A DNA stretch of 64,000 bases from Burkholderiaceae bacterium (GTDB lineage Bacteria; Pseudomonadota; Gammaproteobacteria; Burkholderiales; Burkholderiaceae_F): positions 62,001 through 126,000 of the forward strand of contig JAFAIM010000060.1 in NCBI GenBank assembly GCA_019236735.1. Direction: 5' to 3'. Both the position numbers and the translations under genes were made by a program. Shown here piece by piece: positions 1-64,000 of this stretch (within the stretch, counting starts at the first letter, position 1; the number at the start of each line of letters is the position of its first letter). The notes below the pieces were generated by a model. That model was not told the origin of the DNA and did no database searches. It saw only the letters and a list, made by a program, of their open reading frames with translations.

Positions 1-332
1 TCGGACTGGCCGGCGCCACCGGGATGCCTCATTGGGTGACCGATCTGGCCGTGCTGCGACAGTGGCAGCGCGGGGAGACGGCGCGCCAGTGCGGCCTGAA
101 AAGCGGCTTCGTAATCCCGATCGCCGGCGATGGCTCGAGCCACGCGTTCCTCGAATTCTTCTCCGACCATCGCGTGGAAGCGTCGGCCGAGATGATCGAG
201 CTGATCGAACAGATTCACGCGGAGCTCTGGCAGGCCGGCCAATGGCGCCGCGAGCGCGCCAAACTCGCGGCCCGGTCGCGCGCGCCGGCAGCAGCGGCCA
301 CGCTGCACATGACGGGAGCCGCACAGCGATGA
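1..332 (+). CDS. GAF-domain protein, C-terminal part (5' end outside window)
   Basis: Only the last ~110 codons are present; the frame is open from base 3 to the TGA at 330-332. The visible part resembles the second half of a GAF sensor domain: a strand reading SGFVIPIAGDG followed by AFLEFFSD, then a long helix (ASAEMIELIEQIHAEL) as in GAF domains of signalling proteins. After the helix comes a short Ala/Arg-rich tail, so this GAF domain is the last module of the protein. The stop overlaps the ATG of the next gene (ATGA), so it is probably co-transcribed with the c-di-GMP genes that follow. What lies upstream (PAS, kinase or MCP-type modules) cannot be seen. The ORF-track start at 24 is only an internal Met. 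Confidence 0.6.
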   Translation, partial: GLAGATGMPHWVTDLAVLRQWQRGETARQCGLKSGFVIPIAGDGSSHAFLEFFSDHRVEASAEMIELIEQIHAELWQAGQWRRERAKLAARSRAPAAAATLHMTGAAQR

Positions 333-2248
333 AGCCGGTCGAGGCGGCGATCGCCGAGCTTGCTGCCTCGATCGCTGCGTTGGCGGCGGACGCCCAGGCC
401 ATTCGATCCGCGACTGGCGCGGCAGGCGAGGGCACCGTGCTGCTGGTGGACGACGATCCGGTCGCTCGCATGATGACGGCAGCCGCGTTGGCTCGGCGCG
501 GCTGGCGGGTGATCGAGGCCGACAGCGCCACCAGCGCACTGCAGCTGTTCGAGCGCGAGCAGCCGCAAGTGATCGCCCTCGATGCGGTAATGCCCGAACG
601 GGACGGCTTCGCCACGTGCGAGCTGCTGCGCCAGCTTCCGGGCGGCGTGCACGTACCGGTTGTGATGTTGACCAGCTTGGAAGACGAGCAGTCCGTCGTA
701 CGTGCGTACGACGTCGGCGCCTCGGACTTCTTCGTGAAGGCACCTGGGCGCTGGATGCTGCTGTCGCAGCGCCTGCGCTATCTGGTGCGGGCGTCGCGCG
801 TGCGCGCGGAACTGGCGCGCAGCCGAGCCGACCTGCTTCGAGTGCAGCGGACGGACGCGCTGACCAAGCTGCCGAATCGGCGACGCTTCCAGGAAATCTT
901 CGGTGCGGAGCTGCAGCGTGCGCATGAACGCGGCTCGCGCACCGGCTTGCTGTTGCTCGGCGTCAACCGTTTTCGCCTGATCAACGACTCGCTCGGAGTT
1001 GGCGCCGGCGATCAGCTGCTGCTGCAGATTTCGCGCCGTCTCGCCGACGCCTTTCGGGGCGAGGGCGATGCGGATCGATCGCGCCAATGGGGTTGCGACT
1101 CCGATGACGTCGATCCTGCCACGCGTCCGCCGGGGCCGTGCATGGCTCGAGTCGGTGGGCACGAATTCGCGTGTATGGTGCCCGACCTGGTCTACGAGGA
1201 CGACCTCGAGCGGCTGGCAAGACAGGCGTTCGAGGCCTTCGAGCAGCCGTTCTGGGTCGGCGGCAACGAACTGTTCGCCACCGCATCGATCGGCGCGGTC
1301 GTCTCACCGTCCGACGGACGCAGGGTTGTTCCTCTGCTCGCGCGCGCCGATCTGGCCATGCGCACAGTCGAGGAGGTGGGCGGCAACGGATTCCGGCGCT
1401 ACGCCGAGCGAATGAACACCACGCGCGCGGCGCACTGGAAACTCGAATCCGACCTGCACCGCGCGATCGGCTTGCGCCAGCTGCGCTTGCTCTACCAGCC
1501 CAAGATCGACGTAGCCACCGGCGCCATCGTCGGAGCCGAGGCGCTGATCCGCTGGCAGCGTGACGGTGAGCTCGTATCGCCCGCTGCCTTCATCCCCGCC
1601 GCGGAAGACTCGGGGCTGATCGTTCCGATCACCGAGTGGGTGCTGACCGAGGCATGCCGGCAACTGGGCGTATGGAATCGGGCAGGGCTGCCGCCAATCC
1701 CACTGTCAGTGAATATCTCGGGCCGCCACCTGCAACGTGGAACGCTGACCGTCCCCGTTCGCGACTGCCTGAACGCATACCCGATCGCCCCGGGTCAGCT
1801 GGAGCTGGAGATCACCGAGACGGCGTTGATGCGCAACCTCGACGACGTGCTGCCGCAGCTGCGCGCGCTCAAGGCGCTGGGGGTCTCGCTGTCGATCGAC
1901 GATTTCGGCACCGGATATTCCTCGCTCGCGTATTTAAAGCGCCTGCCAATCGACATTCTGAAAATCGACCGCGCGTTCGTCGGCGAGCTGGAGACGAGCC
2001 GCGAGAGCACCGCCTTGGTCGGCGCAATCGTGTCGATGGGTCATGGGCTCGATCTGGACGTCGTCGCCGAGGGCGTCGAGACCCCGGAACAAATGCGCTG
2101 TCTGGCACAGCGTGGCTGCCGCCTGATGCAGGGGTATCTGTTCTCGCACCCGGTGACGCCGGACCGCTTTGCCGACATGCTGGCGCAGGGATCGCGCAGC
2201 CTCTGGAGGGCCGACGCGCCCGAATGCAGCACGGAGGGAACGCGATGA
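329..2248 (+). CDS. Response regulator with GGDEF (GGHEF) and EAL domains; probable c-di-GMP phosphodiesterase
   Basis: 639 aa from the ATG at 329, which overlaps the previous stop; the track's start at 32 is an extension over the GAF gene. Domains in order: receiver at about residues 35-155 (LLVDDDP, phospho-Asp in LDAVMP), GGDEF at about 170-365, EAL at about 380-625. The GGDEF signature reads GGHEF and there is an unusual insertion before it, so cyclase activity is doubtful. The EAL domain keeps the expected catalytic set: EALIRW, SVNISG, the Glu in ITETAL, DDFGTGYSSL, KIDRAF, AEGVET and MQGYLF. The likely role is therefore c-di-GMP hydrolysis controlled by phosphorylation, with the GGDEF domain perhaps binding GTP as a regulator. 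It is coupled by ATGA to an active-looking cyclase downstream. Confidence 0.88.
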   Translation: MKPVEAAIAELAASIAALAADAQAIRSATGAAGEGTVLLVDDDPVARMMTAAALARRGWRVIEADSATSALQLFEREQPQVIALDAVMPERDGFATCELLRQLPGGVHVPVVMLTSLEDEQSVVRAYDVGASDFFVKAPGRWMLLSQRLRYLVRASRVRAELARSRADLLRVQRTDALTKLPNRRRFQEIFGAELQRAHERGSRTGLLLLGVNRFRLINDSLGVGAGDQLLLQISRRLADAFRGEGDADRSRQWGCDSDDVDPATRPPGPCMARVGGHEFACMVPDLVYEDDLERLARQAFEAFEQPFWVGGNELFATASIGAVVSPSDGRRVVPLLARADLAMRTVEEVGGNGFRRYAERMNTTRAAHWKLESDLHRAIGLRQLRLLYQPKIDVATGAIVGAEALIRWQRDGELVSPAAFIPAAEDSGLIVPITEWVLTEACRQLGVWNRAGLPPIPLSVNISGRHLQRGTLTVPVRDCLNAYPIAPGQLELEITETALMRNLDDVLPQLRALKALGVSLSIDDFGTGYSSLAYLKRLPIDILKIDRAFVGELETSRESTALVGAIVSMGHGLDLDVVAEGVETPEQMRCLAQRGCRLMQGYLFSHPVTPDRFADMLAQGSRSLWRADAPECSTEGTR

Positions 2249-3573
2249 AGCCGGCCGAGCCGATGACGGCGGCGACGGCGGACGCGGATGTCGCGCGCCG
2301 CGCGCTCAAACTGCTGGCGGAGCGCAAGATCGTGCCGACGCCGGAAACGTTCGCCGACGCCTTCTGGCAAATTGCCGGGATGCAGGCGCGCAGCGCCACG
2401 CTGGCGAGCGTCGTCAAAAACATGGCTGCCGATCTGATCCGCCAAGGCCGAATGACGCAGCAGGAGGCGGCGCACATGCAGCACAGCGCGCAGCGGCACC
2501 AGTGGACCACGGTGCGCGAGGACCTCGAGCGTTCGCTGGCGCGCCACACCGTGGGTCACTGCGAGTCGGTCGAAGACCAGCAGGTTCGGGAAGGGCTGCA
2601 GCGGCTGCTGTCCATGCTGTGCGAAAGCCTGACGGAACTGGCTCCAGACGAGACATGGCTGTTGGGTCAGCTCGAGCCGATCCGCGCTCTGCTGGCCGGC
2701 CCGCTCCGCTCGGGACAGATCGCAGCGGCCGAGCGGCGCCTGGCGGCGCTGACGGCGCAGCAGGCCAGCGCGCGGCGTGCGCTGCACGAAACCAAGGTCG
2801 CGCTGACCGAGATGCTGACGGCGCTGGTCGAGCGCATCGGCGCGATGGGCGGTGACGCCGAGCGGTTCCATGAGCGCGTCGGAAGCTACCAGCGGGAGCT
2901 GCAGCAATCGCCTGACCTGAATTCTGTCTCGCGCATCGTGCAAGGCCTGTTAAGCGAGACGCAGACCGTGCGCGAGCAGATCGACGCCTCGCGCACCGAG
3001 TTGGCGCACGCACGGCAGAAGGTCGGGATCTACGAGGCGCGCGTTTCCCAACTCGAGCAGCAGTTGAATGAAGCCTCGACGCTCGCGCAGAAGGATCCTC
3101 TGACGAACGCGCTGAATCGGCGCGGGCTGGAACAGGCATTCCGCGCCGAAAGCTCGCGCGCCACGCGGCACGAATCGGCGCTGACGCTCGCGATGATCGA
3201 TCTGGACAACTTCAAGCACGTCAACGACAGCTTCGGGCACGTGGCTGGCGACCGTGCCCTGGTCCATTTCGTCACGACGGTGCATGCGACGCTGCGGCCG
3301 ACGGATTTGACGGCGCGCTCCGGTGGCGAGGAGTTCTGCGTGCTGCTTCCGGCCACCGACGTGCTGGCAGGCGTCGAGGCGATCGAGCGACTGCAGCGCG
3401 AGCTGACGCGCCGACCGTTCGCGTTCGGCGACGAACGGCTTCCGCTGGCGTTCTCCGCGGGGGTGGCGCAATGGCGGCGGGGCGAGACGCTCGAGGAGCT
3501 GATCAAGCGCGCCGACTCCGCCCTGTACGGGGCCAAGCGCGCCGGCAAGAACCGCGTCAATCAGGCACCGTAA
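2245..3573 (+). CDS. Diguanylate cyclase (GGDEF domain, GGEEF signature)
   Basis: 442 aa from the ATG at 2245, preceded by ACGGAGGGA and overlapping the previous stop (ATGA). The track's 1636 start lies inside the EAL gene. The first ~275 residues form a helical, coiled-coil-prone region with no recognisable sensor domain and no membrane segment, so the protein is probably cytoplasmic. The GGDEF domain begins near KDPLTNALNRRGLE and includes MIDLDNFKHVNDSFGH and the signature SGGEEF. RPTD ends five residues before the signature, matching a product-inhibition I-site (RxxD). It should convert two GTP to c-di-GMP. It pairs with the phosphodiesterase-like gene upstream and lies convergent to a two-component pair. 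Confidence 0.9.
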   Translation: MKPAEPMTAATADADVARRALKLLAERKIVPTPETFADAFWQIAGMQARSATLASVVKNMAADLIRQGRMTQQEAAHMQHSAQRHQWTTVREDLERSLARHTVGHCESVEDQQVREGLQRLLSMLCESLTELAPDETWLLGQLEPIRALLAGPLRSGQIAAAERRLAALTAQQASARRALHETKVALTEMLTALVERIGAMGGDAERFHERVGSYQRELQQSPDLNSVSRIVQGLLSETQTVREQIDASRTELAHARQKVGIYEARVSQLEQQLNEASTLAQKDPLTNALNRRGLEQAFRAESSRATRHESALTLAMIDLDNFKHVNDSFGHVAGDRALVHFVTTVHATLRPTDLTARSGGEEFCVLLPATDVLAGVEAIERLQRELTRRPFAFGDERLPLAFSAGVAQWRRGETLEELIKRADSALYGAKRAGKNRVNQAP

Positions 3574-3644
3574 TCCCGCAAGCCGATGGCTGCGAGCGGT
3601 TCAGCGCAGCGCATAACGACCTCGATGCGACCACGATGTGGCGC

Positions 3645-4280
3645 TTACGCGAGCCCGTGTTTGACCGCGTAGTGCACCAGCTCCGAGTTGTTCTCCATGT
3701 GCATCTTCTCGAGGATCCGGGCCCGGTACACGCTCACCGTCTTCGGACTGAGGGATAGCGTCAGGGCGATGTCGGACAGCCTCTGCCCGGAGGCCATCAG
3801 CTTCAGGACCTGGAACTCGCGGTCGGACAGCCGTTCGTGCGGCAGGCCGTCTTCCGGAGCGGCGAGCTGGTGGATCAGCGCCTGCGCAATCACCGGGGTG
3901 ACGTACTTGCGCCCGGCCACGATCTGATCGACCGCCTCCAGCAGCTTCTCCGGGGCGCTCGCCTTGTTCAGGTAACCGCTCGCGCCGGCCTTGAACGCGC
4001 GCACGGCGTACTGCTCCTCCGGGTACATGCTGATGATCAGCACTTTCAGCCGCGGGTAATCGCCGTGCAGTGCTTTCAGGATCTCGATTCCGTCCTTGCC
4101 GGGTAGGGACAGATCCATCACCAGCAGGTCGACTTCGCCGTGCTGCCGCAGTTGCGCACGCAACTGGCCATAATCCGCCGCCTCCGACACCACGCTCAGG
4201 TCAGACCGCTCGGCCAGGATATCGACGATCCCGCGCCGGACGATTGCGTGGTCGTCGATGACGATGACCCGAAGGCTCAT
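3645..4280 (-). CDS. NarL/FixJ-type response regulator (REC plus LuxR HTH)
   Basis: 211 aa, starting at the ATG at 4280-4278; the longer track ORF runs into the kinase gene. An N-terminal receiver (VIVIDDHAIVRRG, phospho-Asp in LLVMDLSLPGKDG, Lys in YLNKAS) is followed by a C-terminal LuxR-type helix-turn-helix (LSDREFQVLKLMASG ... SPKTVSVYRARILEKM). It is expected to bind DNA after phosphorylation. Its start overlaps the last bases of the upstream kinase gene by four bases, so the two are almost certainly a cognate pair. The target genes are not evident from the window. Confidence 0.92.
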   Translation of the reverse strand: MSLRVIVIDDHAIVRRGIVDILAERSDLSVVSEAADYGQLRAQLRQHGEVDLLVMDLSLPGKDGIEILKALHGDYPRLKVLIISMYPEEQYAVRAFKAGASGYLNKASAPEKLLEAVDQIVAGRKYVTPVIAQALIHQLAAPEDGLPHERLSDREFQVLKLMASGQRLSDIALTLSLSPKTVSVYRARILEKMHMENNSELVHYAVKHGLA

Positions 4281-5374
4281 GCCGTTCGGCTCGCCGGTAC
4301 CGAGAACATCAGCGTCATGCCGCGGTTCGGGGCCGAGCTCACTTCGGCCCAGCCGCCCAGCCCTCGCGCCCGTTCCATCAGCACACGCAGGCCAAACCCA
4401 GGCGAGGTTCGCAGCAGCTGAGGGTCGAATCCGACCCCGTCGTCGCTGATCTCCAGCGATACTTCGTGATCCGAAGCGAACAACTGGACCGTCACGCGCT
4501 TGGCGTGCGCGTGCTTCGACACATTGGCGAGCGCCTCCTGCGCCACACGGTACAGCGCCGCCGAGGTGTCGGCGCCGAGTGGCGCGTCTTCGCGATTCGT
4601 CTCGAAGCTCGCCTGCACTCCGGTTCGCTCGGCGAACGAAGCCACTAGCCATTGGAGCGCCTCCACCAGCCCCGCGTCGAGCACGGGAGGCCGCAGATTG
4701 TGCTGGATCCGGTGGCTGGCGCCGACCAGTTCGCCGATCAAATCCAGCATGCGCCGTACGCGCGGCGCATCAACGCGCTGCTGCTGCAACTGCCGCGCCA
4801 GCGCCACGGTTTCGAAACGCAAGGCGGTCAGCATGGCTCCGATCTCGTCGTGGATCTCGCTCGCGATACGCCGCCGCTCGTCTTCCTTGGCGGATTCCAG
4901 GTGTTTCGTCAGTTGGCGCAGGCGCTCCTCGCTCTCGGTGAGTGCTGCGGCGGCTGCGCGGCCGGCGCGACGCTGCGCAGCCGCTTGCAGGCTCCGTGCG
5001 AGGGCCGGGCCGGCCCGGAACAGTCTGGACTTCAGGATGAAATCGTCAGCCCCGGCGTGCAGCGCCGCCACCGCGAGGTCTTCCGACATCTCGCCGGAGA
5101 CGACCAGCACCGGAAGATCCGGATCGGCGGCCTTTGCCAGCTTCAGCGCCGCGAACGAATCGAAGCGCGGCATGTTGTGGTCCGTCAGAACGGCATCAAC
5201 CGGCCCGCGCGCAAACGCCTCTCGCATCCCTGCTTCGTCCTCGACGCGTTCGGCTCGCAGCGGCATGCCCTCGCGGACCAGCATGGCCGTCAGCAGGTCG
5301 AAGTCGAGCTCCGAGTCTTCGACGACCAGCAAACGGATCGGGGCGACTTCGGTGCTGCGCGCAGGCACGTTCAT
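4277..5374 (-). CDS. Histidine kinase with N-terminal receiver domain (REC-HisKA_3-HATPase)
   Basis: 365 aa from the ATG at 5374-5372; the track's 499-aa version would overlap the divergent gene at 5550. Residues ~12-130 form a receiver domain (LLVVEDSELDFD, Asp in AVLTDHNMP, Lys in DFILKS). A coiled linker leads to a NarX/DegS-type dimerisation and phosphoacceptor helix (RRRIASEIHDEIGAMLTALR). A HATPase follows (ALYRVAQEALANVSKHAHA, DDGVGFDP, GFGLRVLMERA). There is no membrane segment, so it must take its input from another kinase through the receiver or from the cytoplasm. Its partner is the overlapping NarL-type regulator. Having the receiver ahead of the kinase core suggests phosphorelay input or cross-talk with neighbouring systems. 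Confidence 0.88.
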   Translation of the reverse strand: MNVPARSTEVAPIRLLVVEDSELDFDLLTAMLVREGMPLRAERVEDEAGMREAFARGPVDAVLTDHNMPRFDSFAALKLAKAADPDLPVLVVSGEMSEDLAVAALHAGADDFILKSRLFRAGPALARSLQAAAQRRAGRAAAAALTESEERLRQLTKHLESAKEDERRRIASEIHDEIGAMLTALRFETVALARQLQQQRVDAPRVRRMLDLIGELVGASHRIQHNLRPPVLDAGLVEALQWLVASFAERTGVQASFETNREDAPLGADTSAALYRVAQEALANVSKHAHAKRVTVQLFASDHEVSLEISDDGVGFDPQLLRTSPGFGLRVLMERARGLGGWAEVSSAPNRGMTLMFSVPASRTA

Positions 5375-5549
5375 CGGCCCGAATTTTGGCGCATTTCCGA
5401 CTTTCTGCGCAGGGCGTTGAGTAGCGAAGCCAGTGCAAAGTGCCCTTCGTTCGCCCGCCTTTTCCCGGAATCGGGGGCGGCGACCGTCCTCGACACTAAC
5501 CGATGGCGGACTGTCCGCGCGACCCCCTGCCTCCGTGAGACGTTGATTG

Positions 5550-5954
5550 ATGACTTCCGATTCTACTGAGCGCGCGCCGCACAGCCGGCAAGGCGCCGAT
5601 CCGGCCGAAGAGTGCAAGCGGATCGAATCGGACCTGGAGCGTCTGAAGGCGCTGATCGGTGACGCCGGCGATCGCCTGCTGCTCAGCTTCAACCAGATCG
5701 CGGCTCTGCTGCCGCAGCTGGCGGCGACGGACGAGGAGCGCGCGCAAGTCGTCGAGTCGGTGCACGCGGCCGTCACAGCACTGCAGTTTCAGGACATGGC
5801 GATTCAGCTGACCGAGCACGCGCAGCGGCACCTGTCGTCCCTCGAGGAACAGCTGCGAAGCCAGTCCGTTCTTGGACCGGACGGCACGCATTCGCACCCC
5901 ACGCATCCGGTGCGGCAGTTCGGGATGGCGGCAGGTTCGATCGATCTTTTCTAA
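5550..5954 (+). CDS. Small CheZ-like protein heading the chemotaxis operon (candidate CheY-P phosphatase)
   Basis: 134 aa from the ATG at 5550 (a TTG immediately before it gives 135 aa). It is predicted to be all helical: a first helix around residues 18-58 and a second around 62-100, ending in a flexible Ser/His/Pro tail. The second helix contains LQFQDMAIQ. The Asp82 and Gln86 spacing (D-x-x-x-Q inside an FQD context) is the arrangement of the two catalytic residues in CheZ (FQDLTGQ). It lies 35 bp upstream of cheY. The phosphatase role is inference: the protein is much shorter than CheZ (~210 aa) and I cannot identify a CheY-binding C-terminal helix. Otherwise it is an uncharacterised chemotaxis accessory protein. 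Confidence 0.72.
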   Translation: MTSDSTERAPHSRQGADPAEECKRIESDLERLKALIGDAGDRLLLSFNQIAALLPQLAATDEERAQVVESVHAAVTALQFQDMAIQLTEHAQRHLSSLEEQLRSQSVLGPDGTHSHPTHPVRQFGMAAGSIDLF

Positions 5955-5989
5955 CGCAACGGGCCGTGGCTGGCCCGGCAGGAGCAGCC

Positions 5990-6352
5990 ATGCAGTCGAT
6001 TCTTGCGGTGGACGATTCGGCCTCGATGCGGCAGATGGTCTCTTTCACCCTGAAGGGTGCGGGTTACGAGGTCATCGAGGCCGTCGACGGCCAGGAGGCC
6101 TTCGAAAAAGCCCAGACGCAGAGTGTCGACCTGGTCCTGACCGACCAGAACATGCCGCGGATGGATGGTGTCACGCTGGTGAAGAACCTGCGTGGCTTGC
6201 CGGCCTACTCGTCAACGCCGATCCTGATCCTCACCACCGAGTCCAGCGACGAGATGAAGTCGCGCGGCCGCGCCGCCGGTGCGACCGGATGGCTCGTCAA
6301 GCCGTTCGATCCGAGCAAGCTTCTCGAGGTGATCCGCAAGGTCATCCGCTGA
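5990..6352 (+). CDS. cheY: Chemotaxis response regulator CheY
   Basis: 120 aa, a single receiver domain. The ATG at 5990 is chosen over the track's 5966 because it follows GGCAGGAGCAGCC and gives the usual short N-terminus (MQSILAVDDS). The acidic pair is DD at 8-9, the phosphoacceptor is Asp52 (LVLTDQNMPRMDG), the Thr is in ILTTES and the conserved Lys is in WLVKPFDP. It carries the output of CheA to the motor or another effector. It stands 10 bp upstream of cheA in the che operon. The sequence favours CheY over a generic single-domain regulator mainly because of this context. Confidence 0.93.
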   Translation: MQSILAVDDSASMRQMVSFTLKGAGYEVIEAVDGQEAFEKAQTQSVDLVLTDQNMPRMDGVTLVKNLRGLPAYSSTPILILTTESSDEMKSRGRAAGATGWLVKPFDPSKLLEVIRKVIR

Positions 6353-6362
6353 CGAGACGGCG

Positions 6363-8378
6363 ATGGGAGAGATCAGCAACCCCGGGCTTCAGGACGACGG
6401 TTTCGACCTTTCGCAGTTCTATACGGTCTTCTTCGAGGAGGCCCGCGAAAACCTCGCCAACATGGAGTCGATGTTGCTGGACATCGACATCGCGCGCCCC
6501 TCCGACGAGGAGCTGAACGCCATTTTCCGCGTCGCGCATTCGATCAAAGGGGGAGCCGCCACGTTCAGCTTCACCGAGGTGGCGACACTGACGCATGAGC
6601 TGGAAACCCTGCTGGACCGCTTGCGCAAGCACGAGCTGTCACTAAAACGGCCGATGGTCGACCTGCTGTTGGAAGCGGGCGACGTCGTCAAGGCGCAGCT
6701 CGCGTGCCGCCAGGGCAACTCGGACCACAGTCCGCCGGCTGACGCCCTGATTCAGCGCATTCGCGTCATGGCGGCAGGCCAGGACGAACGGCCGGGCGCG
6801 ACGGGCGCGCGCGTCCTGGACATCCGCATCGGCCCGCTGCAAAGCGGCGCAGCCGCGGACGGGCTGGTGGAGCTGTTCTACGACATCCCTGCGCTCGGGT
6901 CGATCGAAGTGCTCGACCAGGGTCAGTTGTCGACCGACCGGATGCGACGCTTCAAGGTGACCACACAGTCGCCGGACTCGGAACTGGTGGAGCTGTTCTC
7001 GTTCCATGTCTCGCGCGAGCAGGTGCAGATCGCACCGATCGAATCGGCGGCTTCGACGTCGGCCGAAGGCGACGGCTATGGCTTCTTCGTCGATCCACAG
7101 ACGCTGCCGCAGGTGAGCAAGGAAACGCCGGCGGGCGCCGGCGCGGCCGAGGGGGAAGCTTCGCGCCGGCCGGACGGGCGCGCACGCACGGACAAACCGG
7201 CGGCGGGGGCCCTCGAATCGACCACGTTGCGCGTTTCGGTCGAGAAGGTCGACCATCTGATCAACCTGGTGGGCGAGCTCGTGATCACGCAGGCGATGCT
7301 GACGCAACGGGCCAAAGATCTCGATCCGATCCAGTTCAGCTCGTTGCTGGGCGGCATGACCGAGCTGGAGCGCAACTCGCGCGACCTGCAGGAAACGGTG
7401 ATGTCGATCCGGATGATCCCGATGTCGTTCGTGTTCAACCGGTTCCCGCGGATGATCCGCGACTTGGCCGCCAAGCTGGGCAAACAGATCGAGTTGCGGA
7501 TGGTCGGTGAGGCCACCGAGCTGGATAAAGGCTTGATCGAAAAGATCGTCGATCCGCTGACGCATCTGGTGCGCAACAGCGCCGACCACGGAGTCGAAAC
7601 GCCTGCCATGCGGCTGGCTGCCGGCAAGCTTCCGCACGGCACGATCACGCTGTCGGCGGCGCACCAGGGCGGATCGATCTTGATCGAGGTGCGCGATGAC
7701 GGGCAGGGGCTGCGGCGCGAGCGCATCCTGCAGAAAGCGCGCGAGCGCGGCCTGCACGTGCGCGATGACATGACGGACGCGGAAGTTTGGGCGCTGATCT
7801 GGGAGCCGGGCTTCTCCACGGCCGAGACCGTGAGCGATGTGTCCGGGCGCGGCGTCGGCATGGACGTCGTGCGTAAGAACATCACGGCGCTCAACGGCAG
7901 CGTCGAGCTCGATTCGGCGGAGGGGTATGGCACGCGCGTGACAGTGCGGCTGCCTCTGACCCTGGCGATCATGGACGGCATGTCGATCGGGGTCGCCGGC
8001 GAAACCTACATCCTGCCGCTGGCTTCGGTGGTCGAGTCGTTCCAGGTGACAACCGGAATGGTGCAGACGGTGGGTACCACCGGCCGAGTCGTCAAGGTAC
8101 GCGACGAGTTCATGCCGGTGATCTCGCTCGACGAGGTCTTCCGCGTGCAGCGTCCGGACCGCACTTCGGCAGCCGAGATCATGACGGTTGTCGAGGCAGA
8201 AGGCCGGCGCGTAGGCGTGATGATCGATGAGCTGCTCGGCCAGCACCAGGTGGTGGTGAAGAACCTGGAGACCAACTATCGGCGCGTTCCGGATATCTCC
8301 GGAGCGACCATTCTGGGCGACGGGCGCGTGGCGCTGATCGTCGATACGGCCAGCCTGGTAAAGCGGGCCCGCCATTGA
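6363..8378 (+). CDS. cheA: Chemotaxis histidine kinase CheA
   Basis: 671 aa. The HPt domain holds the phosphorylated His59 in VAHSIKGGAATF. A middle region (~140-240) could be a P2-like or spacer domain and is followed by a Pro/Ala linker. The dimerisation domain (TLRVSVEKVDHLINLVGELV) starts near residue 285. The HATPase has LTHLVRNSADHGVE, DDGQGL and SGRGVGMDVV, and the C-terminus is a CheW-like P5 domain. It autophosphorylates with ATP in complex with receptors and CheW and passes phosphate to CheY and CheB. It lies between cheY and cheW with short gaps. Confidence 0.96.
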   Translation: MGEISNPGLQDDGFDLSQFYTVFFEEARENLANMESMLLDIDIARPSDEELNAIFRVAHSIKGGAATFSFTEVATLTHELETLLDRLRKHELSLKRPMVDLLLEAGDVVKAQLACRQGNSDHSPPADALIQRIRVMAAGQDERPGATGARVLDIRIGPLQSGAAADGLVELFYDIPALGSIEVLDQGQLSTDRMRRFKVTTQSPDSELVELFSFHVSREQVQIAPIESAASTSAEGDGYGFFVDPQTLPQVSKETPAGAGAAEGEASRRPDGRARTDKPAAGALESTTLRVSVEKVDHLINLVGELVITQAMLTQRAKDLDPIQFSSLLGGMTELERNSRDLQETVMSIRMIPMSFVFNRFPRMIRDLAAKLGKQIELRMVGEATELDKGLIEKIVDPLTHLVRNSADHGVETPAMRLAAGKLPHGTITLSAAHQGGSILIEVRDDGQGLRRERILQKARERGLHVRDDMTDAEVWALIWEPGFSTAETVSDVSGRGVGMDVVRKNITALNGSVELDSAEGYGTRVTVRLPLTLAIMDGMSIGVAGETYILPLASVVESFQVTTGMVQTVGTTGRVVKVRDEFMPVISLDEVFRVQRPDRTSAAEIMTVVEAEGRRVGVMIDELLGQHQVVVKNLETNYRRVPDISGATILGDGRVALIVDTASLVKRARH

Positions 8379-8401
8379 GCTAGCCAAGATCGGAGTTTGC
8401 A

Positions 8402-8911
8402 ATGGGAATGATGGAACGCATCGACATCGGAACCGAAATGGCAGTTCGGGTCCGTGAGTTTCTGACCTTCAAGTTGGGCGGCGAGGAGTACGGCATCGAC
8501 ATCCTGAAGGTGCAGGAGATCCGCGGTTACGAAGCGGTGACTCGCATCGCCAACGCGCCGGCCTTCATCAAGGGCGTGGTCAATCTGCGCGGCGTGATCG
8601 TCCCGATCGTCGATCTGCGCGTGAAATTCGAGCTGGGTGAAGCGCGCTACGACACCTTCACCGTGGTCATCATCCTGAACGTGGCGGGCCGCGTGGTGGG
8701 CGCCGTCGTCGATTCGGTCAGCGATGTGCTGGCGCTGGATGGGAAGCAGATCAAGCCGGCTCCCGAATTCAACTCGCTGCTGCAGGCTGACTACATCACC
8801 GGGCTGGGAACGGTCCCGACGGCCGACGGCGAGCGCCTGTTGATCCTGGTCGACATCGAGCGCCTGATGAGCAGTCCGGAAATGGGTCTGGTGGAGCGAG
8901 CGGCGGCCTGA
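8402..8911 (+). CDS. cheW: Chemotaxis adaptor protein CheW
   Basis: 169 aa, a single CheW domain. The motifs [36 protein letters not shown] and [11 protein letters not shown] are typical of the SH3-like adaptor that links receptors to CheA. The short N-terminal extension ([15 protein letters not shown]) is slightly longer than usual. It begins 23 bp after cheA. No methyl-accepting receptor gene is present in the window, so the receptors must be encoded elsewhere. Confidence 0.95.
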
Positions 8912-8954
8912 CGGCGCGCGCTCGGCCGCAAACCGCCGCCGCGCTCGAGGCCAG

Positions 8955-9839
8955 ATGGGAGCACGCGACCTCGACGACAGCCCGTCCGCGCCCGCGGGCG
9001 GAGGCGACCCGAGCGTGTTCGATTTGAGCGTGCGCGATTTCGAGCGCGTGCGCCGCATCATCCTTGGGCTCGCCGGGATCGACCTGAGCCCGAGCAAGCA
9101 GAACATGGTGTACAGCCGTCTGTCGCGCCGGCTGCGGGCACGCAACGAGGAATCGTTCGAAAGCTACCTGGACCGCCTGGAGAGGGATTCGCGTTTCGCG
9201 CAGGAGGAGCGGCAGGAGTTCGTCAATTCGCTGACGACGAACCTGACGTCGTTCTTCCGTGAGCCACACCACTTTGCGGTGCTGGCTGACTTTTTGCGGC
9301 AGAGTCCCGCCGGTGCGCCGCAACGCATCTGGTGTGCGGCGGCTTCGACGGGCGAGGAACCCTACTCGATCGCGATGACCGCGATCGAGGCGCTCGGCGA
9401 GGATTGCGCGGTGAAAATCCTGGCCACCGACATCGACACCCAGGTGCTCGCCAGCGCCGGCCGTGGCGTCTACGGCGGGCAGGCCACCACCCGGACTTGC
9501 GGCGATCAGCGGCTGCGCCGCTTCTTCCTGCGCGGAACCGGCCCGAACGATGGGATGGTGCGGGTACGCCCGGAAGTGGCGCGCCGGATCGAATTCGCGC
9601 AGCTGAACCTGCAGGAGGCGCAATGGCCGCTGCTGGCGCGTTTTGGCGCGCCGCTCGATGCCGTCTTCTGCCGCAACGTGATGATTTACTTCAACCGGGC
9701 CACGCAGCACGAGGTACTGCGACGGATCGCCGCGGCGCTGCGGCCGGGCGGCCTGCTGTTCGCAGGCCACTCCGAGAACTTCACGGACTGTCGTGAATGG
9801 TTCGCGCTCCGCGGCAGGACCGTCTACGAAAGACTCTGA
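8955..9839 (+). CDS. cheR: Chemotaxis protein methyltransferase CheR
   Basis: 294 aa. The N-terminal helical CheR domain (FERVRRIILGLAGIDLSPSKQ) precedes a SAM-binding methyltransferase fold with AASTGEEPYSIAM (SAM loop), ATDIDTQVLASA and FCRNVMIYF. It methylates glutamates of chemoreceptors using S-adenosylmethionine and so sets adaptation. The stop is followed one base later by the cheD GTG. The last residues (GRTVYERL) match the usual C-terminus, so the gene is complete. Confidence 0.95.
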   Translation: MGARDLDDSPSAPAGGGDPSVFDLSVRDFERVRRIILGLAGIDLSPSKQNMVYSRLSRRLRARNEESFESYLDRLERDSRFAQEERQEFVNSLTTNLTSFFREPHHFAVLADFLRQSPAGAPQRIWCAAASTGEEPYSIAMTAIEALGEDCAVKILATDIDTQVLASAGRGVYGGQATTRTCGDQRLRRFFLRGTGPNDGMVRVRPEVARRIEFAQLNLQEAQWPLLARFGAPLDAVFCRNVMIYFNRATQHEVLRRIAAALRPGGLLFAGHSENFTDCREWFALRGRTVYERL

Positions 9840-9840
9840 C

Positions 9841-10485
9841 GTGCAAGCTCGACGCGCGAAACCGGCGGTTGCGCCGCGCTTATCCGGCGCGAGCGGAGAG
9901 GCACGCACCGTGTATTACGAGCGCGAGTTCGAGCGCAATGCGGTGAAGGTGATGCCGGGCGAATATTTCGTCTCCGCAGACGACATCGTGCTCGCGACGG
10001 TGCTGGGTTCGTGCGTCGCGGCCTGCGTCTGGGACCCGAGCGCGCGAGTCGGCGGAATGAACCACTTCATGCTCCCGGGCGACGGCAGCAGAACGGGCCG
10101 CCATGATTGGATCGGGCTGGCGGGCCGCTATGGCGTGTTCGCGATGGAGCAGCTGATCAACGAACTGATCAAGCGCGGCGCGCGCAAGGCGAACCTGGAA
10201 GCCAAAGTGTTCGGCGGCAGTGCGGTGCTCAAGAATCTGACGGCGCTGAACGTGGGCGAGCGCAATGCCGATTTCGTGCTCGACTTCCTGCGCACGGAAG
10301 GCATTCGCCTGGCCGCGCAGGATCTGCTGGACGTGTGCCCGCGCCGCGTCGTGTTCTTTCCGGCCAGCGGGCGCGCGCTGTGCCGCAAGCTGCCGCAAGC
10401 GGACGCTTCGATCGTCAACGCCGAACAGCAGTACAACGCACGCATCAACACCGCCAAGTCCGGCGGCGACGTCGAACTGTTCTGA
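9841..10485 (+). CDS. cheD: Chemoreceptor glutamine deamidase CheD
   Basis: 214 aa from the GTG at 9841, one base after cheR; the track's 9793 start overlaps cheR. A second GTG at 9910 would give a shorter protein starting at the conserved part. The core has the CheD catalytic Cys and His in TVLGSCVAACVWD and GGMNHFMLP, plus AKVFGGSAVL and RRVVFFPASGRALCRKLP. CheD deamidates specific glutamines of chemoreceptors and can act together with CheY phosphatases of the CheC/X type. No cheC or cheX is seen here; the small CheZ-like gene at the operon head may serve that role. Confidence 0.92.
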   Translation: MQARRAKPAVAPRLSGASGEARTVYYEREFERNAVKVMPGEYFVSADDIVLATVLGSCVAACVWDPSARVGGMNHFMLPGDGSRTGRHDWIGLAGRYGVFAMEQLINELIKRGARKANLEAKVFGGSAVLKNLTALNVGERNADFVLDFLRTEGIRLAAQDLLDVCPRRVVFFPASGRALCRKLPQADASIVNAEQQYNARINTAKSGGDVELF

Positions 10486-10488
10486 GTC

Positions 10489-11562
10489 ATGTCCAAGACG
10501 CGCGTTCTGATCATCGACGATTCGGCACTCGTGCGCAGCCTGCTGGCGGAGATCGTGAACCGGGAGCCGGATCTGGAGGCGGTCGGCGCCGCTCCTGACC
10601 CGTTCGTGGCGCGCGAGATGATTCGCTCGCTGAATCCGGACGTACTGACGCTCGACATCGAGATGCCCAGGATGGACGGTCTGGATTTTCTGGAGCGCCT
10701 GATGCGGCTTCGCCCGACTCCGGTCGTGATGGTCTCGACGCTGACCGAGCGTGGCGCCGAGGTCACGCTAAAAGCGCTCGAGCTCGGTGCGATCGACTTT
10801 GTTCTGAAGCCGCGCCTGGGAATTTCGGCGGGCATGCGGGAGATCGCCGCCGAGATCTGCGAGAAGATCCGCATTGCCTCGAAAGTTCGGCTGAATCGGC
10901 ACCTGCAGCCGAGCTTGCAGCCGGCGCACTCGGGCGAAAAGAGCGCTCTGGCGCGGTACTCACGCGTATCGACCGAGAAGTTGATCGCGATCGGTGCCTC
11001 CACGGGCGGCACCGAGGCGATTCGCGAGGTCATCGGGCGACTCGAGGCAGATTCGCCGGCGGTGCTGATCACGCAGCACATGCCGCCCGGCTTCACGCGC
11101 AGCTTCGCTGCTCGCTTGGATGGCGTGTGCAAGATGCGGGTCGCCGAGGCGGTGCACGGTGAGCGGGCGCTTCCGGGCCACGCCTACGTCGCACCGGGCG
11201 ACCGGCACATGCGGCTGGAACGCTCCGGCGCTGATTACCGGATCGCGCTCGATGACGGCCCACCGGTGAACCGGCACCGACCTTCGGTCGAGGTTCTGTT
11301 CCGCTCGGTCGCCGCCGTGGCCGGGCTGAACGCGCTCGGCGTGATGTTGACCGGAATGGGTCGCGATGGCGCCACCGCAATGCTCGAGATGAAGCATGCC
11401 GGTGCTTTCAACATCGCGCAGGACGAGGCCAGTTGCGTCGTGTTCGGCATGCCGCGCGAAGCAATCGCCGCAGGCGCCGTCGATGAAGTATTGCCGGTCA
11501 CCAAGATCGCCGAACGGCTGCAGTCACGCCTGGCCGAAATCGGCGCAACCCACCGGATCTGA
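10489..11562 (+). CDS. cheB: Chemotaxis protein-glutamate methylesterase CheB
   Basis: 357 aa. The receiver domain ([14 protein letters not shown], Asp in [12 protein letters not shown], Lys in DFVLKPR) is joined by a linker to the methylesterase domain. That domain holds the catalytic Ser in [11 protein letters not shown], His in [12 protein letters not shown] and Asp in [10 protein letters not shown]. It removes methyl groups from receptors when phosphorylated by CheA and completes the adaptation module with CheR and CheD. It is the last gene of the operon; the RNase P RNA gene follows within about 25 bp. Confidence 0.96.
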
Positions 11563-11572
11563 TTTCCTCCTC

Positions 11573-11578
11573 TAAAAT
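11573..11578 (+). promoter_or_regulatory. Probable -10 element of the rnpB promoter
   Basis: TAAAAT lies eight bases upstream of the predicted 5' end of the RNase P RNA, just after the cheB stop. No convincing -35 is visible at the expected distance, so only the -10 is proposed. Confidence 0.4.
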
Positions 11579-11585
11579 CCTCGCT

Positions 11586-11910
11586 GCAAAGTCCGCCGGG
11601 CGGTCGCTGGCAGGTTCGCCTGCGAGAGGAACGTCCGGACTCCGCAGAGCGGCGTAGCAGGTAACACCTGTCCACCGTGAGGTGAGGATCAGAGCAACAG
11701 AGACGAGTCCCCTGCGCCGCGCCTTGCGCTATGCAGGGGGGTGAAACGGGCAATCTCTACGCGGAGCAACACCGAATAGGCAGCCAGCGATCCGGCTCGG
11801 GGAGGCTGCGGGTAGGTGGCTGGAGCCGGCGCGCGAGCGCCGGCCTAGAGGAATGACCGTCACGGCACGGCGACGTGCCGCACAGAATCCGGCGTACAGG
11901 CGGACTTTGC
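11586..11910 (+). ncRNA. rnpB: RNase P RNA, bacterial type A
   Basis: The ends pair exactly: GCAAAGTCCGCC at 11586-11597 and GGCGGACTTTGC at 11899-11910 form the 12-bp P1 helix. Between them are the conserved core blocks GAGGAACGTCCGGACTCC (P4 5' strand region), GGGTGAAACGGG and ACAGAATCCGG (P4 3' strand region), in the right order and spacing for a type A molecule of about 325 nt. This is the catalytic RNA that matures tRNA 5' ends. It is followed directly by TTTTTGC, which may serve in termination. ORFs called across this stretch on either strand are not genes. Confidence 0.95.
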
Positions 11911-12098
11911 TTTTTGCTTGGGGTTTTACTACGCTAATGGCCCAAAAAATCGCGGAGACCCAGTATCCATGCGGGTTCCCAGCCGATGAACTCGTTCGGT
12001 AAAGACGCAAACCCACCGTTCGTCGGAGTTTCATGATTCAGAACGGGTTAAGCCACGATGGGTATCAGTGAACGGCAGGTTCCGCAGGTTTGCTGACG

Positions 12099-12473
12099 AT
12101 GGTGTCACCTGACGTGCAAGATGCGATTAACCGCGCTTTTGCTGTCGCGAAGGATGCGAGACACGCGGTCGTTTCCATCGACCATGTCCTGCTTTCAATG
12201 CTTGCTATTCCAGCCGCAACGCAGCTGCTTGAGGAGCGAGGTGTTGAGCTTGACGCGTTGCGCAGGGAGTTAGAGAACGCGGTCGCGCGGACACCTGTTC
12301 GAGATGAAGACGCGGACGTGAATGGGCCAACGCCCACGACAGCTCTTCAGAGGGCGACACAAGTCGCAATCCTTCGCGCCCAAAAGGAATACCCGCTGCG
12401 GGTGCAGAGAGGAACTCTTCGAATGGAGTCGACAGTTGCTGACCTGCTAGACGCCCTCTTGCGGGCCAGATGA
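12099..12473 (+). CDS. Stand-alone Clp N-terminal-domain protein
   Basis: 124 aa from the ATG at 12099; upstream TTG and CTG codons extend the track ORF. The sequence MVSPDVQDAINRAFAVAKDA followed by HVLLSMLAIPAATQLLEERGVELDALRREL has the double four-helix repeat of the Clp N domain found at the front of ClpA/ClpB/ClpC, where it binds adaptors and substrates. No AAA+ module follows: the frame stops at TGA 12473 and the next recognisable sequence is a transposase remnant. It may be a functional free adaptor-like domain or the truncated head of a clp gene. The DNA here looks less GC-rich than the flanks, which together with the neighbours suggests acquired DNA. Confidence 0.6.
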   Translation: MVSPDVQDAINRAFAVAKDARHAVVSIDHVLLSMLAIPAATQLLEERGVELDALRRELENAVARTPVRDEDADVNGPTPTTALQRATQVAILRAQKEYPLRVQRGTLRMESTVADLLDALLRAR

Positions 12474-12549
12474 GAGAACGCGTCTGAAAAAAGCCAAAGC
12501 TGATCGTTACAGTACGCGAAGTGCCGTTGCCGCAGCAAAAACACCTGAG

Positions 12550-12855
12550 GTGTCCGACACCTTCATCGAGAAATACGTCGCTGTGCCGGAATCGATTCTG
12601 GCCACCGACAGCGGGTCGGCGTATTCGAAGGTCGCCAAGCAGTTCAGGCTGCACCTGCAGGTCAATCACTCCGAGCGACTCGCTGGCCCCGAGCCGGGTC
12701 AGCACCTGAATCTGTCGGAGGGCTTCACGGCTCGCCAGGACCGCTCAGAGCTCTGTATTTACCTGAACCTGGAGCCCAAGTACCTGCTCGATTACGCGGC
12801 GGAGGCCGCGTTTCGCGAGGACCACCGGCGCTTGCCTAGAAGAAGCGCAACGTGA
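12550..12855 (+). pseudogene. Fragment of an IS1595-type (ISXO2-like) transposase
   Basis: This ~100-codon stretch matches the C-terminal half of an ISXO2-type DDE transposase. It has a TDSGSAY segment around a catalytic Asp, then VNHSERL, a GQHLNLSEGF segment carrying the last acidic residue, and a closing AAFREDHRRL. The N-terminal zinc-binding part and the first catalytic Asp are missing, and the start at 12550 is only the first GTG in an open frame that runs back to the Clp-domain gene. No inverted repeats that would bound an intact element are seen. It is a decayed insertion-sequence remnant, unlikely to be active. Confidence 0.6.
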
Positions 12856-12998
12856 ACTCGACGAAGGACGCGTGGCCTCCGAGGTGGTGGATAAACCCCA
12901 TGATTTCAAGCACTTGCCTTTCGCGGGCGTTACCAGGACCATTCGCATCTCCTTACGCGCATCGCTCAGAAAAAGCGCGGGCCGACTCTCCTGGACTC

Positions 12999-13017
12999 TA
13001 TAGCACAGAGTGCTATA
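12999..13017. promoter_or_regulatory. Palindromic operator in front of the toxin-antitoxin pair
   Basis: TATAGCAC-AGA-GTGCTATA is a perfect 8-bp inverted repeat centred 15-33 bp before the toxin GTG. TATAGC and TATACT within it could act as a -10 element. A palindrome at this place is the usual binding site for the HTH antitoxin, giving autorepression. Confidence 0.65.
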
Positions 13018-13031
13018 CTGGTGGAGTTTGA

Positions 13032-13421
13032 GTGGCAAAGAAACGCGTCTTCAAAACACGGTCATTTGCTCGATGGTCCAAAAAGCACCTCGATGACGAG
13101 AAGCTTTGCGAGGCTGCGCGGGAAATCGAAAACGGACAGTTCGAGGCTGACCTGGGTGGCGGAGTCTGTAAGAAGCGCATCGCTCTTGAAGGGAAAGGCA
13201 AGAGCGGTTCGACGAGGGCCTTGGTGGCGCACCAGTGCTCGCACGGAATATTCTTCCTGCTCGGTCGGGATAAGAGCGCTCCCGGCTCAGACTTTGATGA
13301 CGACGAGGTAGAAGCCTCGAAAATCCTCGCAAAGTCACTGAAGAAGGCTAGCAATGAGCGGGTCGACGAAATGATTGGAAACGGCGCGGTTGTGGAGATT
13401 CCGGATGAAAAAGACGACTGA
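13032..13421 (+). CDS. RelE/HigB-family toxin of a toxin-first TA pair
   Basis: 129 aa from the GTG at 13032, preceded by GGTGGAG. The sequence resembles the phage-derived RelE-like group: a basic N-terminus (KKRVFKTRSFARWSKK), a central strand region (CKKRIALEGKGKSGSTRALV) and HGIFFLLGRDK. A helical, acidic C-terminus follows. Proteins of this family are ribosome-dependent mRNA interferases, or relatives whose targets are not defined. The gene overlaps the HTH antitoxin gene by 17 bp, an operator palindrome stands upstream and a terminator downstream, so the two form a closed unit. The toxin-before-antitoxin order is that of higBA. Confidence 0.78.
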   Translation: MAKKRVFKTRSFARWSKKHLDDEKLCEAAREIENGQFEADLGGGVCKKRIALEGKGKSGSTRALVAHQCSHGIFFLLGRDKSAPGSDFDDDEVEASKILAKSLKKASNERVDEMIGNGAVVEIPDEKDD

Positions 13422-13734
13422 CAAAGAGCGGGCCATGCGCGAACTTATGGAAACAGCTGTCGAGCTGAGTTCCTATGGTCTGGTGTCTAGGCCGGACATG
13501 GCCCGCATGCGTGCTCTGTGCGAAGAGCCACCCGTTTACACGCCGAAGCGTGTTATTGCTATTCGAACGAAGGTGGCCAAGACGAGCCAAGCCGTGTTCG
13601 CTACCTTCCTGAACGTGAGCACATCAACCGTTCAGAAGTGGGAATCGCCGAAAGCGAAGAAGCATCCTAGCGGGGCCGCGGCCAAGCTTCTTCAGATTGT
13701 CGAAACGAAGGGGCTGCAGGCACTCATGCTGTGA
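13405..13734 (+). CDS. HigA-like HTH antitoxin
   Basis: 109 aa from the ATG at 13405; the track's 13375 start lies deeper in the toxin gene. The C-terminal half is a Cro/cI-type helix-turn-helix (VAKTSQAVFATFLNVSTSTVQKWE), followed by AAAKLLQIVETKG. The N-terminal half is helical and probably neutralises the toxin. It is expected to repress the operon through the palindrome at 12999-13017. The gene ends 21 bp before a strong stem-loop terminator. Confidence 0.78.
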   Translation: MKKTTDKERAMRELMETAVELSSYGLVSRPDMARMRALCEEPPVYTPKRVIAIRTKVAKTSQAVFATFLNVSTSTVQKWESPKAKKHPSGAAAKLLQIVETKGLQALML

Positions 13735-13754
13735 CGTGACCCTTCGTCGATAAC

Positions 13755-13795
13755 AATGCCCCTGTGAGCCAAGAACCCACAGGGGCATTTTCGTT
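13755..13795 (+). terminator. Rho-independent terminator after the TA pair
   Basis: AATGCCCCTGTG (13755-13766) pairs perfectly with CACAGGGGCATT (13778-13789) across an 11-nt loop and is followed by TTTCGTTT. It closes the toxin-antitoxin operon. The stem is also symmetric enough to work on the other strand. Confidence 0.85.
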
Positions 13796-13939
13796 TCAGG
13801 TGCGAGCTAGAGACCGAGGACTCAAAGTACCAACGTGACCTCTTGGGTGCGTCCTCTCGGTTACTTCGAAATGCCTCGCCTTCCATGGGACCAAGAACCG
13901 AGACAAGTAAGCCCCTGAGTCAAAAGGCCAGCGACCCCG

Positions 13940-14995
13940 ATGAGACTTGCCCGCGCCCTCTTCGCGTTTTCGCTCTTCCTGCTGCTCGTCAGCGCCGGTC
14001 TGGTCATCGCCTGTGCAAATCCGGAATGGGCGCCACCCTCCGTGCCGAACATTTTCTGGATTCACTTCGCCGTAATCGTCAACGTCATTGCCGCCAGCTT
14101 CAAACTCCGGAGGATGTCGAAGGACGCATCCGTCGGGCGCATTCCATCGTTCCGGGAAATCTTCGCCCCTTGGTTGATTGCGACGGGATTTGTCGCGGCC
14201 GGGGTTGCGATACCGAATTGGTCCGGGACGCCCTTCGGCAGCGCGCACATGTCGTCGAGTGGCTCGTCCTTCGGCCGCGTGAGCTGGCATGCCTCTGGAG
14301 GTCACTACTACAAGCAGGAAGGGCATCAGCCAAGCGAGGAAATTTCCAAGGCGGAGTACGACGAGCTCGAAAGGCAGTCGTACTCGGTCTTCGCTCGAGC
14401 CTGGGTCGCCCTTTCTTTTGTTGGCCTCTGCATGTGGCACATCGTCGTGCTGCGGCGCTCGGCGCCTGTGCCGTCTGAGCCTGAAGCAGGAGCGCAAGCG
14501 GTTACGGGTTTCGCGACCGTGTCGGACCAGTCACTCATCTCCGGAAGCGGAAAATCCGGCGCTTTGATTTCCGGACTCTGGCTCCTGGCGCTTTCGTCGA
14601 GCGTCGCCGTGCCATTCATCCAAAGCGCTTCAGGCCGATGCACAGACCTTACGTCCATGCCAGAACCACCGGTGTTCTTTCTCTTGTTTCCTATCGTTTT
14701 CTTTGGAGGCTTTGCACTGTTTGCCAAGCGCTCCCCTTTCTTCGCTCCCTGGCTCGCCCAGATTGTTGATGGTAACTACGGACCGAACACGTATGAGAGC
14801 TTCCTCTTGCGCTTGAAGCCGATGCTGTTGTTCGGCATTGCGTCCGTCGTCGGTGCCGTGTCGATGGCGTTCGCATGTGAACAGACTCTGGCGCAGTTCC
14901 CACGCGCTTGGACGCTTGCCTTCAGCTTGGCGGCCGGCGTCGCCTTCGTGGTCGCACACGTCATCATGTGGGTGCGAAAAGTGCCCGGCGTCTGA
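13940..14995 (+). CDS. Uncharacterised multi-pass membrane protein
   Basis: 351 aa from the ATG at 13940. About seven hydrophobic segments are visible: residues ~6-24, ~38-52, ~73-90, ~153-170, ~210-228, ~245-262 and ~295-345 (two). A hydrophilic stretch rich in Ser/Gly/His (MSSSGSSFGRVSWHASGGHY) lies between the third and fourth and is probably exposed. I recognise no family. It sits between the TA terminator and the pilin operon, with no overlap to either, in a stretch less GC-rich than the core genes. It may be accessory cargo. The reading frame is supported by codon bias and by the long membrane pattern rather than by homology. Confidence 0.6.
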   Translation: MRLARALFAFSLFLLLVSAGLVIACANPEWAPPSVPNIFWIHFAVIVNVIAASFKLRRMSKDASVGRIPSFREIFAPWLIATGFVAAGVAIPNWSGTPFGSAHMSSSGSSFGRVSWHASGGHYYKQEGHQPSEEISKAEYDELERQSYSVFARAWVALSFVGLCMWHIVVLRRSAPVPSEPEAGAQAVTGFATVSDQSLISGSGKSGALISGLWLLALSSSVAVPFIQSASGRCTDLTSMPEPPVFFLLFPIVFFGGFALFAKRSPFFAPWLAQIVDGNYGPNTYESFLLRLKPMLLFGIASVVGAVSMAFACEQTLAQFPRAWTLAFSLAAGVAFVVAHVIMWVRKVPGV

Positions 14996-15260
14996 ATTCC
15001 TGTACCCCTGATCCGCCAATCGGTTGATGCAGTAATCCAAGTCGCCGATCGCTTCGACGCAAATCCGCGTCAGACCCCGCCGACGGAACGATCGGACCAG
15101 GACAAGAACCCGCATTAACGGACCAGGGGCTAATCCGACTCAACCTTTTACGCGGCTTATCTGCCCAATACATCTGCCGATGTCGGATGTAATGGCATGG
15201 TTTGATGACGGAGCGCGAAGAGTGGTTCATCGCGCGAAACCATCGGACGTTGGCGAGCAA

Positions 15261-15300
15261 GGCAGGTTGGCAGCATGGCAGGTTCGCAGCACGGCAGGTT
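15261..15300 (+). repeat. 16-bp tandem repeat overlapping the fimT start
   Basis: GGCAGGTT occurs at 15261, 15277 and 15293, in units GGCAGGTTGGCAGCAT, GGCAGGTTCGCAGCAC and a partial third copy. The fimT ATG (15275) is inside the array and the first unit supplies AGGCAGG as a possible ribosome site. Change in copy number could alter the start region. The 279 bp between the membrane-protein gene and fimT hold nothing else recognisable. Confidence 0.7.
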
Positions 15301-15829
15301 TCTGGTGAATCGCCGGGTGGCAGCGCGACTGCATACACGCGGCGTCACGCTGGTCGAAGCAATGGTGGTGGTCGCCGTGCTGTCGATCCTGACATCCATC
15401 GCGGTGCCCTCGTTCAACACATTCCTTGGGCGCAGCAGCACGCTCGGAGTCGAAAGCGAGTTCGTCAATGCCATCAGCTTCGCCCGCAGCGAGGCGATGC
15501 GCCGTGGGGTGCCGGTCGCCGTGACCGCCAAATCACCGGTGGGGGGTAACGGCTTCGGTCAGGGCTGGTTCATCTGGGTCGACAGCAATGCGAACTCGGT
15601 ATTCGGAACGGGAGACCCGGTTCTGCGCGCCCACGCCGCCTATCCGGCTGACGTGTCGCTCGGCGACGGCAGCGTCACGCAGATCTATTTCAATCAGCAG
15701 GGATATCTCGTCGGCGCTCTGTGGCAGTTGAAAGCCTGCAGCACGAACGCCGCCGGAGCAACCGGCTACCAGATCACCATTACCGCGGGAGGCGTCATCG
15801 ATGTGCAGGATGCGGTCAGCTGCCCGTAG
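15275..15829 (+). CDS. fimT: Type IV pilus minor pilin FimT/GspH
   Basis: 184 aa. The prepilin cleavage site is TRG|VTLVEAMVVV, with Glu at +5 and a following hydrophobic helix (VVVAVLSILTSIAVPSF). The C-terminal domain has the GspH/FimT pattern (FARSEAMRRGVPVAV ... GFGQGWFIWVDSN ... YFNQQGYL). The leader is longer than average (23 residues). It should be cut and methylated by PilD and sit in the pilus-initiating minor pilin complex. It is the first gene of fimT-pilV-pilW-pilX-pilY1-pilE; pilV overlaps its end. Confidence 0.88.
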   Translation: MAGSQHGRFLVNRRVAARLHTRGVTLVEAMVVVAVLSILTSIAVPSFNTFLGRSSTLGVESEFVNAISFARSEAMRRGVPVAVTAKSPVGGNGFGQGWFIWVDSNANSVFGTGDPVLRAHAAYPADVSLGDGSVTQIYFNQQGYLVGALWQLKACSTNAAGATGYQITITAGGVIDVQDAVSCP

Positions 15830-16352
15830 CGGCGCCGGCCACCGCGGGCGCGCTTCGGGCGGCTTCTTTTTGATCGAAGTGCTGGTGTCGATCATCATCA
15901 TCACGATCGGCCTGCTCGGCATGGCCGGCTTGCATGCGGTGGCGATCGCGAAGGGCAACAGCAGCTTGCTCAGATCCAAGGCGACGCAGCTGGGCTATGC
16001 GATGGCCGACCGGATTCGGGTCAATCTGATCGCTTCCAGCGCCGGCGCGTATGCGACTCTGACACCGGGGTCGGGCCTGACCGATCCGGGTTGCATCAAC
16101 ACCGGCTGCACGCCGGCACAGCTTGCGGTGTCCGATTACGTGGAATGGAACACCGAGGTCGCGAGCTCGCTGCCGCAAGGCGCCGGTGTGGTGTGCGTCG
16201 ATAGCACACCGGACGACGGCACCGCGGCTTCGCCGGACTGCGACGGAATTGGAAACGTGCTGGTGGTCAAGGTGTTCTGGACCGAAAAAGCGTCGCAGGG
16301 GCAGACGACGCCGCCCACGTTCGTTTTCTCGACGCCGGTGCGGCCGTCATGA
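15801..16352 (+). CDS. pilV: Type IV pilus minor pilin PilV
   Basis: 183 aa from the ATG at 15801; an ATG at 15810 is an equal alternative. It overlaps fimT by ~29 bp. The cleavage site is SGG|FFLIEVLVSI with Glu at +5, then a hydrophobic helix and the PilV feature GLLGMAGLHAVAI. The remainder contains Cys pairs that could form disulfides (CINTGC, CVDS ... DCDG). PilV works with PilW, PilX and FimT to prime pilus assembly and carry PilY1. The stop overlaps the pilW ATG. Confidence 0.88.
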   Translation: MCRMRSAARSGAGHRGRASGGFFLIEVLVSIIIITIGLLGMAGLHAVAIAKGNSSLLRSKATQLGYAMADRIRVNLIASSAGAYATLTPGSGLTDPGCINTGCTPAQLAVSDYVEWNTEVASSLPQGAGVVCVDSTPDDGTAASPDCDGIGNVLVVKVFWTEKASQGQTTPPTFVFSTPVRPS

Positions 16353-17368
16353 ACATATCCGGCCAAGCCGGCGCCACACTGGTTGAATTGATGATCGCGA
16401 TGACGTTGGCGCTGCTGCTGTCGGGGGCGGCGGCGATGATCGCGATCAACAGCAAGTCGGTGTTCCGTGCCAACTCGGCTGTTGCGCGGCTTCAAGACAA
16501 TGCGCGATTCGCGCTCGACACGCTGTCGCGCGATTTGCGGATGGCGGGCTTCAACGGGTGCGCGGGGAGCAGCACATCGACCGCGAGCAAGCTCAACGCG
16601 GCCGGCTTCCAATATCTGTATTCGAACGGGCTGCTGGGTTTTCACGCGATAGGCGCCGGCTGGGCGCCTGCGTTGGACGCCAGCATCAGTGCGCTTGCGC
16701 CGTCGCCAATGGCCGGAACCGACGTGATGACGGTGCGCACCATCAGCGGCAGCCCGATCGCCTTGACCGCGGCGATGGCCGGCTCGACCGGGGCGCTCAC
16801 GGTCGATCCGGCAAGCGGTCTGGCGCTGGGCGACATCGTGATGGCTTCGAACTGCTCGAATTCGGTCATGTTCGAAATCACGGCGGATCCGAGCCTCGGT
16901 TCGATCGCACACTCCACAGGCGGGCCGGTACCGGGCAACGCCACTGCAGATCTCGGCGTCAGCTTCGGCACCGATGCGTCCGTGTACCGGTTCGTGACAC
17001 ACACCTACTACGTTGCGCCGAGCGTGCTGCAGCCGGGGACCGATTCGCTCTGGCTGTACAGCGTGCCGAACTATGGCGGCACGGCCAATCCGCACGAGAT
17101 GGTCGAAGGCGTGCAGAACATCGGATTGTTGTTCGGCGAGGATACCGACGGCGACGGCGTTCCGAACCGCTACGTCACCGCCGATGCCGTTGGCACGTGG
17201 GCCAACGTGGTCGCAATCCGGGTCGAGCTGTTGATGCAGACGGTCCAGAACAATCTGGCGACCTCGGCGCAGCCGTACACGTTCAACGGGGTGGCGACGG
17301 TGCCGTCGGACCTGCGTATCCGCACCGTGATGAATTCCACCATTTCGGTTCGCAACAGGAATCCGTAA
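16349..17368 (+). CDS. pilW: Type IV pilus minor pilin PilW
   Basis: 339 aa, start coupled to pilV by ATGA. The prepilin motif is QAG|ATLVELMIAMTLAL with Glu at +5. The middle shows LQDNARFALDTLSRDLRMAGFNGC, the hallmark of the PilW family, followed by a large beta-rich domain typical of this longest minor pilin. It belongs to the pilus tip-priming complex with FimT, PilV, PilX and PilY1. PilX starts three bases later. Confidence 0.9.
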   Translation: MNISGQAGATLVELMIAMTLALLLSGAAAMIAINSKSVFRANSAVARLQDNARFALDTLSRDLRMAGFNGCAGSSTSTASKLNAAGFQYLYSNGLLGFHAIGAGWAPALDASISALAPSPMAGTDVMTVRTISGSPIALTAAMAGSTGALTVDPASGLALGDIVMASNCSNSVMFEITADPSLGSIAHSTGGPVPGNATADLGVSFGTDASVYRFVTHTYYVAPSVLQPGTDSLWLYSVPNYGGTANPHEMVEGVQNIGLLFGEDTDGDGVPNRYVTADAVGTWANVVAIRVELLMQTVQNNLATSAQPYTFNGVATVPSDLRIRTVMNSTISVRNRNP

Positions 17369-17370
17369 CG

Positions 17371-17952
17371 ATGAAACACAACAGCTGCGCAGATGCTGCG
17401 AGGGCGCGACAGGCTCAGCGCGGACTGTCGCTGATCATTACGCTGGTGATGCTGGTCGGAATCACTCTGCTCGGCCTGGCGGCGATCGGTGGCACCGTGA
17501 TGCAGGAAAAAATCGCGGGCAACACGCGCGACATGAATCTTGCCTTTCAGGCGGTCGAAGCCGGGCTGCGCGACGCCGAAAGCGACATTTCCCGGAACAT
17601 CAGTTCCAGCGCGAATTTCACGTCCGGGTGCAGCCTGGGACTGTGCACACCCGCGTCGACCTGGCCGACTCCGACCTCCACGCCATTGTGGAAGCTGATC
17701 AATTGGAACGGCGGATCGACCCGCACCTACGGCGCATACACGGGTGCGGCGGCGCTGTCGCCCGACCTGGCGGCCCCACCGCTCTACGTGATCGAAAAAT
17801 TGAGCACCCAGAAACCCGGCCAGGGTGATTCCTTGGGGATCGGGCTGGCGCCGAACATCGGCTCTGGCACGTACTACCGCACCACCGTGTACGCCACCGG
17901 GGGTCGCCCCGACACGCATGTTGTTGCTCAGTCCGTTTACTTGAAGCACTGA
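17371..17952 (+). CDS. pilX: Type IV pilus assembly protein PilX
   Basis: 193 aa from the ATG at 17371, two bases after the pilW stop. The leader ends QRG|LSLIITLVMLVGITLLG and, as in the PilX family, lacks Glu at +5. The PilX segment QEKIAGNTRDMNLAFQAVEAGLRDAE is clear. It is thought to bridge the minor pilins with PilY1. PilY1 begins three bases downstream. Confidence 0.88.
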   Translation: MKHNSCADAARARQAQRGLSLIITLVMLVGITLLGLAAIGGTVMQEKIAGNTRDMNLAFQAVEAGLRDAESDISRNISSSANFTSGCSLGLCTPASTWPTPTSTPLWKLINWNGGSTRTYGAYTGAAALSPDLAAPPLYVIEKLSTQKPGQGDSLGIGLAPNIGSGTYYRTTVYATGGRPDTHVVAQSVYLKH

Positions 17953-17955
17953 GCG

Positions 17956-20900
17956 ATGCTGAAGCAGCGGCTGATGCTTTTCGGCCTGACCGCAGCGGCG
18001 CTGGTTCCGGCCGCCGAAGCCGCTGGGCTGCCGGGCTACCTGAATTTGGCGCAGTACCCGTTGTTCCTGTCGGGCAACGTGGCGCCCAACGTGCTCGTGC
18101 TGTACGACAACTCCGAGTCGATGGATGGAACGATGGCCGGCAAATTGATCGCCGGCAGCGATCCAACGACGCGCGGCAATATCGCGCGCAGCGTGATCAC
18201 CAGCACGATTTCCAGCTATCGGACTTCTTTCAACTGGGGTTTGGCCAGTTTCCAGCACGACGGCGACGGCGCCAGCCGCCCGGCCGGCACGCTGTACAAC
18301 ACGTTTGCGTACTACTTTGGCGATTCGTCCACGCCGCCCAGCCCGACCGCGATGGTTTTCACCAACGATTGCGTCAACGGCATCTCGGCCTCCAATGCGG
18401 GCGAGCGCTGCATCGCCAACCCGCAGCCGGTCAATGGGTACTCGTATATCACCTATGCCGCGTCCGGCGACGATCCGGACATCAACGACGTGCTGTATTA
18501 CGGCGGAAACTTCACCAACTTGTGGGGAATCGGCATCAACGGGACCACCAGTTATAACGTGTACTCGAGCCGCAATGCCACGTCCAACGCCACCAGCTGG
18601 ACCAGCGCCGATTTCAGCACGAGCGGCTGCGGCATTTGCGGCACTTGGGGCTTCACGCCGACCGATGCCGGCTTCCTTCCGTCTACCCCTCCGTATCCAC
18701 GCCAGTTTTGGGTCCCGCGCGCCTGGGGGTACCTGAACAATCCAAGCGGTGCCGCCCGCATCTGGGAAACGGTGCAGCCGGATTCGACCGCGCACTACAA
18801 CCGATTGATGACGCTGCTGGCTCCCGAGACCGGCACCTGGAACAGCGGCGAGCTGAAAAACGCGTCCGTGTACACGCCGCTGCGCGGCAGCGTCAAGACC
18901 GCCGGCCAGTACTTCGCGGGGACCAGCGGCAACACCAGCCCGATCACGCTGTCGTGCCAGAAGAATTTCGTGCTGCTCGCTACCGACGGCAATCCGACCG
19001 CGGAACTCGACGGCAGCATGTATCCGCCGGCGCAGATGGTCAACACGTACAACGCGGCCAGCGGGACGTGGACATTCTCCCAGGCGGCGCAGGACGTGTT
19101 CCCACAGATCAGCGCTTTGCGCAGCACTGTGTTCAACGGCACAACCTATGACGTCCAGACCTACGTGGTTGGATTGGGTGACACCGTTCAGAACCCCGGG
19201 TCCATCGCGGTACTCAACCAGTTTGCGCTGCTAGGGGGAACCGGGGCTGCGTACCTCGCAACCGACAGCAACAGCCTGGCTACGGCGTTTGCCACGATCA
19301 GCAGCGACATCGTCAGCAAGGTGGCGTCCGATTCAGCGGTCGCGTTGAACGCCGGCTCGTGGTCCAACGGCGAAGATCTGTACCAGGCGCGCTTCGGCAG
19401 CGCCGGATGGAGCGGTCAGCTGCTCGCGCTGCCGATCAGTTCGACCGGGCAGCTGGGCACGCAACAGTGGGATTCCGGCCAGGTTCTGAACGGTCAGGAC
19501 TGGTCGAGCGGGCGTCAGATTCTGACGTTCAAGCCTTCGGGCACGGCCGGCGCACAGGGAATCGCGTTCCGTTGGCCGGTCAACGCATCCAGACCGACCG
19601 CCACCGAGCTGGATCCGTCGCAAGTGACGGCGTTGAACACGAGCTCTACCGGAAGCGTGGACGGCTACGGCTCTCTGCGCTTGCAATACTTGCGTGGCCA
19701 GCGAAGCAACGAGCAGGCAGGCTGTCCGACCTGCACGCCGGCCTTTCGCACGCGACCGACATCGGTGCTCGGCGACCTGATCGACTCGGCGCCGTATTAC
19801 GTGGCGGCGCCCGCGTACGGTTACCCCGATACGATGGAATCGGTTCCGTACAGCTCGTTCGCTACGGCCTACGCGGGACGCACGCCGATGCTCTATGTTG
19901 GCGGCAACGACGGCATGCTGCACGCGTTTGCGGCAGCGGACGGGCACGAGGTGCTCGCCTACGTTCCGGCGTCGGTGTTTGCCAACCTGAGCCAGCTCAC
20001 CGCCCCGAGCTATTCGCACCGCTTCTTTGTGGACGGCTCACCAACCGTCGGCGACGCTTTCTACGGCGGCCGCTGGCATACGCTGCTCGTGGGCGGCCTG
20101 CGGGCCGGCGGTCAGGCCATCTACGCGCTCGACGTGACCGACCCGAGCAGCTTCTCGGAACGCAACGCCGCGGGCATCGTCAACTGGGAATTCAGCGACG
20201 CCAACGACGCCGATCTGGGCGACACCTTCGGTGCTCCGCTGATCGTGAAGACCAACAACGGGCGCTGGTCCGTGATCATCAGCAGCGGCTACGACAATAC
20301 GCAGTCCGATGCGCACGCGAGCACGACCGGCGACGCATTCTTGTTCGTTCTCGATGCGCAGACGGGAGCCGTCACGGCCAAGATCGCAACGCATTCGGGA
20401 ACCGTCACAAGCCCGAACGGCTTGTCCGGGGCGATTGCGATCGATACGAATGGCGACGGAATCGCCGATACGGTCTATGCCGGCGACTTGCTGGGCAATC
20501 TGTGGAAGTTCGATATTTCGTCGTCGAGCCCAACGGCGTGGAAAGTTGCCTACGGCGCGCCGCTGTTCACCGACCCGAACCATCAGCCGATCACGAGCCG
20601 GCCCGACGTGACGCTGTTCCCGGGCGGCGGCTATCTGGTCGTGTTCGGGACCGGCCGCTACATCGATGTGACGGATACAACGACGACCGGTGCGCAGACC
20701 TTCTATGGCATACGCGACAACGGCGCGCCGGTCACTGGTTTGTCATCGCTGGTCAAGCAATCGGTGCTGGGAACGGCGGTGGGATCAGACGGCAACACGT
20801 ACCGGATTACCACGCATGCGGTCGGTCGGGCAACCCTCGACGCGGCTGAAAGCGGAGACAACGCGGTATCGACTGCGACCTATGCCGGCATGAACGGGTG

Positions 20901-21324
20901 GTACATGAGCCTGCCGGACGTCGGCGAACGGGTCATTGCCGATCCAGCGGTCCGTTCCGGGCGGGTGGTCTTCGTAACGCTGGAGCCCAATACCGCGACG
21001 TGCAGCTCCGGCGGCAGCGGCTGGGTGATGGACCTGGATGTCGCGACCGGGAACCGGTTGGATCGGGTCACGTTCGACACGAACAACGACTCGACCCTGA
21101 CCAACGCCGATTTGCTGAACTTTGGTGGAAACTCCGCGAACTCCAGCGGGGAGAAACTCGGGTCGATACCCGCTGATCCAGGCTTCATGCGAATGCCCGT
21201 GGTCTCGGGGCAGCAGCCGACCGAGAAAAAGTACATCAACACCTCGTCCGGACAGATCGCAGCGCCGACCGAAACGGCGGGCAGTGCGGTCAATCGCCGC
21301 GTTTCATGGGAGCAACTGCAATGA
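17956..21324 (+). CDS. pilY1: Type IV pilus tip adhesin/assembly protein PilY1
   Basis: 1122 aa with a signal peptide (LFGLTAAALVPAAEAAG). The N-terminal half contains a von Willebrand A-like fold with a MIDAS-type DNSESM motif. The C-terminal half is a beta-propeller: TPMLYVGGNDGMLHAFAAADG opens it, and a calcium-loop motif DTNGDGIADTVYAGD is followed by LGNLWKFD. In characterised PilY1 proteins that calcium site controls pilus extension versus retraction. Cysteines near the middle (GCPTCTP) may be disulfide bonded. The stop is coupled to a small secreted protein by ATGA. Confidence 0.92.
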   Translation: MLKQRLMLFGLTAAALVPAAEAAGLPGYLNLAQYPLFLSGNVAPNVLVLYDNSESMDGTMAGKLIAGSDPTTRGNIARSVITSTISSYRTSFNWGLASFQHDGDGASRPAGTLYNTFAYYFGDSSTPPSPTAMVFTNDCVNGISASNAGERCIANPQPVNGYSYITYAASGDDPDINDVLYYGGNFTNLWGIGINGTTSYNVYSSRNATSNATSWTSADFSTSGCGICGTWGFTPTDAGFLPSTPPYPRQFWVPRAWGYLNNPSGAARIWETVQPDSTAHYNRLMTLLAPETGTWNSGELKNASVYTPLRGSVKTAGQYFAGTSGNTSPITLSCQKNFVLLATDGNPTAELDGSMYPPAQMVNTYNAASGTWTFSQAAQDVFPQISALRSTVFNGTTYDVQTYVVGLGDTVQNPGSIAVLNQFALLGGTGAAYLATDSNSLATAFATISSDIVSKVASDSAVALNAGSWSNGEDLYQARFGSAGWSGQLLALPISSTGQLGTQQWDSGQVLNGQDWSSGRQILTFKPSGTAGAQGIAFRWPVNASRPTATELDPSQVTALNTSSTGSVDGYGSLRLQYLRGQRSNEQAGCPTCTPAFRTRPTSVLGDLIDSAPYYVAAPAYGYPDTMESVPYSSFATAYAGRTPMLYVGGNDGMLHAFAAADGHEVLAYVPASVFANLSQLTAPSYSHRFFVDGSPTVGDAFYGGRWHTLLVGGLRAGGQAIYALDVTDPSSFSERNAAGIVNWEFSDANDADLGDTFGAPLIVKTNNGRWSVIISSGYDNTQSDAHASTTGDAFLFVLDAQTGAVTAKIATHSGTVTSPNGLSGAIAIDTNGDGIADTVYAGDLLGNLWKFDISSSSPTAWKVAYGAPLFTDPNHQPITSRPDVTLFPGGGYLVVFGTGRYIDVTDTTTTGAQTFYGIRDNGAPVTGLSSLVKQSVLGTAVGSDGNTYRITTHAVGRATLDAAESGDNAVSTATYAGMNGWYMSLPDVGERVIADPAVRSGRVVFVTLEPNTATCSSGGSGWVMDLDVATGNRLDRVTFDTNNDSTLTNADLLNFGGNSANSSGEKLGSIPADPGFMRMPVVSGQQPTEKKYINTSSGQIAAPTETAGSAVNRRVSWEQLQ

Positions 21325-21692
21325 ACCGCCTGGCAGGCGCAAAGACGCTGGTGCTGACATCGATGCTGCTGTGCTCGACGGCGTGGGCGGTCCAGGTTGT
21401 CGGCGACTCAGGGTCCCGAAACTCGATGCGGCCGATCGATGCGAACGCGTCCAGCATGCGCGACGACAGCAACGCGATGGCCACTGGCGTGATCGACGCG
21501 ATCGACGCTGACACCGGTCGCATTGTGATCAACGCGGTTGCGCTGCGTTTCGATCCGGCCAGCGTGCTCGTATTCAGTTCCAGCGGCACGCGCCTATCCC
21601 CATCCGCGCTGCACAGCCATCAGAACGTCGGCTTCCTATTGGATCGAAAGGATCCGGCCCATCCGGCGGTACGGGTCTTGTATTTGAAATGA
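21321..21692 (+). CDS. Small secreted protein of the pilin operon, unknown function
   Basis: 123 aa from the ATG at 21321, which overlaps the pilY1 stop and is preceded by GGGAG; the track's 21306 start is out-competed by this coupling. A signal peptide is clear (TLVLTSMLLCSTAWA), after which the mature part is about 97 residues. It contains a strand-rich segment (ATGVIDAIDADTGRIVINAVALRFDPASVLVF) that looks like a small beta-barrel or OB-like repeat. I recognise no named family. Its position between pilY1 and pilE, overlapping both, suggests a periplasmic role in pilus biogenesis. Confidence 0.7.
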   Translation: MNRLAGAKTLVLTSMLLCSTAWAVQVVGDSGSRNSMRPIDANASSMRDDSNAMATGVIDAIDADTGRIVINAVALRFDPASVLVFSSSGTRLSPSALHSHQNVGFLLDRKDPAHPAVRVLYLK

Positions 21693-22144
21693 GCCGCTGC
21701 GGCGCGCAGCGACCGTCAACGGAACACGCGGGCGATTCGATGGGAAGACGGCAACAGGGAATGACGCTGATCGAGCTGCTGATCGTGATGATCGTGGTCG
21801 CGATCCTGGCCTCGGTGGCGATACCGTCGTATGTGAGCTCCGTTCAGAAATCGCACAGAACGGACGCAAAGACGGCGCTGACGGCCTCGGCGCAGGCAAT
21901 GGAGCGCTGGTTCACACAGTCCAACACCTATGCGAACGTAGCGGTCGGCAGCAACGGCGTCTTCCGAGCTTCGGCCAACGGCTATTACACGATCAGTTTC
22001 GGCGCGGGCGGCGCCACCAACACCAACGCCACCGGCTACCAGCTCGTTGCCACGCCAGTAGGATCGCAGGCGGGCGATCCATGCGGCGCCCTCACGCTGG
22101 ATCAGGCCGACAACCGAGGCGCAGCGACGAACGGCTGCTGGTGA
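21689..22144 (+). CDS. pilE: Type IV pilin-like protein PilE
   Basis: 151 aa from the ATG at 21689 (ATGA overlap) or 134 aa from the ATG at 21740, which gives the usual short leader GRRQQG. The cleavage site is QQG|MTLIELLIVMIVVAIL with Glu at +5. The C-terminus has two cysteines (DPCGAL, TNGCW) at the D-loop position, and YYTISFGAGG is typical of PilE-type minor pilins. It is the last gene of the operon and is followed by a stem-loop. Because it travels with the minor-pilin genes it is more likely a minor pilin of the PilE type than the major pilin PilA. Confidence 0.88.
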   Translation: MSRCGAQRPSTEHAGDSMGRRQQGMTLIELLIVMIVVAILASVAIPSYVSSVQKSHRTDAKTALTASAQAMERWFTQSNTYANVAVGSNGVFRASANGYYTISFGAGGATNTNATGYQLVATPVGSQAGDPCGALTLDQADNRGAATNGCW

Positions 22145-22156
22145 TGGATGTCGTAG

Positions 22157-22177
22157 TGGGTCTCGAGACCCATTTTT
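22157..22177 (+). terminator. Terminator after the pilin operon
   Basis: TGGGTCTCGAGACCCA is a 16-bp perfect palindrome followed by TTTTT, 12 bp after the pilE stop. About 165 bp with no further gene separate it from rmuC. Confidence 0.65.
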
Positions 22178-22342
22178 CGCTCGCAAAAGATTCGCGCGAA
22201 AAGAACACCCAATACCGAGCATTCTTGCAGAACGCTGGCGGGCACAATATTTTCTTATGCGCGTTCGGGCTGGCTAACGAACTGAGCATCGAAGCGCTGC
22301 CAGCTGCGCGACAGGACAAGAGCAACTTTGCGGGTGGTGCGC

Positions 22343-24049
22343 ATGATGCAACTCGACCAGTACACCCTTCTCGGCGCCTTCCTTATCGGACTCGTTCTCG
22401 GCGGCTCGCTTGCTTGGATCGTGGGGCGCGGCAGAAGGCGGTCCCAGATCGATGTCGCGGTGGCGCAGGCGCAAGCAGCAGCCAATGTCCGCGCCGCCGC
22501 AGCGGGAACGCGCGCCGAGCAGGCAGAAGCGGCGCGACTGCAGATGCAGTCCGAAAGAAACGATGCACGTTCGCGAGCCGATCAGTTCCAAACGGAGCTT
22601 GCGACGGCAGGCAAACAGAACGCGCAGCTTGCGGAACGCGCCGCGCGGATTCCGATTTTGGAAGCCGACTTTGCGAAACTGCGAGCGGAGCTTGACGCCG
22701 CCAACCAGGCTCTCGCGGGCCTGCGTGAGGCGAGCGGTGGCACGATCGCGCAACTGACCGCCGACCTTCAAGCGGCTCGCGACAACCTCTCCGCGGCGAC
22801 TTCCAAGCTGGAGACCTCGCAGCAGAATCGCACGTCGGTGGAGACGGGCAACTCACAGCTGAAGGCGGACCTGGCGGTTGTGCGGCAACAGTTGGACGCC
22901 GAGCGGCGCGGCTTCGAGGAAAAGCTGCGGATGATGTCCGAGGCCCGCGACGCGTTGACCAACCAGTTCAAAGCTCTGGCCGGCGACATCCTCGAGGAAA
23001 AATCGAAACGCTTCACCGAGCAGAATCAGTCGAACCTGAACCAGCTGCTCGATCCGCTGCGGACGAAAATCGGCGAGTTTCAGGCGAGAGTGGAGCAGGT
23101 GCACGACCAAGAGGGCAAGGACCGCTCGACCCTGCTGGAGCAGGTTCGCCAGCTGCAGGCCCTAAACCAGATTCTGAGCGAAGACGCAAAGAACCTGACG
23201 ACGGCGTTGAAGGGCTCATCGAAGTCGCACGGCAATTGGGGCGAGCTGGTTCTGGAGCGGCTGTTGGAGACTTCCGGCCTTCGCAAAGGCGAGGAATACG
23301 TCGCGCAGGAATCGCAGGTCACTTCAGACGGAAGGAAGCAACAAGCGGACGTCGTCATCAACCTTCCCGACGAGAAGCGTCTGATCATCGACTCCAAGGT
23401 TTCGCTGACCGCATACGAGCGTTACGTCTCATCGGAGACAGAGGGCGAGCGCGAAGTGGCGCTGCGGCAGCACCTGCAGTCGGTTCGAACGCACATTCGA
23501 ACGCTGTCGGAGAAGGACTACCCGGCGCTGTACGGTTTGAAATCGGTCGATTTCGCGCTGATGTTCGTACCGATCGAACCGGCCTTCGTGCTTGCGGTCA
23601 CCAGCGATCGGGATCTGTTCGCGGAAGCCTGGCACAGCAACGTCGCGCTGGTCAGCCCTTCGACCTTGTTCTTCGTATTGCGAACGGTTGCGCATATCTG
23701 GCGCCAGGAGGCCCAGGGTCGCAACGCGTTGGAAATCGCCAAGCGCGGCGCGGAACTGTACGACCGGCTGGTTGGCTTCGTCGAAGACCTTAAGAGGGTG
23801 GGCGAACGAATCGGCGACGCCCAGGATGCGTACGTTTCCGCCCAGAAACGCCTTTCAGTCGGCAAGGACAACGTGATTCGCCAGGCCGAGATGCTCAGGG
23901 AATTGGGAATCAGCCCGAGCAAGCAGCTCCCGCAACCTTTCGTCGATCAGGCCCACGCAGACGAGGAATTGGCGAAACTGATCGGCTCCGGCGCGCTGCG
24001 CGGCGAGCAGGTCTTTTCGGCAGAACGTTCGTCGTCGGCGACCTTATAG
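22343..24049 (+). CDS. rmuC: DNA recombination protein RmuC
   Basis: 568 aa from the ATG at 22343; the track's TTG start at 22328 is five codons earlier. One N-terminal membrane segment (TLLGAFLIGLVLGGSLAWIVG) is followed by a long coiled coil (residues ~30-235). The RmuC core comes next, with KSHGNWGELVLERLLETSGL, DVVINLPDEKRLIIDSKVSL and DFALMFVPIEPAF. The core is a restriction-endonuclease-like fold, and RmuC limits inversions at short inverted repeats in E. coli. The gene ends with TAG and overlaps the 3' end of a convergent small ORF by six bases. Confidence 0.93.
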   Translation: MMQLDQYTLLGAFLIGLVLGGSLAWIVGRGRRRSQIDVAVAQAQAAANVRAAAAGTRAEQAEAARLQMQSERNDARSRADQFQTELATAGKQNAQLAERAARIPILEADFAKLRAELDAANQALAGLREASGGTIAQLTADLQAARDNLSAATSKLETSQQNRTSVETGNSQLKADLAVVRQQLDAERRGFEEKLRMMSEARDALTNQFKALAGDILEEKSKRFTEQNQSNLNQLLDPLRTKIGEFQARVEQVHDQEGKDRSTLLEQVRQLQALNQILSEDAKNLTTALKGSSKSHGNWGELVLERLLETSGLRKGEEYVAQESQVTSDGRKQQADVVINLPDEKRLIIDSKVSLTAYERYVSSETEGEREVALRQHLQSVRTHIRTLSEKDYPALYGLKSVDFALMFVPIEPAFVLAVTSDRDLFAEAWHSNVALVSPSTLFFVLRTVAHIWRQEAQGRNALEIAKRGAELYDRLVGFVEDLKRVGERIGDAQDAYVSAQKRLSVGKDNVIRQAEMLRELGISPSKQLPQPFVDQAHADEELAKLIGSGALRGEQVFSAERSSSATL

Positions 24050-24355
24050 CGTGCAGCGAACGCCGCGCTCGGCCAGTTCGATCCGGGCGACCAGGCTGGA
24101 CAGCGGCTCGTCGATATCGCAATCGACGCCGAAGCAGGAGAACACCAGGTCCTTGACCCGGATGCGCCACGCCATCGCGCTTAAGGATGGGGGGCCGTCG
24201 CGCAGGGTGCAGCCCTCGAAATCGGACAGCGCCGTCGATTCGTTGATCGCGCTCGGCTCGCCATCGAACAGCTGCCGGAGCACCCGATTGGCCATTACCG
24301 CCCACGTTTCGTCCTTGCGCGCGGCCTGGCCCGAACCCGAAACCTGCGGGTGCAT
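24044..24355 (-). CDS. Small protein of unknown function
   Basis: 103 aa from the ATG at 24355-24353; the long track ORF (271 aa) is an artefact running into the HD-GYP gene. The sequence (ALSDFEGCTLRDGPPSLSAMAWRIRVKDLVFSCFGVDCDIDEPLSSLVARIELAERGVRC) looks like a compact globular domain with four cysteines. I know no family for it. It faces rmuC tail to tail and lies downstream of the HD-GYP gene on the same strand, ~200 bp apart. Confidence rests on codon pattern only. Confidence 0.45.
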   Translation of the reverse strand: MHPQVSGSGQAARKDETWAVMANRVLRQLFDGEPSAINESTALSDFEGCTLRDGPPSLSAMAWRIRVKDLVFSCFGVDCDIDEPLSSLVARIELAERGVRCTL

Positions 24356-24554
24356 CTGAAGCGCTCCTTGCCGCCCGCGGATAGGGCGATCGACTGCAAC
24401 AATCCAAACATCGTCCTGCCCTCGGGAATTTTTAGCCCGGCAGCACACGTTCCGTTCTGTCGAAATGAGACCGTGCGCCGCTCGATATTCCGCGGTTCGC
24501 AATCCAGCGCCGAAAATTGGCGCCGATTCGACAAAACCTGAAGGAACGGTCGCG

Positions 24555-25586
24555 TCAGTCGGCGTAGCGATGCATGACGTCGACCGCGTCGCTCCATCGC
24601 TCCAGGATCGCGTCGACGCATTGCGGATCGAAATGCCCGCCGCGACCTTCGACGAGGTAGCCACGCGCACGCTCGATCGGCCAAGCCGGCTTGTATGGCC
24701 GAACCGATGTGAGCGCGTCCAGGACGTCGGCGACGGCGACGATGCGTCCGTGCAGGGGAATATCCTCCCCCGAGCGTCCAAGCGGATAGCCGGAGCCGTC
24801 GAACTTCTCGTGGTGCGAATGCGCGATGACCGCGCCGGCCTGCAGCACCGGCGAGGCATGCGTGCTCAGGATCTGCCATCCGATCGTGGTGTGCTGCTGC
24901 ATCACCGAGCGCTCTTCGCTCGTCAGCGGCCCCGGTTTGAGCAAGATGCTGTCGGGCGTTCCGATCTTGCCGAGGTCGTGCAGTGGTGCCGCCTGCTCCA
25001 GCAGGTCCTGCTCCTGCGTCGTCATCCCCAGCCGATCGCCGATCAGCCGCGCATAGCTGGCCATTCGCACGATGTGGGCGCCGGTTTCCGGGTCGCGGTA
25101 TTCGGCTGCGCGCGCCAGCGCGAGCAGGGTGTCGCGTTCGTTGGCCTTGATCTCTTCGGTCCTCTTCGCGACCTGGTCGGCCAGAGACTCCGCGCGGTTG
25201 GCGAGCTGCCGATAGGCCTGGCGCAGCTTCAGCATGTTGCGGATTCGCACCAGGAATTCGGTTGCCTCGACCGGCTTGCACACAAAGTCGGTCGCCCCCG
25301 CTTCCAGGGCTCGTCGCCGGATCGAACGGTCGTCTGCTCCGGTGACCATCACGATCGGCACCTCGCTGCGGCCGGGAAGGGCGCGCACGCGCTGCACAAA
25401 CTCGATGCCGTCCATTCCCGGCATCATGTAATCCACCACGTACAGGTCCGGCTCGGCATTGCTGCAGTACGCCAGACTCTCCCGGGCGTCGGCGAAGGCA
25501 CGGGCATGGTTGCCCGGCAGGCTCTCTACGAGAGTAGACAGGACCTCACGATTGATCTCGTTGTCGTCGACGATCAGAACTTCCAT
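24555..25586 (-). CDS. Response regulator with HD-GYP domain (RpfG-type c-di-GMP phosphodiesterase)
   Basis: 343 aa. The receiver domain (VLIVDDNEINREVL, phospho-Asp in YVVDYMMPGMDG, Lys in FVCKPVEA) is joined by a coiled coil to an HD-GYP domain. That domain has HIVRMASYA, the HD pair in APLHDLGKIG, SHHEKFDGSGYP and DVLDALTSVRPYK. These residues bind the metal centre that hydrolyses c-di-GMP to GMP. The domain order matches RpfG. It is divergent from a hybrid kinase gene whose start is about 170 bp away, so the kinase is the likely phosphodonor. Confidence 0.92.
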   Translation of the reverse strand: MEVLIVDDNEINREVLSTLVESLPGNHARAFADARESLAYCSNAEPDLYVVDYMMPGMDGIEFVQRVRALPGRSEVPIVMVTGADDRSIRRRALEAGATDFVCKPVEATEFLVRIRNMLKLRQAYRQLANRAESLADQVAKRTEEIKANERDTLLALARAAEYRDPETGAHIVRMASYARLIGDRLGMTTQEQDLLEQAAPLHDLGKIGTPDSILLKPGPLTSEERSVMQQHTTIGWQILSTHASPVLQAGAVIAHSHHEKFDGSGYPLGRSGEDIPLHGRIVAVADVLDALTSVRPYKPAWPIERARGYLVEGRGGHFDPQCVDAILERWSDAVDVMHRYAD

Positions 25587-25752
25587 TCAGATTCCCCGTA
25601 CGCTACGAAGGTATTTCTCCTCCCTCCCGATTCGCGGATACTCTGGCGCTCAATGGTGCTGGGCGCGTTAATGAAAATATGCTACCCCCGGGCCGTTTTT
25701 CCGCAAGCTCCGCGTGCGATTGGCCGGGGGGTCTTGGGCTAGGCCGGCATCG

Positions 25753-28521
25753 GTGAGCGCTTTCGGCAACTTCGAGCCTCGGCGCCACACCGCAGTGTGG
25801 CGGCTGAAACTGCGGCTGCTCGCCGTGCTGCTGCTGCTCGTGATCGTCCCGGCCATAGGCGCGATCCTGGTCCTGCAGGCCGGCATCGAGCAGGAGCGCG
25901 AATACCAGTTATCGGATGCGCGCGAACATCTGGTCAAGCGCATTGGCGACCTGGACCAGGGCTGGCGCGAGACCGCCTTCGCCTTCGCACAGCAGATCGA
26001 CCTATGGCAGGCCACGGCAGCTAGTGCCCGCTCGGAGGAGGGCGACGCCCGCCTGCGCGTGCTGTTGACCACGCTGCTCGACCAGGGCGACTTCACGCAT
26101 GCGGTGATCGGTGCCCACAGCGGGCGCACTCTGCTGCGCTACGGAACGAACCCGCAGGAACGGATCGGGCCCACGTACTGGGACTCGGGCGGTAATTTGG
26201 GGTGGGCCTACAGCGAGGCCGATCACGTCGTGTATCGCGCGGTTTCCGCCGATCTGCGCTCGCTCAGTGGTAACGCGCGACTGCTGCTGTACGTGCCGAT
26301 CGACGAGGCGCTGTTGCGGCGCCTGGCCTACCCGAACACCGAGTTGATCGTGCTCTACCGTGGCGAGCGCTTGGCGGTGTCTTCGGGCTCCGAACCGCAG
26401 TCGGCACAGCGCGTGCGGGAGCCGCGATACTCCGCAACGATGACGATGCCGTGGGACGATCTGCCCAGTGCTCCGAGTCTGGAGATCACCCGCCTGTTCC
26501 GCGCGCCGCTGTCAGGTTCCAGACTGGCTGCGATCACCGCCGCTGCAGTGGCGTTCTTTGCCTTCGCCACTTGGATCGTCCTCGGGCGCTGGACAAACGA
26601 GCGCGCCGCGCGCCTGCTCCAGCTGCAGGGTGCGGCGAGCGACTTCACGGCGGCGCCGGCGGCGGTGACGATGCCGGGTGGAATCGACAGCAAACTGGAA
26701 CGAGCCGGCGCGGTCGAAGACGACATTGGGCTGCTTGCGCGCGAGATGTGCAGCATGATGTCGAGGATCGTGCGGTACCAGCAGGAGCAGGCAGCGGCCC
26801 ACGCCGCGCTCTGCGATGCGAAATTGGAGCTCGAACAGCGTGTGGCCGAGCGTACGGCGCAGCTGGCAGCCGCCAACTCGGCACTGGCGGAACGTGGAGC
26901 GCAACTCGAGAAGCTCAACGCTGCGTTGGGCGAACGCGAGCGTTTCACGCGCTACGTTACCGATTCGGTTCCCGCTCTGGTGAGCTATTGGGGTCGGGAC
27001 CTGCGTTGCCGCTTCGCCAATCGGGCCTACCTGGAATGGTTCGGCAGGCGGCCGGAGGAAATGCTCGGGATTCGATTGCAGGATCTGCTGGGCGAGGAGC
27101 TATTTCAGCGCAGTGAGCCGTACGTTCTCGCTGCGCTCTGCGGTGAACGGCAGGTGTTCCAGACCAGCCTGGTCAAAGCCGACGGCAGCGGGGGCCAGGT
27201 CTTGCTGGTACTTGCGCCGGACGAAATTGGGGGCGTCGTGCAGGGATACAGCGTCGTCGGCTCCGACATCACCGAGCTGGAACGCACACGGGTGCGCCTG
27301 GCGGAAATGAACCAGGAGCTGGCGCGCCGGGTCGAGCAGGCCGAGGAGGCCACTCGCGCCAAGAGCGTGTTTCTGGCCAATATGAGCCACGAGATCCGCA
27401 CCCCGATGAACGCCATCATGGGGTTGACCCACTTGCTGGAGCGCGACAGCGGCGATCGGTTGCAGCGCGAGCGCCTCGGCATGATCGACAGCGCCGCCCG
27501 ACACCTGCTGCACCTGATCAATGATGTCCTGGATCTGTCGAAGATCGAAGCCGGCAAAATGGCGCTGGAAGAGGTCGAGTTTTCGCGCGACGACCTGTTG
27601 TCGCGCACGTTCGAAATCATCTCCGAGCCGGCGCGCGAGAAGGGTTTGGAGCTCGTCGTCGATGCCGATCACCTGCCGCACCGGCTACGTGGAGACCCGA
27701 AGCGGCTGTCTCAGGCGTTGATCAATCTGCTCGGCAACGGCGTGAAGTTCACGCGCGCCGGTCGGGTGGGGCTACACGCTGATGTCGTGGCCGAGCAATC
27801 CGACCGCATCTGCGCGCGCTTCGCAGTACAGGATACCGGTGAAGGAATCCCGCCGGAGCGGCAGGCTCGCCTGTTCCAGCCGTTCGAGCAGCTGGATGGC
27901 TCGACCACGCGCCACCACGGCGGTACCGGTTTGGGACTTGCGTTGACGCGCCACCTTGCGCGAATGATGGGCGGCGAAGTAGGCGTAAACAGCGAGCCGG
28001 GTGCGGGCAGTACCTTCTGGTTCACTGCTTGGTTCGGGCGCGCCGCGACCCCGGCGCGAGCCGCTCTTGGTGACCAGCACCATGTGCACCCTTCACCTCC
28101 GTCGATTCCTTCGCGCGACCGCGAACGCGCGACGGAAGCAGTACTGCGGGAGCGTCATAGCGGCCGGCGGGTGCTGCTGGTGGAGGACAACCCGATCAAC
28201 CGCGAAGTGGCGCAGTCGCTTTTGAGCGCGACCGGCCTGCAGGTGGAAGCCGCCGAACATGGAGCGCAGGCAGTCGAACTGGTCGCCGCCCACAAGTACG
28301 ACCTCGTGTTGATGGACGTGCAGATGCCGGTGATGGACGGGCTGGAAACTACCCGGCGAATCCGCCGGCAATTCGGGGCAGAGCTCCCGATTGTCGCGAT
28401 GACGGCCAACGCATTCGCGCAAGACCGAGTCGCCTGTCTGAACGCTGGAATGAACGACCTGTTGGTCAAGCCGGTCGATCCCGAACTGCTGTACGAGACA
28501 CTGCTTCGATGGCTCGGGTAG
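25753..28521 (+). CDS. Membrane hybrid sensor histidine kinase (PAS-HisKA-HATPase-REC)
   Basis: 922 aa from the GTG at 25753; the track's GTG at 25714 adds 13 residues and is possible. Two membrane segments (near residues 18-38 and 255-278) flank a ~215-residue periplasmic sensor region with no family I recognise. A HAMP-like/coiled linker follows. Then come a PAS domain ([24 protein letters not shown] is its start), HisKA ([19 protein letters not shown]), HATPase ([29 protein letters not shown]) and a C-terminal receiver ([14 protein letters not shown], Asp in [13 protein letters not shown]). The layout resembles RpfC-like kinases without an HPt domain. The adjacent divergent HD-GYP regulator is the probable partner. 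Confidence 0.9.
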
Positions 28522-28730
28522 ACCGAGCCTTCCAGCGCGAAGTAACGACTTTCCGTCGCGATACGAGGCGCACTTCGGCGCTAACGCGCCCACCTCGGCA
28601 CCCGCCTCCTGAGAAAGAACTTTCAGTTCTGATCGCATCACGCTCATTCCACTTGCATTTCGCCTCTGCCTCCACCCGAAGTTCGGCGGCTAAGTGCCCG
28701 TAGAAATTGGGAAAACACCCCTTTTTCGCC
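28522..28730. other. Non-coding stretch ahead of the dcw promoter
   Basis: About 210 bp between the hybrid kinase stop and the dcw promoter. No convincing ORF, RNA or strong stem-loop is seen. The stretch becomes AT-richer toward the promoter (GAAAACACCCCTTTTTCGCC). Confidence 0.4.
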
Positions 28731-28759
28731 TTGACCGGGCGCGGGTGATGCACTAGAGT
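28731..28759 (+). promoter_or_regulatory. Sigma70-type promoter of the dcw cluster
   Basis: TTGACC (28731-28736), a 17-bp spacer and TAGAGT (28754-28759) make a good -35/-10 pair about 108 bp before mraZ. No other comparably good promoter was noticed before ftsZ, where genes overlap or nearly touch. Confidence 0.65.
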
Positions 28760-28779
28760 GAGCGACCGGTGCAAAAATG

Positions 28780-28795
28780 TGGGATGTGGTGGATT
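28780..28795 (+). promoter_or_regulatory. Probable MraZ-binding boxes
   Basis: TGGGAT-GTGG-TGGATT is a direct repeat of TGG(G)AT with 10-bp phasing, placed between the -10 element and mraZ. MraZ is known to bind TGGGN direct repeats upstream of its own gene, so this is the likely autoregulatory site. Confidence 0.5.
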
Positions 28796-28843
28796 AGTAA
28801 GTAATCGCTCTCTTGTATTCCAAGCTGGTGTAAAGGAGAGCGA

Positions 28844-28969
28844 ATGCGGACTGGGGGCGGGGCGACGTGTTTCAGGGTTCTTCGCAGCTCACGCTGGACG
28901 GCAAGGGACGCATTTCGGTCCCCAGCCGGCACCGCGACGTACTTGCGGCGCAGTGCGACGGGCGTTTGA
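28844..28969 (+). other. Short ORF with strong ribosome site overlapping mraZ out of frame
   Basis: AAAGGAG stands just before an ATG at 28844 that opens 41 codons in a different frame from mraZ (whose GTG is at 28867) and ends at TGA 28969. The peptide (MRTGGGATCFRVLRSS...) has no recognisable features. It may be an upstream ORF modulating mraZ translation, or the ribosome site may serve the GTG at a long distance. Confidence 0.3.
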
Positions 28970-29295
28970 CGCTGACCCGCCACCCGGACGGGTGCCTGCT
29001 GGTGTATCCGCGCCCCGTGTGGGAAGCACGGCGGGAGGCGATTGCGGCGATGCCGTACTCGTGGCGCGGGCTGCAGCGCCTGCTGCTCGGTAGTGCGGCC
29101 GACGCCGAAATCGACAGCGCCGGCCGGGTTCTGGTGCCAGCGGAATTGCGAGAGGCGGCTGGCCTCGAGCGCGATGTGATGCTGCTCGGAATGGCCACCC
29201 ACTTCGAGCTGTGGGACGTGGCGCGACTGCACGAGCAGGAGCAGAAACAGCTCGCGCAAGCGCTGCCGGAATCCACGGCGTCATTTTCGTTCTAA
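28867..29295 (+). CDS. mraZ: Transcriptional regulator MraZ
   Basis: 142 aa from the GTG at 28867, fixed by the conserved family start (MFQGSSQLTLDGKGRISVPS). Two AbrB/SpoVT-like half-domains are visible: DGKGRISVPSRHRD near the N-terminus and SAGRVLVPAELREAAGL in the second half. MraZ forms a ring that binds the repeats upstream of its own gene and represses the dcw cluster. It is the first gene of the operon and rsmH follows after 6 bp. The start lacks a good nearby Shine-Dalgarno; the strong one upstream serves an out-of-frame ATG. Confidence 0.95.
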   Translation: MFQGSSQLTLDGKGRISVPSRHRDVLAAQCDGRLTLTRHPDGCLLVYPRPVWEARREAIAAMPYSWRGLQRLLLGSAADAEIDSAGRVLVPAELREAAGLERDVMLLGMATHFELWDVARLHEQEQKQLAQALPESTASFSF

Positions 29296-29301
29296 GCGTG
29301 G

Positions 29302-30282
29302 ATGAGCTGCGCGACTTCGGCGGATGTGCGCGAGCACCGCACGGTGCTTCTGGACTCCGCTATCGAGATGCTGGTGACCGATCCGAAGGCCGTCTATTTG
29401 GATGCCACGTATGGGCGCGGCGGTCACGCCCGCCGCATCCTGCAGCGGCTCGCCCCGGATGGGCGCCTAATTGCGCTGGACCGGGATCCGGACGCAGCGC
29501 GCGATGCCTCCTCGATCGCAGACCCTCGCTTCGAGTTCGTGCGCACGCGCTTTTCCCGGTTGACCGAGGTGCTTGCCGAGCGCGCAGTCTCGGCGATTGG
29601 CGGATTGCTGATGGATCTGGGCGTGTCTTCGCCGCAGCTCGACGATGCGGCGCGCGGCTTCTCGCTGCGGCTGGACGGACCACTGGACATGCGGATGGAT
29701 CCCGACAGCGGCCCGTCGGCAGCGCAATGGCTTGCACAAGCGGACCTCGCGCAGGTGCGCCGGGTGCTGCGCGAGTACGGAGATGAGCGGTTTGCTGCAC
29801 AGATTGCAAAGGCGATTGTGGCTCGCCGGTCGGATGGCCGGCCGCTCGAACGGACTTCCGAGCTGGCCGCTGTCGTCGCGCGCGCGATCCCCGTCAAAGA
29901 CCGCAAGGACCCGAACCAGCATCCGGCCACGCGCACTTTTCAGGCTTTACGGATTTTCCTCAATCAAGAGTTGGAGGAGCTGGCGCTGACGCTCGAAGCC
30001 TCGGTGGCGTGGATGGCGCCGGGGGCGCGCATGGTCGTGATCAGCTTCCACTCGTTGGAGGACCGGATCGTGAAAACCTTCGTCTCGCGCAACGCACATC
30101 CGGAGCGGCACCTGCCGCGCCTGCCGCTTCGCGCGACACAGCTGCCGCCGCCGTTGTTGCGCCCGCTGGCGCGCGTTCGGCCCGATCCGGCGGAGGTCGC
30201 TGCCAACCCACGTGCGCGCTCGGCGCTGATGCGCGTTGCCGAGCGCACGGCCGCTCCGGCGCAGGCAGGCGTGCAGTGTTGA
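29302..30282 (+). CDS. rsmH: 16S rRNA m4C1402 methyltransferase RsmH (MraW)
   Basis: 326 aa, typical length. SAM-binding motif LDATYGRGGHARRIL, LIALDRDPDA, LLMDLGVSSPQLD, RGFSLRLDGPLDMRMD and MVVISFHSLEDRIVK are all present. It N4-methylates C1402 in the decoding centre of 16S rRNA. It is second in the dcw operon, directly after mraZ. Confidence 0.96.
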   Translation: MSCATSADVREHRTVLLDSAIEMLVTDPKAVYLDATYGRGGHARRILQRLAPDGRLIALDRDPDAARDASSIADPRFEFVRTRFSRLTEVLAERAVSAIGGLLMDLGVSSPQLDDAARGFSLRLDGPLDMRMDPDSGPSAAQWLAQADLAQVRRVLREYGDERFAAQIAKAIVARRSDGRPLERTSELAAVVARAIPVKDRKDPNQHPATRTFQALRIFLNQELEELALTLEASVAWMAPGARMVVISFHSLEDRIVKTFVSRNAHPERHLPRLPLRATQLPPPLLRPLARVRPDPAEVAANPRARSALMRVAERTAAPAQAGVQC

Positions 30283-30317
30283 GAGCGCACCTCGATGGTC
30301 CCTGCCCGTAATCAGCC

Positions 30318-30626
30318 ATGACCGACAGCAATCGCTCCCGGCTGATCGTCGCGCTGCTGGCCGTCTGCCTGATGGCAAGCGCGCTGGCGCTGATCACCGC
30401 GCAACACCGCGCGCGCGATCTGTTCGCCGATCTGGAAGTGGCGCAGCAGCTCGGCCGGCAGCGCGAGGCCGAAGGCAACCGGCTGCGAATTGAGCTGGGA
30501 CGGGCGAGCCAGCCGGCGGTGATCGAAGCTGCTGCGCGCGCCATCGGTATGCGACCGATCGATCCCGATCACACGACGCTGCTGCCACCGACGCCACGCG
30601 GCGAGCAGCCCGCGGAGCAACCGTGA
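30318..30626 (+). CDS. ftsL: Cell division protein FtsL
   Basis: 102 aa bitopic membrane protein: a short cytoplasmic N-terminus, a membrane helix (LIVALLAVCLMASALALIT) and a periplasmic coiled coil (FADLEVAQQLGRQREAEGNRLRIELGRAS). It ends with the usual ARAIGMRPIDPD segment and a Pro-rich tail. It complexes with FtsB and FtsQ and helps activate FtsWI. Its stop overlaps the ftsI start. Confidence 0.9.
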   Translation: MTDSNRSRLIVALLAVCLMASALALITAQHRARDLFADLEVAQQLGRQREAEGNRLRIELGRASQPAVIEAAARAIGMRPIDPDHTTLLPPTPRGEQPAEQP

Positions 30627-32485
30627 AACAGGCGCGCACCTCTTCCAGCGCGACACCGGCTGCGGGGCGGCGCGCGCGAATGCGCCGCGCATCAGGTGGC
30701 TCGGGCGCCTCGGGGCCCAGCACAAACAATCCCTTGCTGGCGGTCCGCCTGCCAGCCTGGCGCTCGCGCTTGTTGTTGTTCGGTTTGTTCTGCGGTTTCG
30801 TCTCGTTGGCCGCTCGCGCGTTTTATCTTCAGGGCGGAGTTTCGACGCAGTTCCTGCAGCGGCAAGGCGAGGCACGCTACGCGCGAACCTTGAATGTCGC
30901 CGCCAATCGCGGTGCGATCACCGATCGCAACGGTGTTGTGCTCGCCTCCTCGGTGCCCGCGCGTGGCGTGTGGGCGATCCCGGAAGAGGTCGACGCCGGT
31001 AAGCGTGCCGTCGCGCAGCTGGCGCAGGTGCTGGAGGTCCCGGCTGCCGAGCTGCGGCAGCGGCTGGCGGGGCAGGACCGCAGCTTCGTTTACCTGAAAC
31101 GCCAGGTCGAACCGCAGATCGCGCAACGCGTCGAATCGTTCAACCTCGCCGGCATCCACACCAGCCGCGAATTCCGGCGTCTGTATCCGGAAGGGGCGAT
31201 TACGGCGCAGCTGTTGGGCTTCACCGACGTCGAGGATCGCGGGCAGGACGGCATCGAGCTCGCGTTCGAGCACACGTTGGCGGGCCGTCCGGGCTTGCGG
31301 CACGTGATCAAGGACCGCCTCGGGCGCGCGGTTGAGGACGATTGGGTGCGCGAGCCGATCGAAGGTCGCGACGTGCGGCTTTCGATCGACGACCGCATTC
31401 AGTACATCGCGTATGCGTCGCTGCGTTCCGCGGTCGAAGCCAGTCAGGCGCATGGCGGCTCGATTGTCGTGCTCGACGTAGCCAGCGGCGGAATCCTTGC
31501 CCTGACCAGCTGGCCCAGCTTCGACCCTGCCCGACGCGACCAGATGCAGGGGCAAGCGCTGCGGGACCGTGCCGTCTCCGACACCTTCGAGCCGGGCTCG
31601 ACGATGAAGCCGTTTTCGATCGCCACCGCGCTGGAGAACGGCGTTGTCGCACCGCAGTCGACGTTCGATACCGATCCCGGCTGGATGCGCATCGGGGGAC
31701 GAACCATTAGCGATACCAGTTCGCACGGGGTGTTGACGGTCGAGCAGATCGTCGCCAAGTCGAGCAATGTCGGCACTGCCAAGATCGCACTTCGCCTGCC
31801 GGCACAGGCGCTGTGGGACACCTTGACCGCGGTCGGCTTCGGCCAGGCGCCGCGAGCGGGACTGCCGGGGGCGGTGGCGGGCAGGCTGCGGCCGCCCGGC
31901 GAGTGGCGCCCGATCGAGCAGGCAACGATCGCATACGGCTACGGCGTTTCGGTTTCGCTGCTGCAATTGGCGCGCGCCTATCTCGTGTTCGCGCGCGATG
32001 GCGACATCGTGCCGGTGAGCGTGATGGACGTGGACTCGCCTGCAGCCGCCGTGCAGGTTTTGCGGCCACAGACCGCCCAGGCGATGCGCCGAATGTTGGA
32101 GCTCGCGTGCACCGACGAAGGCACGGCCCCGGCGGCGCGCGTGCCCGGCTACAGTGTTGCCGGCAAAACCGGCACGGCGCGCAAGCTGCACGACGGCCGC
32201 TATTCGGATTCGTACGTGGCTTCGTTCGTGGGGTTCGCTCCGGCTTCCAGCCCGCGAGTGGTGATCGCGGTGACGATCGACGAGCCGCACGGCGCGCGCT
32301 ATTTCGGAGGCGACGTGGCTGCGCCGGTGTTCTCCCGGGTTGCGGCCGGAACCCTGCGTGCGCTGCAGGTGCCGCCGCAGGAGCCGGCGTACGCGCTGGC
32401 CGAGAGCGATGCCGCAGACAGCGCACGCAGCGTCGACAGCGCGCGCAGCGCTCGCAGCGCTCCGGGCGTGCGCAGCGTGCAATGA
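30623..32485 (+). CDS. ftsI: Peptidoglycan transpeptidase FtsI (PBP3)
   Basis: 620 aa. A cytoplasmic basic N-terminus and one membrane helix (LLLFGLFCGFVSLAARAFYL) precede the PBP dimer domain (ANRGAITDRNGVVLA) and the transpeptidase. Active-site motifs are STMKP (Ser nucleophile), SSN and KTGT. It cross-links septal peptidoglycan in partnership with FtsW. The C-terminus carries an odd Ser/Ala/Arg-rich tail with repeated SARS units beyond the catalytic domain, encoded by GC-rich repeats. It starts by ATGA overlap with ftsL. Confidence 0.96.
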   Translation: MKQARTSSSATPAAGRRARMRRASGGSGASGPSTNNPLLAVRLPAWRSRLLLFGLFCGFVSLAARAFYLQGGVSTQFLQRQGEARYARTLNVAANRGAITDRNGVVLASSVPARGVWAIPEEVDAGKRAVAQLAQVLEVPAAELRQRLAGQDRSFVYLKRQVEPQIAQRVESFNLAGIHTSREFRRLYPEGAITAQLLGFTDVEDRGQDGIELAFEHTLAGRPGLRHVIKDRLGRAVEDDWVREPIEGRDVRLSIDDRIQYIAYASLRSAVEASQAHGGSIVVLDVASGGILALTSWPSFDPARRDQMQGQALRDRAVSDTFEPGSTMKPFSIATALENGVVAPQSTFDTDPGWMRIGGRTISDTSSHGVLTVEQIVAKSSNVGTAKIALRLPAQALWDTLTAVGFGQAPRAGLPGAVAGRLRPPGEWRPIEQATIAYGYGVSVSLLQLARAYLVFARDGDIVPVSVMDVDSPAAAVQVLRPQTAQAMRRMLELACTDEGTAPAARVPGYSVAGKTGTARKLHDGRYSDSYVASFVGFAPASSPRVVIAVTIDEPHGARYFGGDVAAPVFSRVAAGTLRALQVPPQEPAYALAESDAADSARSVDSARSARSAPGVRSVQ

Positions 32486-32498
32486 AACGGCAGGCATC

Positions 32499-34088
32499 GT
32501 GAACGAAGCCGACGCGCAACGCCATGCCGCGCAGATCGTGGCTTGGATCCGTTCGAACGCTCCCGCGGCAGCCGATCTTCGGATCGACAGCCGCGAAGTT
32601 CGCCGCGGCGACGTGTTCTTTGCACTGCCGGGAAGGCGAGACGACGGGCGCCGCCACATGCTGGAGGCCGTTTCCCGCGGGGCCGGAGCGATCGTGACGG
32701 AGACGCTGGAAAGCGGCGCGCCGCCGAGCGTGGTGCCGCTGCTGCAGGTTGAACAACTGGCGCCGCAACTGAGCGGCATCGGCGCCGCCTTTTACGGCGA
32801 TCCGACCGCGCGGATGCTGGTGATCGGCGTCACCGGTACCAACGGCAAGACATCGTGCAGCCATTGGATCGCGCAGTTGCTGACTGCCTGTGGGCGGCGC
32901 TGCGGCGTGATCGGGACGGTCGGTTCGGGTTTTCCCGACGCTTTGAGCGCTGACGCCTCCTTGACCACGCCCGACGCGCTTGGCCTGCAACGCCAGGCGC
33001 GCGCACTGATGGACGCGGGCGCTCAGGCGCTCGCGATCGAGGTGTCGTCGATCGGCCTGGATCAACATCGCACCGACGCAATCCGGTTCGACCTTGCCCT
33101 GTTCACGAACCTGACTCGCGACCATCTCGACTACCACGGCTCGATGGCGGAATACCGGCGTGCCAAGGAGCGGCTGTTCGATACTCCTTGCCTCGCGCAG
33201 GCCGTGCTGAATCTGGACGATGATTTCGGCAGACTGCTGGCGCGCCGCTGCCGTTCGCGCATGCTGCGCGCGATCGGCTATCGCGTACAGGGTCCCGCTG
33301 TAGAGGATGTCGAGGCGCGAGCGCCCCTCGACGATGTCGACCTGGAACTGTGTGCCGAGGCGGTTGAGCTGGGCACCGACGGCCTTCGCTTCGACGCGCA
33401 TCTGCGGCGTGCGGGCGCGCCCGAACCTGCCGTCGCGGTGCGGGCACCGGTGATCGGCCGTTTCAACGTCTCCAACGTTCTTGGCGTGTTCGGCACTGCG
33501 CTGGCGGCGGGGGTCGAGGCGCTCGATGCTGCCGCCGCCCTGCAACGCTTGCGTCCGCCAGCGGGACGCTTGCAACCGGTCGAGCTCGGGCGGCAGGTAC
33601 CGGCAGCGGGGCTGCCGCTCGTGCTGGTCGATTATGCGCACACGCCGGACGCGATCGACCAGGCGCTCGCAGCGCTGCGGCCGGTTGCGCAAGCGCGCGC
33701 AGGCCGTCTGTGGATCGTCTTTGGTGCCGGTGGGGACCGCGATGCGGGCAAGCGCCCCGAGATGGGAGCGGCCGCGGCGCGTGGCGCCGACTGCATTGTG
33801 GTGACCAGCGACAACCCGCGTAGCGAGGATCCCACCCGCATCGTCGAGCAAATCGTCGCCGGCGCAGTCGGCTCAGGGGTACGGCCGGAGCGCACCGAAG
33901 ATCGCGCTCGAGCGATCGCGGGCGCGGTCGCGCGGGCCGATTCGCGCGACGTCGTCCTGATCGCCGGCAAAGGACACGAGCAGTACCAGGAAGTGGCAGG
34001 CCGACGGCTGCCGTTCTCCGACGTGGAATGCGCGCGCGCTGCGCTGGAGCGCCGCGCGGGCCAGGCGGCACAGGCGGGGGCAGGATGA
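32499..34088 (+). CDS. murE: UDP-MurNAc-L-Ala-D-Glu:meso-diaminopimelate ligase MurE
   Basis: 529 aa from the GTG at 32499; the track's start lies in ftsI. The N-terminal UDP-binding domain has DSREVRRGDVFFALPG, the ATP site is [10 protein letters not shown], and the diaminopimelate-specific motif is SDNPRSEDP. It adds meso-DAP to the UDP-MurNAc dipeptide in the cytoplasm. Length is slightly above the usual ~500 because of extra residues in the middle domain. The stop is coupled to murF by ATGA. Confidence 0.95.
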   Translation: MNEADAQRHAAQIVAWIRSNAPAAADLRIDSREVRRGDVFFALPGRRDDGRRHMLEAVSRGAGAIVTETLESGAPPSVVPLLQVEQLAPQLSGIGAAFYGDPTARMLVIGVTGTNGKTSCSHWIAQLLTACGRRCGVIGTVGSGFPDALSADASLTTPDALGLQRQARALMDAGAQALAIEVSSIGLDQHRTDAIRFDLALFTNLTRDHLDYHGSMAEYRRAKERLFDTPCLAQAVLNLDDDFGRLLARRCRSRMLRAIGYRVQGPAVEDVEARAPLDDVDLELCAEAVELGTDGLRFDAHLRRAGAPEPAVAVRAPVIGRFNVSNVLGVFGTALAAGVEALDAAAALQRLRPPAGRLQPVELGRQVPAAGLPLVLVDYAHTPDAIDQALAALRPVAQARAGRLWIVFGAGGDRDAGKRPEMGAAAARGADCIVVTSDNPRSEDPTRIVEQIVAGAVGSGVRPERTEDRARAIAGAVARADSRDVVLIAGKGHEQYQEVAGRRLPFSDVECARAALERRAGQAAQAGAG

Positions 34089-35467
34089 TCAGCTTGGGTG
34101 AGCTTGCGCTCGCGATCGACGGCGCTGCTACAGATAGCCCGGACGTCCGGATCGACTCGGTCAGCACCGATTCGCGCACGCTTGTCACCGGAGCGCTGTT
34201 CGTCGCGCTGCGCGGCCCTCGCTTCGACGGCCACGACTTCGCGGCACAGGCGCGCCAACGAGGGGCGGCGGCGCTGATGGTGGAGCACGCGGTCGCGGTC
34301 GATTGCCCGCAGCTCAGGGTGCCCGATTCGCTGCGAGCGCTCGGCCGCGCAGCTGCGCACTGGCGCGGCGGCTTTTCGCTTCCGGTACTCGCGGTGACCG
34401 GTAGCAACGGCAAGACCACGCTGACGCAGATGATCGCTTCGATCTTCGCGCGCACCTACGGCGAGCGCGACGGCCGCGCTGCGTGGCTGGCCACGCGCGG
34501 CAATTTGAACAACGAAATCGGCCTGCCGCTGATGCTGCTCGAGCTGCGGGTGCACCATCGAGTGGCCGTGTTCGAGCTTGGGATGAACCATCCCGGCGAG
34601 ATCGCGGAGCTCGCGCAAATGGCGCGGCCGACGCTGGCGGTCGTGAACAACGCTCAGCGCGAGCACCAGGAATTCCTGTCGTCGCGCGAGGCCACCGCGA
34701 GAGAGAACGGCGCGGTGCTGGCGGCGCTGCCGAACGATGGCATCGCGCTGTTCCCTTCCGACGATCCGTGCGCGCCGATCTGGCGCGAGCTCGCCGGCTT
34801 GCGACGCGTGATCGACTTCGCGCGCAGCGGCCCTGCCGCCGTCACCGCTCGCTGGCAGGTTCGCCCCGGGGGTAGCCGGATCCACATCGCCGCTCCGGGC
34901 GCCGCGCTCGACGTGAACCTCTCGCTTGCCGGCGCCCACAACGTACACAACGCGCTGGCAGCGGCCTCCTGCGGCCTGGCACTGGGGATTGCACCTGCTG
35001 CGATCGTCGCAGGCCTGGAGGCGTTTCGGGCCGTGGCCGGGCGCGGAAGACGCCTGGCCGGGGCGCATGGCACCGTAGTGATCGACGACAGTTACAACGC
35101 CAACCCGGATTCGGTGCGCGCTGCCATCGACCTGCTCGCGGCGGAGACGCCGCCGCGCCTGTTGTTGCTGGGTGACATGGGCGAGGTCGGCGAGCAGGGA
35201 CCGCAGTTTCACCGCGAAATCGGCGAGTACGCGCGCGATCGCGGAATCGAGGCGTTGCTCGCGGCAGGGCCTGCATCGCTCGAGGCTGTGCGTGCATTCG
35301 GCGGCGGCGCGCGCCATTTCGACGACGCGGAAGGGTTGATCGCCGCGCTGCCTCCATTGTTGCGTGGCGGCACGGTGCTCGTGAAGGGGTCGCGCTTCAT
35401 GCGGATGGAGCGCGTGGTGCAGGCGATCGCGGCCGCGCCGCGGTTGGGTGTCGAAGATGCTGCTTGA
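34085..35467 (+). CDS. murF: UDP-MurNAc-tripeptide:D-Ala-D-Ala ligase MurF
   Basis: 460 aa from the ATG at 34085, overlapping the murE stop. [19 protein letters not shown] (N-domain), [19 protein letters not shown] (ATP loop), [18 protein letters not shown] and DSYNANPDS identify MurF. It attaches the D-Ala-D-Ala dipeptide. The dipeptide is the product of Ddl, whose gene ~7 kb downstream is interrupted in this sequence. The end overlaps mraY by 11 bp. Confidence 0.95.
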
Positions 35468-36611
35468 GTTGTTCCAATGGCTGTCGCAGGACGTGCGCGC
35501 GTTCAATGTGTTCGCGTACCTGACGCTGCGAGCCGTGCTGGCCGCCGGTACCGCTTTGCTGATCGGTCTGATTGCCGGGCCGCGGGTCATCCGGCGTTTG
35601 ACCGAGATGAAAATCGGACAAGCCGTGCGCACGGATGGTCCGCAGTCGCACCTGGAAAAATCCGGGACCCCGACGATGGGCGGCGCTCTGATCCTGATCT
35701 CGATCGTGATCACGACGCTGCTGTGGGCCGATCTGTCGAATCGCTTCATCTGGGTCGTGCTCGCGGTGATGCTCGGGTTCGGCTGGATCGGCTGGGCCGA
35801 CGACTATCGCAAGGTGGTGCGGCGCGACCCGAAAGGCATGCCCGCGCGCGAGAAGTTCTTGTGGCAGACGGTGATCGGAGTGGTCGCGGCGATTTATCTG
35901 GCATTCGCGATTACGGCTCCCAGCACCCCGCGGATGTGGCCGCTGCTGCTCGAGTGGATGTCCAACGGCTTCGCGCTGAAGCTGCCGCCGCGCGCCGATC
36001 TGATCGTTCCGTTCTTCAAGAACGTCGGGTATCCGATGGGCCTGGTGGGTTTCGCCGCGTTGTCGTACTTCGTGATCGTCGGAACCAGCAACGCGGTGAA
36101 CCTGACCGACGGCCTCGATGGGCTGGCGATCATGCCGACCGTGATGATCGGCAGCGCGCTCGGCGTGTTCGCATACGTGGTGGGGCGCGCCGACTGGGCT
36201 CGCTATCTGCTCTTCCCGCACATTCCCGGCGCCGGCGAGCTGGCGATCGTGTGCGGCGCGATATCGGGCGGAGGTCTGGCATTCCTGTGGTTCAACGCGT
36301 ACCCGGCCGAAGTTTTTATGGGCGACGTCGGGGCCCTCGCGCTCGGTGCGGCGCTGGGAACGATCGCGGTGATCACGCGCCAGGAGATCGTCCTGTTCAT
36401 CATGGGCGGCGTGTTCGTCGCCGAGACCGTCTCGGTGGTCATGCAGGTGGCGTATTTCCGCTTCACCGGTGGGCGACGCATCTTCCGGATGGCGCCGCTG
36501 CACCACCACTACGAGCTTTCGGGCTGGAAGGAGAACCAGGTAGTGGTGCGCTTCTGGATCATCACGATGATCCTCGTGCTGATCGGCCTCTCAACCCTGA
36601 AGATCCGATGA
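35457..36611 (+). CDS. mraY: Phospho-MurNAc-pentapeptide translocase MraY
   Basis: 384 aa from the ATG at 35457; the track's GTG at 35448 is three codons earlier. A multi-pass membrane enzyme (about ten helices) with [34 protein letters not shown] and [12 protein letters not shown], the substrate and Mg-binding signatures. It makes lipid I on the inner face of the membrane. The stop overlaps murD. Confidence 0.96.
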
Positions 36612-38182
36612 ATCGGCGATCCAAGCATCGGCCGGGGGAGAACGAGGCGGCTGGCGCAGCGTCGAACACGGCCTCGGTGCCTTCCTCGCGCGCGCTGATT
36701 CTCGGCCTGGGCCAGAGCGGTATGGCGATGGCGCGCTGGCTCGCGCGCGAAGGCTGGCAGCTGCGGGTGGCTGACACGCGCGCTGAGCCGCCGATGCTGG
36801 CGGCGCTGCGGCAGGAAATGCCGCAAGCGGAATTTCGAGCGGGAAACTTCGAGGCTGAGCTTCTCGAAGGGGTCGCACGGGTCGCGATCAGCCCCGGTCT
36901 GCCGCCGCATCGCGCGCCGGTCGCACCGTTGTTGCAGGCGGCGCGCAAGGCGCGCGTGCCCCTCGCCGGCGAAATCGAGCTGTTCGCGCAGGCGCTCGCG
37001 CGCCTGCGTGCCGAGCGCGATATTCGGCCGAGGCTGATCGGTGTGACCGGAACCAACGGCAAGACCACGACGACCAGCTTGGTCGGGGCGATGGTGCGGG
37101 AATGCGGATTCGACGTTGCGGTGGCGGGCAACATCGCGCCGGCTGCTCTCGACGTGCTGGCGCAGCGGCTCGATGCCGGGCACTTGCCGGACGTGTGGGT
37201 GCTGGAGCTGTCGAGCTTCCAGCTGCAGACCACCACGACGCTGGCGTGCGATGCCGCCGCGATCCTGAACCTCACAGAAGACCACCTGGATTGGCACGGT
37301 TCGATGGAACACTACGCGCAGGCCAAGGCGCGCATCCTGGCCCGCGGCACCGTCGCGGTATTGAATCGAGCCGATGCCGCCGTTATGGCGCTGGCGCCGC
37401 CGGCGGCGAAGGTGTGCAGCTTCGGCCCGGATGCCCCGCAGAGCTGCGGGCAATTTGGTCTCGTGCACGACCGCGGCATCGACTGGCTCGCTTTGGCGGA
37501 AGACCCGGAGCAGCGGCCGGCGCGCGCGCGCGGCGCGCCGGCGCGAGAAGGGCAGCAACCAGGCTCCGTCTATGTGCGCCGCTTGATGCCGTCGGACGCT
37601 TTGGCGATCCACGGCCGGCACAACGCGATGAATGCGCTGGCGGCGCTCGCACTGGTGCGCGCAATCGGCTGTCCCCTCGGTCCCGCGCTGCAGGCCTTGC
37701 GCCGGTATCGGGGTGAAGCGCACCGCACCGAGCGCGTCGCGATCGTCGACGGCGTCGAGTACTACGACGACAGCAAGGGCACCAACGTCGGTGCGACGCT
37801 TGCCGCGATCGAGGGGCTGGCGCGCGAAGGTCGCCGCCTCGTCGTGATCCTGGGGGGCGACGGCAAAGGACAGCGCTTCGACCCGCTCGCACCGGCGGTA
37901 GCCGCGCACGCGCGCGCGGTGCTGCTGATCGGACGCGACGGAACGCTGATCCAGCAGGCGCTGCAGGCGGCGTCGGACGCCTCCAATATTCCACTGGTCG
38001 CTGCTGCAACTCTGCCCGAGGCCGTACAGCGTGCGAGCGATCTGGCACGCCCGGGCGACGCAGTGCTGCTGTCGCCCGCCTGCGCGAGCTTCGACATGTT
38101 CCGCGACTACGCTCACCGGGCGCAGGTGTTCGTGCAGGCGGTGATGCAACTGCCGCAGGCGGCGAGGCTGTTATGCGGCTGA
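36608..38182 (+). CDS. murD: UDP-MurNAc-L-Ala:D-Glu ligase MurD
   Basis: 524 aa from the ATG at 36608 (ATGA overlap); the track's 901-aa version is a read-through across mraY in another frame. Rossmann start [20 protein letters not shown] site [15 protein letters not shown], then [18 protein letters not shown] and [10 protein letters not shown] are present. It is longer than the ~440 aa of E. coli because of a ~25-residue N-terminal extension and an insertion of ~40 residues in the central domain ([20 protein letters not shown]). It adds D-Glu. The end overlaps ftsW by 10 bp. Confidence 0.95.
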
Positions 38183-39456
38183 GAGAAAGTCTCGGACTGC
38201 GCGGCCGCCGCGTGTACAAGGACGATGATCGCGACGATGACCGCCCATTGCCGGTGGCGCGGCCCCTCGCGCTGGCCGCCTTCGGCGGGTCCGCCTCGGT
38301 GCGTCGCCGGCCGCAAGCGTCGTTCGATCGGATCGACGCGACGCTCGTCGCGGTCGTTGCGGTCCTGCTGATGTTCGGCACCGTGATGGTGTATTCGGCT
38401 TCGATCGCACTGGCCGACTCGCCGCGCTACAGCGTCACCTCGACCCATTTCCTGTTCCGCCACGCTGTATCGATGCTGATCGGCACGGTCGCCGCTTCCA
38501 TCGCGTTCTGCATCCCGAGCGAGCGCTGGCAAAGCCTGGCGCGCTGGGGATTTGTCGCTGGGGTGCTGCTGCTGGTTGCCGTGCTGGTTCCGGGCGTCGG
38601 ATCGGGCGCCCTCGGTGCGCGCCGCTGGATCGCGCTTGGGCCGCTGAATCTGCAGCCTTCCGAGCTGATGAAGCTTGCGTGCGTGCTGTACGCCGCCGAC
38701 TTCACGGTGCGCAAGCAGGACACGATGCACGACTTCCGCAAAGGCTTTCTGCCGATGGCAGGCGTGATGGCGGTGGTCGGCGCGCTGCTGCTGTTGCAAC
38801 CCGACCTCGGTGCGTTCGGGGTGATCGTCGCCATCAGCATGGGAATCCTGTTCCTGGGCGGCGTCAACGGGCGTCTGTTCGCCTCGATCACGGTGGCGCT
38901 GGCAGCAGCGTTCACCGCCGTCATCTGGGCGAGTCCCTGGAGACGCGAGCGCATCTTCGCGTACCTCGATCCGTGGTCCGCCGACAACGCGCTCGGGCGC
39001 GGTTATCAGTTGTCGCATTCGCTGATCGCGTTCGGCCGCGGCGAATGGTTCGGGGTCGGTCTGGGAGGCAGCGTCGAGAAACTGCATTACTTGCCCGAGG
39101 CGCACACCGACTTCATTGTCGCTGTCATCGGCGAGGAGCTCGGCCTGGTGGGGGTGCTCGCGGTGGTGTTCGCCTACTACTGGCTGACGAGGCGCGCGTT
39201 CGAGATCGGCCGTCAAGCAGTGGCGCTGGAGCGAACGTTCGCCGGCCTGGTGGCGCAGGGGGTGGGCCTGTGGATCGGTGTGCAGGCGTTCATCAATATC
39301 GGGGTGGCCACCGGCCTGTTGCCGACCAAAGGTCTGACGCTGCCCTTGATGAGCTACGGTGGCTCGGCGCTGCTGACGTCGCTGGTGGCGCTGGCCTTGC
39401 TGCTGCGCGTCGATTTCGAGAACCGGGCGTTGATGCGGGGAGGCGCAGCCGGATGA
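38173..39456 (+). CDS. ftsW: Septal peptidoglycan glycosyltransferase FtsW
   Basis: 427 aa SEDS-family membrane protein. A ~50-residue basic and acidic N-terminal cytoplasmic tail precedes about ten helices. Signature parts are [70 protein letters not shown] and [11 protein letters not shown]. It polymerises glycan strands with FtsI at the septum. The start lies 10 bp inside murD and the stop overlaps murG. Confidence 0.96.
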
Positions 39457-40573
39457 ACGCAGCCGCTTCCGGGTCGGCCGGACGTCGGGTGCAGGCGCGA
39501 CGCCTGATGGTGGTGGCTGCCGGCACCGGCGGGCATGTGATGCCGGGGCTCGCGGTGGCCGAACTGTTGCGCGCGCGCGGCTGGGGTGTCAGCTGGCTTG
39601 GCACTCGCACGGGTATCGAGCGCAGCCTGGTGGCACCGCTTGCGATCGACTTCGACGCGTTGCCGTTTTCCGGGTTGCGCGGCAAGGGCGCTGGCGGAGC
39701 CGCCCGTGGCAGCATCGATCTGGTACGCGCGTTCTTCGCGAGTCGCCGAGTTTTGCGCGAGCGCGCGCCGCACGTCGTGTTCGCTACCGGCGGCTATGTC
39801 GCGGTGCCGGCCGGGGCGGCAGCTGCGACGCGCAGTGTGCCGTTCGCGCTGTTGAACGCCGACGCCGCCCCGCAGCTGTCGATGCGGCTGTTGCGGCCGA
39901 TCACCAACGCCGTGCTATGCGGCTTCGACGGACCGGCGAGCCGGCTGGCAGGCCGGAAGGCAATCGTGACCGGTGCGCCGGTGCGCGCTCCGATTGCACA
40001 GCTGCCTCCACCCGCCCAGCGCTTCGCGAACGCAGCAGGGCGCTTGCGGCTGCTCGTGATCGGCGGCAGCCTTGGCGCGCGCTCTCTCAACGAGACCGTG
40101 CCGGCGGCGATCGGCTTGATGCCGGCCGAACGGCGCCCCTACGTTTTGCATCAGTGCGGCGCTGCCCACGTCGAGGCGACGCGCGCGGCATACGCGCGCG
40201 CCGGCGTGCCAGCCGACGTACGCGGCTTCATCGACGATATTGCGCAGTGCTATCGCGACACCGACCTTGTGGTGTGTCGTTCCGGCGCCATCACGGTGTC
40301 GGAGCTGTGCGCGGCCGGCGTCGCTGCGATCCTGGTTCCGCTGGTCGTGTCCACGACCGATCACCAGCGTGCCAATGCCGAGCTGCTCGCGTCGCACGGC
40401 GCCGCTTTGCATCTGCCGCAGCAGCAATTCGATGCGCCCGTGCTGGCGCGTGCAATCGGCGGCCTGACGCGCGAGCAGCTGCTCCAGATGGCGCAGCGCG
40501 CTCGCGCACTCTCCCATCCCGATGCAACCGCGCAAGTAGCCGACGCGATCGAATCGCTGGCGGGAGGCCGCCG

Positions 40574-40577
<4 letters not shown>
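39453..40577 (+). CDS. murG: UDP-GlcNAc:lipid I N-acetylglucosaminyltransferase MurG
   Basis: 374 aa from the ATG at 39453; the track's longer ORF runs back through fts[20 protein letters not shown] (first glycine loop), [24 protein letters not shown] and [17 protein letters not shown] are present. It transfers GlcNAc to lipid I, giving lipid II at the inner membrane surface. Coupled on both sides by short overlaps. Confidence 0.95.
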
Positions 40578-41958
<1,381 letters not shown>

Positions 41959-41962
<4 letters not shown>

Positions 41963-42903
41963 TGGATTTGGGACGGGTTGGAGTGCTGCTGGGAGGGCGC
42001 TCCTCCGAGCGGGAGATCTCGCTGATGTCCGGGCGCGCTGTTTTGGAGGCGCTACGCAGCCGATCAATCGATGCGCAGCCGTTCGATCCCTATCTGCAGC
42101 CACTGAGCGAGCTGGAGCGTGCCGGGTTCGATCGCGCGTTCATCGCGCTGCACGGCCGCTTCGGCTAGGACGGCACGATCCAGGGCGTGCTGGAGATGCT
42201 GCGGATCCCGTACACCGGCAGCGGCGTGCAGGCTTCGGCGGTCGCGATCGACAAGCTGGTGACGAAGCGCCTGTGGGTGTGGGCCGGAATACCCACGCCG
42301 GCATGGCGTGAGCTGGAAGCCGATAGCGATTTTGACGCCATCGCCCGCGATCTGGGCGGACCGGTGGTTGTCAAGCCGCGCACGGAAGGCTCGACAATCG
42401 GGATCACGAAGGTCACTTCGAACCAGCACGACGAGCTGGCACGGGCATTTGCCGACGCGCGCCGCTACGACACGCGGGTCTTCGCCGAGGAGTTGATCGC
42501 CGGACGCGAGCTGACCTGCGCGATTCTTGGCACGGGCGCGAACGCCGAGGCGCTGCCGCTGGTCGAGATCCGAGCACCCGCCGGCAACTACGACTATCAG
42601 AACAAGTATTTCAAGGACGGCACCCAGTATTTGTGTCCGGCGCCGATCGATGACGCTCTGGCACAGCGAATCCAGCGCGTGTGTTTGCAGGCCTACACCG
42701 TCGTCGGTGCCCGGGGCTGGGCGCGCGTGGATGTGATGCTGAAGCCGGATCCCGCCGGCGATCAACCCGTGCTGCTGGAGTTGAACACCTCCCCCGGTAT
42801 GACGGGGCACTCGCTGGTGCCGATTGCGGCGCGCGCGCGCGGGATGGACTTCGCGGATCTGGTAGTACGGATCGTGTCCGAAGCGACACTGGAGGTGAAA
42901 TGA
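41959..42903 (+). pseudogene. ddl: D-alanine-D-alanine ligase Ddl, interrupted by an in-frame TAG
   Basis: The frame runs 315 codons from the ATG at 41959 (overlapping the murC stop) to the TGA at 42903, the normal length of DdlB, but codon 70 is TAG (42166-42168). The sequence around it reads ALHGRFG-stop-DGTIQGVLEM, where the family has HGxxGEDGxxQGxLE, so the stop replaces the expected Glu; a single G-to-T change (GAG to TAG) explains it. The rest is intact: [63 protein letters not shown]. No other disabling change is seen. It would make the D-Ala-D-Ala used by MurF. The ORFs at 41959-42168 and 42187-42903 are its two halves; the second lacks the N-terminal lobe. A recent mutation, base-call error, suppression or a second ddl elsewhere are all possible. 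Confidence 0.9.
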
Positions 42904-43625
42904 ACCGGCCGCAGGCGCTGCGCTGGGCGACCGCGGCGCTGCTCGCCGCGAGCGGCATGCTGCTGGCAGGCGCGCTGGCGCTGAGGTTCGCGCACAGCCC
43001 GCGCTTCGACCTGGTCAGCATCGAAATTGCAGGCGACGTGCGCCACACCAGCCGCGCTGCCGTGCGGGGCGCGATCGCCGGGCACCTGCAGGGGAACTAC
43101 TTCACGATCCGGCTGGATCAGGTGCGGCGCGCGTTCGAGTCGCTGCCGTGGGTCGCGCAAGTCTCGGTGCGCCGCATCTGGCCGAACCGGCTGCGCGTGA
43201 CGCTGACCGAGCACCGGGTGCTCGGGCAGTGGAGCGACGGCCGGCTGGTGTCGGACGCCGGCGTGTTGTTCGTCGCCAACCCCGCCGAAGCCGAGTCGGA
43301 TGGGCCGCTGGTGAATTTCGACGGGCCGCCGGACCTCGCGCAGGAAGCGGTGCAGCGCCTGCGCAGCTTCCAGTCGCAACTCGCGCGGCTGCGGCTGCGC
43401 GTAACGGCCGTACACGTGTCCGAGCGCGCGTCGTGGAGCCTTTCCGTTAGTGCCGAGCCGCCGATGCAGATCGAACTCGGTCGCGACGACCCGCCGGGGC
43501 GCGTGCAACGGCGGCTGGAGGCGATCGTATCGGCCTACCCGTTCGTTCTGGCACGCCTGGACGGGGCGCCTGCACGCATCGATGCGCGGTACGGGAACGG
43601 ATTTGCGGCCGCAAAGGCGCGCTAG
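42900..43625 (+). CDS. ftsQ: Cell division protein FtsQ
   Basis: 241 aa from the ATG at 42900 with GGAGGTGAA just upstream, overlapping the ddl stop. One membrane helix (ALLAASGMLLAGALAL) is followed by a POTRA domain (VSIEIAGDVRHTSRAAVRGAIAG) and the FtsQ beta domain (LPWVAQVSVRRIWPNRLRVTLTEH). It anchors FtsL/FtsB and links early and late divisome proteins. The strong ribosome site means its translation may be less dependent on read-through from ddl. Confidence 0.93.
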   Translation: MNRPQALRWATAALLAASGMLLAGALALRFAHSPRFDLVSIEIAGDVRHTSRAAVRGAIAGHLQGNYFTIRLDQVRRAFESLPWVAQVSVRRIWPNRLRVTLTEHRVLGQWSDGRLVSDAGVLFVANPAEAESDGPLVNFDGPPDLAQEAVQRLRSFQSQLARLRLRVTAVHVSERASWSLSVSAEPPMQIELGRDDPPGRVQRRLEAIVSAYPFVLARLDGAPARIDARYGNGFAAAKAR

Positions 43626-43638
43626 CTACGGGGGTGGA

Positions 43639-44904
43639 ATGAAGAACGACCTGATGCGAAGAAACGGCCTGATGAGAGCCGACACCAAGGATCTGGTGGT
43701 GGGACTGGACGTCGGCACCTCCAAGGTCGTCGTGGCCGTCGCGGAGCTGCTGCCTGACTCGAGCTACCAGGTGATCGGCCTCGGCCAAGCTCGCTCGGAG
43801 GGGTTGCGCAGGGGAGTGGTCGTGAACATCGAGGCGACCGTGCAGTCGATCCGCCGTGCGCTCGAGGAGGCCGAATTGATGGCGGCTTGCCGGATCTCGG
43901 AGGCCTTCACCGGGATTGCCGGCAGCCACATCAAGAGCTTCAACTCCAGCGGGATGGTCGCGATCAAGGACCGCGAGGTGACGCCCGCCGACGTGGACCG
44001 CGTGATCGAGACGGCGCGCGCCGTCAACATCCCGACCGATCAGCAGGTGCTGCACGTTCTGACGCAGGAATTCATCGTCGACGGTCAGGAGGACATCCGC
44101 GAGCCGATCGGGATGAGCGGCGTACGGCTGGAGGTGCGCGTGCACATCGTGACCGGCGCGGTGAGCGCTGCACAGAACGTGGTCAAGTGCGTACGTCGCT
44201 GTGGCCTGGAAGTGAGCGACTTGATTCTGCAACCGCTCGCGTCGTCGCTTTCGGCGCTGACTCTGGACGAGCGCGAGCTGGGTGCAGCGGTGGTCGACAT
44301 CGGTGGCGGCACCACCGACATCGCCATTTTTACGGGCGGCGCGATCCGCCATACCGCGGTCATCCCGATCGCCGGCGACCAGATCACGAACGACATCGCG
44401 ATGGCGCTGCGAACCCCGATTCCGGACGCCGAGGAGATCAAGCTGCGCCACGGACTGGCCAAGGAGGTATTGGCCGAGAGCTCCGACCGCATCGAGATTC
44501 CGGGAATCGGCGACCGTGCGCCGCGGCTGCTATCGCGCCAGGCTCTGGCGGCGGTGATCGAGCCGCGAGTCGAGGAGCTCTTCACGCTGGTGCAGAAGGT
44601 GCTGCGCGAGTCCGGCTACGAGGAGCTGCTCGCGAGCGGGATCGTCCTGACTGGCGGCACTGCGCTGCTGCCGGGAATCGTCGAGCTGGCCGAGGACGTG
44701 TTCCTGCGCCCGGCGCGAGTCGGTTGGCCCGGATACAACGGCGCGCTCGCCGATGTGGTTCGCAATCCGCGCTTTGCGACCGTGATGGGTTTGCTCGCCG
44801 AAGCGCACGCACAGCGGCTGCGCGGCCGCAAATTGGTGGCACAAACCGGTTCGATCAAGCAAACCATCAGGCGCATGAAGGAATGGATTGTCGGCAACTT
44901 TTGA
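43639..44904 (+). CDS. ftsA: Cell division protein FtsA
   Basis: 421 aa from the ATG at 43639 with GGGGGTGGA upstream. Actin-like ATPase features: VVGLDVGTSKVVVAVAE (phosphate 1), AAVVDIGGGTTDIAIF (phosphate 2) and GIVLTGGTALLPGIVEL (adenosine). The 1C subdomain spans about 95-175 and the C-terminal amphipathic helix (QTIRRMKEWIVGNF) targets the membrane. It tethers FtsZ to the membrane. The N-terminus is some ten residues longer than usual. Confidence 0.96.
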   Translation: MKNDLMRRNGLMRADTKDLVVGLDVGTSKVVVAVAELLPDSSYQVIGLGQARSEGLRRGVVVNIEATVQSIRRALEEAELMAACRISEAFTGIAGSHIKSFNSSGMVAIKDREVTPADVDRVIETARAVNIPTDQQVLHVLTQEFIVDGQEDIREPIGMSGVRLEVRVHIVTGAVSAAQNVVKCVRRCGLEVSDLILQPLASSLSALTLDERELGAAVVDIGGGTTDIAIFTGGAIRHTAVIPIAGDQITNDIAMALRTPIPDAEEIKLRHGLAKEVLAESSDRIEIPGIGDRAPRLLSRQALAAVIEPRVEELFTLVQKVLRESGYEELLASGIVLTGGTALLPGIVELAEDVFLRPARVGWPGYNGALADVVRNPRFATVMGLLAEAHAQRLRGRKLVAQTGSIKQTIRRMKEWIVGNF

Positions 44905-44932
44905 ACGCGGCGGGAACGCACACGGAGGTCAT

Positions 44933-46105
44933 ATGCCATTCGAAATTCTGGAGACGGAAACCCTGGGTACGATCATCAAGGTGATCGGCATCGGCGGCGC
45001 CGGCGGCAACGCAGTCGAGCACATGATCCGCCGCGGAGTGCAGGGAGTGGAGTTCATCTGCGCGAACACCGATCACCAGGCGCTGTCGCGCTCCAGCGCG
45101 AAGAACATCGTGCAGCTCGGCCGCACGGGGCTGGGCGCGGGCAGCCGTCCCGACGCCGGCCGGCAGGCGGCCGAGGAGGCGCGCGATCACATCGCTGACT
45201 CCCTGCGCGGCGCGCACATGGTGTTCATTACGGCCGGAATGGGCGGCGGAACCGGCACCGGCGCCGCTCCGGTTGTCGCCGAGGTCGCCAAGGAGCTCGG
45301 CATCCTTACGGTCGCCGTGGTGTCCAAGCCGTTCGATTTCGAAGGCCCGAAGCGGCTCAAAGTGGCCGAGCAGGGACTAGTCGACCTGCAGGACCGCGTC
45401 CATTCGCTGATCGTGATCCTGAACAACAAGCTGGAAGAAGTGTTGGGCGAGGACGCCGAGATGGGCGACTGCTTCGAGGCGGCCGACGATGTGCTGCACA
45501 ACGCCTGTGCTGGAATCGCAGAGATCATCAACATCCCGGGACTGGTCAACGTCGACTTCGAGGACGTCAAGACGGTGATGAGCGAGCACGGCAAGGCGAT
45601 GATGGGCACGGCCACGGCAAGCGGCACCGACCGCGCACGGGTGGCGGCGGAACAGGCGGTGGCCAGCCCGCTGCTCGAAGGGGTCGATTTATCCGGGGCG
45701 CGCGGCGTGCTGGTCAACATCACTGCCAGCTCGTCGCTGAAGATGCGCGAGACGCGCGAGGTGATGAACACGATCCGCGCGTTCGCGGCCGAAGATGCCA
45801 CGGTGATCTTCGGAACCGTGTGCGACGACGAGATCGGCGACGGGCTGCGCGTGACAGTGGTTGCCACGGGTCTGGGCAAAGTGCCTGTGAAAAAGGTTTC
45901 GCCGGTGCCGCTGCGAGCGGTCGGAGAGAGCACTGCGGCGGTGGTCGGAACGACCTCGCCCGCGGCCAGTCACGACTACAGCCATCTGGACATGCCCGCG
46001 GTGTGGCGTTCGCGCGAGGGTTCTGCGGTGCGGGCGGTGGCGTTGGACGAGGCGCCGGCGGAACGGATGGACATCCCTGCATTCCTGCGCAAGCAGGCCG
46101 ACTGA
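44933..46105 (+). CDS. ftsZ: Cell division GTPase FtsZ
   Basis: 390 aa from the ATG at 44933 with CACGGAGGTC upstream; the track's 44888 start is in ftsA. GTP-binding motif [28 protein letters not shown] at the N-terminus, T7 loop [11 protein letters not shown] and the C-terminal peptide [11 protein letters not shown] that binds FtsA are all present. The linker is short. It polymerises into the Z ring. Last gene of the dcw cluster; a dsbA-like gene begins three bases after the stop. Confidence 0.97.
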
Positions 46106-46107
46106 CC

Positions 46108-46815
46108 GTGCTGGAGAAGCAAGTGCAGAGCAGATGGTTCGGACGATTCGTATGGGGGATCGCGTTCTTGGCGAGCTGCGGTGTCGCCGCTGCACAGAGT
46201 TCGACCCAATGGACCGAAGGAACGAACTACTTCCGGGTGCCGTCGACTGAAGCAACATCGACTCCCGGCAAGATCGAGGTGCTGGAAGTTTTCTCATACG
46301 CCTGCCCGGCGTGCAACCAGTTTCAGCCCACCTTGAACAAGCTAAAAGCTGCGCTGCCGCCCGAAGCGAAAATGGCGTTTCTGCCGGCTGGCTTCAACCC
46401 GGGCGAGGACTGGCCGGTGTTTCAGCGCGCGTTCCTGGCGGCTCAGGTATTGGGCGTCGCCGAAAAGAGCCACGATGCGATGTACGACGCCGTCTGGGGC
46501 GCGGGCAGCCTTTCCGTCATCGACAAGGGTACGCGCCGACTGCTGCCGCGGGCGAAGCAGCCGACCCTCGAGGATCTGGCGAAGTTCTATTCGCGTTACG
46601 GTGTCAGCCAGGACAAGTTCCTGGCGACCGCGAACTCGTTCACTGTTGAATCGCAGCTCAAGCGCTGCGACGACCAGATCGCCAGGGACCAGGTCGACAG
46701 CACTCCGACGCTGATCGTCGCTGGTAAGTACCGCCTGACGCCGGGGTCGGCCGGCAGCTACGAGCAGATCATTCCCTTGGTCCTGTACCTGGTCGCAAAG
46801 GAAAAGGGCGGCTAG
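46108..46815 (+). CDS. dsbA: DsbA-type thiol:disulfide interchange protein
   Basis: 235 aa from the GTG at 46108 (another GTG at 46123 is possible). A signal peptide (FVWGIAFLASCGVAAAQ) precedes a thioredoxin fold with active site YACPACNQF (CPAC) and cis-Pro loop STPTLIV, plus the helical insertion of DsbA between them. It oxidises cysteines of exported proteins in the periplasm and could act on the cysteine-containing pilins encoded here. It follows ftsZ almost directly and may be co-transcribed with it. DsbA is preferred over DsbC/G because of length and the lack of a dimerisation domain. Confidence 0.88.
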   Translation: MLEKQVQSRWFGRFVWGIAFLASCGVAAAQSSTQWTEGTNYFRVPSTEATSTPGKIEVLEVFSYACPACNQFQPTLNKLKAALPPEAKMAFLPAGFNPGEDWPVFQRAFLAAQVLGVAEKSHDAMYDAVWGAGSLSVIDKGTRRLLPRAKQPTLEDLAKFYSRYGVSQDKFLATANSFTVESQLKRCDDQIARDQVDSTPTLIVAGKYRLTPGSAGSYEQIIPLVLYLVAKEKGG

Positions 46816-46820
46816 CGGTT

Positions 46821-47231
46821 TTATCTGTCCGCGCTTCGGCTTCGATGCGCGTGGGCCTGCTTTCGGCTTCCGCTGTTCGTGGCCCGACGCTTACCCTCGG
46901 ACTGCAGGGATTGTCGTTTGTGCGCCTGGATGATCGCAGCGATCAGGCCCGGGAAGCGGCTGTCGATTTCCGCGCAACGAGAGGTGTTGTGCATCTCGAC
47001 ACCGCGCCGCTCGCTGCGAATCAGGCCGGCCTCCCTGAGAATCTTGAAATGCTGTGACAGAGTCGATTTCGGGATCTCACGCTCGCTGAGTCTCAGAAAA
47101 TCCGAGCAGATTTGCGGGCAGTCCGACGCGACGATCCTGGCGTAGATCGCCATGCGCACCGGCTCCGACAGCGCGTGCAGGATGCCCTCGACGCTGATGT
47201 CCCCAATTGGCGGGTGAACGAGCGGCCTCAT
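46821..47231 (-). CDS. ArsR-family transcriptional regulator
   Basis: 136 aa from the ATG at 47231-47229; an upstream extension in the track (to 47297) would run through the operator palindrome. A winged helix-turn-helix is clear (ISVEGILHALSEPVRMAIYARI ... IPKSTLSQHFKILREAGLIRSERRG). No ArsR-type metal-binding Cys motif is seen at the recognition helix, so it probably responds to something other than metals. The C-terminus is basic (KRRATNSGSRKQAHAHRSRS). It is divergent from an SDR gene and should repress it through the palindrome between them. Confidence 0.85.
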   Translation of the reverse strand: MRPLVHPPIGDISVEGILHALSEPVRMAIYARIVASDCPQICSDFLRLSEREIPKSTLSQHFKILREAGLIRSERRGVEMHNTSRCAEIDSRFPGLIAAIIQAHKRQSLQSEGKRRATNSGSRKQAHAHRSRSADR

Positions 47232-47252
47232 CACGCGAAAGCATAGGGTCTC

Positions 47253-47288
47253 TTGACAAATAGTACAATAGTTCGTAACGTACGAACT
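47253..47288 (+). promoter_or_regulatory. Promoter and palindromic operator between arsR-type gene and SDR gene
   Basis: TTGACA at 47253-47258 is a perfect -35 for the SDR gene. About 17 bp on, a perfect 8-bp inverted repeat AGTTCGTA-ACG-TACGAACT (47270-47288) covers the expected -10 position (TAACGT). Binding there would block both divergent genes, fitting an autoregulated ArsR-type repressor. Confidence 0.7.
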
Positions 47289-47359
47289 AAGCAACAAGCT
47301 CCTCGCACATCGCGACGTGAGCCGGGAGTTGTGCCAAGAACCTACGAAGAGAGGCTGCC

Positions 47360-48106
47360 ATGAACAAACTCACAGGTAAGGTCGCCGTCGTCACCGGCGC
47401 ATCCAAGGGAATCGGAGCCGCGATCGCCAAAGCGCTTGCTGCGCAAGGCGCTGCAGTGGTCGTGAATTACTCGTCGAGCAAAAAGGGCGCCGATGCGGTC
47501 GTAGCGGACATCGCGCGCAACGGCGGCAAGGCAGTCGCGGTTCAGGGCGACGTCTCCAAGGCGGCCGAGGCGGAAGGAATCGTCGACGCCGCGGTCCGCA
47601 GCTACGGGCGGCTCGACATCCTGGTCAACAACTCGGGCGTGTACGAATTCGCGCCGATCCAGGAAGTCACCGAGCAGAGCTTTCATCGACATTTCAATAC
47701 CAACGTTCTCGGACTGTTGTTGACGACGCGTGCGGCCGTTAAGCACTTGAGCGAAGGCGGCAGCATCATCAATATCGGCTCGGTGGCGACTCGCGTGACT
47801 CCCCCGGGCAGCTCTGTCTATACCGGGACCAAGGGAGCCGTCGATGCGATCACCGGCGTGCTTGCCAAGGAACTCGGCCCCAGACGGATCCGTGTGAACA
47901 CGATCCTTCCCGGTGTAGTCGAAACGGAGGGAACCGTTAGCGCGGGTGTCATCGGTTCCGATTTCGAAAAGGGCGTGGTCGCGCACACCGCACTGGGGCG
48001 CACGGGTCGGCCCGACGATATCGCCGATGTTGCCGTGTTCCTGGCATCGAACGACTCTCGCTGGCTCACCGGGGAGCAGATTGCCGCTTCCGGCGGACTT
48101 AGCTGA
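47360..48106 (+). CDS. SDR-family oxidoreductase (3-oxoacyl-ACP reductase-like)
   Basis: 248 aa classical short-chain dehydrogenase. Cofactor loop VVTGASKGIGAAIA, NNSGVYEF, catalytic Ser in IINIGS and the Tyr/Lys pair YTGTK are present, with a C-terminus ending in AASGG as in the family. The sequence around residues 36-42 (NYSSSKKGA) suggests NADPH preference. AGAGG precedes the ATG. The substrate cannot be told; the regulator next door suggests an inducible detoxifying or stress role. Confidence 0.85.
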   Translation: MNKLTGKVAVVTGASKGIGAAIAKALAAQGAAVVVNYSSSKKGADAVVADIARNGGKAVAVQGDVSKAAEAEGIVDAAVRSYGRLDILVNNSGVYEFAPIQEVTEQSFHRHFNTNVLGLLLTTRAAVKHLSEGGSIINIGSVATRVTPPGSSVYTGTKGAVDAITGVLAKELGPRRIRVNTILPGVVETEGTVSAGVIGSDFEKGVVAHTALGRTGRPDDIADVAVFLASNDSRWLTGEQIAASGGLS

Positions 48107-48194
48107 AGCTCGAGACGATCGGGTCTCGGATGGGAAAACCCGCCGTTTGACGCGCTGCAGCCGAGGCAATGCCTCGGCCACACGTTCTCAATTC

Positions 48195-49100
48195 TCAGGC
48201 CTGTCGCGCGAACTCCTCGACGATCCGGTTGAACCGCTCCGGCTCGTCGACGAACAGCGCGTGACCGGCGTGCTCGAACCATTCGACCCGCGTCGCCGGC
48301 CGGTCGCGCTGCAGGTTGTGCGCCTGCTCGAGGTAGCGGCTGGTGACGCAGTAGCACAGTGGCACGCGAATCGAGCGCGCGATGTCACGCCAGTGCTCGC
48401 GCGGAAACGGGTACGACAGCAGCGCGATCGCCCCTTCGAGCGGCATTTTCAGCGCCGACTGCTCGATGCTTTCGATGCGAGCTTCCGGCAAGGGGCGCGC
48501 GAACATCGCGCGCACGAAATGGTCCACCGCCGTGCGGCGGTCCGCACGCAGCTGCGCGATGAAATCCGACGGGCGCGGTGCCGGAGGCTCGCCTACCGAG
48601 TTGTCCACTAGCACCAGGCCCGCAAGTGTCGATTCGCCCCAGCGATCGACCAGGTTCAGTGCATCGAGCACACCGAGCGACCACGCGACCAGGACCGTGC
48701 GCGGCAGCGGCGCCAGTACGTCGTGCAGATCGCCGGCGCGCCGCCATGCCTCGTAGCCGACCTCCGGCACATCCGATTGCCCCTGCCCGCGCGGATCGAG
48801 CGCGAGTGTGCGGAAGCGCTTGCCCAGGCCCCGCAACTGTTCCTGCCAAATCGTCGCCGGCATGCACCAGCCCGGCACCAGCAGGATCGCGGGAAGCGAT
48901 GGATCAAGGGTTGCCGGGCGGGCCTCGAGTACGTTCAGGTGCACTCCGTCGCCGGTCTTGACATCGAAACTGCGCTCGGCCGGTGGTGTGGCAGCGTCGG
49001 GCGAGTCTTTTGCCGGAGCGTTCGCCCCCCAGGCGCAGCCGGTCAGCGTCAGAGCCATAAGCAAGCGCCGGCGTGCGCGCGAAATCGGGATCTCGCTCAT
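48195..49100 (-). CDS. Alpha/beta hydrolase, probable lipoprotein
   Basis: 301 aa from the ATG at 49100-49098; the track's 432-aa version overlaps the neighbour. The N-terminus RRRLLMALTLTGCAWG has a twin-arginine-like start and a lipobox (LTGC), so it is probably an exported lipoprotein. The hydrolase core has ILLVPGWCMPATIW (oxyanion loop), nucleophile VAWSLGVLDA, LVLVDNS and the catalytic His near the end in EHAGHALF. Substrate unknown. It is downstream of an unrecognised secreted-protein gene on the same strand, 38 bp away. Confidence 0.8.
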   Translation of the reverse strand: MSEIPISRARRRLLMALTLTGCAWGANAPAKDSPDAATPPAERSFDVKTGDGVHLNVLEARPATLDPSLPAILLVPGWCMPATIWQEQLRGLGKRFRTLALDPRGQGQSDVPEVGYEAWRRAGDLHDVLAPLPRTVLVAWSLGVLDALNLVDRWGESTLAGLVLVDNSVGEPPAPRPSDFIAQLRADRRTAVDHFVRAMFARPLPEARIESIEQSALKMPLEGAIALLSYPFPREHWRDIARSIRVPLCYCVTSRYLEQAHNLQRDRPATRVEWFEHAGHALFVDEPERFNRIVEEFARQA

Positions 49101-49138
49101 CTGGTGCCGCACGCGGACCGCGCCGCGCGTGGGTGCCA

Positions 49139-50386
49139 CTAAGTGTCGGCACTCGGCCGGCGGGCGACGATCACGCCGGACCGGCCTTCTTTGCGCCAGT
49201 TGTAGCCGAACGGAAATGGGAGCGGGTCCGAGTTTCCGGTCGAACCGAAAGCGTCGTCCAGGTCCTTCTGGTACCGGTTCTCGAACAGTTTGACCGGGTG
49301 CTCGTACTGCCCGTATAGCGAAATCTGGAAGCCGTCGGCGCGCAGCAGGCGATACGGCATCCCGGTGTCGTCCTGCACGATCAGCTGCGCCCGTTCGCGC
49401 AAGACCCCGCGCACCTTGCGGAAGTTGCTTCCGTGCAGCAGGTACGAAGCCGATTTCAATAGCACGGTAGGGTGCTCGAACGAGCGTAGCCACGGCACGA
49501 ACTGCGGGTAGAAGCGCAGCTGCGCGTCGCTGACGTCGAGCGACAGGTACAGCAGCGAGCGGCGAGCCTTGGCGTGGTCCTCGAACTCGATCCGCACGGC
49601 GCGCAGCGGCAATTCAGGCTTGCCATCCGTCTTCGGCGCATTGGCGGCTTCGGCGGGCTCGCCCTCCGTAGCGGCGACAGCCGCGGAGACGGGCCACGGC
49701 TCGAACGTTTCGACGCTGCGCACGTTCAGCCCCAGCAGCCCCATCTGCGCGAGCAGCACCGGAACCGTGCCTTCCAGCGCTTCCGTATGCAGGTTGTCGT
49801 GCATGTTTGGGGTGATGAAGAAGTTCAGCGCCACCAGATCGTTCAATGCCCCCCGCAGATCGGAAAAGAGCTGGTTAAGATGGTTCTCGTCCATCGAGCC
49901 CAGCACCGGGATCTCGCCCGGCGGCTCGAGGCTGAAGAAGACATACGTCTCGTAGTCCGGGAACAACGCAAATGCGTTGACAAAGTCGGGTCCGCTGAAC
50001 GGGTATATCAGCGCACTTCCAGCGTGGCCCGGCGGCAGCGTCGTCCGTTGCCACTGATCCATCCGCTCGAGGCGCTCCCGCAGTTGGCGGTCGCCCCAGC
50101 GGCTTGCTTTTCGATGGACCTTCCACGCGTCGGTATGCGCCACCGTTTGCAGCGCGGCACTGCCGCCTTTTGGATCGAGGCCCGCTAGCAGCCGCGCGAT
50201 CGCCGTCAGTTCCTCCGGAGTGCGCACCACCGTCGCCGCATCGGCGCTTGGCTGCGGCTGAGACTGCGCATCCGCCGCCGTGCTCGCCGGGACGTCTGCG
50301 CCGGCCAGCACTGCGCAAGTGGAAAACAGCGCTCCCGCCAGCACGGCGAGTCGCATCAGGGTCTGCAGAAAGAGCCGCATATCCAT
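49139..50386 (-). CDS. Secreted protein of unknown function
   Basis: 415 aa from the ATG at 50386-50384; the track start at 50470 adds 28 residues ahead of the signal peptide. A clear signal peptide (LMRLAVLAGALFSTCAVLAGA) is followed by a ~390-residue domain with no motif I can name. It contains YPFSGPDFVNAFALFPDYETYVFF, a segment with conserved-looking aromatic residues, and NFFITPNMHDNLHTEALEGTVPVLLAQMG. A Glu/Ala-rich loop splits it. It is probably periplasmic and paired with the hydrolase gene downstream on the same strand. Confidence 0.65.
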   Translation of the reverse strand: MDMRLFLQTLMRLAVLAGALFSTCAVLAGADVPASTAADAQSQPQPSADAATVVRTPEELTAIARLLAGLDPKGGSAALQTVAHTDAWKVHRKASRWGDRQLRERLERMDQWQRTTLPPGHAGSALIYPFSGPDFVNAFALFPDYETYVFFSLEPPGEIPVLGSMDENHLNQLFSDLRGALNDLVALNFFITPNMHDNLHTEALEGTVPVLLAQMGLLGLNVRSVETFEPWPVSAAVAATEGEPAEAANAPKTDGKPELPLRAVRIEFEDHAKARRSLLYLSLDVSDAQLRFYPQFVPWLRSFEHPTVLLKSASYLLHGSNFRKVRGVLRERAQLIVQDDTGMPYRLLRADGFQISLYGQYEHPVKLFENRYQKDLDDAFGSTGNSDPLPFPFGYNWRKEGRSGVIVARRPSADT

Positions 50387-50598
50387 CCGAGGTCCAACGT
50401 CGATTCTGCCATGCGGGATGACGAGACCAAGCCGGGATAAGAGCGACGATCGACCCCGCGTCCGGCGCACGCCCGGTCGGCCGAACCGCAGGCCACTTAG
50501 GCCATCGGGTTGGCGCCACCCTCAGATTAGCGATAGCCACGGCGTCATCGGAAAGCCAGGGGCGGACGTTCTTGCTGCACTGCGGCTAGAATCCCAAC

Positions 50599-51519
50599 AT
50601 GCTGCGCCAGCGCACCCTGAAGTCATCCGTAAGGACCGTAGGCATCGGACTGCATACCGGTGCCAAGGTCGAGTTGGTGCTGCGGCCCGCCGCACCCAAT
50701 ACGGGGATCGTGTTCCGGCGCACCGACGTCGATCCGCCGGTCGAGATCACGGCCTCGGCCATCGCGGTAGGCGACACACGGATGGCATCGACGCTGGAGC
50801 GCGATGGCATTCGCATCTCGACCGTCGAGCACTTGATGTCGGCGCTTGCGGGCTTGGGCGTAGATAACTGCGCCGTCGACGTCGATGCTGCCGAAATCCC
50901 GATCATGGACGGCAGCGCGGCCAGCTTCGTATTCCTGATCCGATCGGCCGGACTGCAGGAACAAAATGCTGCGCGCCGTTTCATGCGTGTCCTGAAACCG
51001 ATCGAAGTCAGGGAAGCAGAAGGGCGCGGCGGAGCGTGGGCGCGCCTTGAGCCGCACTTCGGATTCAAGCTGCGCTTTTCGATCGATTTCCATCATCCTG
51101 CAATCGATGCCACCGCGCAGGACGTCGAGGTCGATCTTGCACGCGAGCCGTACGTGCGGGCGGTCGCAACAGCGCGCACGTTCGGGTTCGTCAGCGAAGT
51201 AGAGGCGCTCCGGGCGGCGGGATTGATCCGCGGCGGCAGCCTGCAAAACGCCATCGTGATGGATGAGTATCGGGTGCTCAACACCGAGGGTCTGCGCAGC
51301 GGCGACGAGTTCGCCAAGCACAAGATCCTGGATGCGATCGGTGACCTTTACCTGATCGGCCACCCTCTGATTTGCGCGTACCGTGCCCACAAATCGGGCC
51401 ACGCGCTGAACAACCGCTTGCTGCGCGCACTGCTGGCCGACGCTTCGGCGTACGAAGTCGTCAGCTTCGAACAAGACGCTCCGGCACCGGAGGCGTTCCT
51501 GCGTCCGGCGTTCGCCTGA
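50599..51519 (+). CDS. lpxC: UDP-3-O-acyl-N-acetylglucosamine deacetylase LpxC
   Basis: 306 aa, full length. Zinc ligands are His78 ([10 protein letters not shown]) and the His/Asp of [28 protein letters not shown] and [10 protein letters not shown] are also typical. It catalyses the committed step of lipid A synthesis in the cytoplasm. In many Gammaproteobacteria and Betaproteobacteria lpxC directly follows ftsZ; here four genes (ArsR/SDR, hydrolase, secreted protein) and dsbA lie between. Confidence 0.96.
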
Positions 51520-51533
51520 CGCTCGTCGCTGCG

Positions 51534-52073
51534 CTACTTGTTTCGCGTTTTGTCCGAGTCACGCGTTCGTGCGAGCCTCGCCGACAGGTTGGATGCCATT
51601 CGCTGCGCCGCAACACCTACCTGCGAATCCGGTAATGTAAGTGCAAGCTTTCTTGCAAAGTCAAGCGCATGCTGGATTTGACTACTACCGCGATCTCGAT
51701 GCTGGGAGACCGCGGCCAGTTCAGCAGCTGCCACGCCGGGTAGCGGCCGCACGGATGAAGTGAAACTGCGCGGTTGTACGCAAATTTTGATTTCGATAAC
51801 GTCGAAGCCATGCTGCTGAAGGAGCAGCAGAAGGCGCGGGACCGCTTGGCGCAATTTGGCTACCTGCACGGGTTGGTCGACGTTCAGTCGAAGTGTGGTG
51901 CCGCGCACCTCGCAACCGCCGGATCGAGTCGCCTGGAAAGCTGGCACGATGCGCCGGCATTCCGATTCGATTGCTGCCGCGGCGCGCTGGGAAACGGCGT
52001 GGCGGTGCAGCAGGGCTGAGCCGGCCTCCGATTGGGCCAGCGCATCCCGAAGACGACGGGGGGTCGAGGTCAT
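51534..52073 (-). CDS. DUF721/DciA-like protein (putative replicative helicase loader)
   Basis: 179 aa from the ATG at 52073-52071; the track's 222-aa form runs into the M23 gene. The N-terminus (RRLRDALAQSEAGSALLHRHAVSQR) and the following domain (ECRRIVPAFQATRSGGCEVRGTTLRLNVDQPVQVAKLRQAVPRLLLLL) fit the DUF721 family. That family includes DciA, which loads DnaB in bacteria lacking DnaC/DnaI. The C-terminal third is basic and low in recognisable structure. Its position between lpxC and the M23 peptidase ahead of secA is the conserved one. Confidence 0.68.
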   Translation of the reverse strand: MTSTPRRLRDALAQSEAGSALLHRHAVSQRAAAAIESECRRIVPAFQATRSGGCEVRGTTLRLNVDQPVQVAKLRQAVPRLLLLLQQHGFDVIEIKICVQPRSFTSSVRPLPGVAAAELAAVSQHRDRGSSQIQHALDFARKLALTLPDSQVGVAAQRMASNLSARLARTRDSDKTRNK

Positions 52074-52144
52074 CCGAGCGGAGTGCGGGCAATGGGGATC
52101 AAGTTGCGCGACACGATGCCGAAATTTTCGATTAGGAGATCCGC

Positions 52145-53236
52145 GTGCAGTTGATCTTGGTTGACCGGCGCCTTGCGCGTGCGCGCACGTTGAACGTGTC
52201 ACACGCCACGTTTGTTTGGGCAGCGCTGGGCCTGCTGGCGCTGATCTCGATTGCCGTTGCGACGCTGTACGTGATCACCTTCCGTTTGGCGGCGCAGCGT
52301 GACATGCCTCTGGTCAAGCAGCTGGTCTCGACCGTGATGCGGGACCGGCTGGTGCAGGACGAACAGTACCTGCGCGACAACGTCTCGTCGATGGCGAAAA
52401 TGGTCGGCGAGATGCAGGCACGCCTGATGCGGCTGGATGCCCTGGGCGAGCGCGTATCCAAGCTGGCCGGCATCCGGCCCGAGGAATTCAATTTCCGCGA
52501 GATTCCCGGTATGGGCGGGGCGGCGCCGGACGTTTCGCGACCCTTGACGCTATCCGAACTGCAGGTGCAGGCAAACGGCGTCGCCAAAGGAGTGGATGCG
52601 CGCACCGATTTCATGAAAGTGGTCGAGTCGGAGCTGGTCGCCAACGCCGCGCGCAGCGCGCTCCTTCCGCGCGATGCTCCGCTGGTCGAAGGTTTCGTCG
52701 GTTCGGGATTCGGCATGCGCACCGATCCGTTCACCGGCGAGTGGACGATGCACACCGGCGTCGACTTCGCCGCTCCGGTGGGAACGCCGATTTTCGCGGC
52801 GGCGGGCGGCGTGATCGAATCGGCGGAACCGCATCCGGAATTCGGCAATCTGGTCAAGATCGACCACGGCAACGGCCTGTCGACGTGGTACGCACACACC
52901 AGCCGGCTGCTGGTAAGGGCGGGGGATATCGTTCGCAAGGGGCAGGAGATCGCGCTGGTCGGCGCCACCGGCCGCGCGACCGGCCCTCACCTGCACTTCG
53001 AGGTGCGCGTGAACGGCACACCGCAGAACCCACTGCGCTACCTGGCCGCTGCCAAACCGGGTTCGCCGTTGGCGGCGCTCGCGCCCGCTGCAGCTGCCGC
53101 GGCCGCCAAAGTCGCCGCGGCCGCCAAAGCGGTCTCCACCGCAGTCACCGCCGCGGTCTCCGCCGCAGGTTCCACCGCGGACCCCGCCGCAGTCTCCACC
53201 GCGGGCTCCACCGCGGAGTCCAGCCCCGCCCAATAA
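52145..53236 (+). CDS. M23/LytM-type peptidoglycan endopeptidase
   Basis: 363 aa from the GTG at 52145. A membrane anchor (TFVWAALGLLALISIAVATLYVIT) and a coiled coil (~60-110) precede a LytM domain at ~185-295. Its zinc ligands are visible in MHTGVDFAAP (H-x3-D) and PHLHFEV (H-x-H). It should cut peptide cross-links in peptidoglycan or act as an amidase activator. After the domain the protein ends in ~60 residues of Ala-rich repeats (VAAAAKAVSTAVTAAVSAAG), not seen in family members I know. It is divergent from the DUF721 gene and upstream of secA. Confidence 0.9.
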   Translation: MQLILVDRRLARARTLNVSHATFVWAALGLLALISIAVATLYVITFRLAAQRDMPLVKQLVSTVMRDRLVQDEQYLRDNVSSMAKMVGEMQARLMRLDALGERVSKLAGIRPEEFNFREIPGMGGAAPDVSRPLTLSELQVQANGVAKGVDARTDFMKVVESELVANAARSALLPRDAPLVEGFVGSGFGMRTDPFTGEWTMHTGVDFAAPVGTPIFAAAGGVIESAEPHPEFGNLVKIDHGNGLSTWYAHTSRLLVRAGDIVRKGQEIALVGATGRATGPHLHFEVRVNGTPQNPLRYLAAAKPGSPLAALAPAAAAAAAKVAAAAKAVSTAVTAAVSAAGSTADPAAVSTAGSTAESSPAQ

Positions 53237-53417
53237 ATTCCGGACGGCAGTCCGCGCGTCCGCGCGCAGGCCGCTGCTCGCGCTGTGAGATAATCCGCCG
53301 CCTCGGCGCGGGCGCGACCCGCGGGGCCGGCGCGTCACGGCGGTTCCCGCTGGAGCACGCGCGATCCCGCGCTCTGCAGGGCGCGTTCGAGCCGCGATAG
53401 GCGCTCCGCTCCCAGCT

Positions 53418-56195
<2,778 letters not shown>

Positions 56196-56200
56196 GTTGC

Positions 56201-56260
56201 CCTCTCCCGCCCGGAGAGGTTTCGGAGCAATTCCCCTGTCCCGGAGGCAGAGGGGTTAGG
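56201..56260 (+). repeat. Intergenic palindromic/REP-like sequence after secA
   Basis: CCTCTCC-CGCCC-GGAGAGG (56201-56219) is a perfect stem followed by a second, imperfect one (CCCCTGTC ... AGAGGGG) and GTTAGGGGTGAGGG. The wording resembles the dispersed CCTCTCCC/GGGAGAGG(C)AGGGGTGAGGG repeats common between genes in many proteobacteria. The first stem could end secA transcription, though no T run follows. Confidence 0.5.
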
Positions 56261-56282
56261 GGTGAGGGTAGAGCAGGCAAGC

Positions 56283-57512
56283 ATGGCCGTCGGATTAGAG
56301 CCTCCTGACGCCGCCTCGCTGCGGCCCGTCGCCGGCTGTGAGCTCGGGTGGGCGATGGCGGGCATCCGCAAGCAGGGTCGCAAGGATCTGGTGCTGATCC
56401 GGTTGGCCGAAGGGTCATCGGTCGCCGGCGTATTCACGCGCAACCGCTTCTGTGCCGCCCCGGTTCAGATCTGCCGTTCACACCTGCGCAGTGGTCAACC
56501 GATCCGCGCCGTGCTGGTCAATTCGGGCTGCGCCAATGCCGGCACCGGGGCGCAGGGACTGGCAGACGCGCGGCGCGCCTGCAAAGCTGCGGCGCAGCTG
56601 CTGGGATGTGAGCTGTTGCAGGTGCTTCCTCTTTCCACCGGCGTCATCATGGAGCCGCTGCCGGTGCAGGCGATCGTGGACGCATTGCCGCAAGCGGTGA
56701 CGCGCCTCGATCGGAGCGGATGGCTCAATGCTGCCGAATCGATGATGACGACCGATACGGTGCCCAAGGCCATCAGCCGGCGCTGCCAGCTCGACGGAGT
56801 CCCCATTGCAGTAACGGGCATTGCCAAGGGCGCCGGAATGATCCGCCCGAACATGGCAACGCTGCTGGCGTTCCTTGCCACCGACGCAGCAGTGGCCCCC
56901 GCGGTGCTGGAAGCGCTGACCAAGCGTGTGGCGGATGTTTCGTTCAACCGCATTACGGTCGACGGCGACACCTCGACCAACGATTCGTTCCTCGTCGCCG
57001 CGACCGGGTGCACCACAGCAGCGCCGATCGCCGACGCCGAGGATCCACGCCTCGCACAGCTCGAGAGCACGATCGCAGAGGTTGCGGGCGAGCTTGCGAT
57101 GGCGATCGTTCGCGATGGCGAAGGAGCCAGCAAGTTCATCCGCATCGTCGTCGAGCAGGCGCGCAGCCAGAGCGAGGCCTCGGCAGTCGCCTATGCGGTG
57201 GCGCATTCGCCTCTCGTCAAAACCGCGATGTTCGCGTCCGACCCGAACCTGGGTCGGATCCTGTCGGCGGTCGGCGCCAGCGACGTCGACGATCTGGACC
57301 CGTCGACCGTGCAGCTGTACCTGAATGAGGTGTGGGTCGCGCGCGACGGCGCGCGCCATCCGCAGTACCGCGAAGAAGACGCTCAGCGCGCGATGAGTGG
57401 CAGTGAGATCCTCGTGCGCATCGTCCTCGGCCGCGGGAGCGCGTCGGCCTCCGTCTGGACGTGCGACCTGTCGCTCGGATATGTTTCGATCAACGCGGAC
57501 TACCGGAGTTGA
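56283..57512 (+). CDS. argJ: Bifunctional glutamate N-acetyltransferase/amino-acid acetyltransferase ArgJ
   Basis: 409 aa from the ATG at 56283; the track's GTG at 56262 adds seven residues. The self-cleavage site is [10 protein letters not shown], where the second Thr becomes the nucleophile of the beta chain. [33 protein letters not shown] and SVFARDPNLGR-like [11 protein letters not shown] are conserved. It recycles the acetyl group from N-acetylornithine to glutamate in arginine synthesis. Downstream of secA as in many betaproteobacteria. Confidence 0.95.
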
Positions 57513-57619
57513 TAGCATCATCCATCTCATGACCTAGAGTGCAGCCCTGGCCGGAGCGCCCGGGTGCCCGTCTCGCTCCTGGGCCGCCTTTCGCCACCAC
57601 GGGGGGCGGAGGCGGGCTC

Positions 57620-57672
57620 GCGCGAAGCGCAGCTTCGCGCCGCCGAAGCGGGCGCGCCTTGCAAGGCGCGCC
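57620..57672. repeat. Two adjacent perfect GC hairpins between argJ and the DUF815 gene
   Basis: GCGCGAAGC-GCA-GCTTCGCGC (57620-57640) and GGCGCGCCTT-GC-AAGGCGCGCC (57651-57672) are perfect stems of 9 and 10 bp, 10 bp apart. No T run follows either. The surrounding 220 bp hold no credible gene. They may be a mobile palindromic repeat or an mRNA structure. Confidence 0.6.
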
Positions 57673-57735
57673 CTCCAGGCGCTGGCGCTCGCAGGCACGC
57701 CGGGCACTCCGTCCCGGGCCGCCACACCACATCCG

Positions 57736-58617
57736 ATGACGATCTCGCTTTCGATAGTCGAGCGTTTGGAGATCCTGTTGCAGCGGCTCGAGCCGCTGCT
57801 GCCGCCGTTGGATCAGCCGGACTTTCGCGCGCTCGCGTTCCAGTGGCGCAGGCGCTCTTACCTGGGAGCATCGATGGGGCGCCTGGAGGCGGTTCGCCAC
57901 ATCGCGAAAATTGGGCCGGAAGATCTGAAACACATCGATGCGCAGAAGCAGGCTATTTTGCGCAACACCGAGCAGTTCGTTCGTGGCTTGCCGGCCAACA
58001 ACGTGCTGCTGACCGGCGCGCGCGGAACCGGAAAATCGTCGCTCGTGCGTGCCTGCCTGTCGCGCTACGCCGCCGACGGCTTGCGGCTGATTGAGGTCGA
58101 TCGCCACGATCTGATCGACCTGCCGCAAATCGCCGAGCGGCTGGAAGGGCGGCTGGAGCGTTTCGTGCTGTTCTGCGACGATCTTTCGTTCGAGCCGAGC
58201 GACGCCACCTACAAGGCACTGAAGGCCGCGCTGGACGGCTCGCTTGCAGGGCCGGGCGACAACACGCTGATCTACGCGACCTCCAATCGTCGCCATCTGA
58301 TGCCCGAGTTCATGCGAGAGAACCTGCAAGCGGCGTACGACGACAATGGCGAGCTGCATCCGGCCGAGTCGACCGAAGAGAAGGTTTCGCTGTCGGAGCG
58401 CTTCGGACTGTGGCTGTCGTTCCATCCGTTCCGCCAGGAGGATTTCCTCGACATCGTTGACCACTGGCTCGCGTGCCTCGGCGTCGATCCGGTTCGCGTG
58501 CCGAACGCGCACGCCGAAGCGCTGCAGTTCGCGCTGGCGCGCGGCTCTCGCTCGGGTCGAATCGCCCAGCAGTTCGCGCGTGATTTCGCGGGGCGCGCCG
58601 CGCTGGCGAAGCGGTAA
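57736..58617 (+). CDS. DUF815 family AAA+-like ATPase
   Basis: 293 aa. P-loop VLLTGARGTGKSSLVRACL, Walker B FVLFCDDLSFE, a sensor-like ATSNRRHLMPEF and an arginine-rich C-terminal helical lid (GSRSGRIAQQFARDFAGRAAL) match the DUF815 family. The family is widespread but its cellular role is not established. It precedes the Nudix gene by 11 bp, a pairing conserved next to argJ in related bacteria. Confidence 0.88.
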   Translation: MTISLSIVERLEILLQRLEPLLPPLDQPDFRALAFQWRRRSYLGASMGRLEAVRHIAKIGPEDLKHIDAQKQAILRNTEQFVRGLPANNVLLTGARGTGKSSLVRACLSRYAADGLRLIEVDRHDLIDLPQIAERLEGRLERFVLFCDDLSFEPSDATYKALKAALDGSLAGPGDNTLIYATSNRRHLMPEFMRENLQAAYDDNGELHPAESTEEKVSLSERFGLWLSFHPFRQEDFLDIVDHWLACLGVDPVRVPNAHAEALQFALARGSRSGRIAQQFARDFAGRAALAKR

Positions 58618-58628
58618 GCGGTGATCCG

Positions 58629-59345
58629 GTGACGACGCGGCCGATCGTTCCGGTCGCAGCAGCAGTCCTGCTGCGCGACGACGGCGCGGTGCTGCTGGCC
58701 GACCGGCCAGCGGGCAAACCGTACGCCGGCCATTGGGAATTCCCGGGCGGCAAAATCGAGGCGGGCGAATCGGCCGAGCGCGCGCTGGTGCGCGAGCTGG
58801 CCGAGGAATTGCACATCGAGGTGGTCGAATCGATACCCTGGCTGGTATTCGAATTCGATTATCCGCACGCGTACGTTCGACTGCACTTTCGCCGCGTGTT
58901 CGAGTGGCGCGGCGAACCCGCACCGCTGGAAGGTCAGCGGTGGATGTTCCATTGGATTGCGGAACCTGCTCCGCAGCCTTTGCTGCCGGCAGCGCTGCCG
59001 GTGCTGCGATTCCTGCGTTTGCCGCAGCGGCTGAGCTGGCCTCGCGAACAGGCGGTCCCCGCGGCAGGCGAAGTACGGGAAATTCTGATCGACGGCACTG
59101 TTTGGCGCGCTGCCGTGTGCAACGACGCCGCCGAGTTGCGGGCGCTGGCCGCTTCCGGCGCCGATTTCGCGCTCACCGGCGCTCTACCGGATGCTCAGCT
59201 GGCCGACTTGTGCAGCAGTACGCCCATTCCCGTGTACGCACCGGATTGCGAGCCGGATTGTGGCGCGCAGGAAACCCTTGAGCGGATTCGCAGGCTCGGC
59301 GCGCACGGGCTTGTGCGCGGACCGCTGGGCTCTGGAAACCGGTAG
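58629..59345 (+). CDS. mutT: Nudix hydrolase (MutT-like) with C-terminal ThiE-like region
   Basis: 238 aa from the GTG at 58629. The Nudix box is complete: GGKIEAGESAERALVRELAEEL, following HWEFPG, as in 8-oxo-dGTP diphosphatase MutT. After residue ~135 a second region (AAELRALAASGADFALTGALPDAQ ... PIPVYA) resembles part of a thiamine-phosphate-synthase-like barrel, as in known MutT-ThiE fusions. Here it is short (~100 residues), so probably not a working synthase. It removes oxidised nucleotides from the pool. Last gene of the argJ-DUF815 group. Confidence 0.85.
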   Translation: MTTRPIVPVAAAVLLRDDGAVLLADRPAGKPYAGHWEFPGGKIEAGESAERALVRELAEELHIEVVESIPWLVFEFDYPHAYVRLHFRRVFEWRGEPAPLEGQRWMFHWIAEPAPQPLLPAALPVLRFLRLPQRLSWPREQAVPAAGEVREILIDGTVWRAAVCNDAAELRALAASGADFALTGALPDAQLADLCSSTPIPVYAPDCEPDCGAQETLERIRRLGAHGLVRGPLGSGNR

Positions 59346-59426
59346 CCCGCGAAAGCGCGTCTTGAACTCAACGAACCGATCCGTTGCCGTCAGACGCGAA
59401 TTCCGGAAGCCGACGGCGTGAAGCGG

Positions 59427-59807
59427 TCATAACCCAACCGCCGCTCGCACCCACAAATGCTTCTCGCCGAACCATTCAAACGAGCGAAATCCGGCGTCGG
59501 CAAGCAGCGCTTCGAGCTCGGTCTCCGATAGCAGGGATGTGCGGAACGAGTGATGCCAACTTTGACCGTCCATGTCGTAACGCACGGTCATGTCCATGTG
59601 GTCGTCGCACCGGCGGACGGCTTCAATGGAGCATCCGAGGCCGTTGACGCAGCTCGCGGCACCTACCTGTTCGTTCCGCAGTCGATCCGGATCGTGACGC
59701 TGCGCAAGAAGTTGGCCGCCGCGAGCAACGTGCCAGCGCGCAGTTGCGGCGAGCGATGCTCTGGTCAATGCGGACGGATGATTGACCAGACAGCTTGCAA
59801 GCAGCAC
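59427..59807 (-). pseudogene. Truncated SAM-dependent methyltransferase (C-terminal part)
   Basis: 126 codons from a GTG. LLASCLVNHPSALTRASLAA, ARGGQLLAQRHDPDRL and the ending LLSETELEALLADAGFRSFEWFGEKHLWVRA are the last strands and helices of a class I methyltransferase. The SAM-binding N-terminal half is absent. Upstream the same frame continues for about 25 codons (GETFDTV) and then meets a stop, so the gene is truncated or frameshifted. It lies directly beside a toxin-antitoxin pair, which may mark a rearrangement point. Confidence 0.55.
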
Positions 59808-59903
59808 CGTGTCGAACGTTTCGCCCAGGCGTAGGTGTCCGTTCGCCGGGGCCAGAGCCCGAGAAGAAAGAAGCGCTCATGCGGGCCGCTGAAGGCTTCC
59901 GCA

Positions 59904-60224
59904 TCACGCGACCATCGCGTGGAGCCGAACCCCAAGTGCCCGCGCTACTTTCAAGACCGTCGCGAAACTCGGATTCCCGTCCGCGCTAAGGGCTTTGTAC
60001 AGACTCTCGCGGCTGAGGCCAGCGTCTCGTGCTACCTGAGTCATCCCTCGCGCGCGGGCGATATCGCCCAGCGCACGCGCAATACCCGCTGCATCGTCCG
60101 GCGCCTCGGCAAACCATGCATCGAGGTACGCCGCCATTTCCTCAGGCGTGCGCAGCTGCTCTGCCACGTCGTACGGCACCGTCTTGGTCTTAGCGACCCT
60201 CTTACGCGCGTTCTTGCTGCTCAT
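59904..60224 (-). CDS. HigA-like antitoxin (addiction module antidote family)
   Basis: 106 aa. PYDVAEQLRTPEEMAAYLDAWFAEAPDD is the usual N-terminal toxin-binding part. The HTH is GMTQVARDAGLSRESLYKALS followed by NPSFATVLKVARALGVRL. It is 12 bp downstream of the toxin gene on the same strand, and the two form a toxin-first pair. It should repress their promoter at the small palindrome ahead of the toxin gene. Confidence 0.85.
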   Translation of the reverse strand: MSSKNARKRVAKTKTVPYDVAEQLRTPEEMAAYLDAWFAEAPDDAAGIARALGDIARARGMTQVARDAGLSRESLYKALSADGNPSFATVLKVARALGVRLHAMVA

Positions 60225-60236
60225 CGCAAATCTCGC

Positions 60237-60524
60237 CTACAGATTCTTCGCCAACGCGACGGCGGTCTTGATGTCCTTCGATTGGGTCGATTTGTCGCCG
60301 CCTGCCAGCAGGATTATCAGAACGCCGCCCCGCTCGGTGTAATACACCCGGTAGCCGGGTCCGAAGTCGATCTTCAATTCGCGGACACCACTCGTCAAGA
60401 CGCGGTGCTGACCGGGATTTCCATGTGCCAAGCGGTCGACTCGCACCTGCACACGAGCGCGTCCAACGACATCCCTCAGACCGTTGATCCATTCACGATA
60501 GATCTCGGTCATCTCGACACGCAT
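60237..60524 (-). CDS. RelE/ParE-superfamily toxin (HigB-like addiction module killer)
   Basis: 95 aa. It contains YREWINGLRDVVGRARVQVRVDRLAHGNPGQ, VRELKIDFGPGYRVYYTERGG and LIILLAGGDKSTQSKDI, the standard pattern of the 'putative addiction module killer' group. Members of the wider superfamily cut mRNA on the ribosome or poison gyrase. Partner of the adjacent antitoxin. Confidence 0.87.
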   Translation of the reverse strand: MRVEMTEIYREWINGLRDVVGRARVQVRVDRLAHGNPGQHRVLTSGVRELKIDFGPGYRVYYTERGGVLIILLAGGDKSTQSKDIKTAVALAKNL

Positions 60525-60533
60525 GCCCGCAGT

Positions 60534-60549
60534 GTATCCTATGGGATAC
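60534..60549. promoter_or_regulatory. Small palindrome upstream of the toxin-antitoxin pair
   Basis: GTATCC-TATG-GGATAC lies 9 bp before the toxin start. Its position fits an operator for the HTH antitoxin. Confidence 0.5.
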
Positions 60550-60705
60550 GGTCGTCAAGGGCGCAACGTCAGCAAAATCAGTATCCGAAAGTCCGCTGTT
60601 CGAGAACTGAACTGTGCTCCGATGGTCCGGACCTGGCCGGTCGCGCTCCTTCCGTTCGAGCGACCAACGGTCCTGCCGAAAGACCGGTAACGACGAGATA
60701 GCGCA

Positions 60706-61104
60706 TCACCAGATGGTCGGCACCAAATCGACCCTGCGCAAGCGTGCATCGTGGGTCACGAGCGGTGCGCCCCGAAGGACCGCGGTCGCCGCGATCAGCC
60801 GGTCCGCGGGGTCTCCGGGGAAGTTGTCGCCGAACTGAGCCGCTCGTTCGGCGATGTCATGCGTCACGGGCTCGAGCAGATACTCCGGCAGCCTTCTGAC
60901 GTTGGCCAGCCACTCGGAAGCCGACATCTTGAAGCGCAGACGGCCGCGCCGTTCCAGTGTGACGATCTCGAAAAAGCTGATACTCGAGATCAGGAGTTCG
61001 CCACGCTTGCCGTGTTGCCCTAGAACCTGCTGCGCCTTGCGCGAGAGCTTCTTGTTGTCCTGATCGATCCACCACACCAAAACATGGGTATCGAGGACGA
61101 TCAC
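60706..61104 (-). CDS. vapC: VapC-type PIN-domain toxin
   Basis: 132 aa. The PIN-domain acidic residues are visible: Asp5 in MIVLDTHVLVWW, Glu in SFFEIVTLERRG, Asp in GDPADRLIAATAV and Asp in LVTHDARL. It is a predicted metal-dependent RNase. The start overlaps the antitoxin stop by four bases. The sequence belongs to the group often annotated as 'PIN domain protein, VapC' paired with Phd-type antitoxins. Confidence 0.88.
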   Translation of the reverse strand: MIVLDTHVLVWWIDQDNKKLSRKAQQVLGQHGKRGELLISSISFFEIVTLERRGRLRFKMSASEWLANVRRLPEYLLEPVTHDIAERAAQFGDNFPGDPADRLIAATAVLRGAPLVTHDARLRRVDLVPTIW

Positions 61105-61340
61105 TGACTAGCCGACCACTCTTCTGTGGCATGGGCGGGCTCCGTTGGCAATTCGTACCGCGTAAGCGCCCCGCGCAAGCGCCCGCGGATCAGCTCGGCC
61201 TCTTGCCCGTCGGCCTTGGGGCCTGTGATCTCAGCGATTGCGGCGCCACGCGCAAAGACTCGGATGCGTTCGCCACGTCGGGCCCGCGCAAGATAGGAAG
61301 GGAGATTTTGTCGAAGCTCGGTTACTTTGACGTCCGCCAT
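61101..61340 (-). CDS. Phd/YefM-type antitoxin partner of VapC
   Basis: 79 aa from the ATG at 61340-61338 (an ATG at 61349 adds three residues). VKVTELRQNLPSYLARARRGERIRVFARGAAIAEI is the Phd/YefM DNA-binding and dimer domain. The acidic C-terminus (LRGALTRYELPTEPAHATEEW) should wrap the toxin. The GTAC repeats just upstream are probably its operator. Confidence 0.85.
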   Translation of the reverse strand: MADVKVTELRQNLPSYLARARRGERIRVFARGAAIAEITGPKADGQEAELIRGRLRGALTRYELPTEPAHATEEWSASQ

Positions 61341-61343
61341 GAC

Positions 61344-61385
61344 GTACATCCCGTCTGTACATCTATCTGTACGCGCGAACTGTAC
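61344..61385. promoter_or_regulatory. GTAC-box array upstream of the Phd/VapC pair
   Basis: GTAC occurs at 61344, 61357, 61369 and 61382, intervals of 13, 12 and 13 bp, three of them as TGTAC. Being self-complementary and spaced slightly over one helical turn, they look like binding sites for several antitoxin dimers over the promoter. Confidence 0.55.
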
Positions 61386-61427
61386 GCTTGCTCGTGAGCC
61401 CCGTCAATGAGAAGAGAAGGCGTTGCC

Positions 61428-61895
61428 CTACTTGGCCGGCTGTTCCTCGAACGTGCAATAGCCGCCTTCTTCGTACTGCGGCAGTGCGACCGGCACGGTG
61501 CAGTCCGGAGCCGACTGCTCCGCTTGACACTTTGCGATCTCGGCAGCGGTCGGGTCGCGAAAGTACCTCATCGTCGCGCCACCCTGGACCAGCGCCAGGT
61601 CGAAGTAAGCGATCTGGGCCGACGTGGCCCCGAACTTGCCGCGCCGCGACGCCAGCAGCTCGGTGGAGGTGTGGCGCTCGGTCTTCAGTTCCTCGCCCCC
61701 GTTGAGCCACGTCAGCGTTCCGTTGACCGGGTCGAACAGGAACGAGTACGTATAGTTCGTCCATTTCGCATCCCTCAGCTCGCAGTCGATTTTGGTCTGC
61801 GGCTCGGCCGCTGCGGCGCGGCCGCAGAGAACGGACCCGAGTAGCGGCAAGAGCACGATCGCGGCCGACTTCGATGCACGAACCATCTGTTTCAT
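61428..61895 (-). CDS. Small secreted protein of unknown function
   Basis: 155 aa with a signal peptide (SAAIVLLPLLGSVLCGRAAAAEP). The mature part begins TKIDCELRDAKWTNYTYSFLFDPVNGTLTWLNGGEEL, a beta-strand-rich region, and has four cysteines likely to form two disulfides. I recognise no family. Stand-alone, 25 bp downstream of the M14 peptidase gene on the same strand. Confidence 0.65.
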   Translation of the reverse strand: MKQMVRASKSAAIVLLPLLGSVLCGRAAAAEPQTKIDCELRDAKWTNYTYSFLFDPVNGTLTWLNGGEELKTERHTSTELLASRRGKFGATSAQIAYFDLALVQGGATMRYFRDPTAAEIAKCQAEQSAPDCTVPVALPQYEEGGYCTFEEQPAK

Positions 61896-61920
61896 CGTCT
61901 GTTTCTAGCGACCGGGGACT

Positions 61921-63642
61921 CTACGAAGCCACGCCGACATGAACATCGACGGTGCGGTAGCCGACGCGGCAGCTACCCACTTTCACCTCCAGCGTGCCCG
62001 AACCTTCGGCCACCAGCGTAACGAACCGTTCGTGCCCGTTGCCGCGCGTCCATGGCAGGAAGATGCTCGGGCCGCCGTACAGGCCCGCGCCCCAGCCGTC
62101 CAGCTGGCCGATCTGCACAACGGACTCGGCAGGCGCCACCAAGGCAACGCCGTCGCCGGTTGCGGTGAGCCGCAGCGGCTCCGCATGCGGCAGCTTCTTC
62201 GCCGAGGGCAGTCCGTACGTGTTCAGATAGCCGCGGTTGGCGATACGAAGGTCGATACGCGTGTGTTCGCCGAGCCGCTCCTGTTTCACGACCTCGACGC
62301 TGATCTGCGGCAGCAGCGACGCCACACGCAAGAACGCCGCGCTCTGCGCACGGCAGGTCTCGGCGATCCGTTCGTACGGAGGGTTCGAGATGCCCACGCG
62401 CGGGTCGAAGCCGTTGACCTCGACTTCGCCGAGCTGCGGGTGCATGACTTTTTTCCATCGACCGAACGCGCGCCCCTTGTTGTGCTCGCGGTCGAATTTG
62501 GCGAGCGCCAACATGTCCTTGCGAGTGAGCTTCGAGTAGTGATCCACGAACGGCTTCTTGCGCTCGATTCCGAGCTGGTGGAACAGATCCCACAGCTCGA
62601 TCACGTAGGCGAGCGCGCCGCGCTGGTGGTAGGCGTAGTCGGTCAGGTCTCCGTGCAGCGGCTTTTCGGGTTCGTACAGGAACTCGTGAAAGCCGCTGAC
62701 CGATGCGTACCCGGTGTGCTCCGTCATCCAGGCTTCGACCTGCTCGTAGATCGCGAGATCGCCCTGGTCCATCTTGCTGTCGGGGTGGTCGCCGAGCGGG
62801 CGGATCAGCACGCCGCCGAAGGTGTGAAGGTTCAGCCACGCGAAGATGTTCGGGTGGCTCGTGGCGAATTCCAGTAGCGCGCGCGTTTCGGGAGCGCTGC
62901 CAGGGTAATGGCCTGCGCCGTCCTGCTGCGGCTCCGGCGCCCAGGAGTACGGGAAGTTGCGATTGAAGTCGTACAAATTGTCGGACAGGAAGTAGGGCGC
63001 CGGGACGCTGCGTCCGTCGAAATTGGCGATTCGCCCTTCGGGATACAACTTGAAGTACGGGCCTGGATCCTCGGGGTGGCGCGCGACGAGCACTGGCGGA
63101 TCCAGCGGTTCGCCCGTTTCATCGCGCAACTCCACCAGTTCGCCCTCCGGGTCCATTCTCCTCATATAACCGGCGAAGCCGTCGCCGTCGATGTCGGCGC
63201 TCTCCCAGTACGCGTGATCCTTGTTGGAGCGGTCGTTGACCAGACTCGACCGCACGTAGCGTCCGCGTTTCAGGACTTCCTCGGCGCCGTCCGGGGAAAG
63301 CCGCGGCACGACGTAGAACAGCGTTTCGCGGATGGCCTGTGCCATGTGCGGAGGAAGCGCCTTGCCGCCCGCTTCGCTGCGGCCCCGGTGAATCGCAAGC
63401 ACGTCCTGGGCAATCGCCAGCGACACGCTCGAGCCGCACAGTTCCGTGGCATGCATGTTGCCGTCGACCCAAACGGCCGGACGGCCTTCGTCGGGATCGC
63501 GCCCGATCGTCAGCAGGAAGATGTCCCGCCCTTGTGCGCTGCGCCCGATCGACTCGACTCGCACGATGTCCGGATACTGCTTCGACCAGTCCGCCAGCTG
63601 TGCCGACAGTTCGGAGTAATCGAGGTATTTTTGAAGAAACAT
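61921..63642 (-). CDS. M14-family zinc carboxypeptidase
   Basis: 573 aa. The zinc site is formed by H64 and E67 in MHATEL and a distant His in LNLHTFGG. The substrate Arg and Asn are likely in NFDGRSVP / YDFNRNFPYSW, and the catalytic Glu in YVIELWD. The peptidase core is about residues 5-400; the last ~150 residues form a beta-rich domain (VEVVKQERLGEHTRIDLRIANRGYLNTYGLPS). No signal peptide is seen, so it is probably cytoplasmic. Substrate unknown. Confidence 0.88.
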   Translation of the reverse strand: MFLQKYLDYSELSAQLADWSKQYPDIVRVESIGRSAQGRDIFLLTIGRDPDEGRPAVWVDGNMHATELCGSSVSLAIAQDVLAIHRGRSEAGGKALPPHMAQAIRETLFYVVPRLSPDGAEEVLKRGRYVRSSLVNDRSNKDHAYWESADIDGDGFAGYMRRMDPEGELVELRDETGEPLDPPVLVARHPEDPGPYFKLYPEGRIANFDGRSVPAPYFLSDNLYDFNRNFPYSWAPEPQQDGAGHYPGSAPETRALLEFATSHPNIFAWLNLHTFGGVLIRPLGDHPDSKMDQGDLAIYEQVEAWMTEHTGYASVSGFHEFLYEPEKPLHGDLTDYAYHQRGALAYVIELWDLFHQLGIERKKPFVDHYSKLTRKDMLALAKFDREHNKGRAFGRWKKVMHPQLGEVEVNGFDPRVGISNPPYERIAETCRAQSAAFLRVASLLPQISVEVVKQERLGEHTRIDLRIANRGYLNTYGLPSAKKLPHAEPLRLTATGDGVALVAPAESVVQIGQLDGWGAGLYGGPSIFLPWTRGNGHERFVTLVAEGSGTLEVKVGSCRVGYRTVDVHVGVAS

Positions 63643-63754
63643 TGTTGTTGTCCGCAGTTGTCGTTATGCGCAAGAGGGCGAGGGCGAATCGTATTGTAAA
63701 AAACACGGCGTGCGGCGCGTGGTCCGGTAATGTAGCGTGGATGAGCCACCTCGA

Positions 63755-63814
63755 GACCGCCAGCGCTCGACTCCGTGTACGGCGGACCGCCAGCGCTCGA
63801 CTCCGTGTACGGCG
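63755..63814. repeat. 30-bp tandem direct repeat, two exact copies
   Basis: The unit GACCGCCAGCGCTCGACTCC... (30 bp) occurs at 63755-63784 and again at 63785-63814 without a mismatch. Read on the minus strand it encodes PPYTESSAGG twice, but no credible gene contains it. It lies in the gap between the M14 peptidase gene and the next gene. Confidence 0.85.
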
Positions 63815-63885
63815 GCACGCTGTCGGCAGCCTCCGCAGCCTAATTCGCTAGCGGCGTACGCGGCAGGCACCAACCGGCGGCGCGG

Positions 63886-64000
63886 TCAGCCCTTGCGGTC
63901 GCCTGCCTCGCCGCTCGTCGGCGTTCCGGCATCTGATGGCGCATCGAGCGCCTCTCCGGCGATTCGGTGCCGCTCCGACGCCCACGCTCCCAGGTCGATC
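63886..64000 (-). CDS. C-terminus of a protein, 5' part outside window
   Basis: The minus-strand frame ending at TGA (63888-63886) is open to the window edge. It reads IDLGAWASERHRIAGEALDAPSDAGTPTS... with a hydrophilic, low-complexity tail. Nothing can be said of function; the frame is chosen because it looks less shadow-like than the others. Confidence 0.35.
   Translation of the reverse strand, partial: IDLGAWASERHRIAGEALDAPSDAGTPTSGEAGDRKG

Follow-up and report, generated by a model that had tools for sequence, protein, structure and literature searches.

Results

A small gene at the head of a chemotaxis cluster

The window analysed here, the whole stretch of 64,000 nucleotides from a Burkholderiaceae genome (3.3 Mb in 95 contigs, 95% complete), carries a che cluster with the gene order 134-aa ORF-cheY-cheA-cheW-cheR-cheD-cheB, in which a gap of 38 bp separates the small ORF from cheY. 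The features discussed below are as follows.

5550..5954, + strand: stand-alone McpA-tail module and candidate CheY phosphatase, 134 aa, stop codon included (named from orthologues and family)
5601..5717, + strand: predicted helix 1, residues 18-56 (AlphaFold2 model)
5730..5867, + strand: predicted helix 2, residues 61-106, bearing the motif (AlphaFold2 model)
5787..5807, + strand: FQDMAIQ, residues 80-86, with D82 and Q86 as candidate catalytic pair
5907..5951, + strand: conserved C-terminal tail PVRQFGMAAGSIDLF, residues 120-134
5993..6352, + strand: cheY, F7 type by context, phospho-acceptor D52 (start set by alignment with relatives)
6363..8378, + strand: cheA
8402..8911, + strand: cheW
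8955..9839, + strand: cheR
9793..10485, + strand: cheD (start codon uncertain)
10489..11562, + strand: cheB

As the preliminary description of this DNA had stated, no cheZ, cheC or cheX is seen within the che cluster of the window. A canonical cheZ (E 1.4e-64) is present on another contig, C43, where it stands within a flagellar cluster next to a second cheY; such a gene elsewhere in the genome, combined with inactivity of the small protein, had been named in advance as grounds for giving up a CheZ-like reading, and it is the first part of this combination that was found. The search for CheW domains returned a further set on contig C46, which includes a frame of 2210 codons, a size known from pilus-type (ChpA-like) kinases, and judging from the frame size and the pil genes this set is apparently of the pilus type. 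With the other set apparently pilus-like, the cluster in the window holds the only flagellar-type CheA found, and there are two CheYs, one paired with cheZ and the other with the 134-aa protein. The arrangement resembles the 'stage 3' F7 arrangement of betaproteobacteria (PMC7184735), and the F7 class of the cluster is assigned from gene order and that study rather than from class-specific HMMs.

Elsewhere in the window, minor pilin-like genes and a PilY1-like gene (about 1,120 aa) lie at 15275-21324 on the + strand, which fits the apparently pilus-type CheA set on C46. Upstream of the module, at 3645-5373 on the - strand, a divergent pair encodes a LuxR-type response regulator and a receiver-histidine kinase, and this pair is kept beside the module in the compared genomes of the family.

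The small protein belongs to a widespread module

The ORF of 134 aa and its F80-Q-D82-M-A-I-Q86 string, in which Asp and Gln had been noticed to stand at the spacing of CheZ in a small protein before cheY, were both confirmed. Among the window ORFs of at least 80 codons in six frames (86,049 residues) there are two matches to the pattern [FY][QEH]D[LMIV]xxQ, one being FQDMAIQ and the other lying in an antisense frame; the motif at 5550-5954 is real and beyond chance. In the same GTDB family the protein is found in 10 genomes, always in front of an orthologous cheY, and the gene can be regarded as real because the nine orthologues are 45-63% identical to it, the gene order is kept and dN/dS against the nearest orthologue is about 0.39.

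Searches with the 134-aa protein against the Pfam and NCBIfam profiles gave nothing above the cut-off, and the matches to Phage_Gp19 (Pfam, E 0.17) and to TrkA and RpoD (NCBIfam), all far under it, were set aside. A single-sequence scan of genome contigs likewise gave no relatives, which had to be found by alignment. Profile matches were then obtained in 171 of 399 genomes of an order-wide sample, and a sequence-only search of named genomes gave 542 relatives, from which 80 loci were kept, including those of Acidovorax, Paracidovorax, Roseateles, Rubrivivax, Ideonella, Piscinibacter and Hydrogenophaga. At every one of the 80 loci a cheY that is 68-84% identical to the cheY of the window lies 24-126 bp downstream. 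Versions of about 190 aa precede cheY in other Burkholderiales, and a search of a plasmid collection gave no matches to the module. The family consensus consists of a helix LQF[QEH]D[MIL]xxQ, a linker and a C-terminal PVxQxxMxxG[SDE][VI][DE]LF, and the 134-aa protein is thus a member of an unnamed, widespread module that occurs free or as the tail of chemoreceptors.

Within the GTDB family the module is present in 10 of the 11 genomes with FliM and in none of the 26 without it. Canonical cheZ also occurs in 9 of the 10 genomes with the module, the tenth genome being 61% complete, and the idea that the module replaces CheZ was rejected on this account. Two loci, from a Thiocapsa MAG (L135) and a Bordetella parapertussis MAG (L125), look like those of Comamonadaceae or Sphaerotilaceae, and these are probably mislabelled or contaminated MAGs.

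Conservation of the Asp/Gln pair and of the C-terminal tail

Every one of the 141 distinct modules keeps D82 and Q86, as do all 71 members of a subset picked without the peptide pattern, although some ascertainment bias is left in this invariance as the module profiles themselves contain the motif. The neighbouring residues vary, with Q, E or H at residue 81 and S, T and others at residue 85. Most gammaproteobacterial McpA-like receptors have FED in the motif, with Glu for the Gln before Asp and with Asp and the later Gln kept (L211, L213, L215, L217 and L218 after cheB; L220 and L221 before cheY). A divergent MCP-fused form in a 441-aa frame (L022), with FQDRVSQ and a C-terminal DDITFF, falls outside the usual consensus.

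The C-terminal tail is among the most conserved parts of the module: V121, Q123, G129, L133 and F134 are kept in 95-100% of the 141 members, and position 131 is [VI] in 140 of the 141, the window protein ending in SIDLF. The earlier suggestion that a CheY-tethering tail is apparently absent is therefore not borne out as regards the presence of a conserved tail, though this tail is unlike that of CheZ. Compared with CheZ-C and FliM-N, PVRQFGMAAGSIDLF scores no higher than shuffles. Mimicry of CheZ-C (VDDLLxSLGF type) was rejected since the tails as a set score like shuffles, whereas mimicry of FliM-N, rejected for the window protein by the shuffle test, holds for some relatives: many tails show PVTQSEMDAGSIELF, near the FliM-N consensus LSQDEVDALL, and 32% of the distinct tails lie above the 95th percentile of shuffles. 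Docking of CheY through the tail is put forward here as a hypothesis.

Predicted structure and comparison with CheZ

AlphaFold2 models the monomer as two helices folded into a hairpin, followed by a disordered tail (mean pLDDT 77). Foldseek against the PDB gave no significant match, the best ones being chemoreceptor hairpins and not CheZ, and sequence searches of the PDB gave nothing informative; a strong-looking match to Tako8 was rejected, as it merely repeated an 11-residue string.

The proposal of a minimal CheZ-like phosphatase fares differently on its two sides, for the Asp-x3-Gln signature is invariant and aligns in register with the CheZ helix, while the protein lies outside the CheZ profiles (PF04344 and NF041271), against which family members reach at best an E of about 0.01, below the cut-off. 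CheZ is nevertheless the Pfam family touched by most members (6 of 39, below threshold). In hhalign the module matches CheZ with a probability of 1-18%, below threshold, and always at the catalytic helix of CheZ and in register. E. coli CheZ (1kmi_Z) is matched over residues 141-169 with an E of 2.7. The full-family profile scores 25.5 against CheZ, where 100 column shuffles reach 22.9 at most, and the receptor-fused profile likewise lies above all 100 column shuffles, whereas the short-form profile alone (43 rows) does no better than column shuffles, 15 of 100 being as high. Taken together, the profile comparisons are suggestive of a likeness of the module to CheZ.

In CheZ, the Asp and the Gln have catalytic roles. 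The module shares with CheZ (PF04344, NF041271; 1KMI) the Phe-x-Asp-x3-Gln string on a long helix, an all-helical build, a gene adjoining cheY and a conserved C-terminal tail ending in Phe; it differs in being about half the length of CheZ, in its tail, in lacking the other stretches conserved in CheZ, in lying outside the CheZ profiles and in coexisting with canonical cheZ. The Asp-x3-Gln pair is also common to HisKA_3 kinases with a DxxxQ motif, where it acts in the dephosphorylation of response regulators; there, in contrast, the motif follows the phospho-accepting His in the DHp domain of the kinase, and the 134-aa protein has neither the His nor a kinase domain.

Link to McpA-like receptors

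MCP-signal proteins of about 400 aa carry the same motif helix and C-terminal peptide at their end, and hhalign joins the stand-alone and the receptor-fused modules with 99.7% probability (E 3.7e-25). With a profile derived from the receptors, 111 of the 369 genomes of the class give a match at E <= 1e-4; this number takes in the genome of the window and some stand-alone forms. The gammaproteobacterial receptors are encoded directly after cheB in cheA-cheW-cheR-cheD-cheB, or before cheY, and these two places are those in which mcpA-like receptors are reported for stage 1 and stage 2 (PMC7184735). The C-terminus of McpA has been described as highly conserved, with Val replacing the aromatic residue of the pentapeptide and with a role called 'unclear' (PMC7184735), a description that fits G[SDE][VI][DE]LF and is matched by the 134-aa protein, whose SIDLF has no aromatic residue at position 2 of the pentapeptide. 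In two gammaproteobacteria a stand-alone module of about 226 aa that ends in GDVTLF is found after cheB, the mcpA position (L229:4130-4807 and L230:3880-4581).

The module sits within an F7 che cluster that has cheD, or next to one, and it apparently shares with the McpA-like receptors (CttP/PA0180, VCA1088, SO_2117) this position, the motif helix and the C-terminal G[SDE][VI][DE]LF, the 134-aa protein differing from them in that it lacks both the MCP signalling domain and the membrane part. The C-terminal module of McpA-like receptors, with McpA linked by position, size and the described C-terminus, would accordingly be the better frame for the stand-alone protein. When 83 modules were placed in a tree (128 columns, weakly supported), the stand-alone forms of Burkholderiales fell into one clade of 48 (SH-aLRT 93), which lies apart from the receptor-fused forms and is tentatively read as a single loss of the receptor part. 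Additional changes of architecture on the tree involve three proteins of about 400 aa, read as fused forms missed by the classification.

Discussion

The best single explanation for the 134-aa protein, as a function predicted from its sequence, is that it works like CheZ. We put at roughly one half the probability that this stand-alone McpA-like C-terminal module is a dedicated CheZ-like dephosphorylation factor for the F7 CheY, with catalysis by the Asp/Gln pair as the presumed activity. In its favour count the linkage to cheY at 80 of 80 loci, the invariance of the Asp and the Gln, the register with the CheZ helix and the tracking of FliM; against it count the lack of any profile above cut-off, the lack of a CheZ fold match and the coexistence of canonical CheZ. 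According to this model, CheA would phosphorylate both CheYs, of which the motor CheY would be cleared by CheZ and the F7 CheY by the module. The module may dimerise into a four-helix bundle, with the tail or the helix surface docking CheY-P, and D82 would then contact the active-site Lys of CheY and Q86 position the attacking water, both as in CheZ. Fast hydrolysis of F7 CheY-P could make this CheY an efficient phosphate sink beside a motor CheY with its own CheZ.

Published work on Comamonas testosteroni bears on this model from both sides. Its F7 CheY1, encoded directly before cheA, takes phosphate from CheA and loses it fast, it has been proposed as a phosphate sink, and deletion of cheY1 reduces chemotaxis partly (PMC6391922). 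CheY1-P is, however, already short-lived without a partner, which counts against the phosphatase reading; CheA and CheY1 of this organism have already been purified (PMC6391922). In Rhodobacter sphaeroides the phosphatase domain of CheA3 is specific for CheY6 and makes it a phosphate sink (PMC2924250). The likeness is one of logic, namely that a phosphatase for one CheY is built into another chemotaxis protein, although in CheA3 it is a domain of a kinase and not of a receptor.

The strict linkage to cheY and the conserved tail would also suit a non-catalytic adaptor, whose helix and tail hold the F7 CheY (or CheB/CheD) near the array or off the motor and in which Asp and Gln form an interface. 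The tails of many members from Comamonadaceae and Sphaerotilaceae (VTQSEMDAGSIELF), which are like FliM-N, point the same way, but the tail of the window protein has no such resemblance, and an adaptor has no obvious need for the exact D-x3-Q of CheZ with the preceding Phe, which is invariant over the gamma- and betaproteobacterial forms; we regard this as unlikely. Rather improbable is a remnant of an McpA-like receptor that acts in docking or array assembly alone (with CheB, CheR, CheD or the receptor bundle), its motif being a structural part of a packed coiled-coil helix. The occurrence of the module at the end of MCP proteins, the chemoreceptor hairpins among the best fold matches and a tail loosely like the NWETF-type pentapeptide (with Ile or Val at position 2) agree with such a role, yet for P. 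aeruginosa McpA the C-terminus is reported to bind none of the four CheR proteins (PMC7184735), the stand-alone form, which offers no receptor domain for methylation or assembly, is still kept beside cheY across Burkholderiales, and a buried structural role leaves the invariance of two polar residues at a spacing of 4 unexplained. It is very improbable that the protein dephosphorylates or modulates a different partner, chiefly the motor CheY encoded in the second cheY-cheZ pair, so that one output would have two phosphatases. Shewanella McpA does cluster with the flagellar F6 (CheA3) array and raises swimming on overproduction (PMC9855816), and the module tracks flagella in the GTDB family, but the gene linkage is to the F7 cheY and not to that pair, and an increase in swimming was seen with three further receptors in that assay (PMC9855816).

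Beyond the dedicated phosphatase for the F7 CheY, we propose tentatively, at a little under even odds, that the tail of McpA-like receptors and, in many Burkholderiales, the small free protein dedicated to the ancestral F7 CheY form a second, hitherto unrecognised D/Q-type class of CheY phosphatases, in which McpA would be a receptor-phosphatase able to link F6 arrays to F7 output. A candidate phosphatase module in McpA-like receptors was not found in the literature searched, which covered few subscription journals. If the proposal is true, it would account for the McpA tail; a phosphatase module at this place would provide the step of signal termination that is missing and would bear on why McpA, which is encoded with F7, sits in F6 arrays.

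In the published account the mcpA-like gene was lost at stage 3 (PMC7184735). Our data suggest that its C-terminal part was kept as a stand-alone module, and if so, the McpA gene did not vanish entirely at this stage but survives as a small protein, and the view that McpA disappeared as the flagellum came under F7 would need revision.
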